From Chloroflexota bacterium (lineage in GTDB: Bacteria; Chloroflexota; Limnocylindria; P2-11E): DNA of 41,468 nucleotides. The notes beneath the pieces were generated by a model. The model did no database searches, was not told the origin of the DNA, and saw only the letters and a list, made by a program, of their open reading frames with translations. The DNA lies in the NCBI GenBank assembly GCA_005883775.1, contig VBEU01000056.1, forward strand, positions 1 through 41,468, written 5' to 3'. Position numbers and translations under genes: made by a program. Positions 1-41,468 of this stretch are shown here, one piece after another. Position 1 is the first letter of the stretch. Each line of letters opens with the position of its first letter.

Positions 1-41
1 TTCTCCTGCGCTGCTGCACCGGCCAAGCAGCCAACTCCCAA

Positions 42-61
42 GCAGGGCTGGCCTGCCCTGC
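42..61. other. GC-rich hairpin upstream of the Hsp70-like gene
   Basis: A perfect 7-bp inverted repeat GCAGGGC / GCCCTGC flanks a 6-base loop, ending 22 bases before the first gene. There is no T-tract on either side, so it is not a classical intrinsic terminator. It could end an upstream transcript by another route or be a chance GC-rich fold. The other bases of 1-83 hold no recognisable gene or promoter. Confidence 0.25.
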
Positions 62-83
62 GCCCGCCTACGCTTCGTCGCCC

Positions 84-1418
84 ATGCGCTTCGGACTTGA
101 CTTTGGCACTTCCAACACTTCTCTCGCTGTCAATGACGGCACATCGACCCGTGTACTCCCCATCGACGCGGTGGCTGGCGAGACGATGCCGACCGTCCTT
201 TACATCAGGCGGGATGGGACTCCCATCGTCGGACGAGCGGCCATCGATGCATATCTTGAGGACAACCGGACCCGCGGGCCTCTCCGGCGGGAGGTTCAGC
301 TGCTCGGCATACGCCTGCCGTCAACGGACCCCACGCACAAGAGCCTCGAGGCGTACATCCTCGCCGACACGAGCGCCCCCGGCCGGCTCTTTCAGGCGCT
401 TAAGACCTTTCTCGGTGATCCGCTCGCGACCCGGACGAACGTTTTCGGCGACGCCAAGGGTCTCGAGGACCTGATCGCGCTCATCCTCGGGCACGTCCGA
501 AACCGCGCGCAGGAGCTCACCGGAATCGCACCGGAAGCGATCACGCTCGGCCGGCCCGTCCGCTTCATTGGCGGTGACGACGCCGAGGCTCGCGCGACGG
601 GAAGGCTTCGGGCGGCAGCCGAGCTCGCGGGCTTTCGCGAGGTCCGCTTCGTTCCCGAACCGATCGCCGCCGCGCACGCCGCGAACGTCGAGGCGGGGAC
701 GAGCCTCGTGTTCGACTTCGGGGGCGGCACCCTCGACCTGTGCGTCGTTCGGCGCGACGACCGCGGGAGACTCGCGGTCCTCGCGACCGCGGGCGGTCCG
801 ATCGGCGGCGACCGCGCGACCGAGCTTGTCATCGAGGATGCCGTCGCGCCACGCCTCGGCTCGCGGGCCGAATGGGGACCCAAACGCTTGCGGCTGCCTC
901 GCTACATCGTCAACGCGCTGCGCGACTGGCACGCGCTCTCGGCACTCAACGAGAAGCCGCTCCTCGACGCGCTCGACGACCTCGTGCGCGCCGGTGCGCC
1001 GCGACGCGAGCTCGCGGCGCTGCGCAGCGCGATCGAGCTCCAGCTCGGCTACGAGATCTTCCAGACGACGGACGCGACCAAGATCGACCTCTCGACCGTC
1101 CCCGCGGCGATCCTCACCTATCACCACGCCGAGGTGGACGTCGACGCGCGCGTCACGCGCGGGCGCTTCGAGCATCTGATCCGGCCGCTGCTCGACGAGA
1201 CCGCGACCCTCGTTCGAGGGGTGACCGACGACGCGGGCCTCTCGGCGGCCGAGATCGCGGCGGTCGTCTACACCGGCGGATCGAGCGCGATCCCGGTGTT
1301 CCGCGCTCTCATGCGTGAGCTCGTTCCGAACGCCGTCGCACGTGACGCGGCGGCGTTCACGAGCGTCGCCGCCGGGCTTGCCATGCCCGGCGTGACGGAG
1401 GCGGCGGTCACCGGCTAG
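84..1418 (+). CDS. Hsp70-family ATPase domain protein (YegD-like)
   Basis: A 444-residue actin-fold ATPase of the Hsp70 superfamily. The N-terminal phosphate-1 loop reads GLDFGTSNTSLAV (from residue 4), the phosphate-2 loop VFDFGGGTLDL lies near residue 210, and the adenosine-binding motif YTGGSSAIP near residue 397. VPEPIAAA matches the Hsp70 EPxAAA connector. The length fits YegD-type proteins, which have a DnaK-like nucleotide-binding domain but no ordinary C-terminal peptide-binding domain; none is visible here. YegD-like proteins are assumed to be chaperone-like, but their clients are not known. The start is the ATG at 84, just before the first beta strand; no clear ribosome-binding site is seen. 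It runs in the same direction as the sensor kinase 17 bases downstream. The family call is firm, the cellular role is open. Confidence 0.88.
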   Translation: MRFGLDFGTSNTSLAVNDGTSTRVLPIDAVAGETMPTVLYIRRDGTPIVGRAAIDAYLEDNRTRGPLRREVQLLGIRLPSTDPTHKSLEAYILADTSAPGRLFQALKTFLGDPLATRTNVFGDAKGLEDLIALILGHVRNRAQELTGIAPEAITLGRPVRFIGGDDAEARATGRLRAAAELAGFREVRFVPEPIAAAHAANVEAGTSLVFDFGGGTLDLCVVRRDDRGRLAVLATAGGPIGGDRATELVIEDAVAPRLGSRAEWGPKRLRLPRYIVNALRDWHALSALNEKPLLDALDDLVRAGAPRRELAALRSAIELQLGYEIFQTTDATKIDLSTVPAAILTYHHAEVDVDARVTRGRFEHLIRPLLDETATLVRGVTDDAGLSAAEIAAVVYTGGSSAIPVFRALMRELVPNAVARDAAAFTSVAAGLAMPGVTEAAVTG

Positions 1419-1435
1419 GGGACAATCGTGGGCTG

Positions 1436-1882
1436 ATGCGTCGTCTGATCCCGTATGCCGGCGCGGCAGCGGCCGTGGCGATCACCACCGCGCTCATCGA
1501 CTTCGTCGTCGGGCGCGCTCAGATCGCGAACATCTCGATGCTCTATCTCGTGGCGGTGCTTGTCGTCGCGGTGGCCTTCGGTCGGGCCGCCGCGATCGTC
1601 GCGAGCGTCCTCGCCTTTGTCACCTTCGACTGGTTCTTCGTGCCGCCGACCCACCAGCTGGTCGTGGCCGACGCGCAGGAGCTCTTCTCGCTGGCGCTCT
1701 TCCTCATCACCGCGGTCGTCACCGGAACGCTCGCGGCACGCGAGCGAGCGCGCGCGCAGGAGGCCGAGCACCGCGAACACGACGCCAAGGTCCTCTACGA
1801 GGCGGCCTTCCTCATGGCGGAGCCGCTCGCGACGAGTCGGCGCGCGCCAGCCTGCGCGCGACCGGCAGTGAGCTCCGGCTGA
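1436..1882 (+). CDS. KdpD-type sensor kinase, N-terminal membrane part (frameshifted)
   Basis: Residues 1-105 form a DUF4118-type four-helix membrane module like the C-terminal half of KdpD, with the typical FVTFDWFFVPPTHQLVV stretch after the third helix. A linker ending LYEAAFLMAEPLA follows, then the frame runs into low-quality sequence and stops. In the next frame (phase of the downstream ORF) the expected continuation is RDESARASLRATGSELRLMNP, so this and the 1882-2832 ORF are almost certainly one gene of about 465 codons with one base missing near 1825-1845. KdpD senses K+ limitation and envelope stress; this protein lacks KdpD's cytoplasmic N-terminal KdpD/Usp domains. It starts with ATG 17 bases after the Hsp70-like gene. 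It could be a real frameshift or a sequencing error. Confidence 0.75.
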   Translation: MRRLIPYAGAAAAVAITTALIDFVVGRAQIANISMLYLVAVLVVAVAFGRAAAIVASVLAFVTFDWFFVPPTHQLVVADAQELFSLALFLITAVVTGTLAARERARAQEAEHREHDAKVLYEAAFLMAEPLATSRRAPACARPAVSSG

Positions 1883-2832
1883 TGAACCCGGCGGGCCCCT
1901 CCCGCACCGTCCGGCTCGTCGGACCTACGACGGCCCGCGCCGGCCGCCGGGCTCGCCTGGTGCCGATCGTCGCGGCGGGCACGCGGGTGGGTCGCCTTGC
2001 GGTGCTGCCCCGAGCGGGAGCCGCAGCGCTCGAAGCGGCCGACGAACGCGTGCTCGCGATCGCCGCCGCGCAGCTGGGACTGACGATCGAGCGTGCGCGA
2101 TTCCGACAGGAGGCCACCGAGTCTGAGGTCCTCCGGCGCTCGGATGATCTCAAGACCGAGCTCCTTCACGCCGTGTCGCACGAGCTCCGCACGCCGCTCG
2201 CGTCGATCCTTGCCTCGGCCGGCAGCCTTCGGCAACACGATGTCGAGTGGACCGAGCGCGAGCGCGACGAGTTCGCGACCGCGATCCAGGACGAGGCCGT
2301 GCGGCTCGACCGCCTCGTGGGCAGCCTTCTCGATCTCTCACGTATCGAGAATGGGAGACTCGTGCCTCACAAGGCCTGGCACGACGTCGGCGCGCTCGTC
2401 GAGGACGTCGCCGGCCGGATGCGACCAGTCACCGCGGGGCACCCCGTGCACCTCGATGTGCCGGAGGACCTTCCGCCGATCGAACTCGACTACGTCGAAA
2501 TCCAGCAGGTCCTCTCGAACCTGGTCGAGAACGCCGCGAAGTTCTCTCCGGCAGGGTCCGAGATCGGAATCAGCGTTGGGCGCGACGACGGAAACGTTCG
2601 CTTCGCCGTTCGCGACCACGGTCCTGGGATCGCGCCGGGTGATGCGGAACGCGTTTTCGAGCCGTTCGTTCGCCTCGCGCGCGCCGGACAGGGGCCGCGC
2701 GGCGTGGGCCTCGGCCTCGCCATCGCCAAGCGTCTCGTCGAAGCGCACGCCGGAACGATCTGGATCGATCGCGGTGTAAGCGACGGAACACGGATCGTCT
2801 TCACGCTCCCGGGCCGCGCCGGTGTCAACTAA
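1882..2832 (+). CDS. KdpD-type sensor histidine kinase, GAF-like/HisKA/HATPase part
   Basis: This is the cytoplasmic half of the split sensor kinase. A reduced GAF-like region (residues 1-80) leads into HisKA with the H-box VSHELRTPLASIL near residue 98, then HATPase_c with N-box NLVENAAKFSP, G1 DHGPGIAP, and G2 GVGLGLAIAKRLVEAHAG. All catalytic boxes are intact, so the kinase core should work if joined to its membrane part. The ATG at 1882 overlaps the upstream TGA (ATGA), but the real reading frame extends further upstream. The stop overlaps the response regulator start by 11 bases, the usual kdpD-kdpE arrangement. The partner and the adjacent KimA-type transporters suggest potassium or osmotic signalling (inference); no kdpFABC is in the window. 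Confidence 0.88.
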   Translation: MNPAGPSRTVRLVGPTTARAGRRARLVPIVAAGTRVGRLAVLPRAGAAALEAADERVLAIAAAQLGLTIERARFRQEATESEVLRRSDDLKTELLHAVSHELRTPLASILASAGSLRQHDVEWTERERDEFATAIQDEAVRLDRLVGSLLDLSRIENGRLVPHKAWHDVGALVEDVAGRMRPVTAGHPVHLDVPEDLPPIELDYVEIQQVLSNLVENAAKFSPAGSEIGISVGRDDGNVRFAVRDHGPGIAPGDAERVFEPFVRLARAGQGPRGVGLGLAIAKRLVEAHAGTIWIDRGVSDGTRIVFTLPGRAGVN

Positions 2833-3544
2833 TACCGTGCGCGCGGAGCCGTCGGGGGCGCGTCTTCTCGTGGTCGACGACGAACCATCGATGATCCGGA
2901 CGCTGCGCACGAACCTACGGGGCCACGGCTTCCAGGTCGAAACGGCGGAGACAGCCGGTGATGCGATCGCGAGCTATGAGCGCAAGCAGCCGGATCTCGT
3001 CGTGCTCGACCTCAACCTGCCGGATGGAGATGGGTTCGAGGTGGTCCGTCGCATCCGCGAGCACTCCGGGACGCCGATCATCGTGCTCTCGGCTCGCGGC
3101 GGCGAGACCGACAAAGTGAACGCGCTCGACCTCGGCGCCGACGACTACATGACCAAGCCGTTCGGGATCGATGAGCTCCTGGCGCGAATCCGTGTTGCGC
3201 TCCGCCACGTCGCGCGGCCCGGGACGGGAGCTGAGCCGCGCATCACGAGCGGCGAGCTCGTGGTCGACCTCGAGCTCAGGGAAGTCACCGTTGGGGGCCG
3301 CACGATCCACCTGACGCCCACCGAGTACGACCTCCTCAAGGTCTTCGTCACCAATCCGAACAAAGTGCTGACGGACCGGATGCTCCTGCAGCAGGTCTGG
3401 GGACCGGACTACGGTGATGAATCGCATTACCTGCACGTCTACGTCGCCCGGCTGCGTCGCAAGATCGAGAGCGATCCACAGGACCCCGCGTATCTGGTGA
3501 CCGAACCCGGCGTCGGTTACCGCTTCCGCTCCGAAGAGCTGTAA
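2822..3544 (+). CDS. KdpE-like OmpR-family response regulator
   Basis: A 240-residue two-domain regulator. The receiver domain has the acidic pair in VVDDEPS, phosphoacceptor Asp in LDLNLPDGDG, Ser in LSARGG and Lys in TKPFG. The C-terminal winged helix has LTPTEYDLLKVF and the recognition region HYLHVYVARLRRKIE, both typical of KdpE/OmpR. All phosphorylation residues are present. The GTG start lies inside the end of the kinase gene (11-base overlap), which implies translational coupling. KdpE normally activates K+ uptake genes; here the next gene on the same strand is a KimA-type transporter 79 bases downstream, a plausible target (inference). It could also serve another stimulus, because KdpE-like regulators are numerous. 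Confidence 0.92.
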   Translation: MSTNTVRAEPSGARLLVVDDEPSMIRTLRTNLRGHGFQVETAETAGDAIASYERKQPDLVVLDLNLPDGDGFEVVRRIREHSGTPIIVLSARGGETDKVNALDLGADDYMTKPFGIDELLARIRVALRHVARPGTGAEPRITSGELVVDLELREVTVGGRTIHLTPTEYDLLKVFVTNPNKVLTDRMLLQQVWGPDYGDESHYLHVYVARLRRKIESDPQDPAYLVTEPGVGYRFRSEEL

Positions 3545-3555
3545 CCCGCCTTTGA

Positions 3556-3575
3556 GCCGCCGTTGAGGAGGCGGC
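3556..3575 (+). terminator. Hairpin after the kdpE-like gene, possible weak terminator
   Basis: GCCGCC and GGCGGC pair around an 8-base loop, starting 12 bases after the response regulator stop. There is no clear T-run behind it (GTGTTCATT follows), so termination is doubtful. The 79-base gap it sits in also holds whatever promoter the KimA-type gene has. The gap is too short for a ydaO/yuaA c-di-AMP riboswitch, the known leader of Bacillus kimA. Confidence 0.25.
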
Positions 3576-3623
3576 GGTGTTCATTGACACGCTGTTGAGC
3601 GATTTGGGACGAACCTCCTTGGG

Positions 3624-5642
3624 ATGGACTCTCACGGCGAGCGCGGGGATCTTCCGGGGCTTGAACAGCTCGTCCCAAAGCAGGGCCGACGGCCAGGCGA
3701 TCGCTACGTGCGGATCGTTTCGCCCCGGCGCGAATTCCGTCGGGCGGAGGGGCACTACGTAGCGACCGACGCCGCTATTCTCCCGCCCGGTCAGACGGGT
3801 CGAATCCTGGCTGGCATCAGGCACAAGCTTTTTGGGAGGCCGCTTGCGACCGAGGCCGAGGGCTCCGAGCGCCTCACGGTCGCGACCGGCTACGCCATCC
3901 TCGCGTCGGACAACATTTCGTCGTCCGCGTATGCGACCGAGGAGGCGATGCGGGTCCTCGCCCTCGCCGGTGTCGCGGCCCTCTCGCTCACCATGCCGAT
4001 CGCACTCGCGATCGTCGGGGTGCTTGCGGTTGTTGTCCTCTCCCAGCTGCAGGTGATCAAGGCGTATCCGAACGGCGGCGGCAGCTACGTCGTCACGAGC
4101 GACAACCTTGGCCGAGTGCCCGGCCTGATCGCGGCCTCCTCGCTCCTGATCGACTACGTCCTCACGGTCGCGGTCTCGACCGCGGCGGGCGTTGCGGCGA
4201 TCACCTCGTTCGCCCCGGCGCTTCACGACATGCGCGTGCCGCTCGGGCTCGCGTTCATCGCTCTGCTCGCGATCGGGAACCTCCGCGGCATTCGCGAAGC
4301 GGGGATGATCTTCGCGATCCCGACGTACGTCTACGTCCTTTCGCTCGCGGGCCTGATCGGGTATGGCCTGTTCCGAGTGATCGCGGGCGACGTGCCGCCG
4401 CCGGCCATCCCGCCTGACCCTGTTCCGTCGACCGGCATTGCCGCGCTGTCGGTGCTCCTCATCCTCCGCGCGTTCGCGTCTGGCTCGGTCGCGCTCACCG
4501 GTGCGGAGGCGGTCGCGAATGGCGTTCCGAGCATGAAAGCCCCCGAGACGCGGAACGCCTCGATGACTCTCATCCTTATGGCGATCACGTTCGGCACGAT
4601 CTTCCTGGGTCTCACGTTCCTCGCCCAGGCCATCGGGGTCGTGCCGGATCAGCGAGAGCAGGAGACCCTCAACAGCCTCGTAACACGGTCACTGGTCGGC
4701 GACGGTTTCCCCTACTACCTCGTGCAGGTGTCGACCGCGGTCATCCTCGCGCTCGCCGCAAACACCGGGTTCACCGGATTCCCGCGTCTCGCGGCGGTGC
4801 TCGCGAACGATCGCTTCATGCCGCGGCACTTCGCCGATCGCGGCGAGCGCCTCGCCTTCTCCTTCGGCATCCTGGTACTCGCGGCACTTGCGAGCCTCGT
4901 GCTTATCGCGTTTGGCGGGAGCGTCACGGCGCTCATCCCGCTGTACACGATCGGTGTGTTCCTCGCGTTCACCCTTTCGCAGACCGGCCTGGTGCGACGT
5001 TGGCTCCGCCTACGGCCGGGCGGCTGGAAGGTCACGGCGGGGATCAACGGCGTCGGGGCTGTGGTCACCGGTGTCGTGCTGGTCATCACCACGGTCACGA
5101 AGTTCGAGCACGGCGCGTGGATGGTCCTCATCGTCATGCCGTTGCTCGTGCTGCTGCTGCATGGCATCAGCACGCATTACACGGCCGCCCAGGACTCCCT
5201 TGTCGTCGAGGATCTCCGGCAGGACCTGCCGAAGCTCCCGCAGCCAATGGTCATCGTCCCAGTCGCCCGACTCGACCGAACCGCCGTGCACGCGCTGACG
5301 TTCGCATCCTCGATCTCGGATCACGTGCGGGCCGTACACATCGCGACGAGCCACGAGACCGCCGCGGCGTTCCAGCTCCGTTGGGAGGCCTGGGCAGCCG
5401 ACGTCCCGCTCGAGGTGATCGTGTCGCCGTACCGTTCGCTGGTGCCACCGCTGCTCACCTATATCGAGAGGGTCGGGTCGAACTCTGACCGGCCCCTCAC
5501 GATCGTGGTGAGCCAGTTCGTGCCGAGGCACTGGTGGGAGTTTTTCCTGCACAGTCAGACGGCTTTCCGCCTGAAGCTCGCGCTGCTCTTCCGGCCGGAC
5601 ACGATCGTGATCGATGTGCCGTACCACCCGCGCGAGAGCTAG
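3624..5642 (+). CDS. KimA-type potassium/amino-acid permease (APC superfamily)
   Basis: A 672-residue membrane transporter resembling Bacillus KimA (YdaO), a high-affinity K+/H+ symporter. A hydrophilic N-terminal extension of about 70 residues precedes FGRPLATEAEGSERLTVATG, then ILASDNISSSAYATEE, YPNGGGSYVV, LLIDYVLTVAVS, ALTGAEAVANGVP and AANTGFTGFPRLA, all in KimA order. About twelve helices end near residue 515. A soluble C-terminal domain follows (HYTAAQDSL, MVIVPVARLDR, SPYRSLVPPLL, FVPRHWWEFFLHSQTAFRLKL), corresponding to the KimA dimerisation domain that binds c-di-AMP in Bacillus. The N-terminal motif PGDRYVRIV recurs in the second copy at 9.2 kb, which supports this start. Its TAG shares the CTAG tetranucleotide with the convergent trkA-like stop. 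Substrate K+ is likely but not certain. Confidence 0.87.
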   Translation: MDSHGERGDLPGLEQLVPKQGRRPGDRYVRIVSPRREFRRAEGHYVATDAAILPPGQTGRILAGIRHKLFGRPLATEAEGSERLTVATGYAILASDNISSSAYATEEAMRVLALAGVAALSLTMPIALAIVGVLAVVVLSQLQVIKAYPNGGGSYVVTSDNLGRVPGLIAASSLLIDYVLTVAVSTAAGVAAITSFAPALHDMRVPLGLAFIALLAIGNLRGIREAGMIFAIPTYVYVLSLAGLIGYGLFRVIAGDVPPPAIPPDPVPSTGIAALSVLLILRAFASGSVALTGAEAVANGVPSMKAPETRNASMTLILMAITFGTIFLGLTFLAQAIGVVPDQREQETLNSLVTRSLVGDGFPYYLVQVSTAVILALAANTGFTGFPRLAAVLANDRFMPRHFADRGERLAFSFGILVLAALASLVLIAFGGSVTALIPLYTIGVFLAFTLSQTGLVRRWLRLRPGGWKVTAGINGVGAVVTGVVLVITTVTKFEHGAWMVLIVMPLLVLLLHGISTHYTAAQDSLVVEDLRQDLPKLPQPMVIVPVARLDRTAVHALTFASSISDHVRAVHIATSHETAAAFQLRWEAWAADVPLEVIVSPYRSLVPPLLTYIERVGSNSDRPLTIVVSQFVPRHWWEFFLHSQTAFRLKLALLFRPDTIVIDVPYHPRES

Positions 5643-6295
5643 CCCATCAGGGCTTTGCGGACCTCGCTCTCGGACGCCGTCGGCGAGAAGACCATGACAC
5701 GATCGCCGACCTCCAGCTTGGTGTCGTCGTCAGCATGCATGAGCTTGCCTTTGCGAATGATCCCGCCCACAAGCGCGCCGCTCGGTAAGCGCAGACTCCC
5801 GACGCTCTTTCCCGCGGGCGGCGTCCCGATGGCGATCTCCGCCTCGATCAACTCGTTCGCGGAACCGGCGAGTGACATGAGCGGCATGAAGCCTCCCGAC
5901 GGGAGCTCCTGTTCGATGACGTTCATGAGTACGCGCGTCGATGAGATGGTCTCGTCGATGCCGAGCGTCTTGAAGACGATCTCGTTCTTCGGGTTGTTGA
6001 CGCGCGCGATCACGCGGGGCGTGCGGCAACGTATCTTCGCCAGCTGACAGATCACAAGATTCTTCGCATCGTCGCCAGTAACAGCGATGAGCGCGTCGGC
6101 GCGGCTGCAGCCGGCCTCCATCTGCGCGCGTCCCTCGTCCGCCGGGGCATTCATGACGATCGAGCCGAGCCGCTCCTGGACGAAATTGGCGCGGCGTCGA
6201 TCGGCTTCGATGATCGTGACCTCGTGTCCTGACTCGAGGAGAGCCTGCGAGAGATGGAACCCCACCTCGCCCGCGCCAGCCACGACGAAGTACAT
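5639..6295 (-). CDS. TrkA/KtrA-type RCK protein (TrkA_N + TrkA_C)
   Basis: A 218-residue regulatory subunit of potassium transport. Residues 1-125 are a Rossmann TrkA_N domain with the nucleotide loop VVAGAGEVGFHLSQ and an acidic end to strand 2 (IIEAD), compatible with NAD(H) or adenine nucleotide binding. Residues 140-218 match TrkA_C, including GKSVGSLRLPSGALVGGIIR and LEVGDRVMVFSP. Such proteins gate TrkH/KtrB channels in response to nucleotides or c-di-AMP, but no channel gene is present; the neighbours are KimA-type permeases. It starts 16 bases after the stop of a second trkA-like gene, so the two are probably co-transcribed. Its stop overlaps that of the convergent kimA-like gene in a shared CTAG. 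Confidence 0.92.
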   Translation of the reverse strand: MYFVVAGAGEVGFHLSQALLESGHEVTIIEADRRRANFVQERLGSIVMNAPADEGRAQMEAGCSRADALIAVTGDDAKNLVICQLAKIRCRTPRVIARVNNPKNEIVFKTLGIDETISSTRVLMNVIEQELPSGGFMPLMSLAGSANELIEAEIAIGTPPAGKSVGSLRLPSGALVGGIIRKGKLMHADDDTKLEVGDRVMVFSPTASESEVRKALMG

Positions 6296-6311
6296 CTTTA
6301 CAGCACCATCC

Positions 6312-6827
6312 TTATCGGGCCTTCACCGGGGCCTTCAAGGGCTCGTTGACCATGTCGGCCTCATGCGCCAGCGCTTTCCGCATGAGGACCTCCCCGACCT
6401 CGCGGTCTTCCTGCAGCATCGCGTGAAGGAGCGTACCGAGGATCGTCGTCCGGGAGAACGTGTTGATCCCCATCTCGCGATAGGTCTGCGCGCGCACGGG
6501 GTCGTTCACCTTGGCAATCACCTGTTTTACCCCGAAGATCTTCTGAGCGATCTGCGCCGCCATCAGATTGCGGTTGTCCCCTTCAGTGAGCGCCAGAAGA
6601 GCATCGGCCCGTTCGATCCCAGCTTGGCGAAGGACTTCGAGATCCGTGCCGTCACCCAGGATCGTTTCGCCTTTGAACGACGTGGGAAGATGCTGGAACC
6701 AGGCGCGCTCCGCGCGCGCTGGACTCGTCGACGCGATGTCAACGACGCTCACGCGATGGCCCTCGGAGTCGAGGAGTCCCGCGAGAAACCCACCCACCCG
6801 GCCGCAGCCGACGATGATGACGTTCAC
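6312..6827 (-). CDS. TrkA_N-only RCK protein
   Basis: A 171-residue Rossmann protein with the glycine loop VIIVGCGRVGGFLAG at its start, VVDIAS after strand 2, ILGDGTDLEVLRQAG, and ALTEGDNRNLMAAQIA. It matches TrkA_N over about 140 residues, and the tail (ALAHEADMVNEPLK) is too short for a complete TrkA_C domain. The ORF track begins at 6863, but the GTG at 6827 is better: it has AGGAGGA just upstream, it overlaps the uspA stop as GTGA, and the family begins with this beta strand. Paired TrkA-like genes such as this could form a hetero-oligomeric ring (inference). It lies between uspA and the full-length trkA-like gene in one operon. Confidence 0.88.
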   Translation of the reverse strand: MNVIIVGCGRVGGFLAGLLDSEGHRVSVVDIASTSPARAERAWFQHLPTSFKGETILGDGTDLEVLRQAGIERADALLALTEGDNRNLMAAQIAQKIFGVKQVIAKVNDPVRAQTYREMGINTFSRTTILGTLLHAMLQEDREVGEVLMRKALAHEADMVNEPLKAPVKAR

Positions 6828-7252
6828 CTGGTCTCCTCCTGACGATACGCGAGCACCGCACACGGCGCGTTGACGTACACGTTCTGCACGGTTCGCCCCA
6901 CGTACACCCTTCCTAGTCGCTTTCGAAAGGGCATCGCAACGACGATCAGGTCTGACTTCCGTTCCACCGCCGTATCGACGATCGCCGCCGCCGCGTCGCG
7001 CGCCTGGAGGAGCTCGGTGTCGAGCTCGAACCCCGCCTGGTCGGCAACTTTCTTAGCGCTCGCCAGGAGCTCCTCGCCGCGGTCGAGCTCGGGCTCGAGA
7101 ACCGCATCAAGAGGAAGGTTCCACCGCACTTCGATCACGTGGATCCCGATCACTTCAGCCTTCGCGGATTTTGCGATGGGCGACACAAGACGAAGCATGT
7201 CCGGATCCGCGCTCGTCCCCGCGAGGGCGACCAGGATCCGTTTCGGTTGCAT
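6824..7252 (-). CDS. Universal stress protein, UspA family
   Basis: A 142-residue single-domain UspA protein: RILVALAGTSADPDMLRL at the start, GIHVIEVRW, then DLIVVAMPFRKRLGRVYVGRTVQNVYVNAPCAVLAYR at the end. The ATP-binding type usually shows G-2x-G-9x-G-S/T. Here it is RLGRVYVGRTVQNV, with the second glycine displaced and Thr absent, so nucleotide binding is uncertain. UspA domains often accompany KdpD and APC-type transporters and can respond to c-di-AMP or ATP. It sits between the broken kimA2 and two trkA-like genes, with a GTGA overlap to the latter, and is part of the potassium-related operon. Confidence 0.9.
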   Translation of the reverse strand: MQPKRILVALAGTSADPDMLRLVSPIAKSAKAEVIGIHVIEVRWNLPLDAVLEPELDRGEELLASAKKVADQAGFELDTELLQARDAAAAIVDTAVERKSDLIVVAMPFRKRLGRVYVGRTVQNVYVNAPCAVLAYRQEETR

Positions 7253-7265
7253 GAATTGCGCGAGT

Positions 7266-7859
7266 CTAGCGTCGTCGGGTCAGATTCGATGTGTCTTCAA
7301 AGTGGTAAGGGACGTCGATCACGATCGTGTTCGGCCGGAAGAGAAGGGCCGCCTTGAGACGGAACGCGGTCTGGCTGTGCAGGAGCCATTCCCACCAATG
7401 ACGGGGGACGAACTCGCTCAGCACGACCGTGATCGGTCGGTCGTCGGGCTTGCCCATGGCGTCGATGTATTTGAGGAGCGGCGCCAGCAACGATCGGTAG
7501 GGCGAGACGACGATATCCAGCTTGATGTCCGTGTCGAGCTGCTCCCAACGCCGACGGAATTCCTCGGCACTCGTATTGGAAGTCGAGATGTGGACGGCTT
7601 TCACGGTCGGCGAGACGGATCGGGCGAACGCCAGCGCTTGGAGGGCGGCGCGGTCAAGGCGGGCGATGGGCACGATCACGACCGGAGCCGGCAAGAGTAG
7701 AGCAGCGCCGTGATGAGGGGGATGAGCACGAGGACCATCCACGCGCCGTACAGGAACTTGGTGTAAGCGACGACGAGAAGCACCGTGCCGGTCACGACGG
7801 TCCCAAATATGTTGATGACCATGGAAACGCGCCAGCCGCGATTGCGCAGGCGCCGCCAA
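7266..7859 (-). pseudogene. Displaced C-terminal domain of the second KimA-type permease
   Basis: From about 7697 down to 7266 this frame encodes the soluble C-terminal domain of a KimA-type permease: APVVIVPIARLDRAALQALAF, SPYRSLLAPLLKYID, and FVPRHWWEWLLHSQTAFRLKA, closely matching residues 540-670 of the intact copy at 3.6-5.6 kb. The part of the ORF between 7859 and about 7700 is only a shadow of the membrane-domain frame. Compared with the intact copy, about 24 codons (the segment around HYTAAQDSL) are missing at the join and the frame has changed, so the missing length is 3n+1 bases, near 70 or 73. Unless internal initiation occurs, this domain is not translated as part of the transporter. 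Confidence 0.75.
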
Positions 7860-9292
7860 CGGCGCACGAGGCCCGACTGCGAGAGTGTGAAGGCGAGGAA
7901 CACACCGATCGTGTAGAGCGGGACGAGGTTGGTCACGCTCCCGCCGAAAGCCGTCAGGATCAGGCCCGCCAGCAGGGCGAGCACGATGATCCCGAAGTTG
8001 AAGGCCAGGCGCGACCCGACGTCCGCAAAATGGCGTGGCATAAAGCGGTCGTTGGCGAGGACCGACGCCAAACGCGGGAACCCGGTGAATCCGGTATTCG
8101 CGGCCAGCAACAGGATGATGGCCGTCGTGACCTGAACGGCGTAGTAGAACGGTGTGCCCGCACCCACGATCGCACGGGTCATCATGCTGTTGACGGTCTC
8201 CTGCTCGTTCAGATCCGGCTGTATGCCGATGGTCGTGGTGAGGTACGTGATCGCGAGGAAGATGGTCGAGAAGATCGTCCCCATGAGTACGAGGGTGATC
8301 ACCGCATTCTTCCTCTCGGGACGGCGGAAGCTGGGGACGCCATTGGCGACGGCCTCGCTTCCGGTGAGGCCGACCGACCCTGACGCGAACGCGCGAAGGA
8401 CCAATAGCAGAGTCAGGGGCGCGGTCCCCTCCGACGGAAAGGGATTCGGTGGTGCGGCCGGAGCGGGCATGTCGCCCGTCGCGATCCGAAAGAGGCCGAA
8501 GCCCACGAGCCCGTACATCGCGATCATGTACGCGTAGGTTGGAGCCGCAAACAGCAATCCAGCTTCGCGCACACCGCGCAGGTTACCGATGACCAGCAGC
8601 GCGATGAGAACCAGACCAGCTACGACGCGGTAGTCGTGCAACTCAGGTACGAAGCTCGAGATCGCGGCAACGCCCGCGGCGGTCGAGACGGCGACGGTCA
8701 ACACGTAGTCGATGAGCAGAGCCGACGCGGCGACAAGACCGGCGATCACGCCGTGGTTCTCGCGGGCGACCAGATAGCTGCCACCGCCGTTGGGATATGC
8801 CCAGATCACCCGGGACTCCGAAAGAATGACGATCGCAAGAACGAAGACGACCGCGATCGCGATGGGCATCGTGAGCGACAGGGCAGCGACTCCGGCGAGG
8901 ACGAGGATGCGCATCGCTTCCTCGGTCGCGTAGGCCGACGACGAGATGTTGTCGGAGGCCAGGATCGGCAAACCGGTAGCGACGCTGACGCGCTCCTCGC
9001 CCTCGGCTTCAGTCTCGAGGCGTTTGCCGATGAGGAACCGTAAGGTCGCATCCCACGCACGCCCGAGCCGGCCGGTGCGTTCCATGGTCTCCTCGGTGGC
9101 GACCCACCGGCCTCCGTGACCGCGAAGCCCACTGCCGGTTGGCCGGACGATCCGGACGTAGCGGTCGCCGACGTGCCGTCCCGGTTTGCTTACCCGCTTT
9201 TCGAGTGAAGGCGACTCCGGTCGGTCATTCACGCTCGGTGGGTCGGGTGGTCGATCCTTGGGAGTGTCGTCCTCGCCTTCGTCGTCGGTCAC
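7676..9292 (-). CDS. Second KimA-type permease, membrane domain (C-terminus lost by deletion/frameshift)
   Basis: A 538-residue APC-superfamily permease, paralogous to the gene at 3624-5642. The order of motifs is the same: GDRYVRIVRP, IGKRLETEAEGEERVSVATG, ILASDNISSSAYATEE, YPNGGGSYLVA, LLIDYVLTVAVSTAAGVAAIS, GLTGSEAVANGVP, AANTGFTGFPRLASVLA. The transmembrane core looks complete to the last helix (TALLY), after which the frame reads SCRLRS and stops, while the C-terminal domain continues in another frame (see 7266-7859). If real, it is a KimA core without its regulatory domain; in Bacillus c-di-AMP inhibits KimA through that domain. The GTG start lies 1 base after the stop of the lipoprotein gene. 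It may be a pseudogene, a truncated active transporter or an assembly error. Confidence 0.82.
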   Translation of the reverse strand: MTDDEGEDDTPKDRPPDPPSVNDRPESPSLEKRVSKPGRHVGDRYVRIVRPTGSGLRGHGGRWVATEETMERTGRLGRAWDATLRFLIGKRLETEAEGEERVSVATGLPILASDNISSSAYATEEAMRILVLAGVAALSLTMPIAIAVVFVLAIVILSESRVIWAYPNGGGSYLVARENHGVIAGLVAASALLIDYVLTVAVSTAAGVAAISSFVPELHDYRVVAGLVLIALLVIGNLRGVREAGLLFAAPTYAYMIAMYGLVGFGLFRIATGDMPAPAAPPNPFPSEGTAPLTLLLVLRAFASGSVGLTGSEAVANGVPSFRRPERKNAVITLVLMGTIFSTIFLAITYLTTTIGIQPDLNEQETVNSMMTRAIVGAGTPFYYAVQVTTAIILLLAANTGFTGFPRLASVLANDRFMPRHFADVGSRLAFNFGIIVLALLAGLILTAFGGSVTNLVPLYTIGVFLAFTLSQSGLVRRWRRLRNRGWRVSMVINIFGTVVTGTVLLVVAYTKFLYGAWMVLVLIPLITALLYSCRLRS

Positions 9293-9293
9293 G

Positions 9294-9764
9294 TCAGGGT
9301 TGGGATTGTGGCACGGGACCGCGGGCCCGCTCTGCCGCCGATTGGTCGAGGAGCACGACCTCGCGGGCGGATGCGGCCGCCCGCCGGTCTATCGAGACAA
9401 GATGCGCGGGTGACGTCAGCACCTGGATGGTGAGTGCATCGGGCGGCGGCACCGTGAACATCGCGCGGACGGTGAGCGTGTTGCCGAAGCGATCTACCCG
9501 CGCAATGCGGATGTCATACCCGCCGGTGCGCTGCGAGCCGGCAAAGGCGGCGAGGTAGAAGCGGGTGGCGTCTGGGGTGGCAAGCCGACCAAGCCCGGTG
9601 AGTCCGAGATCGCTCGCGGCGACGACGCGGGGCCCGCCCTCGTACCCCGACTGCTGCGTAGCGCCGTGATCGGTGAACGGAATGTTCTGAGCGTCGGTCA
9701 CGTCTGCCCCCGGTCCACCGCACCCGATCGTGGCGACAAGCAGGAGCTCACAGGCCGAACGCAA
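9294..9764 (-). CDS. Putative lipoprotein with PrcB-like C-terminal domain
   Basis: A 156-residue exported protein. The start LLLVATIGCGG resembles a short lipoprotein signal with Cys at residue 15, although the signal is shorter than usual and the -3 residue (Thr) is not ideal. The region FAGSQRTGGYDIRIARVDRFGN ending in VLTSPAHLVSIDR fits the PrcB C-terminal domain, known from a protein that binds the PrtP protease complex in Treponema. The family match is by motif only. The TTG start lies inside the end of the metallophosphoesterase gene (17-base overlap), and the stop is directly followed by kimA2, so it is in the same gene train. A direct link to transport is not evident. Confidence 0.6.
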   Translation of the reverse strand: MRSACELLLVATIGCGGPGADVTDAQNIPFTDHGATQQSGYEGGPRVVAASDLGLTGLGRLATPDATRFYLAAFAGSQRTGGYDIRIARVDRFGNTLTVRAMFTVPPPDALTIQVLTSPAHLVSIDRRAAASAREVVLLDQSAAERARGPVPQSQP

Positions 9765-10464
9765 GGCGATCCGCGAAGATCGAGGGAAGGCCTCGTTCCC
9801 GGATCCGGCGCTGCGTCTCGTCCAACCGATACGGTGAACGATGGAAGGTCACCGTGCCCGGCGCAAGGTCCAAGACCGCGTACGCGGCACGCGGATCTCC
9901 ATCGCGTGGCTGACCCACGCTGCCAGGGTTCACAAACGCGCGGGGGGCGAGCGCGTAGGGAGTGTCGTACCTCACGCGGCCGGGCTGTCCCTTGGCGTCG
10001 CCCCGGAAGAGCGAGGGGACGTGGGTATGGCCGGCGCAGCAGTGCGATGTGCTCGCAAGCCCGAGCGAAGCGGCCGCGCTCCTTGGATTCGTGACGTACT
10101 CCCACAGCGGATCGCGGAGGCTTCCGTGGCACAACGTCACGTCGCTCGTCTCGAGCGTGCGCGGAAGAGCCGCCAGCATGTCGCGCTCGGCCGAGGAGAG
10201 CCAGCTCTGATGCATCTTCGCGGCGACAGCTGCCGGCGGATTGAAGAAGTCGAGATCCTCGCCCCTGGCGACCGCTCGGTCGTGATTGCCCGCGACGATC
10301 GTGGCCTTCCGCTCGACGAGCAGCGCGAGGACGTCGGAGGGGTCAGGGCCGTAGCCGACCGTGTCGCCGCAGACCCAAAGAGCGTCGACCGGTCCCATCT
10401 GCGCGAGCACGGCCTCGAGCGCGACGAGGTTGGCGTGCACGTCGCTGATGAGGCCGACCTTCAC
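9748..10464 (-). CDS. Calcineurin-like metallophosphoesterase (YfcE/MJ0936 type)
   Basis: A 238-residue two-metal phosphoesterase. It shows the full motif set: DVHAN near residue 8, GDTVGYGPDP near 33, GNHD near 59, CHGS near 113 and GHTHVP near 145. Together these build the dinuclear metal site. The compact length and DVHANLVALEAVL start match the YfcE/MJ0936 group of phosphodiesterases, whose natural substrates are often unknown. The GTG start overlaps the stop of the HisA-like gene as GTGA, and the C-terminus overlaps the lipoprotein start, so it is translationally coupled on both sides. Confidence 0.92.
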   Translation of the reverse strand: MKVGLISDVHANLVALEAVLAQMGPVDALWVCGDTVGYGPDPSDVLALLVERKATIVAGNHDRAVARGEDLDFFNPPAAVAAKMHQSWLSSAERDMLAALPRTLETSDVTLCHGSLRDPLWEYVTNPRSAAASLGLASTSHCCAGHTHVPSLFRGDAKGQPGRVRYDTPYALAPRAFVNPGSVGQPRDGDPRAAYAVLDLAPGTVTFHRSPYRLDETQRRIRERGLPSIFADRLAFGL

Positions 10465-11165
10465 GCCTTCGACGCCTGCTGCGCAGCGCGGATCGTGAAC
10501 CGCTTCTCAGCGAGGGCGCGACCGATCACGACCGATGAGACGCCACGCGATGCGAGCGCGCGAATGTCGTCGAGGTCGCGGACGCCGCCACCGGCATGCA
10601 GCGCAACGCGGTCGCGGACCACCCCTCGCACCGCATCGACCAAGGCGAGAGGTGGGCCCGCGAGCCGACCTTCCGCCGTCAGATCGATGAGATACAGGCC
10701 GCGCACGCCGGCGAGCAGTGCGGCGCGCGCCGCCGCGAGCGCGCCCCGTCCGGTCGCGACCGCGACCAGACCCGGATCACCGCCGCGTGGTGCGAGGAAT
10801 CCGGCGCGCGCCTCGATCTCGACGATGCCGCGATCGCCGAGCGCGGCGATCTCTCTCAGGAGCTCGTCGTCGCCGAACACGGCGCTCGAGAAGAGCACTC
10901 CCGCGAATCCGCGATCGATCGCCCGGCGCGCCTCGCCCACCCGCGAGATGCCGCCCGCCAGACGGCAGGGCACACCCGCGGTGCGCGCGATCCCCGCGAG
11001 GAGCTCGAGATTTGTCGACTCCCCGGTCTCCGCGCGATCCAGGTCGACGAAGTGCAGCTCCTCGGCACCCTCGACGACCAGATCCCGCGCTCGCGCGACA
11101 ACGGTCTGTCCCAAACCGTCGGAGAGTCGCGCGGCGCGGACGTCGAGTGACGGCACGATCACCAT
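10461..11165 (-). CDS. Divergent HisA-like TIM barrel
   Basis: A 234-residue protein with the HisA fold: VIVPSLDV at the first strand, EELHFVDLDRAETG, GGISRVGEARRAIDRG, YLIDLTAEGRLAGPPL, AGGGVRDLDDIRAL and SSVVIGRALAEKRFT. HisA isomerises ProFAR to PRFAR in histidine synthesis. Two features argue for a changed role: the loop after strand 1 (normally DGKVVRLxQGD) is shortened, and the second catalytic Asp (LDxR, about Asp127-130) aligns with Glu in IVEIEARAG. No other his gene is nearby. The ATG at 11165 is chosen because the family begins there and it overlaps the rsmG stop by 7 bases; the ORF-track start at 11366 lies inside rsmG. It may still be the only HisA of the organism. Confidence 0.75.
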   Translation of the reverse strand: MVIVPSLDVRAARLSDGLGQTVVARARDLVVEGAEELHFVDLDRAETGESTNLELLAGIARTAGVPCRLAGGISRVGEARRAIDRGFAGVLFSSAVFGDDELLREIAALGDRGIVEIEARAGFLAPRGGDPGLVAVATGRGALAAARAALLAGVRGLYLIDLTAEGRLAGPPLALVDAVRGVVRDRVALHAGGGVRDLDDIRALASRGVSSVVIGRALAEKRFTIRAAQQASKA

Positions 11166-11800
11166 GGGTGGCGCTTGGCTTCGGCCGGGGAGCGGGGGTA
11201 GCGCGACGGCGTGGCGCGCAGCTTCCGAATGACGACGAGCGATCGGCCCGGCAGCACCGCGCCGAGCCCGAGCTCCGCGGTCGGCGTGATCTTCACGATC
11301 TCGCCGCCGACGGCCGCACATGCTTTTTTCGCGCCGGCGAGCTCCGCGTCGAGCCTGCCTTTCCACGCGATCGCGTCGCCACCGATCCGAAGGAAAGGGA
11401 GGAGGTACTCGACGATCGCGCCGAGCGTACCGACAGCCCGCGCCGTCCCGACGTCGTAACGTTCGCGCCGCGCGTGCGCGAGCGCTTCCGCGCGTTCGTT
11501 CCTCACCTCGACACTGTCGAGCGCGAGTGTGCTCGTGACCTCTTCGAGAAAGCGGGCCTTCTTGCCCATCGACTCGACGAGCGTGAGGCTGGTTCCGGGG
11601 AACACCAGACGCAGGGCGATACCTGGGAATCCGGCACCGCTACCGATGTCGATGATCCGCTCGCGGCCGCTCCATTTGCGCACTCCGACGGCGGTGAACG
11701 AGTCCAGGAAATGTTTGGTCGCAATGTCGGCCGGCGTTGTGATCGCAGTGAGGTTCGTCGTCGTATTGCGTTCGATGAGGAGATCCTCGCTGGACGGCAC
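11159..11800 (-). CDS. rsmG: 16S rRNA (guanine527-N7)-methyltransferase RsmG
   Basis: A 213-residue SAM-dependent methyltransferase. NLTAITTPADIATKHFLDS is the RsmG signature near the N-terminus, and IDIGSGAGFPGIALRLVFP is the SAM-binding loop. LVESMGKKARFLEEV and YDVGTARAVGTL follow, typical of GidB/RsmG. It methylates G527 in the 530 loop of 16S rRNA, and loss of it gives low-level streptomycin resistance. The N-terminus is some 25 residues shorter than usual, because the only start is GTG at 11800; upstream in frame there is no other. It is first in a coupled set rsmG, hisA-like, phosphoesterase, lipoprotein, and is divergent from the cupredoxin gene with only 12 bases between starts. Confidence 0.93.
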   Translation of the reverse strand: MPSSEDLLIERNTTTNLTAITTPADIATKHFLDSFTAVGVRKWSGRERIIDIGSGAGFPGIALRLVFPGTSLTLVESMGKKARFLEEVTSTLALDSVEVRNERAEALAHARRERYDVGTARAVGTLGAIVEYLLPFLRIGGDAIAWKGRLDAELAGAKKACAAVGGEIVKITPTAELGLGAVLPGRSLVVIRKLRATPSRYPRSPAEAKRHPW

Positions 11801-11812
11801 GGGCCGTAAAGT

Positions 11813-12463
11813 ATGGCCGTGAGGCGCGCCGTGGTCGTCTGGGCCGCGGCCGTTGTGATCTCGTGCGGATTGCTCGCCCTGCCGCTGATCGCGCTTGCCG
11901 CCACGAGCTCGGTGAACATCCAGGGCTCAGCGTTCGTCCCTCCGACGACCACGGTGCGCGTCGGCGACACGGTGTCGTGGACCAACCGCGACGCGTTCAG
12001 CCACACGTCCACATCGGACACGGGGGCCTGGAACTCCGACGTGATCAGAGCCGGGAGCTCGTTCTCGTTCACGTTCAGGGCCGCGGGGACGTTCGCATAT
12101 CACTGCGCGATCCATGCATTCATGCACGGCACGATCGAGGTCCAGGCGGTGACCACGCCACAGCCGACCGCACCACCCACGGCGCCGCCAACCCCCGTAC
12201 GCACCGCGCCGCCGACGATCGCGCCCACGGCCCCGCCGACGCCCGCGCCGACCGAAGCTCCGACTCCGCAGCCGACGAGCGCGACGCCGTCACCGGCTGC
12301 CACGTCTTCCGAGACCGCATCTCCATCGCCGAGCGCGGCCGCCGCGCAGCTCACGCCCGCTCCGAACGCGAGCGGTGGAGTCGCACCACTCCTCATCGGC
12401 GCCGCCGCGCTCGCCGTTGTCGTTCTCGGCGCGATCGCGCTCTTCCTCGCGCGGCGCTCCTAG
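11813..12463 (+). CDS. Exported cupredoxin with Pro/Thr linker and C-terminal anchor
   Basis: A 216-residue envelope protein. Residues 1-30 are a signal peptide (VVISCGLLALPLIALAATS). Residues 33-110 form a plastocyanin-like domain with type 1 copper ligands: His in DAFSHTST and the C-terminal cluster YHCAIHAFM, giving Cys, His and Met. Residues 115-190 are a linker of repeated APPT/PTP units, and residues 193-214 a membrane helix followed by RRS, so the cupredoxin is tethered to the membrane outside the cell. A role in electron transfer or copper handling is likely; partners are not seen. The ATG at 11813 lies 12 bases from the divergent rsmG start. Confidence 0.88.
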   Translation: MAVRRAVVVWAAAVVISCGLLALPLIALAATSSVNIQGSAFVPPTTTVRVGDTVSWTNRDAFSHTSTSDTGAWNSDVIRAGSSFSFTFRAAGTFAYHCAIHAFMHGTIEVQAVTTPQPTAPPTAPPTPVRTAPPTIAPTAPPTPAPTEAPTPQPTSATPSPAATSSETASPSPSAAAAQLTPAPNASGGVAPLLIGAAALAVVVLGAIALFLARRS

Positions 12464-12469
12464 CGCGAC

Positions 12470-12483
12470 CGCTCGAAAGAGCG
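12470..12483 (+). terminator. Small GNRA hairpin after the cupredoxin gene
   Basis: CGCTC and GAGCG pair across a GAAA tetraloop 7 bases after the cupredoxin stop. The stem is only 5 bp and no T-run follows, so it is at best a weak terminator or processing element between the cupredoxin and hpt genes. Confidence 0.25.
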
Positions 12484-12523
12484 TCTGCCCCGCTCGCCCG
12501 ATGACCTGCGACAATTGGTCCTG

Positions 12524-13093
12524 ATGACCGTCGTGGCGCGCACTGGGCAGAGCGACGACGTGGCCGAGATCCTCGTCACCGCCGAGCAGATCGCCGCGAA
12601 GGTCCGGGAGCTCGGCGCCCGCATCGCGACGGATTACCAGAGCAAGGACCTCGTGCTCGTCTCCATCCTCAAAGGTGCGCTCCCGTTCCTCGCCGACCTC
12701 ATGCGCGCGACGCCGATACCGCTCTCGCTCGACTTCCTCGAGGTGTCGTCGTACGGCGCGGGCACTGAATCGACCGGAGCGGTCCGGATCCTGAAGGACC
12801 TCGCGAACCCCATCGAGGGCAGGCACGTGCTGGTCGTCGAGGACATCCTCGACACGGGCCACACGCTCTCCTACGTCTTCGATCACCTTCGAGCGCAGCG
12901 GCCCGAGTCGGTCCGCCTCTGCGTGCTCCTCGACAAGCCCGCACGCCGCGTGATCCCGATCGAGATCGACTACCGCGGCTTCGAGATCGCCGACAAGTTC
13001 GTCGTCGGCTACGGGCTTGACTACGCCGAGCACTATCGGAACCTGCCGTTCGTCGGTGTGCTCAAGCCGGAGGTGTACGCGAGGAGATCGTGA
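12524..13093 (+). CDS. hpt: Hypoxanthine phosphoribosyltransferase
   Basis: A 189-residue purine salvage enzyme that converts hypoxanthine or guanine with PRPP to IMP or GMP. LVLVSILKGALPFLADL, the flexible loop SSYGAGTESTG, the PRPP motif VLVVEDILDTGHTL and FVVGYGLDYAEHYRNLP at the C-terminus all match bacterial Hpt. I choose ATG 12524 (MTVVARTG) over the TTG at 12515 given by the ORF track; neither has a clear ribosome-binding site. In many bacteria hpt lies next to tilS or ftsH, which are absent here. Its TGA overlaps the start of the SpoIID fusion gene by 4 bases, so the two are probably co-transcribed. Confidence 0.94.
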   Translation: MTVVARTGQSDDVAEILVTAEQIAAKVRELGARIATDYQSKDLVLVSILKGALPFLADLMRATPIPLSLDFLEVSSYGAGTESTGAVRILKDLANPIEGRHVLVVEDILDTGHTLSYVFDHLRAQRPESVRLCVLLDKPARRVIPIEIDYRGFEIADKFVVGYGLDYAEHYRNLPFVGVLKPEVYARRS

Positions 13094-15579
13094 TGATCTG
13101 GCTCGCGCGGATCGTCATCGTCGCGCTGCTCTTTGCCGCGATACCGCAACGCGCCGCCGCGAGCTCGCCACTCGCCCCGCTGCCGGCAACGATACGTGTG
13201 AACATTTCCCTTCTCGGTACGAGCTACGCGAAGATCGGCTCCACGGGATCGTTGAGTGTCACGCGAGACGACGGCGCGGTGCTCTACCAGGGCCCGAAAT
13301 ACACGATCGCGCGGCGCGGTGTGCGCCGGCTTGCCGATCCGACCCAGACCGCGGTCAGCGTCCGCGACCCCGACGAGCGGCGCAGCCTTGCGCAGCAGTT
13401 CCGCCAGGCGCGCCTCCGCGCGCAGGTCGAGGACATTCCGATCGTGACCATCCCGTTCGAGTTCGCGATCGAGGGCGATGGCTCGGACCCACTCGCGGCG
13501 CCGCTTTTCTCGGCGCCACAGATCACGCCACTCCACTACATAGCGAGCGGCGGGCTTCTCACGTTCAACGGGCGCGCGTATCGCGGCACGCTGGACCTCA
13601 CTCGCGATGACGACGGTGACATGATCGTGGTGAACCAGGTCGACACGGCCGCGTACCTGGCGTCGGTCGTCGGGTCCGAGGAGCCCACGACCTGGATGCC
13701 GGAGGCGCTCGCGGCGCAGGCCATCGCGGCGCGCACATACCTCTCGACCCACCTGGCGCGCCACGACAACTACGACCTCGAAGGCGACACGCGCGACCAG
13801 GAGTACGACGGCCTCGCCGGCGAGTCGACCTCGACGGTCAGGGCCGTCGACCGGACCGCGGGCATGATCGCCACGTACGGCGGCCGCCCGATCGAGGCGC
13901 TCTATTCCGCGAACGCGGGCGGCATCACCGAAGATAGCGAGAACGTCTACGCGAACGCGCTGCCGTATCTCCGCTCGGTCCCGTCGCCGGCCGACGACAT
14001 CGCGAAGGCCTCATCGTGGGGTCACACGAGCTGGGAGTGGACGACGGAGTTCACGGCGCCGCAGCTCCGCAGCTACATCGGCGCGCGCGGCATCGACGTT
14101 GGGGACCCGCAACGGATCGACATCACGGGAGTGACCGCGACCGGACGCGTGACCTCAGCGAAGGTCATCGGGTCGACGGGAACGCGCGACATCGGCAAGG
14201 ATCGGGCGCGGTATTATTTCGGCCTCCGCAGCACGCTCTTCACCGTCGCGACGCGTCCCGAAGAGACCGAGTACGTCGAGGCCGCGAACGCCGATCGCGT
14301 ACGTCAGCTCGACCTTCTCGGCGCGTCCATCGAGCGGACGTTCACGGTAAGCGTCAAGGATCCCGACCGCACGATCCACACGCTCCGCGTCCTCGGGTGG
14401 CAATACCGCCTTCCGGCTCGTTTCGTGTTCACCGGCAAGGGATACGGACATGGTGTTGGAATGTCGCAGTGGGGCGCTCAGGGAATGGCACTCGGCGGCA
14501 AGTCGGCGGAGGAGATCCTGAAGCACTACTACCCCGCGGGCGCGCTCCTGGCGGTCGCGGCCTGGGCCATCGCGTTCCTGACCTGGTCCAGCGAGCCCGC
14601 CGGATATGACTTCGTCGCGCTGTATTCGGCCGCACGACTCGTCGCGACGGGCGCGGCTTCGTCGGTGACCGACGCCGACGCGCTGCTCGCGATGGAGCAC
14701 GCGACCCTGCCCCAGCGCACGGTCCTGCTCAACGACCCCAACCCCCCGGCACTCGCGCTGCTCATGGCGCCGCTCGGTGCCCTGCCCCTCGTGCCCGCCT
14801 ACGCGATCTGGGCGGCGCTCGGCGCGGCGGCCCTGGCGACGGCGGCATATCTGCTCGGCCGGCTCGCAGATCCGCGGCAGCGCACGCGCCTTCTCCCGTT
14901 CGCCATCCTCGCCCCGCCTTCACTCATCGCGCTCGCCGAAGGACAGACGACGCCGTTCGTGCTGCTCGCGGTCGCGGCGTCGCTCCGGACGCCGCCGCTC
15001 TGGTCGGGAGCGCTCCTCGGTCTTGCCGCATTCCGCCCGCAGCTTCTACCGCTCTTCGCGCTGGTCGCGCTGACCGAGCGTCGTCGCGCGATCGGGCTCC
15101 TCGCGATGACCGTCGGCGTCGCCCTCGTGTCGCTCGCAACCGTCGGCTTCGAGGGAATGGCGCGCTACCCCGATCTGCTCACGCGGATCGCCACCGAGCT
15201 CCGCCCGGGCGAGCTGGGCCTCGCTGCGCTCGTGCGCCGAGTCGCAGGAGGCGAGGACCTGGTCTTGAACACCGCGCTCGCCGCTGTGATCTACGCGCTC
15301 GGCGCGATCGTCGTGCTCGCGCGCTCGCGGATGTTCACGACGCGCGCTGTCGATGCGTCGACCTGGTCGATCCTCGCGGCGCCGCACGCGCTCCTGCACG
15401 ACGGCGTCATGGCATATCCCGCAGTGGCGCGAGCCGCGACAACGACAGGCACGACCCTTCTCTGGGTCGGCTCGGGCATCGCCGTCGCGTTGATCCAACA
15501 GGCGGGAATTCCGGTCGCGCCGCTGTGGCTGCTCGCTTTGTGGCTCTCAGCCGCGAATGTGGCGGATACCGTCGATTAG
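13090..15579 (+). CDS. Fusion of a SpoIID/LytB-type domain and a GT87 (DUF2029)-type membrane protein
   Basis: An 829-residue protein. A signal sequence (residues 1-24) is followed by a SpoIID region: VVGSEEPTTWMPEALAAQAIAARTYL near 197 has the conserved Glu of SpoIID lytic transglycosylases, and the domain ends GKGYGHGVGMSQWGAQGMA and EEILKHYYP near 480. The protein then runs without a break into ALLAVAAWAIAFLTW and the GT87-like core EPAGYDFVALYSAARLVATG, with about nine helices to the end. SpoIID domains cut denuded glycan strands; GT87 proteins are polyprenyl-phosphate-dependent glycosyltransferases. Normal members of both families are separate proteins, and the join falls exactly at the family ends, as if the intergenic part had been lost. 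Its TAG overlaps the convergent stop at 15576. Confidence 0.83.
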   Translation: MMIWLARIVIVALLFAAIPQRAAASSPLAPLPATIRVNISLLGTSYAKIGSTGSLSVTRDDGAVLYQGPKYTIARRGVRRLADPTQTAVSVRDPDERRSLAQQFRQARLRAQVEDIPIVTIPFEFAIEGDGSDPLAAPLFSAPQITPLHYIASGGLLTFNGRAYRGTLDLTRDDDGDMIVVNQVDTAAYLASVVGSEEPTTWMPEALAAQAIAARTYLSTHLARHDNYDLEGDTRDQEYDGLAGESTSTVRAVDRTAGMIATYGGRPIEALYSANAGGITEDSENVYANALPYLRSVPSPADDIAKASSWGHTSWEWTTEFTAPQLRSYIGARGIDVGDPQRIDITGVTATGRVTSAKVIGSTGTRDIGKDRARYYFGLRSTLFTVATRPEETEYVEAANADRVRQLDLLGASIERTFTVSVKDPDRTIHTLRVLGWQYRLPARFVFTGKGYGHGVGMSQWGAQGMALGGKSAEEILKHYYPAGALLAVAAWAIAFLTWSSEPAGYDFVALYSAARLVATGAASSVTDADALLAMEHATLPQRTVLLNDPNPPALALLMAPLGALPLVPAYAIWAALGAAALATAAYLLGRLADPRQRTRLLPFAILAPPSLIALAEGQTTPFVLLAVAASLRTPPLWSGALLGLAAFRPQLLPLFALVALTERRRAIGLLAMTVGVALVSLATVGFEGMARYPDLLTRIATELRPGELGLAALVRRVAGGEDLVLNTALAAVIYALGAIVVLARSRMFTTRAVDASTWSILAAPHALLHDGVMAYPAVARAATTTGTTLLWVGSGIAVALIQQAGIPVAPLWLLALWLSAANVADTVD

Positions 15580-15854
15580 TCCTCGTCGCTTCGGTTTCGC
15601 TCTGTTATTCGTCGGAGCTGCCGTATCGGGTCCCAGCCGGATGGTGGTCGCCTGCTGGGGGAGAACCACGGATAGCCAGCTGCCATCCACTTTTCACGCA
15701 GGACTAGGTATCGGGCGGGCCGCGCAAGTACGTCCCCGCCCGCGGCGTCCTCGTATCCGAAGTGCGTTCCACACGATGAGCAGATTTCGAACGAGCCTGA
15801 GTCGCCGCGCCATGGTGGCTGCCTGAGGTCCGGGTAGCCACAGACCGGGCACAC
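15576..15854 (-). CDS. Small zinc-ribbon (CPxCG) protein
   Basis: About 92 residues. CPVCGYPDLRQPPW and, 20 residues on, ICSSCGTHFGYED give two CxxC pairs that should bind one zinc. The rest (LREKWMAAGYPWFSP) resembles small uncharacterised CPCC-type proteins; no function is known. The ORF track starts at 15986, but that part overlaps the DinB gene. The GTG at 15854 places the first CxxC at the N-terminus as in related proteins and is my choice; a start slightly upstream is possible. It is last in the minus-strand gene train and overlaps the convergent fusion gene by 4 bases at the stops. Confidence 0.6.
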   Translation of the reverse strand: MCPVCGYPDLRQPPWRGDSGSFEICSSCGTHFGYEDAAGGDVLARPARYLVLREKWMAAGYPWFSPSRRPPSGWDPIRQLRRITERNRSDED

Positions 15855-15883
15855 GTGGCTTGGCCGATCGAACGCCAGGGCGA

Positions 15884-16402
15884 CTACTCGCCCTTGAACT
15901 TCTGCGAGTTCCCCATGTGCGGCCAAACCCGCTCTTGCGCGATCGCCAGCAGCTGCTTGGTGTGATTCCGATCGTGAGAGACCCACTCATGGAGTAGGTC
16001 GCGCACGGTGAGGCGCCCGGCCATCGGATGCTCGATGCCCTTGGCGAGATCCGGCGGTTTCAGCGAACGAACGAGATTGATGCTGTCGTTGCGGACACCC
16101 ATGAACTCCATCCAGAGGCTCTGGCCTATCCGCGCGCAATCGTTCCGTTGCCTCGCAACCTCAGCCTGGTCCCACGAGCTGGTCTTCTCTTTGCCGGCCA
16201 GGATCTCGCGGATGCGGCCGGCGAATCCACGCTTCTCGGCCTCGACCAGGTGGCCGACGACCTGGTTGGCGCACCACTCCTTTTCGTCGAAGTGCCAGCC
16301 GCTGTCGGCGTCAAGGGCTGCGAGCTCGGCCTCGATGAGCGCACACGTCGCCTCGAGATACTCGGCGACCTGATCGGTCGTGAGCTCGGACGTCGTGGTC
16401 AT
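15884..16402 (-). CDS. DinB-superfamily protein
   Basis: A 172-residue four-helix-bundle protein. The likely metal-binding His residues lie in NQVVGHLVEAEKRG (near residue 51) and in LLHEWVSHDRNHTKQL (near 145), the usual DinB/YfiT pattern with a His in helix 2 and HxxxH in the last helix. DinB-like proteins include thiol-dependent transferases and many of unknown function; they do not repair DNA by themselves despite the gene name. ATG overlaps the stop of the degenerate kinase as ATGA, so it belongs to the same operon. The substrate cannot be predicted. Confidence 0.85.
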   Translation of the reverse strand: MTTTSELTTDQVAEYLEATCALIEAELAALDADSGWHFDEKEWCANQVVGHLVEAEKRGFAGRIREILAGKEKTSSWDQAEVARQRNDCARIGQSLWMEFMGVRNDSINLVRSLKPPDLAKGIEHPMAGRLTVRDLLHEWVSHDRNHTKQLLAIAQERVWPHMGNSQKFKGE

Positions 16403-17427
16403 GTGACGAGCTGTGGTGCGCTCCGGATGGGGATCTTCACCTTGAGCACGACGTTACCGTCCGCGCGCGACTCGTGCGTCGACTCACCGTGGAGGAGCTC
16501 GAGACGCTCGCTGCGCCGAATGCCCGACTGGAGCTCGCCGTCGGGCGGCAGCTCCTTGCCGTCGCTCTGAAGGAGAACGTCGAGGGTGTCCTCCTTCCAC
16601 TGGAGGCCAAGGACGATCTCTTTCGCCTGGGCCTTGTCGATCCGCTCGACGAGCGAGTCTTGGATCAGGCGGAAGATCGCGACCTCGTCGTCGGACGGCA
16701 GGCGGCGGTCGCGGCCGGTGCTGGAGAAATCGATGCGTACACCGTGCTTGTCGATGAGCGTCTGGACATAGCGACGCAGTGTGGGAACGAGACCGAGGTC
16801 GTCGAGGATCATCGGCCTGAGCTCGAAGATGAAGCCGCGCAGCTCCTGCAGCGTCTTGTTGACCATCTGCCGGAGCGAGGCGAGCTCGCCCCGCGACTTC
16901 TGCGCATCGACATCGAAGAGACGCTCGCTGATCTCCGACTGGAGGACGACGTTCGCCATCGCTTGCGCCGGGCCGTCGTGCACCTGGCGCGCGATGCGCT
17001 TGCGTTCTTCTTCCTGCGTGTCGACGACGGCCTGAAGAAGACGGCTCTCGTCGATGAGCGGCGCGGTGTCAGGCGGAAGCGGCGGAGCCGTGTACTCGGA
17101 GAGCTGACGCTGCGCCGCGGCGAGGATCTGGGCACTGCGGTCGATGAGCTTGCGCTTCGACTGGAGGGAGTTGAGCTGACCTTCCATGGTCATGCGGCGG
17201 GCCATCGCGGCGGCGTGCTCGTCCGTCGCGCCGAAGATCTCCTCGCGCTGGAAATTCCCCGGATTCCTGCGAACCTCCTCGACCTTGGCCTTCATCTGGT
17301 CTTCGCGCGACTTGAGGCGGTTTACCTCGGTCTGCGTCGACTCGACGAGAAGATCGAGCTCGCGGATCTCGGCGGTCACCTTCTGCTGCTCGGTCGCGAT
17401 CTCCGCGAGGACGCTGGGTGGTGCCAT
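16399..17427 (-). CDS. DegS-like histidine kinase with a degenerate ATP-binding domain
   Basis: A 342-residue soluble protein. Residues 1-125 are a long coiled coil, residues 135-200 a HisKA_3 dimerisation domain with the phosphoacceptor His intact (EEERKRIARQVHDGPAQAM) and ELRPMILDDLGL. The HATPase part is eroded: the N-box reads QDSLVERIDKAQA where the sister kinase has QEALQNVHKHAHA, G1 reads SDGKELP instead of DDGMGF, and the GLLSMRERAELIGG region is IRRSERLELLHGEST. It probably cannot bind ATP but could be phosphorylated in trans or act as a scaffold. The ATG at 17427 is chosen; a TTG at 17433 overlapping the regulator stop is possible. Neighbours are an atypical response regulator and an intact kinase. 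Confidence 0.85.
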   Translation of the reverse strand: MAPPSVLAEIATEQQKVTAEIRELDLLVESTQTEVNRLKSREDQMKAKVEEVRRNPGNFQREEIFGATDEHAAAMARRMTMEGQLNSLQSKRKLIDRSAQILAAAQRQLSEYTAPPLPPDTAPLIDESRLLQAVVDTQEEERKRIARQVHDGPAQAMANVVLQSEISERLFDVDAQKSRGELASLRQMVNKTLQELRGFIFELRPMILDDLGLVPTLRRYVQTLIDKHGVRIDFSSTGRDRRLPSDDEVAIFRLIQDSLVERIDKAQAKEIVLGLQWKEDTLDVLLQSDGKELPPDGELQSGIRRSERLELLHGESTHESRADGNVVLKVKIPIRSAPQLVT

Positions 17428-17429
17428 GG

Positions 17430-18134
17430 TCAATTACCGATCTCCGGTCCCTTGATCCAACCTTGCCGGATCGCGTACACGACAGCCTGCGTGCGGTCGT
17501 TCACCGACAGCTTGCGCAGGATGCTCGACATGTGATTCTTCACCGTCTGCTCGGAGATAGCCAGCGCGTAAGCCACCTCCTTGTTCGTCATGCCTTGAGC
17601 GATGTTGTCCAGGATCTGCACCTCACGGGGCGAAAGCGGCGCGAAGACGTGCGTCGAACCTGGACCATACACGGAAAGCTCGCGGAACTCAGCGAGGACC
17701 TTGGACGCGACCGCCGGCCTGCTGAAGATCTTCTCGTTGATGATGAACTGGCCGGCCCGCACCTTGCGGATGGCGTCGATGAGCTCGGTCGGCTCGCAGT
17801 CCTTGTGGAGGTAGGCGGCCGCACCGGCTCGGATCGCCTCGAAGAGGATCTGCTCCTGATCCTGGGCGGTCAGGATGACGACGCCCACGGCCGGGAGCTC
17901 GCGGCGCACCCGCTGCGTGGCCTTGATGCCGGATAAGCGTGGAAGATCCACCTCGATGACGAGCACGTCCGGCTCGAGCTCGTTCGTCTTCGCGACCGCC
18001 TCTTCACCGTCGGAAGCGACGGCGACGATCTCCATGTCCGGTTCCTTCTCGATGACCTGCCGGATTCCCATTGTCGTGATCCGACTCGCGTCGGCCAGAA
18101 GGATCCGGATCGCGCGCTCGGGCCTCTCGCTCAT
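17430..18134 (-). CDS. NarL/LuxR-family response regulator with Glu at the phosphoacceptor site
   Basis: A 234-residue regulator. The receiver domain (5-120) keeps Thr in VVILTAQD and Lys in YLHKDCEP. The phosphoacceptor Asp of NarL (PDLILLDLNMPGMNG) aligns with Glu in DVLVIEVDLPRLSG, and the acidic pair is reduced to one Asp (LLADASR). The C-terminal HTH is intact: LSPREVQILDNIAQGMTNKEVAYAL, SEQTVKNHMSSILRKL. Asp-to-Glu changes can mimic phosphorylation, so it may bind DNA constitutively or be controlled by protein contact (inference). It overlaps the intact kinase stop as ATGA and is followed by the degenerate kinase; the three are one operon. Targets are unknown; the envelope glycan genes upstream in the train are candidates. 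Confidence 0.92.
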   Translation of the reverse strand: MSERPERAIRILLADASRITTMGIRQVIEKEPDMEIVAVASDGEEAVAKTNELEPDVLVIEVDLPRLSGIKATQRVRRELPAVGVVILTAQDQEQILFEAIRAGAAAYLHKDCEPTELIDAIRKVRAGQFIINEKIFSRPAVASKVLAEFRELSVYGPGSTHVFAPLSPREVQILDNIAQGMTNKEVAYALAISEQTVKNHMSSILRKLSVNDRTQAVVYAIRQGWIKGPEIGN

Positions 18135-19144
18135 TCCTGCTCCTTAGTCCGCTCGTTGCGACGTGGGCGGAGCGGCTCGACCTTCTTTTCGACGGGCAGG
18201 AGCAGCGTGACCGCCGTTCCCTTGCCCGGTGTTGACTGGATCTGAAGCGAGCCCCCGATGAGCTCGGCGCGCTCTCGCATCGAGAGGAGGCCGACTGACT
18301 TCTTGTGACGGGCGGCCTTCACGAGGTCGAAGCCCATTCCATCGTCGGTCACGTGCAGCACCCAACTCTCATTCGCGCGCGACCAGGCAAGCCCGACGGT
18401 GCTGGCGTGCGCGTGTTTGTGGACGTTCTGCAGCGCCTCCTGCATGACCCGGTAGACGGCGAGCTCTTCCATCGGGGAGAGCCCGGTGTCCTTGAGATCG
18501 AGCTGGCTACCGACCTTGATGCCGCAGCGGGCTTCCCACTCCGAGGCGTAGTTGCGGATCGCCTCCGCGAGGCCGAGCTCGGTGAGCTCGGGAGGACGAA
18601 GGTCGTAGATCATCGCGCGCACCGAGTCGAGCGATCCACGGAACTGGCCCTTGAGATTCGCAAGCTCGGTCTTCAGGGTCTGACGGACCTCGGCCGGAGC
18701 GCGCTCCGTGATGCGCTCGAGGTACTCGACTTCGAAGATCGCGTTCGCAAGCACCTGGGCCGGACCGTCGTGGACGTCCCGGTAGAGACGCTCGCGCTCG
18801 GCCTCGAGGCTGCCGAGCACGCGCTGGGCGACCTCGACCGACACGTCGTCGCTGTCCGACGACGGATCGATGCCCGAGCCGAGCAAATAGGCAGCGCTCG
18901 ACTCGATGTGCTGGATCACGAGCTGCAGCTGCTTGAGACGACGGTAGTCACGCTGGGTCTCCTCATCGAGCTCCCCGTGCGTCGTCTCGCGCGAGCGGTC
19001 CTCGGCGTGTTTCTGATAGGTGCGACCGTACTTTTCGACCTGCTGCCGGAGAGTCCGGACGTCACGCCGCAGCGCGTCGACGATCGCGTCGAATTGCTCA
19101 TCGAGATCGTCGGATGCTCGCGCAACGCGGACTGGATCGCTCAT
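18131..19144 (-). CDS. DegS-like soluble sensor histidine kinase (intact)
   Basis: A 337-residue cytoplasmic kinase. Residues 1-100 are charged and helical, with coiled-coil character; HisKA_3 has the H-box EAERERLYRDVHDGPAQVLAN near residue 140 and YDLRPPELTELGL. HATPase_c is complete: QEALQNVHKHAHAS (N-box), VTDDGMGFD (G1), SVGLLSMRERAELIGG and STPGKGTAVTLLLP (G2). No transmembrane helix or PAS/GAF domain is present, so the signal is probably intracellular. It starts 21 bases after the GT-C-like gene at 19166 and overlaps the response regulator as ATGA. Because the regulator lacks Asp and the third gene keeps only its His, the normal phosphorelay route is unclear. Confidence 0.92.
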   Translation of the reverse strand: MSDPVRVARASDDLDEQFDAIVDALRRDVRTLRQQVEKYGRTYQKHAEDRSRETTHGELDEETQRDYRRLKQLQLVIQHIESSAAYLLGSGIDPSSDSDDVSVEVAQRVLGSLEAERERLYRDVHDGPAQVLANAIFEVEYLERITERAPAEVRQTLKTELANLKGQFRGSLDSVRAMIYDLRPPELTELGLAEAIRNYASEWEARCGIKVGSQLDLKDTGLSPMEELAVYRVMQEALQNVHKHAHASTVGLAWSRANESWVLHVTDDGMGFDLVKAARHKKSVGLLSMRERAELIGGSLQIQSTPGKGTAVTLLLPVEKKVEPLRPRRNERTKEQE

Positions 19145-19165
19145 CGGCGGTCAGTCTAGCGGCGC

Positions 19166-20593
19166 TCAGCGCGAATTCGGGACGATGAAGAGCACGTATG
19201 ACGCGCTCTCGGTGACGATCGACCATCCCAGATCGCGTGCGCGTACCGCGAGGGGCGAGCCGGGCTTGACCAGAAGCGCTCGCGCACCGCGCCGTGCGAG
19301 AACATCACGCCAAGTGGGACCAAGAGAGACGAGGGTCTCGTAGTCGCGGAGGGCATCACCGGTGTATGGGAAGAGTCGGCCATCGATAAAGACCGGAGTT
19401 GCAGGCGCGTACCAAATCAGGAAACCGCCCCAGTCGTAGTCGTTCACGACGCCTGGGCCGGGCGGCAGAGACGAAAGCGCGCCGGCCGGATACGCCGTGA
19501 GGTTCGGCTCGCCACGCGCCACAAGACCCGCACCCACGATCGCCGCGAGCGCGACGACGAGCGTCGCGACGTCGATACGGGGCGATGGGACACGCGGGGC
19601 GAAGTCGGGGAGGCGCACGTTGATGCGAAAGTGCGCCGCGATCGCACCAATGGCCGCGGGCGCGTGCGCCGCGAGATATGGAGCGGAGGCGACCGCGAAG
19701 AAAGGCGTGTGACGCGCGGCGGTCATGGAAACGAAGAGCACCGGGACGAGAAGCGCGACATCGCGCAGTCCCGCCGGACGCGAGAGCTGCGCAGTCACGA
19801 GAACGGCGAGGACGATGAAGGCGAACAGGAAGCCGTATGGCTGTGTCACGTCGGGCACGCCCTCCTCCTGGATGACCCGAGGCGGCGAAAGGAAGTGGCC
19901 GCTTGCGGAGGTCCAGATGGAGATGCCCGACGGCGTGAGGAGCGTCACCGCGATGCAGGCGGCCACGACACCGACCGCAACGCGGCGCGCATCCGGTCGG
20001 CGAAGCCAGAGCTCGGCGCAGGCTATCGCCGTCACGGCGAGGCCGAGAGCGAACGAGGCGTGGAGATTCGCCCATACCAGGATGAGCGCCGGCGCGGCGA
20101 TGAGGACGCGCGGTCGCTCGGCCGACATCCGCAAGAGAAAGATGAGGACAGCGAAGCAGCAGAGGCCCATGAGCTGCGGGCGCTCGGTCCACGCGAAGCG
20201 CGTCAGCGCGATCGCGGGGAGTGCCGCCATCGCGGCGACGATCGGCCGGCGCTGCGCGTGGAGCGCCGTGGCGACGATGAGCGTCACGATCGCGGCGACG
20301 AGGACAGCGCGCAGCACGATGATCCCGTTCCAGCCGAGAGCCGCGTACGCCTCATACCAAAGGACCTGACCCAGCCACTGATCCGTGAGTACCGGCAATC
20401 CGTTCACCGACCACGAAAACGTGTCGACCCGGGCGAGACCGTCGGTCAAGGTCTGACGCCCCTGCGCGAGGTGCCAGAAGAGATCGGGATCGCCGACGGT
20501 CGCGAGAGTGGATAGCGCGCCGAAGATCCCGCCCGAGAGGAGCGGCAGCGACCACGAGAACGCGCGGGTCACGGCCGTGCCAGGACGATCCAT
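19166..20593 (-). CDS. GT-C-like polytopic membrane protein (paralogue 2)
   Basis: A 475-residue protein with about ten helices. The first outer loop carries VGDPDLFWHLAQGR, an Asp-rich motif in the place where GT-C glycosyltransferases keep their catalytic acid, and WTERPQLMG and LVWANLHASFALG follow. The C-terminal part has the pattern NDYDWGGFLIWYAPATPVFIDGR, then RDYETLVSLGPTW. The gene just upstream (20569-21963) has the same motifs in the same order, so the two are tandem duplicates. They probably add sugars from polyprenyl-phosphate donors outside the membrane, but the acceptor is unknown. ATG 20593 overlaps the upstream stop by 25 bases; a GTG at 20572 overlapping it as GTGA is an equally good start. 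Confidence 0.78.
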   Translation of the reverse strand: MDRPGTAVTRAFSWSLPLLSGGIFGALSTLATVGDPDLFWHLAQGRQTLTDGLARVDTFSWSVNGLPVLTDQWLGQVLWYEAYAALGWNGIIVLRAVLVAAIVTLIVATALHAQRRPIVAAMAALPAIALTRFAWTERPQLMGLCCFAVLIFLLRMSAERPRVLIAAPALILVWANLHASFALGLAVTAIACAELWLRRPDARRVAVGVVAACIAVTLLTPSGISIWTSASGHFLSPPRVIQEEGVPDVTQPYGFLFAFIVLAVLVTAQLSRPAGLRDVALLVPVLFVSMTAARHTPFFAVASAPYLAAHAPAAIGAIAAHFRINVRLPDFAPRVPSPRIDVATLVVALAAIVGAGLVARGEPNLTAYPAGALSSLPPGPGVVNDYDWGGFLIWYAPATPVFIDGRLFPYTGDALRDYETLVSLGPTWRDVLARRGARALLVKPGSPLAVRARDLGWSIVTESASYVLFIVPNSR

Positions 20594-21963
20594 CGACCAG
20601 CGCTATCTGTGGAACGCACCCGCCAGCCGTCCTCACGCAACGCGACCGCGAGCGGACGCTCTGGGCGGAGGAGCAGCTCGCTCACCTTGTATTTGTCGAG
20701 AAGGTCGCGCCAGCCCGGCCGGAGCGAGACAAGCGCGCGATAGTCGTCGAGCACACCGCCGAGGTACGGCACGTAGCGTCCATCGATGAACACCGGGCGC
20801 TCCGGCAGATTGAAGATGAGGTAGCCGCCCCAGTCGTACTCGTTCAGGAGAACGCCGTGTTCCTCGCGGAGTGCATCGAGCGCCGCGGCGGGATACGCGC
20901 GCGCGTCGGGATGAGTCGGGGCCGCGAGCGCGCTCGCGAGTGCGGCGATGACGAGCACGACAGCAATGGGCAGGCGCACCGGTGCCGGCAGCTCGTATCC
21001 GCGCCACCGTGGCACGAGCGCGGTGAGGCGCGCGCCGAGAAAGGCCGTCGCCGCGAAACAGAAGAAGAGCATCTGTCGCTGGGCGGTGAAGGCGAGATAG
21101 AGGAGGGGCGCCAACAGCATCGCCTCGAGGAGCGAACCACCGCGGAGGAGCGCGCTCCCGATCACGAGCAACACGAACCCGGCGAACAGGGCGCCCGCCG
21201 GCGTCACGACGTCCGGCGGAAGGAACTCGGTCAGGAAGCGCGGCGGGTTCAGGAAGTCCTCGCGCGCCGCGCCAGCGAGCTCCAGCGGCGCGGGGTTGAG
21301 GAACGTGACCGCGACGCACGCGATCGCCGTCAGAACGAGTGGGAGCCCGCGCCGTCCTTTCGTGAGGAGGCCCTCGGCCGCGAAGATCGCGACGACCGCG
21401 AGGCCGAGGAGATACCCACCATGCAGATTCGTCCACACGAGAAAAAGCGGCGGGAGGATGAGCAACCGTCGCGAGAAGCCAACGGGCAACGAAAGGAGGA
21501 GATCGAGGAGCGCGGGAAAAAGGGCCAGCGTGAAGAGCTGCGGCCGGTCGGTCCACGTGATCTTGGAGACGAGCAGGGCCGCGGCGACGAGTGGCAGCGA
21601 GATCCACCAGGCGGCTCCACCCCGGCGCGCGAGTCGCACGACAAAGAAGGCCGCGAGCGCGATGAGCGTCGCGCGGAGGACCGCGACACCGGCCCACCCC
21701 GCCGCCGTAAACGAGCCCGCGAAGGCGAGCTGCCCGAGCCATTCCCCGACCCCGAAGTGCATGCCCGCGACCGTCGAGGAGAAGATGTCCTGCCGGAGGA
21801 ACGCGTGGTGGTCGAGCATCCACCGGCCCATCGCGAGCTGCCAGTACGTATCGGAGTCGGTCGACGGCAGGCCCACCGCGATGATGAAGGCCGCACCCGC
21901 AACCGCGAGCGGGTACGCGCTCGCCGAGAGGTTCGCGGCTAGCGGTCGCGGCGCAGTAGCCAT
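20569..21963 (-). CDS. GT-C-like polytopic membrane protein (paralogue 1)
   Basis: A 464-residue multi-helix protein, paralogue of the next gene. Shared motifs: STDSDTYWQLAMGRWML in the first loop, WTDRPQLFTLALFPA, LVWTNLHGGYLLGLAVVAIFAAEG, and NEYDWGGYLIFNLPERPVFIDGRYVPYLGG near the C-terminus. The ORF track starts at 22320 inside the GT2 gene; I choose ATG 21963 (MATAPRPLAANL), which leaves a 25-base overlap with the GT2 stop and places the first helix near residue 15. As a GT-C-like protein next to a GT2 of the polyprenyl-phosphate sugar synthase type, it is likely to use that lipid-linked sugar (inference). Specificity cannot be read from sequence. Confidence 0.78.
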   Translation of the reverse strand: MATAPRPLAANLSASAYPLAVAGAAFIIAVGLPSTDSDTYWQLAMGRWMLDHHAFLRQDIFSSTVAGMHFGVGEWLGQLAFAGSFTAAGWAGVAVLRATLIALAAFFVVRLARRGGAAWWISLPLVAAALLVSKITWTDRPQLFTLALFPALLDLLLSLPVGFSRRLLILPPLFLVWTNLHGGYLLGLAVVAIFAAEGLLTKGRRGLPLVLTAIACVAVTFLNPAPLELAGAAREDFLNPPRFLTEFLPPDVVTPAGALFAGFVLLVIGSALLRGGSLLEAMLLAPLLYLAFTAQRQMLFFCFAATAFLGARLTALVPRWRGYELPAPVRLPIAVVLVIAALASALAAPTHPDARAYPAAALDALREEHGVLLNEYDWGGYLIFNLPERPVFIDGRYVPYLGGVLDDYRALVSLRPGWRDLLDKYKVSELLLRPERPLAVALREDGWRVRSTDSAGRWIVLARP

Positions 21964-22619
21964 CGGACCGTGAACGCCGCGACGTCGCGCATCGCGAGGA
22001 ACGCTCCGGCCGGCGTGACGCCCTCCGCGATGCCCGCGATGCGCGGCCGGTGAGGGATATCGATCTCGCGGACGACGCGGCGGCGCGAACAGAGGGTGAT
22101 CAGTATCTCGGCCTCGGAGAAGTTCGACTCGCTGCGCGGCGGAGCGGACCGCAGCTCCTCCGCGCGGTAGAGCTTCACGCTGTCGATGTCGTGCACGGGC
22201 AACCGGAAGATGCGACGCAGCAGACCCGAGTACAGCTGTGCGATGACCACACGGCTTGCGGGATCGCGTCGCGGGACGCGGCGACCGACGACGAGCGCGG
22301 CGCCATCGCGGATCCCCCACATCGGTTCGAGCGCCGCGGCCGGCACCTGACCATCACCGGGAGTGAAGTAGATCCATTCGCCACGTGCCTCGGCGTAGAG
22401 GCGTTTCATCGTGAGAGGGATGCCCTCTCGCGACGGATTGCGCAGGAGTCTGAGCTCCGCTACTTCCGCGCAGGAGCGCTGGAGCTCGGCCCAGGTGCCG
22501 TCCGTGCTGCCGTCGTCGCACACGATCAGCTCGAAGCTCGAGGCGAGAGCGCGCGCGGCGTCGCGGTGGCCTCTCACGACCCCGGCCACCGTGACCTCCT
22601 CGTTGTGGGCAGGGATCAC
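21939..22619 (-). CDS. GT2 glycosyltransferase, polyprenyl-phosphate sugar synthase-like
   Basis: A 226-residue GT-A fold enzyme. IPAHNEE opens the first strand, CDDGSTDGTW is the nucleotide-sugar site, and FTPGDGQVPAAAL has the DxD-like GDGQ found in dolichol/polyprenyl-phosphate glycosyltransferases. There is no C-terminal transmembrane domain, so it should be a soluble or peripheral enzyme that loads a polyprenyl phosphate. The only canonical start is GTG 22619, just after the strand residues QLSI, so the true start may be a non-canonical codon a few residues upstream. It lies between two GT-C-type genes, which fits supplying them with lipid-linked sugar (inference). Confidence 0.87.
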   Translation of the reverse strand: MIPAHNEEVTVAGVVRGHRDAARALASSFELIVCDDGSTDGTWAELQRSCAEVAELRLLRNPSREGIPLTMKRLYAEARGEWIYFTPGDGQVPAAALEPMWGIRDGAALVVGRRVPRRDPASRVVIAQLYSGLLRRIFRLPVHDIDSVKLYRAEELRSAPPRSESNFSEAEILITLCSRRRVVREIDIPHRPRIAGIAEGVTPAGAFLAMRDVAAFTVRWLLRRDR

Positions 22620-22643
22620 GATCGAGAGCTGGATTGCGTCACC

Positions 22644-24164
22644 CTAGGGCACGGCGGCTGCGCCGCCGGTGTCCGGCGAGGCGCGAATCAGGCAAAAGAT
22701 GTTGCCGCGGACCGCGTAGATCCGGAGCGTCCCGCGCTCGATGGGCGGGGCGAGCCATGACACCGGATCGCCTCGATAGAGCCCGTCGTACGCCGAAAAA
22801 TGCGCTGCCTCCAGGACGATGCTTTTCGCGCCGTAACGCATGGCCACGCACGCCGCGGTGTCCAGGCCGTCCGCGGGGGTGACAACGACGGGCCGCTCCG
22901 CGATCCAGCGCCAGGCCGCGCCGTCGATCGCGAGGAACGATCCGGCCGGGATCGCGTCCAGCGCGGCGACCCGCGCGCGATACCCCTCATTGAACGTCGC
23001 GTCCCACGTCGTGAGTCCGACCACGGCAAGCGCGACCGCGGCGGCGACCGTGCCGCCGACGGCGAGGCGACGAGTCGCCGCATCGCGACGCTCGAGCCAG
23101 CGCTCGCCGCCGAGCGCGACGAGACCCATCGCGAATGGATAGAACGCCGCCAGCGAGTGGAAGTACGAGCCCCGCGTCGCGTGGAGCGGCCACACGAAGC
23201 TCTCCGCCACATAGATAAGGAGTGCGAGACCGGCGAACGCGCGCACGGAGGGGCGCTGCCAGCCGCCCTTCAGCCCGAGCGCCAGCGGGAATGCAAGGAA
23301 CGCCATGAGTCCGAACAGCGCAACCATGAAGTCCGACCAGAGCGCGCCGAGCCGCGTCGTAACGATCGTGGCCAGCTCGGCGGTGCCGGTCGGCGTGATC
23401 GCGAAGAAGTCCTCGTACCGCGCGAGGAACAGAGTGCGCGCGAGAAGGTCGGGCGATCCACCGAGGGCGACTCCGCGCAGGAGCCACGCGGCGCCGATCG
23501 CGAGCGCGACGGCGCTGCCCGCGACGCCGGCCGCGCGAGAGGATGGCCGCATTGCGAGGGCCAGAAGCGCGACGCCGAAGAGCGCGCCCTCGGCCCGGGC
23601 GAGGAACAGAAGTCCGACCAGAAGGCCACATATCGCGCCGGCACGCAGGTCACCCGTCGCCGCGCGTGCGAACACGATGAAGAACATCGTCCCGATGAGG
23701 GCCGCGATGGCGAACGAATCGAGCGTGACCCACGCGGGCGCGAACGCGCCTCCGCTGAGGCCCGCCAGGGCCGCGGCCACCAGCGCGGCGCGGGACGAGG
23801 CTCCGATCGACCGTGCCGCGGCGTACGCCACCGCGGGAACGAAGGCCGCGACGGCGACGATCGCGGCCTGAGCCGAGCGGAATGTTCCGAGGAGCGGCTC
23901 CAGGACTGCGATGCCGGTGGCCTGCACGACGGTGGCAAGCGGCATCCAGAAGCGGTGGCTCGCGATCGGAAGCGGGTCCAGGTGCGGCGCTTCGAGAAAG
24001 TTCCAGATGAAATCGGCGGTGAGACCTTGACCGTGAGCGAGCCGGCGCGCGACGTCGACGTAGTAGAAGGCGTCGGTAAAGCCTGGTTGGATCACGACGA
24101 ACGCCGCGGAGAGCACGCGGAACGCGACGAACGCGAGCGAAAGGCCGATGAGCCCGCGGCTCAC
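22644..24164 (-). CDS. GT-C/GT39-like membrane glycosyltransferase
   Basis: A 506-residue protein with about eleven helices. The first loop has FTDAFYYVDVARRLAHGQG, with the Asp/Tyr pattern of ArnT/PMT-like GT-C enzymes, followed by PHLDPLPIASHRFWMPL. The second half has FLARAEGALFGVALLALAM and VWPLHATRGSYFHSLAAFYPF, and a soluble end beginning near residue 400 (IPAGSFLAIDGAAWRWI). The ORF track begins at 24470 within the neighbour; GTG 24164 overlaps the flippase stop as GTGA and puts the first helix at the N-terminus. It is the third gene of GT-C type in the cluster. The donor is probably a polyprenyl-phosphate sugar and the acceptor is not known. Confidence 0.8.
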   Translation of the reverse strand: MSRGLIGLSLAFVAFRVLSAAFVVIQPGFTDAFYYVDVARRLAHGQGLTADFIWNFLEAPHLDPLPIASHRFWMPLATVVQATGIAVLEPLLGTFRSAQAAIVAVAAFVPAVAYAAARSIGASSRAALVAAALAGLSGGAFAPAWVTLDSFAIAALIGTMFFIVFARAATGDLRAGAICGLLVGLLFLARAEGALFGVALLALAMRPSSRAAGVAGSAVALAIGAAWLLRGVALGGSPDLLARTLFLARYEDFFAITPTGTAELATIVTTRLGALWSDFMVALFGLMAFLAFPLALGLKGGWQRPSVRAFAGLALLIYVAESFVWPLHATRGSYFHSLAAFYPFAMGLVALGGERWLERRDAATRRLAVGGTVAAAVALAVVGLTTWDATFNEGYRARVAALDAIPAGSFLAIDGAAWRWIAERPVVVTPADGLDTAACVAMRYGAKSIVLEAAHFSAYDGLYRGDPVSWLAPPIERGTLRIYAVRGNIFCLIRASPDTGGAAAVP

Positions 24165-25234
24165 GCGGCCGCACCGATGCGTTCGGCGCGTTGCGTGCGG
24201 AGGTAGAGCACGCCACCGACGACGATCACCGAGAAGACGCTGACCGCTCGGTCGAGCACGGCGACGGCGACCGCGTCGTTCTGGGCGAGACCGAATCCGG
24301 TCGTCAACACATACACCATCGCGATCTCGACGAACCCGAAGCCCGCCGGAGTGAGCGGCACGGTCGTGAGGAGCGAGGACGAGACGGCCACAAAGATCAC
24401 CTGCGACGGCGGAAGGTAGAGCCCGAGCGCGAGGAGAACGAGCAGCAGACGGCTCGTCTCGAGGAACCAAACGAGGAGCGTCATCGGCCCGGCGACGGGC
24501 AGTGCGCGAAAGCTATGAAGGACTCCCTCTCGGAAGAGCCGTCCGATGCGGCGGACCTCCGCGGGAAAGAACCGCCCGAGCCGCGGACCGATCGCGTACA
24601 GCCCGACCAGGCCGATCAGGATGACCAGGCCGAGCGCGCTACCCGTGACATAGAGGACGTTCAGGTCCGGCAAGATCGTGCGTCCGAACGCCACGTAGCC
24701 GTCGACGACAAGCAGGCCGAACACCACAAAAAGGTCGAGAAGCCGCTCCGCGACCACCACTCCGACCGTGCGCGAGAGCGATATGCCGAACCGGCGCTTC
24801 ACCAGATAGCTCCGGTACAGATCGCCGAGCTTTGCGGGCACCAGACAGTTCACGAACCACCCGAGGAGGAGGATTTCGAGCAGGTCGCGCCCGAAGATCC
24901 GCGTGCCGCCCTCGCGCAGCAGTCGGGCCCATCGGATGGCGCGCACCGGGAACGACAGGTAATACACGACGAGCGCCGCGACGACGAACACCGGATCCGC
25001 CCGTCGCAAGGTGCCGAACGCTTCCGACCAGTCGACGTTCCGGGCGAAGTAGGCGATGAGCGCGATCGGGATCACGGTCGAGATCAGCTCGCGCCAGCCG
25101 AACAGCTGGCGTCGAACGGCCAGCTCGTCGGTGCGCCCCGCCGCGGCGGCAAGCTGCTCGATCGTCGGGTCCTCGACGTGCGTCGAGGGCCGCTCTTTCA
25201 ACGAGTCGGGCTCGAGCTCTTTCGTCCGAGCCAC
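24161..25234 (-). CDS. Flippase-like membrane protein, LPG_synthase_TM/UPF0104 family
   Basis: A 357-residue protein with 7-8 helices. After a hydrophilic 45-residue start, VRAIRWARLLREGG, GWFVNCLVPAKLGDLYRSYLVK, VVVAERLLDLFVVF and TTVPLTPAGFGFVEIAMV are the conserved signatures of the MprF-like transmembrane family. The soluble lysyl-transfer domain of MprF is absent. Stand-alone members are found in polysaccharide and lipid-linked glycan loci and are thought to move lipids or lipid-linked sugars. The GTG at 25234 overlaps the PHP gene by 37 bases; a TTG overlapping that stop as TTGA is an alternative start. It is coupled downstream to the GT-C gene by GTGA. Confidence 0.88.
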   Translation of the reverse strand: MARTKELEPDSLKERPSTHVEDPTIEQLAAAAGRTDELAVRRQLFGWRELISTVIPIALIAYFARNVDWSEAFGTLRRADPVFVVAALVVYYLSFPVRAIRWARLLREGGTRIFGRDLLEILLLGWFVNCLVPAKLGDLYRSYLVKRRFGISLSRTVGVVVAERLLDLFVVFGLLVVDGYVAFGRTILPDLNVLYVTGSALGLVILIGLVGLYAIGPRLGRFFPAEVRRIGRLFREGVLHSFRALPVAGPMTLLVWFLETSRLLLVLLALGLYLPPSQVIFVAVSSSLLTTVPLTPAGFGFVEIAMVYVLTTGFGLAQNDAVAVAVLDRAVSVFSVIVVGGVLYLRTQRAERIGAAA

Positions 25235-25863
25235 TTCCGCAATCGGTCGTACCGGGTGAAGACGTGGACCCCGCCTCCGGAGAGCCGCCCTTCGGCGACG
25301 CCCTGACGGAGCGAGTCCAGGAAATCGGCGCGCCCCGCAAAGTCGGGCATCTCCACGAAGGCACGCCCGATCTCCACGGCGCGGTGCGCGTCGCTCCCGG
25401 CCGTGCCGACGATGCCGTGCGTCTTCGCGTACGCGGCGGCCGAGCGGTTGTTCAGGAAGATCGCCTCGCGAGCGTTGAAGATCTCGAGCGCGTCGATCTG
25501 CGAACGGAGTCGGTCCAGCGCGGGGCGGCGCATGTGATAGCGCCGATTGATGCTGAAGGGGTGCGGAACGATGGCGAGTCCGCCCTGATCGTGGATGCGG
25601 GCGATCGTCTCTTCCCCGGTCAGGTCACGCGGTATCGCGCGGTCGAGGAACAATCCGATGATCTCACCGTCGCGCGAGCTGATCTCTTCGCCGATGATGA
25701 CGCGAAAGCCATCCGCCAGCTCCCGCAGCCGAAGGCCGCCCTCGATGGTGTTGTGGTCGGTCGCGCAGATGACGTCGATGCGCGACGCGCGCACGGCGCG
25801 AGCCTGCTCGGCGATAGGAGTGCGGCTGTCCGGCGAAGCCTCGCAGTGCGTGTGCATGTCCAC
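25198..25863 (-). CDS. PHP-domain metal-dependent phosphoesterase
   Basis: A 221-residue PHP hydrolase. DMHTHCEASPDS gives the first HxH, CATDHNTIEGG the D-H pair, IIGEEISSRDGEIIG the acidic residue, IVPHPF the next His and GTAGSDAHRAVEIG the final D-A-H motif, so a trinuclear metal site is expected. This short form (no polymerase) belongs to the YciV/TrpH-like or CehA-like group, which hydrolyses nucleotide or sugar phosphates. It starts with GTG 23 bases after the GT4 stop. Its place among glycosyltransferases suggests a role in processing a sugar phosphate or signalling on the pathway, but the substrate is unknown. Confidence 0.9.
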   Translation of the reverse strand: MDMHTHCEASPDSRTPIAEQARAVRASRIDVICATDHNTIEGGLRLRELADGFRVIIGEEISSRDGEIIGLFLDRAIPRDLTGEETIARIHDQGGLAIVPHPFSINRRYHMRRPALDRLRSQIDALEIFNAREAIFLNNRSAAAYAKTHGIVGTAGSDAHRAVEIGRAFVEMPDFAGRADFLDSLRQGVAEGRLSGGGVHVFTRYDRLRKWLGRKSSSPTR

Positions 25864-25886
25864 GCGAACCCGCTTGGCCTCGGTTC

Positions 25887-26990
25887 CTATGTGACCCTTC
25901 CTTTTTCGTGCGCATCCTCGACGACGGCGCGCACGCGCTGGCGAAATCGTGACACATCGAAGCGGCGCGACGAGTCGCGAAGGGCTTTCGGTTGGAAACG
26001 CGCGCGCTCCGCGCGGAGCACACCCTCGGCGAAGGCCCGCGGCTCGGGCACGTCGACCAGGACGCCCTCCTCGCCATCGCGGACGATGTCGAAAACCCCG
26101 CCGGCGGCCAGGGCGACGACCGGCGCGCCCGAGGCAAGGGCTTCGGCGCAGACGATCCCGAAGTCGTCCTCGGCCGGGAATACGAGGCCGCGCGCAGACG
26201 CCAGCAGCGAACGGAGGGTCGCGTCGTCGGCCCGTCCGGTGAATACGACGTTCTCGCCGGCCATGCGCTCGAGGGCTCCGCGCTCGCGGCCTTCGCCGAC
26301 GACGAGCAGGCGCAATCCGATCTCGTTGAATGCACGAACCGCGACGTCGGCGCGCTTGTACGACGAGAGTCGGCCGACGAAGAGCCAGAAGTCACCGCGT
26401 TCGTCGTTCGCCGCGAACGAAGCGACGTCGACCGGGGGATGGACGATCTCGATGGTGTTGGCCGCTACGCCGTAATACCTCTCGATCCGACCCCGCACCA
26501 CGGTCGAGTTCGCCATCCATCGATCGAAGCGTCGCGCCGCTCTCTGGTCATCGTCCCGCAGCCGGCCGAGCAGCTCGCGCACGAGCGGCACGAGCGGTTG
26601 TGGGACTTCCTCCTGTAGGTACCGTTCGCTCCAGTCGTACAGGTAACGCGTCGGGGAGTGGCAGTACGCCACCGCAACGGTGCGATCCGCGAGGCCAATC
26701 TCCTTTATGAACGCGCTCGTGGAGACGAGAGCGACGTCGGTCTCGGGCGGCACACGCAGCGCGCGGGCGGCGTTCGGATAGAGCGGCAGCAGCAGGCGAT
26801 GGCTCTCCCCAAGCAGGAGCCATTGGAGATAGCTCGTTCGAAGATTCCAACCGGGCAGATCCCCATAGCGCCGACGATCGTGGAAGAACGTGTAGACGGG
26901 GGCCGCGGGCCACATCTCGTGAAAGGTCTCGACCACGCGCTCCGCGCCCCCGTGCGCGACGAAATACTCGTGCGCCAGGGCGAGCCTCAT
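25887..26990 (-). CDS. GT4-family glycosyltransferase
   Basis: A 367-residue GT-B enzyme. LALAHEYFVAHGGAERVVE is the N-terminal glycine-rich strand-loop, VAYCHSPTRYLYD the acceptor-side motif, WLFVGRLSSYKRADVAVRAF the linker strand with the conserved Arg/Lys region, and FPAEDDFGIVCAEALASGAPVVA the EX7E donor site. This is the group that includes mannosyl- and galactosyltransferases of cell-surface glycans. ATG 26990 is chosen because it overlaps the wecG/tagA-like stop as ATGA; the longer ORF in the track lies inside that gene. It probably extends an oligosaccharide begun by the preceding enzyme. Confidence 0.92.
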   Translation of the reverse strand: MRLALAHEYFVAHGGAERVVETFHEMWPAAPVYTFFHDRRRYGDLPGWNLRTSYLQWLLLGESHRLLLPLYPNAARALRVPPETDVALVSTSAFIKEIGLADRTVAVAYCHSPTRYLYDWSERYLQEEVPQPLVPLVRELLGRLRDDDQRAARRFDRWMANSTVVRGRIERYYGVAANTIEIVHPPVDVASFAANDERGDFWLFVGRLSSYKRADVAVRAFNEIGLRLLVVGEGRERGALERMAGENVVFTGRADDATLRSLLASARGLVFPAEDDFGIVCAEALASGAPVVALAAGGVFDIVRDGEEGVLVDVPEPRAFAEGVLRAERARFQPKALRDSSRRFDVSRFRQRVRAVVEDAHEKGRVT

Positions 26991-27718
26991 CGGCCAAAAA
27001 TGCGCTGCCGCGCGACGAGCGCCGCGAAGACCGGCAGGACGCGCTGGCGACGCCAGCGGTGCGGCTCGAAGGCGAGCCGCCAGAGCCACTCGAAGCCGAT
27101 GGCGTGGACGATGCGCGGTGGCACGCGCACGCGCCCCGCCAGCTGATCGAAGACCCCTCCGACCCCGATGGCGGTCCGAACCGATGGGAGGAGCGGCAGA
27201 TTCCGGGCGATCCAGCGCTCCTGCGCCGGCATGCCGTAGGCGACGAGGAGGACGCGCGCACCGGTGTCCTCGATCCGCCGGCGGATCGATTCGTCGCTCT
27301 CCGGCGCAGGCGACCCCGCATACGTGCCCGCTACGCGGAGCGACGGGATCCGCCGCACCAGCGTCGCGGCCGCGCGGTCGGCAACGCCCGGCGCCGCGCC
27401 GAGCAGGAAGACTGGCCCGCTCGCGAGCTGAAGGACGGCGGGCACGAGCAGACGGCCGGGGACTCGACCGGGCAGAGGATCGCGCAGGACGCGCGAGGCG
27501 ACGAGGACCCCGGTCCCATCGGCGACGACCAGCTCGGACGCTAAAGCGATCTTCGCGAGCTCGGTATCGCGGCGAGCGAGCATGACGAACTCGGGATTCG
27601 CCGTTATCGCGAAGGTCCGTTGGCCGGCGGCATGACGTTCGATGATCCGTTCCGCTGCTGCGGCAAGGTCGACACGGTCGAAGCCCACGCCAAGGATGTC
27701 GACGCGCCGCGGCGCCAA
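26987..27718 (-). CDS. WecG/TagA/CpsF-family glycosyltransferase
   Basis: A 243-residue GT26 enzyme. VDILGVGFDRVDL opens it, ITANPEFVMLARRD is the catalytic-region motif with the conserved Thr, Asn and Asp/Glu, VVADGTGVLVASRVL is the second signature, and LVAYGMPAQERWI and GVGGVFDQLAGRVRVPP are near the end. Members transfer ManNAc(A) or other sugars to lipid-linked GlcNAc in wall teichoic acid, enterobacterial antigen and capsule pathways. It is the first glycan gene after mreB (10 bases away) and overlaps the GT4 start. Which glycan it makes is not evident. Confidence 0.93.
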   Translation of the reverse strand: MAPRRVDILGVGFDRVDLAAAAERIIERHAAGQRTFAITANPEFVMLARRDTELAKIALASELVVADGTGVLVASRVLRDPLPGRVPGRLLVPAVLQLASGPVFLLGAAPGVADRAAATLVRRIPSLRVAGTYAGSPAPESDESIRRRIEDTGARVLLVAYGMPAQERWIARNLPLLPSVRTAIGVGGVFDQLAGRVRVPPRIVHAIGFEWLWRLAFEPHRWRRQRVLPVFAALVARQRIFGR

Positions 27719-27728
27719 GGCTCGCTCG

Positions 27729-28682
27729 CTAGTGGACTGCGACGAGGCTTCTGCGGAAGAAGTCGAGATGCTCGAGCGCGAGACCCGTGCCCTTGGCGAC
27801 GCAGTAGAGCGGGTTCTCGGCTACGTAGCAGGCGACGCCGGTAACCTGCGTCAAGAGCTTGTCCATGTTGCGTAGGAGCGCGCCGCCGCCGGACAGGACC
27901 ATTCCCTTGTCGATGACGTCGGACGCGAGCTCGGGCGGCGTTTCCTCGAGAACGGCCTTCACCGCACCCATGATCTGCTGAAGAACGGGATCCATCGCTT
28001 CGGAGATCTCGTTCGACCCGATCGTGATCGTTCGCGGCAGACCGGCGATGAGGTCCCGCCCGCGCACCTCCATGGTGAGCTCGGGATCCATCGGCAGCGC
28101 CGAGCCGATCTGGATCTTCACGTCCTCGGCGGTGCGCTCGCCGATCATCAGGTTGTAGCGCTTGCGAACGAAGTTCGCGATCGCTTCGTCGAGCTTGTTC
28201 CCGGCGGCGCGGACGCTCCGCGACACCACGATGCCGCCTAGGGAGATGACCGCGATCTCAGCGGTCCCGCCGCCGATGTCGATGATGAGATTCCCGGATG
28301 GCCCCGATATCGGGATGTTCGCGCCGATCGCGGCGGCGAGCGGCTCCTCGATGAGATGCGCCTCGCGCGCGCCGGCTCGGATCGCGGCATCCTTGACGGC
28401 GCGCCGCTCGACGCTCGTGACGCCGGATGGAACGCAGATCATGAGCTGGGGCTGGAAGATGCGGACCTGGCCACACACCTTGTTGATGAAGTACCTGAGC
28501 ATGTACTCGGTGCCGAGCATGAGCCTCGCCTCCTCGCCTACGGCGACGATCCGGGGCCGGTTCGAGCCATCCTCCTTCGCCAGCGCGACGACTGATGGCT
28601 CGGTGAGCACGATCCCCTTCCCACGGACGTAAACGATGACGTTGGCGGTGCCGAGGTCGATGCCGATCTGGCGGGAGAACAC
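27729..28682 (-). CDS. mreB: Rod-shape actin MreB with an internal gap
   Basis: A 317-residue bacterial actin. [27 protein letters not shown] (phosphate-1), [17 protein letters not shown] (phosphate-2), [15 protein letters not shown] and [17 protein letters not shown] (adenosine site) are all typical. MreB polymerises at the membrane and guides peptidoglycan synthesis. Compared with standard MreB of about 335-345 residues, the segment between EEARLMLG and EYMLRYFI (normally TP-NI-AIRPMRDGVIADY) is missing, about 22 residues in frame. That region belongs to the N-terminal actin subdomain, so folding may be affected. GTG start, 46 bases after the zip stop. No mreC/mreD follows; the next gene is tagA-like. 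Confidence 0.88.
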
Positions 28683-28728
28683 GCGGTGAACTCTAACGGG
28701 CTAAAAGACCGAAAGGTGCGCTAACTCG

Positions 28729-29574
28729 TTACGCACCGACCGCTGTGAGAACGAAGTCGGTTGCAAATCCAAGGAGGAGCCCGGCCAGGATGCCCCACGT
28801 CGTCATGTCTTTGTGACCGAGCTTTCGTGCGACGGCGAGCAGCTCGATCACGACATACAGGATGGATCCTGCGGCGAGTGCCAGGAATGCCGCGAAGACC
28901 GACTCGTTCTGAAAGGACTGACCGATGATCGTCCCGACGAAAGTCGGACCGCCCGCGATCAGGCCGAGCGCCCCTAGGAAACGCCAGCTTGGGAGGTGCG
29001 TTTCGCCGGCGAGGGGCCCGACGATGCCGAAGCCCTCCGTCGCGTTGTGGAGCGCGAACCCGATGACCAGGACCAGGGCCAAACGAAGCTGTCCGCCAGC
29101 CGCGGACTGGCCGATCGCGAGACCCTCTGAGAGATTGTGGAAACCGATCCCAAGCGCAATGAAGAAGGCAAGGCGCTCGGCGGGCCGTAACCGTGCGATC
29201 GGGCCGGTCCGAAGCTCACGAACGTCCGCCGCGCCCGGTCCAAAGCGCACCGTCGCGCGGGCACGGCGCGCGAGCCACAGGTCGTAGTACACGAGGCTCA
29301 TCAATCCGACGGTCAAAGACACCGCAAAGACAACGGCGAGCCAGCCAAAGTGGAGCCAGGCTCCGCCGCCCTTGGCCTCCGCGAGCGCCGCCTCAACCGG
29401 CTCGATCCCCTTTGCGAGGACGTCCCAGAAGAGAAAAAGGAGAATGCCCGTTGCGCCGGCGTTCAAAAGCGACCGCATACGGTTGGATGCGCCGCGCAGA
29501 CGGCCGAGCGGCAGGCCCAGGAAAACGGTGAAGCCGGCGATCGCGCCGAGCGCGAGGATCTCGCCCATCGACAT
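28729..29574 (-). CDS. ZIP-family metal transporter
   Basis: A 281-residue membrane protein with eight predicted helices. The metal-binding motifs of helices 4 and 5 are present: IGFHNLSEGLAIG and GFALHNATEGFGI. ZIP proteins take up Zn2+, Fe2+ or Mn2+, while a few bacterial relatives work in the other direction. A loop after helix 3 (LRTGPIARLRPAERL) is hydrophilic. ATG 29574 has GGAAGAGAG about 10 bases upstream. It is divergent from a DtxR-family regulator with an operator in between (29644-29662), so iron or manganese is the probable cargo (inference). Downstream it runs into mreB. Confidence 0.9.
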   Translation of the reverse strand: MSMGEILALGAIAGFTVFLGLPLGRLRGASNRMRSLLNAGATGILLFLFWDVLAKGIEPVEAALAEAKGGGAWLHFGWLAVVFAVSLTVGLMSLVYYDLWLARRARATVRFGPGAADVRELRTGPIARLRPAERLAFFIALGIGFHNLSEGLAIGQSAAGGQLRLALVLVIGFALHNATEGFGIVGPLAGETHLPSWRFLGALGLIAGGPTFVGTIIGQSFQNESVFAAFLALAAGSILYVVIELLAVARKLGHKDMTTWGILAGLLLGFATDFVLTAVGA

Positions 29575-29643
29575 CGCGGCTCTCTTCCACTCCCGGTGCG
29601 ATACTCGCCGCGGGGGCGCTCCTCTTTTGGTCGCCCTAACGGC

Positions 29644-29662
29644 TAAGGTGAGCCTAACGATT
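29644..29662. promoter_or_regulatory. DtxR/IdeR-type operator between zip and dtxR
   Basis: TAAGGTGAGCCTAACGATT agrees with the IdeR/DtxR consensus TWAGGTWAGSCTWACCTWA at 15 of 19 positions, including the AGGT..AGSCT core. The overlapping sequence CCTAACGGCTAAGG just to its left (29635-29648) gives a second imperfect palindrome. The site lies 69 bases from the zip start and about 20 bases from the probable start of dtxR, so the regulator could repress both genes. On the zip strand a TTGACC-17-TTAGGC promoter-like pair overlaps it (weak). Confidence 0.7.
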
Positions 29663-29700
29663 TCCGACTGCGGAGGTCAACAATTACCACCTCGCCCGCC

Positions 29701-30330
29701 GTGGAGGAGTATCTCCAGGCTATTTACACGCTCGCCGATGAGAACGGGCACGTCGTCTCGGCGCGCCTCGCGGAATTCCTAGGCTTCTCAGCTCCGGCCG
29801 TTTCGGAGATGGTCCACCGGCTCGAGCGCGAGGGTCTGATCGCCCTCGACGACCGTAAAGAAGTGCATCTTACCAAGACAGGAAAGCGGCACGCCGACTC
29901 GGTCGTCCGTCGCCACCGCCTCGCCGAACGGTTCCTCGTCGAGGTGCTCGGCTTTGAGTGGTGGAAGACCCACGAAGAGGCGGAGCGCCTCGAGCATGCG
30001 ATGTCGCCAGAAATGGAGCAGCGCATCCAGAACGTGCTCGGCGATCCGCAGACCTGTCCGCACGGAAATCCGATGCCGGGCGTGATGGGGCGCCCGACGA
30101 AGCCGCTCGAGCGCGTGATCCCGGGGACCACGGCCACCGTCGAGCGCATCCCCGATCAGTTCGAGCACGAACCCGGCTTCCTCGAGTACCTCGACTCGCA
30201 AGGGCTTCGGCCCGGCGTCGACATCATGGTCATCGACCTGCGGCACGGCGAGCCGATCCGTGTCATGGTCGATGGGACCGAGCGGACGATCCGCGCGGAC
30301 TGCGGCCAGAAGGTTTGGGTACGAGCATGA
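29701..30330 (+). CDS. DtxR-family iron/manganese-dependent repressor
   Basis: A 209-residue metalloregulator. Residues 1-60 form the winged helix (EEYLQAIYTLADENG, SAPAVSEMVHRLEREGLI), residues 62-135 the dimerisation and metal domain (GKRHADSVVRRHRLAERFLVEVLGF, EEAERLEHAMSPEMEQRI, CPHGNPMPG), and the C-terminus is an SH3/FeoA-like domain. The conserved Cys before PHGNP and His residues of site 1 and 2 are present, which is the iron-responsive (DtxR/IdeR) rather than the MntR pattern. The GTG at 29701 is the first canonical start, but an in-frame ATT at 29683 has GGAGGT 5 bases before it and would add MTTSPA, as in many relatives. It is coupled to the next gene by ATGA. Confidence 0.92.
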   Translation: MEEYLQAIYTLADENGHVVSARLAEFLGFSAPAVSEMVHRLEREGLIALDDRKEVHLTKTGKRHADSVVRRHRLAERFLVEVLGFEWWKTHEEAERLEHAMSPEMEQRIQNVLGDPQTCPHGNPMPGVMGRPTKPLERVIPGTTATVERIPDQFEHEPGFLEYLDSQGLRPGVDIMVIDLRHGEPIRVMVDGTERTIRADCGQKVWVRA

Positions 30331-30995
30331 AAGAGACGCCCGCGATATACGTTCAGGGCGAGGGCAGCTACTGGCTCGCGCACGTTCCGGTGCTCCGTGG
30401 ATGCATTGCCTCGGGGACGACGCGCGACGGAGCGATCACGAATGCGCGGCGCGCTTTCCGCGCGTACCTCGAGCTCCTCGACGCGCGTGGTGTGTCGATC
30501 GAGCACTGGAAAGACCTGGACCCCGCGACCTTCGAGGTGCGCGAGCTGCCAGCCGATCGCGTCGTGCCCGAAGACATCGGGCTGCTCGAGGAGCACGAGC
30601 TCCGCGACTTCCTGCACCAGTTCGAGGCCTCGCGCGCCGCGCTCATGTCTCTGGTCCGCGAGATCTCACCCGAGGAGATCGAGCGGAAACCGACCGAGAC
30701 GATGTGGAGCGTGCGCGAAGCACTGGAGCACGTGATGCTCACCGAAGCCGATTTCTTGTCGCGGCTCGAGAAGTGGCCGGCCGACCCGTACAACACGCTG
30801 CAGGCCGTCCATCGCCTGGTCTTCCAGCGATTCACCGTGATGGAGCCAGCAGACACCGCGCTCGATCACGTGGTGATGGGACGGCGGTGGACGACGCGGA
30901 AAGTGATGCGGCGGATGCTCGAGCACGAGTTCGAGCATTTCGGGCACATCAAGGAGATCGTCGCCGCGCTTGGAGCGAACCGCCCGCCGGAATGA
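30327..30995 (+). CDS. HicB-like domain fused to a DinB domain
   Basis: A 222-residue fusion. Residues 1-55 resemble the HicB antitoxin fold (IYVQGEGSYWLAHVPVLRGCIASGTTRDGAITNARRAFRAYL), here without a C-terminal DNA-binding part. Residues 85-220 form a DinB four-helix bundle with the His of ALEHVMLTEADFLSRLEKWP and the HxxxHxxH-like helix EHEFEHFGHIKEIV. No HicA toxin gene is nearby, so toxin-antitoxin action is unlikely. ATG 30327 overlaps the dtxR stop as ATGA. Being co-translated with a metal regulator, the DinB domain may bind or use a regulated metal (inference). Its stop is 1 base from the convergent hydrolase stop. Confidence 0.82.
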   Translation: MKETPAIYVQGEGSYWLAHVPVLRGCIASGTTRDGAITNARRAFRAYLELLDARGVSIEHWKDLDPATFEVRELPADRVVPEDIGLLEEHELRDFLHQFEASRAALMSLVREISPEEIERKPTETMWSVREALEHVMLTEADFLSRLEKWPADPYNTLQAVHRLVFQRFTVMEPADTALDHVVMGRRWTTRKVMRRMLEHEFEHFGHIKEIVAALGANRPPE

Positions 30996-30996
30996 G

Positions 30997-31815
30997 CTAC
31001 CGAAGTGCGTCGCGAAGGAACGCGAGCACGCGCGCGCGGTACTCGTCCGGGAACGCGTTGATCGCACCGACGTGGCCGCCGCGCGGCGCGACCCACAGGT
31101 CCTTCGGTTCTCCGGCGGCCGCGAACAGCCGGCGGGCTCCATCGAGCGGCGTCGTCGCGTTGTCGTCGTCCGCGGAATGGATGAGCAGGATCGGTCGGGG
31201 CGATATCCGTGAGATCGCATCGAGCGGGCGGGCCTTCGTTACGTCCACCCCGACCATCGCGTTCACCGCCGGGACGCCGAGCGGCGGAACTGGCAGTCGA
31301 AAGGGCCCGACATCAATGACACCGAGACGTGCGAGCTGGAAGTCCTGGTCGGTCCACGCACTATCCGCGACGACCGCCGCGATCCGCGGATCCAGAGCGG
31401 CCGCGAGGATCGCTGCGCCGGCGCCCAGCGAGATCCCGAGCACCGCCACGTGGTCCGTGCGGAACACTTCGCCCGCGGTCTGTACGGCTGCCACGATGTC
31501 GCGCGGCTCCGTCGCCCCCAGTCCGATCGTGGCACCGCCGCTTCGCCCTGCGCCGCGCAGATCGAGGAGCAGCGCGTTGTAACCGGCGTCATGGAGGAAT
31601 CGCGCCCACGGCACCATCTCCGCCCGCGAGGTCTTGAAGCCGTGGACGAGAACGATCGCCGGCGCGCCGACTTTCGCGAGCGCGAGCCACGCCCGGATCG
31701 GCGTGCCGTCGGTCGATTCGAAGGTGACGTCCGCGACGCTGAGGCCGGCCGGCACGCTCGGCTCCGAGTGCTGTGCCGAGACAAGCGAGTACGCACGAGC
31801 GACCGGGAGAAGCAC
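30997..31815 (-). CDS. Alpha/beta hydrolase (serine esterase-like)
   Basis: A 272-residue hydrolase. The oxyanion motif is VLVHGFKTSRAEM, the nucleophile elbow GISLGAG (Ser near residue 147), the acid is Asp in IHSADDDN, and the His is in RGGHVGAI. The group is close to the BAAT/dienelactone-like peptidase_S9 family. Just upstream, the same frame encodes SAVLIVLAILAWVLLPVARAY, a good membrane anchor, but it has no ATG/GTG/TTG start before 31815. Either the protein starts at 31815 with half of that helix or a start upstream was altered. It follows the Nudix gene by 44 bases; the stop is convergent with the DinB fusion. Confidence 0.85.
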   Translation of the reverse strand: MLLPVARAYSLVSAQHSEPSVPAGLSVADVTFESTDGTPIRAWLALAKVGAPAIVLVHGFKTSRAEMVPWARFLHDAGYNALLLDLRGAGRSGGATIGLGATEPRDIVAAVQTAGEVFRTDHVAVLGISLGAGAAILAAALDPRIAAVVADSAWTDQDFQLARLGVIDVGPFRLPVPPLGVPAVNAMVGVDVTKARPLDAISRISPRPILLIHSADDDNATTPLDGARRLFAAAGEPKDLWVAPRGGHVGAINAFPDEYRARVLAFLRDALR

Positions 31816-31859
31816 CCAGGCAAGGATCGCAAGGACGATGAGGACGGCGGAGACACGCT

Positions 31860-32336
31860 TTACCGCTTTGATTTCGCCCAGCCCGCCGCAGAAGCCGCAC
31901 GCCGTTCGATGATCCCGCGCTGGTCCGCGCGGACGTCCGGAAGATCCGCCGGGTCGAAGGCGCGGAGCTCGACGAGCTCGCTCGACAACCGCTCAATGCC
32001 TCCGACCGGCCGGTACGCATACACGATCTCGACGCGTTGCCAGCGATAGCCCTGATTTGCTTCGAGGATCGGCCCGACCTCGATGTCGATACCGGTCTCC
32101 TCGCGGACCTCTCGCGCCAGCGCCTCTTCCAGCCGCTCGCGCGGCGAGAGGAACCCACCCAGGAAACGCCACTCCGGGGCACCAAAGCGATGGCGCGCCA
32201 GGATCACGTGGCCGTTTGGATCGACGCCAAGCCCAACGACACCGACGAGAAATCGCGCCTGCGTGCGGTCCAAGATGCGCCGCTGCCAGCGCACGGGAAG
32301 GGCGTTATAGAAAAGGGCGAGGAGCCGAAAGAGCAC
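31860..32336 (-). CDS. Nudix hydrolase
   Basis: A 158-residue protein with a perfect Nudix box: GFLSPRERLEEALAREVREETGI fits GX5EX7REUXEEXGU. After an N-terminal amphipathic stretch (MLFRLLALFYNALPVRWQRRI) comes the core fold with GAPEWRFLGGF leading into the box. These enzymes cleave nucleoside diphosphates linked to another moiety; the substrate cannot be read from the sequence. It is upstream of the hydrolase in the same direction and divergent from the small membrane protein at 32412. No special regulatory sequence is seen in the 75-base gap, apart from a short direct repeat AGATGGTC. Confidence 0.92.
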   Translation of the reverse strand: MLFRLLALFYNALPVRWQRRILDRTQARFLVGVVGLGVDPNGHVILARHRFGAPEWRFLGGFLSPRERLEEALAREVREETGIDIEVGPILEANQGYRWQRVEIVYAYRPVGGIERLSSELVELRAFDPADLPDVRADQRGIIERRAASAAGWAKSKR

Positions 32337-32411
32337 GGAGACAGACTATGTTCGCTGGCTACAGATGGTCGGCTGCATTGAGATGGTCACCTCCGCCGAG
32401 ATAGACCGTTG

Positions 32412-32750
32412 GTGATCGCTGTGTTTTTCGCGGCGGTAATCATCAGCGCGCTCACGTTCATGTGGTCGCTGCGTTCTCGCATCCGATACCTGCGCCTGCG
32501 GCAGAGATCCGGCGATGTGCCGCCCTTTGCGAAACGGGAGGTCATTGAAGAAGCCTACCGGCGACCATGGACATTCCCGATCAGGGTCGGCGCGCTTTGG
32601 CGCGCGCAGACAGCTTGGGATCGGGTGACCCACGCTGACCCGGTGCTCGCGGCCGCCAAGCGCGAATCTGAGCGGCACCAAAAGCTCGCGTTGGTCGTCT
32701 ACGTCGCCTGTTTAGCGGCCATCTTTCTCGCGGCAGAAATCGGCCGATGA
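32412..32750 (+). CDS. Small membrane protein of unknown function
   Basis: About 112 residues. One hydrophobic helix at the N-terminus (IAVFFAAVIISALTFMWSL) and one at the C-terminus (LALVVYVACLAAIFLAAEI) flank a basic, Arg-rich middle part (SRIRYLRLRQRSGDVPPFAKREV, RRPWTFPIRVGALWRAQ). The start is either GTG 32412 or TTG 32409. I recognise no family. The orientation (divergent from the Nudix gene, convergent with the YVTN lipoprotein) makes it a single-gene unit. The two clear helices and consistent charge pattern support a real gene. Confidence 0.55.
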   Translation: MIAVFFAAVIISALTFMWSLRSRIRYLRLRQRSGDVPPFAKREVIEEAYRRPWTFPIRVGALWRAQTAWDRVTHADPVLAAAKRESERHQKLALVVYVACLAAIFLAAEIGR

Positions 32751-32774
32751 GGGCTGGCCGGATTCGTCTGGTTA

Positions 32775-33905
32775 TTACGGCCCACCTATCGGCACCGCCC
32801 CTATTCCATGCGCCTTCGGCACTGGGATCTTCTGCGTGACTGCGCGCGTCTTCACGTCGATCACATTCACCATGCCGTCGACGTTCGTGGTCGTGAGGAG
32901 TCGATCGCCCTCGGGGTCGTACGTCGTGTGAAACGGCTGCTGACCGAGCTTTGTCTCCGAGAGGACCCGACGGTCCTTCCAATCGACCCAGAGGAGGCCT
33001 GGTCCGAGGTGGTCCGAGATGACCATGAGCGATTTGTCCGCCATGAAAAAGACTCCGTCCTGGTCGACCTTCTCGGTGTGGAAGGGATAGGTACCCGGGA
33101 GATGGATCTCTTTCTTCACCGTCTTCGTGACCGGGTCGTAGATGACCATCCGGTCGGACGGCTTATCGAGGAACCCCGAGGAGCTCGACCAGACTTCACT
33201 CTGATCGGGTGTGAAGTACGCATCGTGAACGTCGCTGACCTTGATCTGCGTGATCTTGTTCGTGTCGAGGTCGTACACGCGAAGAACGTCGGCTTGCGAC
33301 GTGTTCGTGAGCGTGAACCAGAGCTCGTTCGGGCGGCTCGGCGCGATCGTGAGCACGTGCTGCGGCACGCCGACCATGAGCGGAGGAAGGGACTTCCAGG
33401 TGCCGGCCTCGAAGCGCGCGATGTAGGTGTCGTGCTCATGACCGACGAAAAGCGTCTTGCCGTCGGGGGACCACGTGATCCCGTGGGGCTGCTTCCCCAC
33501 CATCAGGCGGACGACCTCTTTCATCGAGAGGGGATCGATCACCGAGGTGGTGTTGCCCATGCGGTTGTTGACCGCGACCCACTTCCCATCGGGGGAGACT
33601 CCGAGCTGGTGCGGGAGCTTGCCGACCGCGATCTTTCCGACGAGGGCGTACGGCTCGCCGGGTCTTCCGTCGAGCACCCAGACCTGGTCGGTGCTTTCGG
33701 AGGCAACGAAGATGCGGAGCTTCGAATACAGCGGTGCGGGCGATGGCGCGGGGATCGGCGTCGGCGTGGCAGTCGGGGTCGCGACAGGTTGGACCGCGAC
33801 ACTGTCATCGATGATCGGCGCATAAGCGAGCGTCGAACCGCACGCTGCGACGACGATCGTCCCGATGATCGCGAGCGCAAAGGCGCGAACCACTTTTACC
33901 GCCAC
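32775..33905 (-). CDS. YVTN-type beta-propeller lipoprotein
   Basis: About 376 residues. The start VVRAFALAIIGTIVVAACGS has a lipobox with Cys at about residue 21, so the protein is anchored outside the membrane. A Pro/Thr-rich spacer (ATPTATPTPIPAPSPAP) leads to a beta-propeller of repeated units such as GVSPDGKWVAVNNR, ITWSPDGKTLFVGHEHD and DPEGDRLLTTTNVDG, spaced at 40-50 residues. Surface propellers of this type often bind ligands or act in redox systems, but no partner is visible. The ORF track begins at 34100, overlapping atpC; GTG 33905 (MAVKVVRAF) or GTG 33893 fits the signal peptide. It lies 67 bases after atpC, probably outside the ATP synthase operon. Confidence 0.82.
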   Translation of the reverse strand: MAVKVVRAFALAIIGTIVVAACGSTLAYAPIIDDSVAVQPVATPTATPTPIPAPSPAPLYSKLRIFVASESTDQVWVLDGRPGEPYALVGKIAVGKLPHQLGVSPDGKWVAVNNRMGNTTSVIDPLSMKEVVRLMVGKQPHGITWSPDGKTLFVGHEHDTYIARFEAGTWKSLPPLMVGVPQHVLTIAPSRPNELWFTLTNTSQADVLRVYDLDTNKITQIKVSDVHDAYFTPDQSEVWSSSSGFLDKPSDRMVIYDPVTKTVKKEIHLPGTYPFHTEKVDQDGVFFMADKSLMVISDHLGPGLLWVDWKDRRVLSETKLGQQPFHTTYDPEGDRLLTTTNVDGMVNVIDVKTRAVTQKIPVPKAHGIGAVPIGGP

Positions 33906-33972
33906 TCCACCCCACGTCCCCAGCGGCACACAGCCTAGCGGGTCAGCGAGCGCAGGTGTGTCTAACTCGCCG

Positions 33973-34386
33973 TCATCTGCGTCGGCGCCGACCCTCGCTG
34001 ACGCGCAAGCGGACCAGCGCCCGCTGGAGCTCGGCCCTGGCGCGTTGCTCGTCCGCGGCGGACGCCGGGCCCGCGGCGAGGACCTCCTGAGCGCGGTCAC
34101 GCGCCTGCTGCGCTCGACTCGCGTCGATCTCCTCAGCGTGTTCGGCCGCGTCGGTCAGCACGACCACGCGGTCACTCCGAACGTCCATGAATCCACCGAA
34201 CACGGCGAGCACTTCTTCGACGCCGCCGCGCTTCACCTTGAACTCACCCGGACCCAGGGTGGTGAAGAGCGGCGCGTGGTGCGGGAGGATCCCGACGTAG
34301 CCCTCGGTCGCCGGAGCGACGACCATGTCGACATCCTCCTCGTACACCTTGCGCTCGGGTGTGATCACTTCGAGGTGAAGAGGCAC
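33973..34386 (-). CDS. atpC: ATP synthase epsilon subunit
   Basis: A 137-residue central-stalk subunit. LHLEVITPERKVYEEDVDMVVAPATEGYVGILPHHAPLFTTLGPGEF is the N-terminal beta-sandwich signature; the helical end (RAELQRALVRLRVSEGRRRRR) is strongly basic. It inhibits ATP hydrolysis and links gamma to the c-ring. GTG start 4 bases after the atpD stop. Last gene of the operon. Confidence 0.96.
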   Translation of the reverse strand: MPLHLEVITPERKVYEEDVDMVVAPATEGYVGILPHHAPLFTTLGPGEFKVKRGGVEEVLAVFGGFMDVRSDRVVVLTDAAEHAEEIDASRAQQARDRAQEVLAAGPASAADEQRARAELQRALVRLRVSEGRRRRR

Positions 34387-34390
34387 TAGC

Positions 34391-36698
<2,308 letters not shown>

Positions 36699-36701
36699 GG
36701 G

Positions 36702-38318
<1,617 letters not shown>

Positions 38319-38329
38319 GTGTATCCCCC

Positions 38330-38860
38330 TTATGAGGCGAGCTGCCGCCCGAGTGCGACGAGCTTGGCATGCACGGATGAATCGATCAGATGGTCGCCGA
38401 CCTGGACTTTCGCGCCCGCGATCAGCGTCGGGTCGACGGCGAACGTCGCGCGAAGCTTCGTCCCGGACTCGCGCTCGAGACGGCTGACGAGCTCGCGGCG
38501 CGCCGGCTCGTCAAGCGCCACGGCTGTCGTGATGCGCGCCTTGGCGATCCCTTCACGCCGGTCGACGAGATCACCGAACGCGATGGCGATCTGTGGCACG
38601 AGGGCGATCCGATCGCTCTCGAGCAGAAGGATCAGAAGCGAGCGGACGATGTCGGGCTCATCGCCAAGCGCGGAGCTGAGCGCATCGACGCGCTGCTTCA
38701 TCGGAACGGACGGGTCGCGGAGTCCCGCGATGGTGAATCGGTCGAAGACCGGAGCGAGCCTTTCGAGCGACGCGCGAAAGTCGCCGACCGTGCGTTCGTC
38801 CGACCCGAGAGCAAGAAGCGCCTCCGCGTAGCGCCGCGCCGCGGATCCGGAGAGCGCCAA
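38330..38860 (-). CDS. atpH: ATP synthase delta subunit
   Basis: A 176-residue stator subunit: [15 protein letters not shown] at the N-terminus, [16 protein letters not shown] in the middle and the C-terminal [32 protein letters not shown] motif. It joins the alpha/beta head to the b subunits. The TTG start follows the atpF stop directly (TAATTG). Confidence 0.94.
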
Positions 38861-39397
38861 TTAGCCCTGTTCCACAAGGTTCGCGGCGGCTTCGTCGAGA
38901 GACTGCTCGATCAGGGCGCGATGCTGCTCGGCGTCGACCTCGCGGCCCAGCACGCGGCTCGCCGCGAGGACGACCATGCCCGCGAGCTCCGATCGGAGCT
39001 GCGCGAGCGCCTGGTCATGGAGCTGGTTCGCATCTTCGCGGCCGCGTTCGCGGATGCGATCGGCCTCGGTTTTCGCCTGCGTGCGAATATCGTCCGCCGC
39101 GACCTCGGCGGCCTGCGTCGTCCGCTCGGCGATCGCCTGCGCCTCTCGCCGGGCCTCCGCGAGGAGACGCTCGATCTCGGCCTTGAGCTTCTCGCGATCG
39201 GCCTTCGCCTGCTCGGCCAGCGCCAGACCCTCACGGATCCTGCTGGCGCGGGTCGCGAGCATCGTCGTGATCGGGCCCCACAGCAGTCGTCGCATGAAGT
39301 AGAGGAGCAAGAGGAAATTGACGACCGAGACCAGCACCCAGAACGGGTGCACGGTCGGTACGAAGACCTCTTCCTGGAATCCGGGGCTGAACAGCAC
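38861..39397 (-). CDS. atpF: ATP synthase b subunit
   Basis: A 178-residue peripheral stalk subunit with one N-terminal helix (VLVSVVNFLLLLYFMRRLLWG) and a long charged helix (EQAKADREKLKAEIERLLAEARREAQAI) that dimerises. Only one b-type gene is present, so the stalk is a homodimer. The GTG start has its ribosome-binding site GGAGGT 7 bases upstream, but that lies in the 3' arm of a perfect hairpin (39403-39422), suggesting limited translation relative to atpE. Confidence 0.95.
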   Translation of the reverse strand: MLFSPGFQEEVFVPTVHPFWVLVSVVNFLLLLYFMRRLLWGPITTMLATRASRIREGLALAEQAKADREKLKAEIERLLAEARREAQAIAERTTQAAEVAADDIRTQAKTEADRIRERGREDANQLHDQALAQLRSELAGMVVLAASRVLGREVDAEQHRALIEQSLDEAAANLVEQG

Positions 39398-39402
39398 TTA
39401 CA

Positions 39403-39422
39403 GCACCTCCGCCAGGAGGTGC
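39403..39422 (-). promoter_or_regulatory. Hairpin sequestering the atpF ribosome-binding site
   Basis: On the transcript, GCACCTCC and GGAGGTGC form a perfect 8-bp stem with a TGGC loop. The 3' arm contains GGAGGT, the atpF ribosome-binding site, 7 bases before its GTG. It lies in the only sizeable gap (62 bases) of the operon after atpE. Expected effects are lower b-subunit synthesis and perhaps 3' protection of atpE mRNA (inference). Confidence 0.7.
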
Positions 39423-39459
39423 ACGTATTGGTTCCGACGAGTGGAACGAGACGGACCCA

Positions 39460-39687
39460 TTACGGGTGCGTCAGGAAGATGAGCAGGATCCCCACGACGA
39501 GCGAGAGCACGCCGAGCCCTTCGGCCAGGCCCGCACCGAGGATGAGGTTATTCCGAATGAGGGGCGCCGCATCCGGATTGCGGCCGATCGCCTCGGACGA
39601 CTTCGCTGTCGCGATGCCCAGACCGATACCCACCCCAAGGACCGCGAAGCCGACGGCGATGCCGGCGGCCAGCCAACCGAGATTCAT
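39460..39687 (-). CDS. atpE: ATP synthase c subunit
   Basis: A 75-residue two-helix ring subunit. The glycine-rich first helix has GVGIGLGIATAKSSEAIGRNPDAA with the loop RNP, and the second helix holds the ion-binding Glu in GAGLAEGLGVLSLVV. The residues that mark Na+ rings (Gln in helix 1 and the ES/ET-x-x-Y set) are not seen, so a proton-driven enzyme is expected. Its ATG overlaps the atpB stop (ATGA) and has a strong exposed ribosome-binding site. Confidence 0.96.
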   Translation of the reverse strand: MNLGWLAAGIAVGFAVLGVGIGLGIATAKSSEAIGRNPDAAPLIRNNLILGAGLAEGLGVLSLVVGILLIFLTHP

Positions 39688-40610
39688 GCGTGCGATTCCT
39701 CCTTTGTCGTTGTCGCGTGGTTTTCGCCCGATTCGCCATGCGCTTCGTGGGATTCCGTCGCGAGGACGAAGTAGAGCAGCGTCAGTATCGAGAAGATGAC
39801 GGCTTGGAGCAGACCGATGAACATCTCGAACCCGGCGAACAGGAGAAGAACGGGAATCGCGACCACGTAGAGCACTGCGGCCATCACCACGAGCATCACC
39901 TCGCCGCCAAAGACATTTCCCCAGAGTCGCGCGGTGAGCGTCAGGATCCGGATGACCTCAGCGAGGAACTCGATGAAGCCAACGAATATCAGCAGCCCTC
40001 CCAGAAAGGGACCCTCCTTGAGCGATTCGAGGTTCAGCCAGCGCTTGAAGTAGCCTCGACCGAGCGTTCGAATGCCCTCTGCCTGATAGCCAACGAAGGC
40101 GACGATGGCGAGACCGAGCGTGATGTGGTAGTCGGCTGTGGGCGCATGCAACAGAGGGATCTGCCCGACGAGGGGCACCACGCTCAACCAGTTTGAAAGA
40201 AGGATGAAGAGAAAGAGCGTCCCAACCAGGGGGACGTACTTCGCCGCTGCTCGCCCGCCGGTGTCAACGACGAAGTCGTGAAGCGTTTGAACGGTGACTT
40301 CTAGGGCTCCCTGGAGTCCGCTGGGTACCAGCGTCAACCTTCGGGTGCCGACGAAGGAGAGGGCAATAAGGAGCGCCATAACGATCCACATCGTGAGGTG
40401 CGAGTTCGAGATCGAAAGGTCCTCACCAAATGGGTGGAAGAGGGGCTCGCCGGACAGCATGCGGAGAATCCGCTGGGGCGTGATGTCTGGCCAGGTGGGT
40501 AGTCCAAAGACGATCCAGCCGACGCCGACCATGACCAAGTCGATGGCGACTAGGCCCGCGAGAAGGGTCATGGGCGGAAGTGACATGAGCGACCTATCGA
40601 TCGTCCGCAT
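39684..40610 (-). CDS. atpB: ATP synthase a subunit
   Basis: A 308-residue membrane stator. The essential Arg is in LTLTARLWGNVFGGEVMLV, next to LIFVGFIEFLAEVIR. APTADYHITLGLAIVAF is the conserved helix-3/4 region, and the C-terminal helices end in a His/Glu-rich tail (ESHEAHGESGENH). ATG 40610 is chosen: it overlaps the atpZ stop as TGATG; the TTG at 40613 in the ORF track is less likely. Confidence 0.96.
   Translation of the reverse strand: MRTIDRSLMSLPPMTLLAGLVAIDLVMVGVGWIVFGLPTWPDITPQRILRMLSGEPLFHPFGEDLSISNSHLTMWIVMALLIALSFVGTRRLTLVPSGLQGALEVTVQTLHDFVVDTGGRAAAKYVPLVGTLFLFILLSNWLSVVPLVGQIPLLHAPTADYHITLGLAIVAFVGYQAEGIRTLGRGYFKRWLNLESLKEGPFLGGLLIFVGFIEFLAEVIRILTLTARLWGNVFGGEVMLVVMAAVLYVVAIPVLLLFAGFEMFIGLLQAVIFSILTLLYFVLATESHEAHGESGENHATTTKEESHA
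39697..39705 (-). promoter_or_regulatory. Strong ribosome-binding site of atpE
   Basis: AAAGGAGGA on the transcript, 9 bases before the atpE ATG, inside the end of atpB. It is the best Shine-Dalgarno sequence of the operon and fits the need for many c subunits per enzyme, in contrast to the masked site of atpF. Confidence 0.75.
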
Positions 40611-40906
40611 CAACGATCTTCCTCATCCTCACCGCTCTCGCGGCGCCGCTCACGCTCTTGTATCTCGCTGTCCCAGCGCTGGCCTGCCGCCCGAGCCGAC
40701 TCTGTCGCCGTTCCCATTGGGCGCGAGAGGTAGTCGCGCAGCAAAGCGGCCATCGCGCCGGCGCCGACGATGAGGCCGAGGAGGATTCCGATCAGGAGTC
40801 CCCAGGGCTTGCTGCCGAGACGATCGTCGATCGCGTTGCCGCCGAACGTACCGGCAAGCAGAGGAACACCGATCGCCACTGCGACCTGCAGCCCCATCTT
40901 GAGCAC
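40610..40906 (-). CDS. AtpZ/AtpI-like small membrane protein
   Basis: A 98-residue protein with two helices (GLQVAVAIGVPLLAGTFGGNAIDDRLGSKPW and LLIGILLGLIVGAGAMAALL) and a charged tail. It matches the AtpI/AtpZ group that precedes many F-type operons and helps c-ring assembly or Mg2+ uptake. Start GTG 40906, with ATG 40897 as an alternative. The 162 bases upstream (40907-41068) separate it from the corA-like gene, hold no gene that I can support, and should contain the operon promoter; a TAAACT element on this strand is too weak to call. Confidence 0.82.
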   Translation of the reverse strand: MLKMGLQVAVAIGVPLLAGTFGGNAIDDRLGSKPWGLLIGILLGLIVGAGAMAALLRDYLSRPMGTATESARAAGQRWDSEIQERERRRESGEDEEDR

Positions 40907-41068
40907 GTCACCAGTTGCGATACGTCACGCTCCGCCCAACGCCGCGATTTTCTGGATCCGACCTGGCCCAGGATCGCCGCGTTGCGAGCGCGCTCCACCC
41001 GGGGTTGCGGGGTGCGGCCAGGGGCACGGTCAGTTTAGCCGAGGAACTTCGGGTAGGCGAACCGAGCG

Positions 41069-41468
41069 CTAGAGCCAGCCGCGGCGCCGGAAGTACATCA
41101 CCAGGCCGACCGCGATCAGACCCGTGACCGCCATCGACACCCAGAACAGAGGGAGCGACCCGTACGGAATGAAGCTCCAGTTCTGGCCGAAGAAGCCGGT
41201 GACGACGGTGAGGACGAGAAGAACGGTGGCGATGCTGGTGAGGACCTTCATCACCTCGTTCAGCCGGTTCGAAGCGGCCGCGAGGTACGCGTCGATCACG
41301 TTCGAGGTGAGCTCGCGAAAGGTGTCGATCTCGTCGGTGACGCGAAGGATGTGGTCGTAGACGTCCTGAAAGTACGCGCGCTTCCCGATCTCGCGCAGCT
41401 CGCGGAGGTCGCCGCGGACGAGCACCTGCAGCACATCGCGCTCAGGGGCGATCGTCTTCCGCAGCTGC
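41069..41468 (-). CDS. CorA-family divalent cation transporter, C-terminal part (cut by window end)
   Basis: The 3' end of a corA-like gene; the frame stays open to the window edge (QLRKTIAPERDVLQVLVRGD before the track's start). It has the long stalk helix (FRELTSNVIDAYLAAASNRLNEVMKVLTSIATVLL), then the pore-end motif GFFGQNW and a second helix, ending with a basic tail (YFRRRGWL). The classical selectivity motif GMN is replaced by GQN, as in some relatives, so the ion may be Mg2+, Co2+ or Zn2+. About two-thirds of the protein, including the cytoplasmic funnel, lies outside the window. Confidence 0.88.
   Translation of the reverse strand, partial: QLRKTIAPERDVLQVLVRGDLRELREIGKRAYFQDVYDHILRVTDEIDTFRELTSNVIDAYLAAASNRLNEVMKVLTSIATVLLVLTVVTGFFGQNWSFIPYGSLPLFWVSMAVTGLIAVGLVMYFRRRGWL

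Follow-up and report, generated by a model that had tools for sequence, protein, structure and literature searches.

How is atpF translated when 62 nt separate its GTG start from the atpE stop codon and when its Shine-Dalgarno (SD) sequence lies inside a stable stem? The question arises on a contig of 41,468 nt (the window; VBEU01000056.1 of assembly GCA_005883775.1, a Chloroflexota bacterium), whose minus strand carries an atp operon (Table 1). In G008 and G004, of the same genus, exactly this segment is missing and the atpE stop overlaps the atpF start as TAATG (CCCGTAATGCTG); the segment is also absent from atpE-atpF in all other genomes with a readable junction. It appears to be a small dispersed insertion element, here called family A, which was inserted exactly at the overlapping atpE stop and atpF start and may serve as a portable translational-coupling relay, a reading to which we give about two chances in three. 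Upstream of atpB, in the position of atpI, stands a 98-aa open frame (window 40610-40906, minus strand) that has no NCBIfam match.

Table 1. Features of the atpE-atpF junction and the adjoining genes in the window
Feature	Position	Strand	Remarks
atp operon		minus	gene order atpB, atpE, atpF, atpH, atpA
atpB	40613-39684	minus	
atpE, F0 subunit c	39460..39687	minus	TIGR01260, 47.5 bits, above cut-off
Whole spacer (the feature proper)	39398-39462	minus	two hairpins and short reading frame
Bridging short reading frame (putative)	39398..39460	minus	ATG...TAA, MGPSRSTRRNQYVHLLAEVL, 20 codons, read from sequence; starts in the atpE stop (TAATG), ends directly before the atpF GTG
Family A dispersed element	39399..39459	minus	61 nt, two hairpins, between atpE and atpF; R1 match 80.4 bits, E 8.9e-16
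Hairpin 1	39429..39459	minus	directly after the atpE stop codon; arms 39459-39451 / 39437-39429; two mismatches in the window copy
Hairpin 2, masking the atpF SD	39399..39427	minus	inner perfect 8-bp stem 39422-39415 / 39410-39403, plus outer TACG/TGTA pairs
SD GGAGGT of atpF, supplied by the family A element	39405..39410	minus	7 nt before GTG 39397-39395
atpF, F0 subunit b	38861..39397	minus	GTG start; TIGR01144, 98.9 bits, above cut-off

The masked Shine-Dalgarno sequence of atpF

The perfect 8-bp stem closing on GGAGGT that the initial annotation had described is indeed present on the minus strand (39403-39422), where GCACCTCC and GGAGGTGC flank a TGGC loop and the 3' arm contains the atpF SD. 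With its four outer pairs (TACG/TGTA) this hairpin, like the others discussed here a prediction, has a calculated stability of -17.6 kcal/mol, and the predicted unpaired probability of the SD is at most ~0.01 in all contexts tried. Among 20,000 shuffles, 34 produced an exact upstream complement of the SD 8-mer, and of the 116 GGAGG sites in the window just 2 lie within a comparable stem. Long-range folding of a 441-nt region gave a stability not above that of shuffled sequences, and hairpin 2 still formed there. By predicted unpaired probability and by the covariation described below, hairpin 2 holds the downstream SD in its stem, as is characteristic of coupling hairpins. The strong site of atpE, AAAGGAGGA, is present as annotated, but its supposed exposure is less clear-cut, the predicted accessibility being middling (0.1-0.9, depending on context).

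The suggestion that heavy translation of atpE opens the hairpin holds in part. Upstream translation is the best explanation for opening, but with ~38 nt between the atpE stop and the beginning of the masked stem, translation of atpE alone is not expected to melt it, whereas translation of the short frame between the two genes would be.

A two-hairpin element with covarying stems

The masking hairpin proves to be the right half of a 61-nt element with two hairpins, so that the earlier description captured this half and missed the second hairpin, the dispersal of the element and the short reading frame that bridges the genes. In the family A consensus, hairpin 1 reads GAATGnCGA-CTCGTTnCACTCG-TCGnCATTC and is followed by an A and then by hairpin 2, TACGT-GCACCTCC-TnnC-GGAGGTGC-TGTA. 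Compensatory changes in relatives, which had been named as a check on the stem, were found across copies of the element: both stems covary, with two-sided changes in 15 of the 21 stem pairs among 15 distinct copies (9/9 in hairpin 1 and 6/12 in hairpin 2), a level reached in 0 of 500 shuffles. Standard pairing is retained in 92.7% of the pair cells of these copies, which no shuffle reached, and sliding the stem partners left at most 5 pairs with two-sided changes.

Orthologous copies before trkA in G009 and G005 show compensatory pair differences in stem 1. The secE-nusG copy has GCAATCCC/GGGATTGC in place of the usual hairpin 2 arms, and a separate AAGGAG follows; the stem is thus kept even where the SD is not. 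Three copies in G024 have a separate SD outside the stem, and masking of the SD is therefore not universal.

No Rfam covariance model matched the region, the window or the other copies, apart from a tRNA in L056, and neither a terminator nor a promoter was found at the element site. By inspection, the ends GAATGnCG... and ...GGTGCTGTA do not form terminal inverted repeats of the MITE type. TAA or TAG, both also stop codons, stands on both sides of the element in about 9 of 15 copies.

Dispersal, empty sites and loss

A covariance model of the element (R1) detected 16 copies in 12 of the 28 genomes of the family, at most three per genome; the genomes are MAGs of varying completeness, and copies of one element family are related, so that these counts exceed the number of independent events. 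A class-wide search beyond the family with the same model gave one marginal match and no convincing copy, and a pattern scan of ~85,000 genomes found true copies in no genomes other than Chloroflexi MAGs from soil and groundwater, and thus none in mycobacteria. Pattern matches in Opitutae, Omnitrophota and viruses lack stem 1, look like coding coincidences and were set aside.

The copies occupy about 14 different junctions, nearly all outside atpE-atpF and mostly between ribosomal-protein genes. Read from the flanking proteins, they are rplW-rplB (twice), tuf-rpsJ, rplE-rpsZ, rpsH-rplF, rpmJ-rpsM, rpmI-rplT, rpsS-rplV, rplB-rpsS, secE-nusG, atpE-atpF, trk-trkA (twice) and glmM-glmS; a further copy (L044) lies in antisense orientation next to polA, and another (L052) has decayed. 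In 13 of the 16 copies, position 1 of the element adjoins the stop codon of the preceding gene (for the G024 rpsM copy this stop, of rpmJ, was read from sequence), and the next start follows 0-13 nt past the end of the element. Relatives with empty sites mostly have overlaps or gaps of a few nucleotides at these junctions.

All sense copies at a stop except one have TAA or TAG as their left flank, and these flanks suggest TAA/TAG as the target. In the G003 copy the left flank is GTAG and does not coincide with the stop codon, an indication that the target is sequence-specific. Copies are evidently also lost, since the trk-trkA junction of the window (6293-6316, minus strand) retains a remnant, GATAAGGATGG-TGCTGTAAAGATG, of a second family A copy that has undergone an internal deletion; at the same junction G009 and G005 have the element whole. 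Mobility of the RAYT/IS200 type was rejected in view of the absence of the Y1 (TnpA_REP) transposase PF01797 from all 28 genomes, 5 of 14 controls being positive.

A short reading frame between the genes

In nearly every sense copy a frame of 18-23 codons opens with an ATG that lies within or upstream of hairpin 1, and closes with a stop that lies at the next gene or immediately ahead of it. The deviating frames are those of the G024 rpsM copy (31 codons, overlapping rpsM by ~20 nt) and of the decayed copy, which is in G019. In the window copy the consensus internal ATG is lost, and an in-frame ATG overlapping the atpE stop is available instead; relatives have this overlapping ATG as the start codon of atpF. 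Where the loop is one base shorter, in two copies, the frame is a different one, and its end coincides with the next start as ATGA (that of rplF in G020 and of rplT in G024).

A similar peptide, MxTRxTRxHSYVHLLxEVL, can be read in most copies, as would be expected of a gene for a conserved small protein. Between the orthologous trkA copies, however, 5 of 6 changes are nonsynonymous, whereas the adjoining trkA gene varies 13/5/55 by codon position, and the C-termini differ in the frame-changed copies. With nonsynonymous changes dominating, the peptide itself is not what is conserved, and a conserved small protein is disfavoured as the least credible of the explanations considered.

Unrelated inserts at ribosomal-protein junctions

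Ribosomal-protein operons from 26 genomes were surveyed at 16 tabulated junctions, with start codons assigned by homology. Extra spacers were found at 41 junctions, most of them family A or the sequence-unrelated families B and C. A frame was scored as bridging if it starts within -4..+12 of the upstream stop and ends within -12..+8 of the next start. Of the 41 inserts, 32 have a bridging frame; dinucleotide shuffles give 7.3 +/- 2.2, and reversal of the inserts gives 5. The nine inserts that do not bridge include the family A copy in G024 whose frame runs into rpsM. With the ends kept and the middle shuffled, a mean of 25.3 of the 41 still bridge; openness alone is therefore weak evidence, and the positions of start and stop account for much of the signal.

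Among the inserts outside family A (28, the rpoA spacer left out), 23 have a bridging frame, whereas shuffles give 4.3 +/- 1.8. A frameshift introduced by removing one or two bases at the centre leaves only 8 or 6 of these 28 bridged, so that the frame itself counts too. Conserved in G004, G006 and G008 (in L168, L170 and L172), the nearly identical 82-nt rpsD-rpoA spacer has no bridging frame, in contrast to the other junctions, and may be a different regulatory element.

Family B is itself dispersed, with an 81-nt core that forms two hairpins, the first perhaps containing tandem G-A pairs; it is present in 1-30 copies per genome at about 150 listed places in the 28 genomes (e.g., G000:C12:6692-6774), some copies forming head-to-tail pairs (G013:C7, G003:C16, G007:C123). 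The copies scanned have no Rfam match. Among 30 copies surveyed, many lie just after a gene with no co-directional gene next, in gene calls too uncertain for a count, and the family thus seems not to be confined to junctions. Family C (66-72 nt, GTGGTCAT...GGGACGsAGTAR) likewise has two hairpins, its frame bridging from TAA-GTG to TAA-GTG, and was found at rplN-rplX in G003 (L166) and at rpmJ-rpsM in G002 (L165). By eye, an SD-like stretch lies in the 3' arm of the last hairpin in many family B inserts and in one family C insert.

A proposed relay coupling and its alternatives

Coupling by termination and re-initiation drops off within ~20 nt (PMC10666635), so that a 62-nt insert would uncouple atpF unless it were bridged. 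According to the relay model, a ribosome ending atpE at TAA would restart at the overlapping ATG, melt both hairpins while translating the 20 codons of the short frame, and stop at the TAA that adjoins the atpF GTG; the freed GGAGGT would then permit re-initiation there. Between ribosomes, hairpin 2 would re-form and block independent initiation at atpF, which would therefore remain coupled to atpE despite the 62 nt between them. The sequences themselves establish the insertion, its dispersal, the covariation in the two stems, the predicted masking of the SD and the retention of bridging frames in unrelated inserts; re-initiation, melting by the ribosome, the strength of coupling and the way the element moves are what we infer from the arrangement of these parts.

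The view of the initial annotation, an atp-specific cis regulator in which the hairpin reduces atpF output relative to that of atpE and determines the ratio of c to b subunits, possibly in a condition-dependent way, agrees with the masked SD and the covarying stem, but it is very improbable: the hairpin is missing from atpE-atpF in every other genome with a readable junction and the element stands at about 13 other, unrelated junctions, which contradicts a conserved role in c:b stoichiometry. About as improbable is an mRNA-processing or stabilising hairpin of the REP type in long operons. Although the stems are stable and the element immediately follows stop codons, in operons that are long and probably expressed at a high level, such a role leaves the bridging frames and the SD just before the next start unexplained, and the element site has nothing terminator-like.

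A more serious rival, though still unlikely, is a purely selfish repeat, whose hairpins would serve its own mobility as folded DNA or RNA; its persistence at gene junctions would reflect their tolerance of insertions, and the bridging frame and SD would be by-products of the places open to it. The dispersed and patchy occurrence in at most three copies per genome, the stems retained even where the SD lies outside or is altered (L047, L055, L056), and the flanks, with their apparent TAA/TAG target and the G003 GTAG that is not the stop codon, would all suit it. Against it, frames bridge across three unrelated families in dependence on the exact frame, copies with a changed frame still end on the next start, and the orthologous trkA copies have gained compensatory changes after insertion. 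The sequence evidence as a whole is best read as a MIRU-like insertion element that preserves translational coupling.

Comparison with known systems

The closest known kind are the mycobacterial MIRUs, apparently mobile repeats that insert at start codons and whose internal frame is coupled to the gene (PMC12548453, a 2025 review), the likeness being one of description. Like them, family A is a short repeat (61 nt, within ~50-100 bp) dispersed over intergenic sites of one clade, with an internal short frame that overlaps or abuts the flanking genes. It differs in belonging to another phylum, the Chloroflexi, and in occurring as single copies, whereas MIRUs form tandem arrays. MIRUs target DTGA overlaps, while the left flank of family A is almost always TAA or TAG and the window site was TAATG. 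To our knowledge, MIRUs have no marked dyad symmetry, and we know of none with two covarying hairpins and an SD of its own hidden in the second. Family A is thus MIRU-like and not a MIRU, differing in target, covarying hairpins, hidden SD and phylum; what is new relative to MIRUs is the masked-SD hairpins, and their occurrence in Chloroflexi.

Other parallels concern single parts of the arrangement. In the mgtCB operon of Salmonella, the intergenic short frame mgtQ opens a stem that masks the ribosome-binding site (PMC8092293), and family A would by analogy free its stem-held site through translation of a short frame; mgtQ, however, is one native frame of 8 codons with a regulatory role, is not a dispersed insertion and acts via ribosome-destabilising codons (PMC8092293). 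An SD-masking structure of the coupling type within an atp operon, tying a gene to upstream translation, is known from E. coli atpHA (Rex et al. 1994, cited in PMC12548453), although it concerns another junction with native overlapping genes, with neither insertion nor relay frame. Ribosome termination structures are likewise stable mRNA structures immediately 3' of stop codons, but are described as insulating against re-initiation and as depleted where re-initiation is useful (PMC7518266), whereas family A carries a restart codon within the hairpin. REP/BIME units share with it dispersed, palindromic, intercistronic placement directly after genes; family A differs in having a bridging frame and an SD as part of the unit and in the lack of the Y1 transposase from the 28 genomes.

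Insertion into coupled operons

It is tempting to speculate that in this bacterial family several unrelated repeat families converged on one portable adapter, in which a hairpin sits at the stop codon, a short frame bridges the gap and an SD is often hidden in a second hairpin, although we hold this only tentatively, at somewhat less than even odds. If so, mobile DNA could establish itself between overlapping genes of essential operons, such as those for ribosomal proteins and ATP synthase, and keep them coupled, with a relay taking the place of direct coupling at each landing site. Insertion into tightly coupled essential operons would then be survivable when the insert brings its own coupling relay, and such a relay would have arisen outside mycobacteria, and more than once. 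Empty and filled junctions within one bacterial family provide a natural experiment on gene overlaps and protein stoichiometry, and the family A element is a compact candidate part for gene coupling in synthetic operons.

A separate observation concerns the sequence next to the insertion. Over ~750 bp (window 39458-40207, comprising atpE and the 3' half of atpB) the window is 97-99% identical to G008, the flanks being 65-90% identical; this stretch terminates exactly at the family A element and looks like a recombination tract halted at the insertion.
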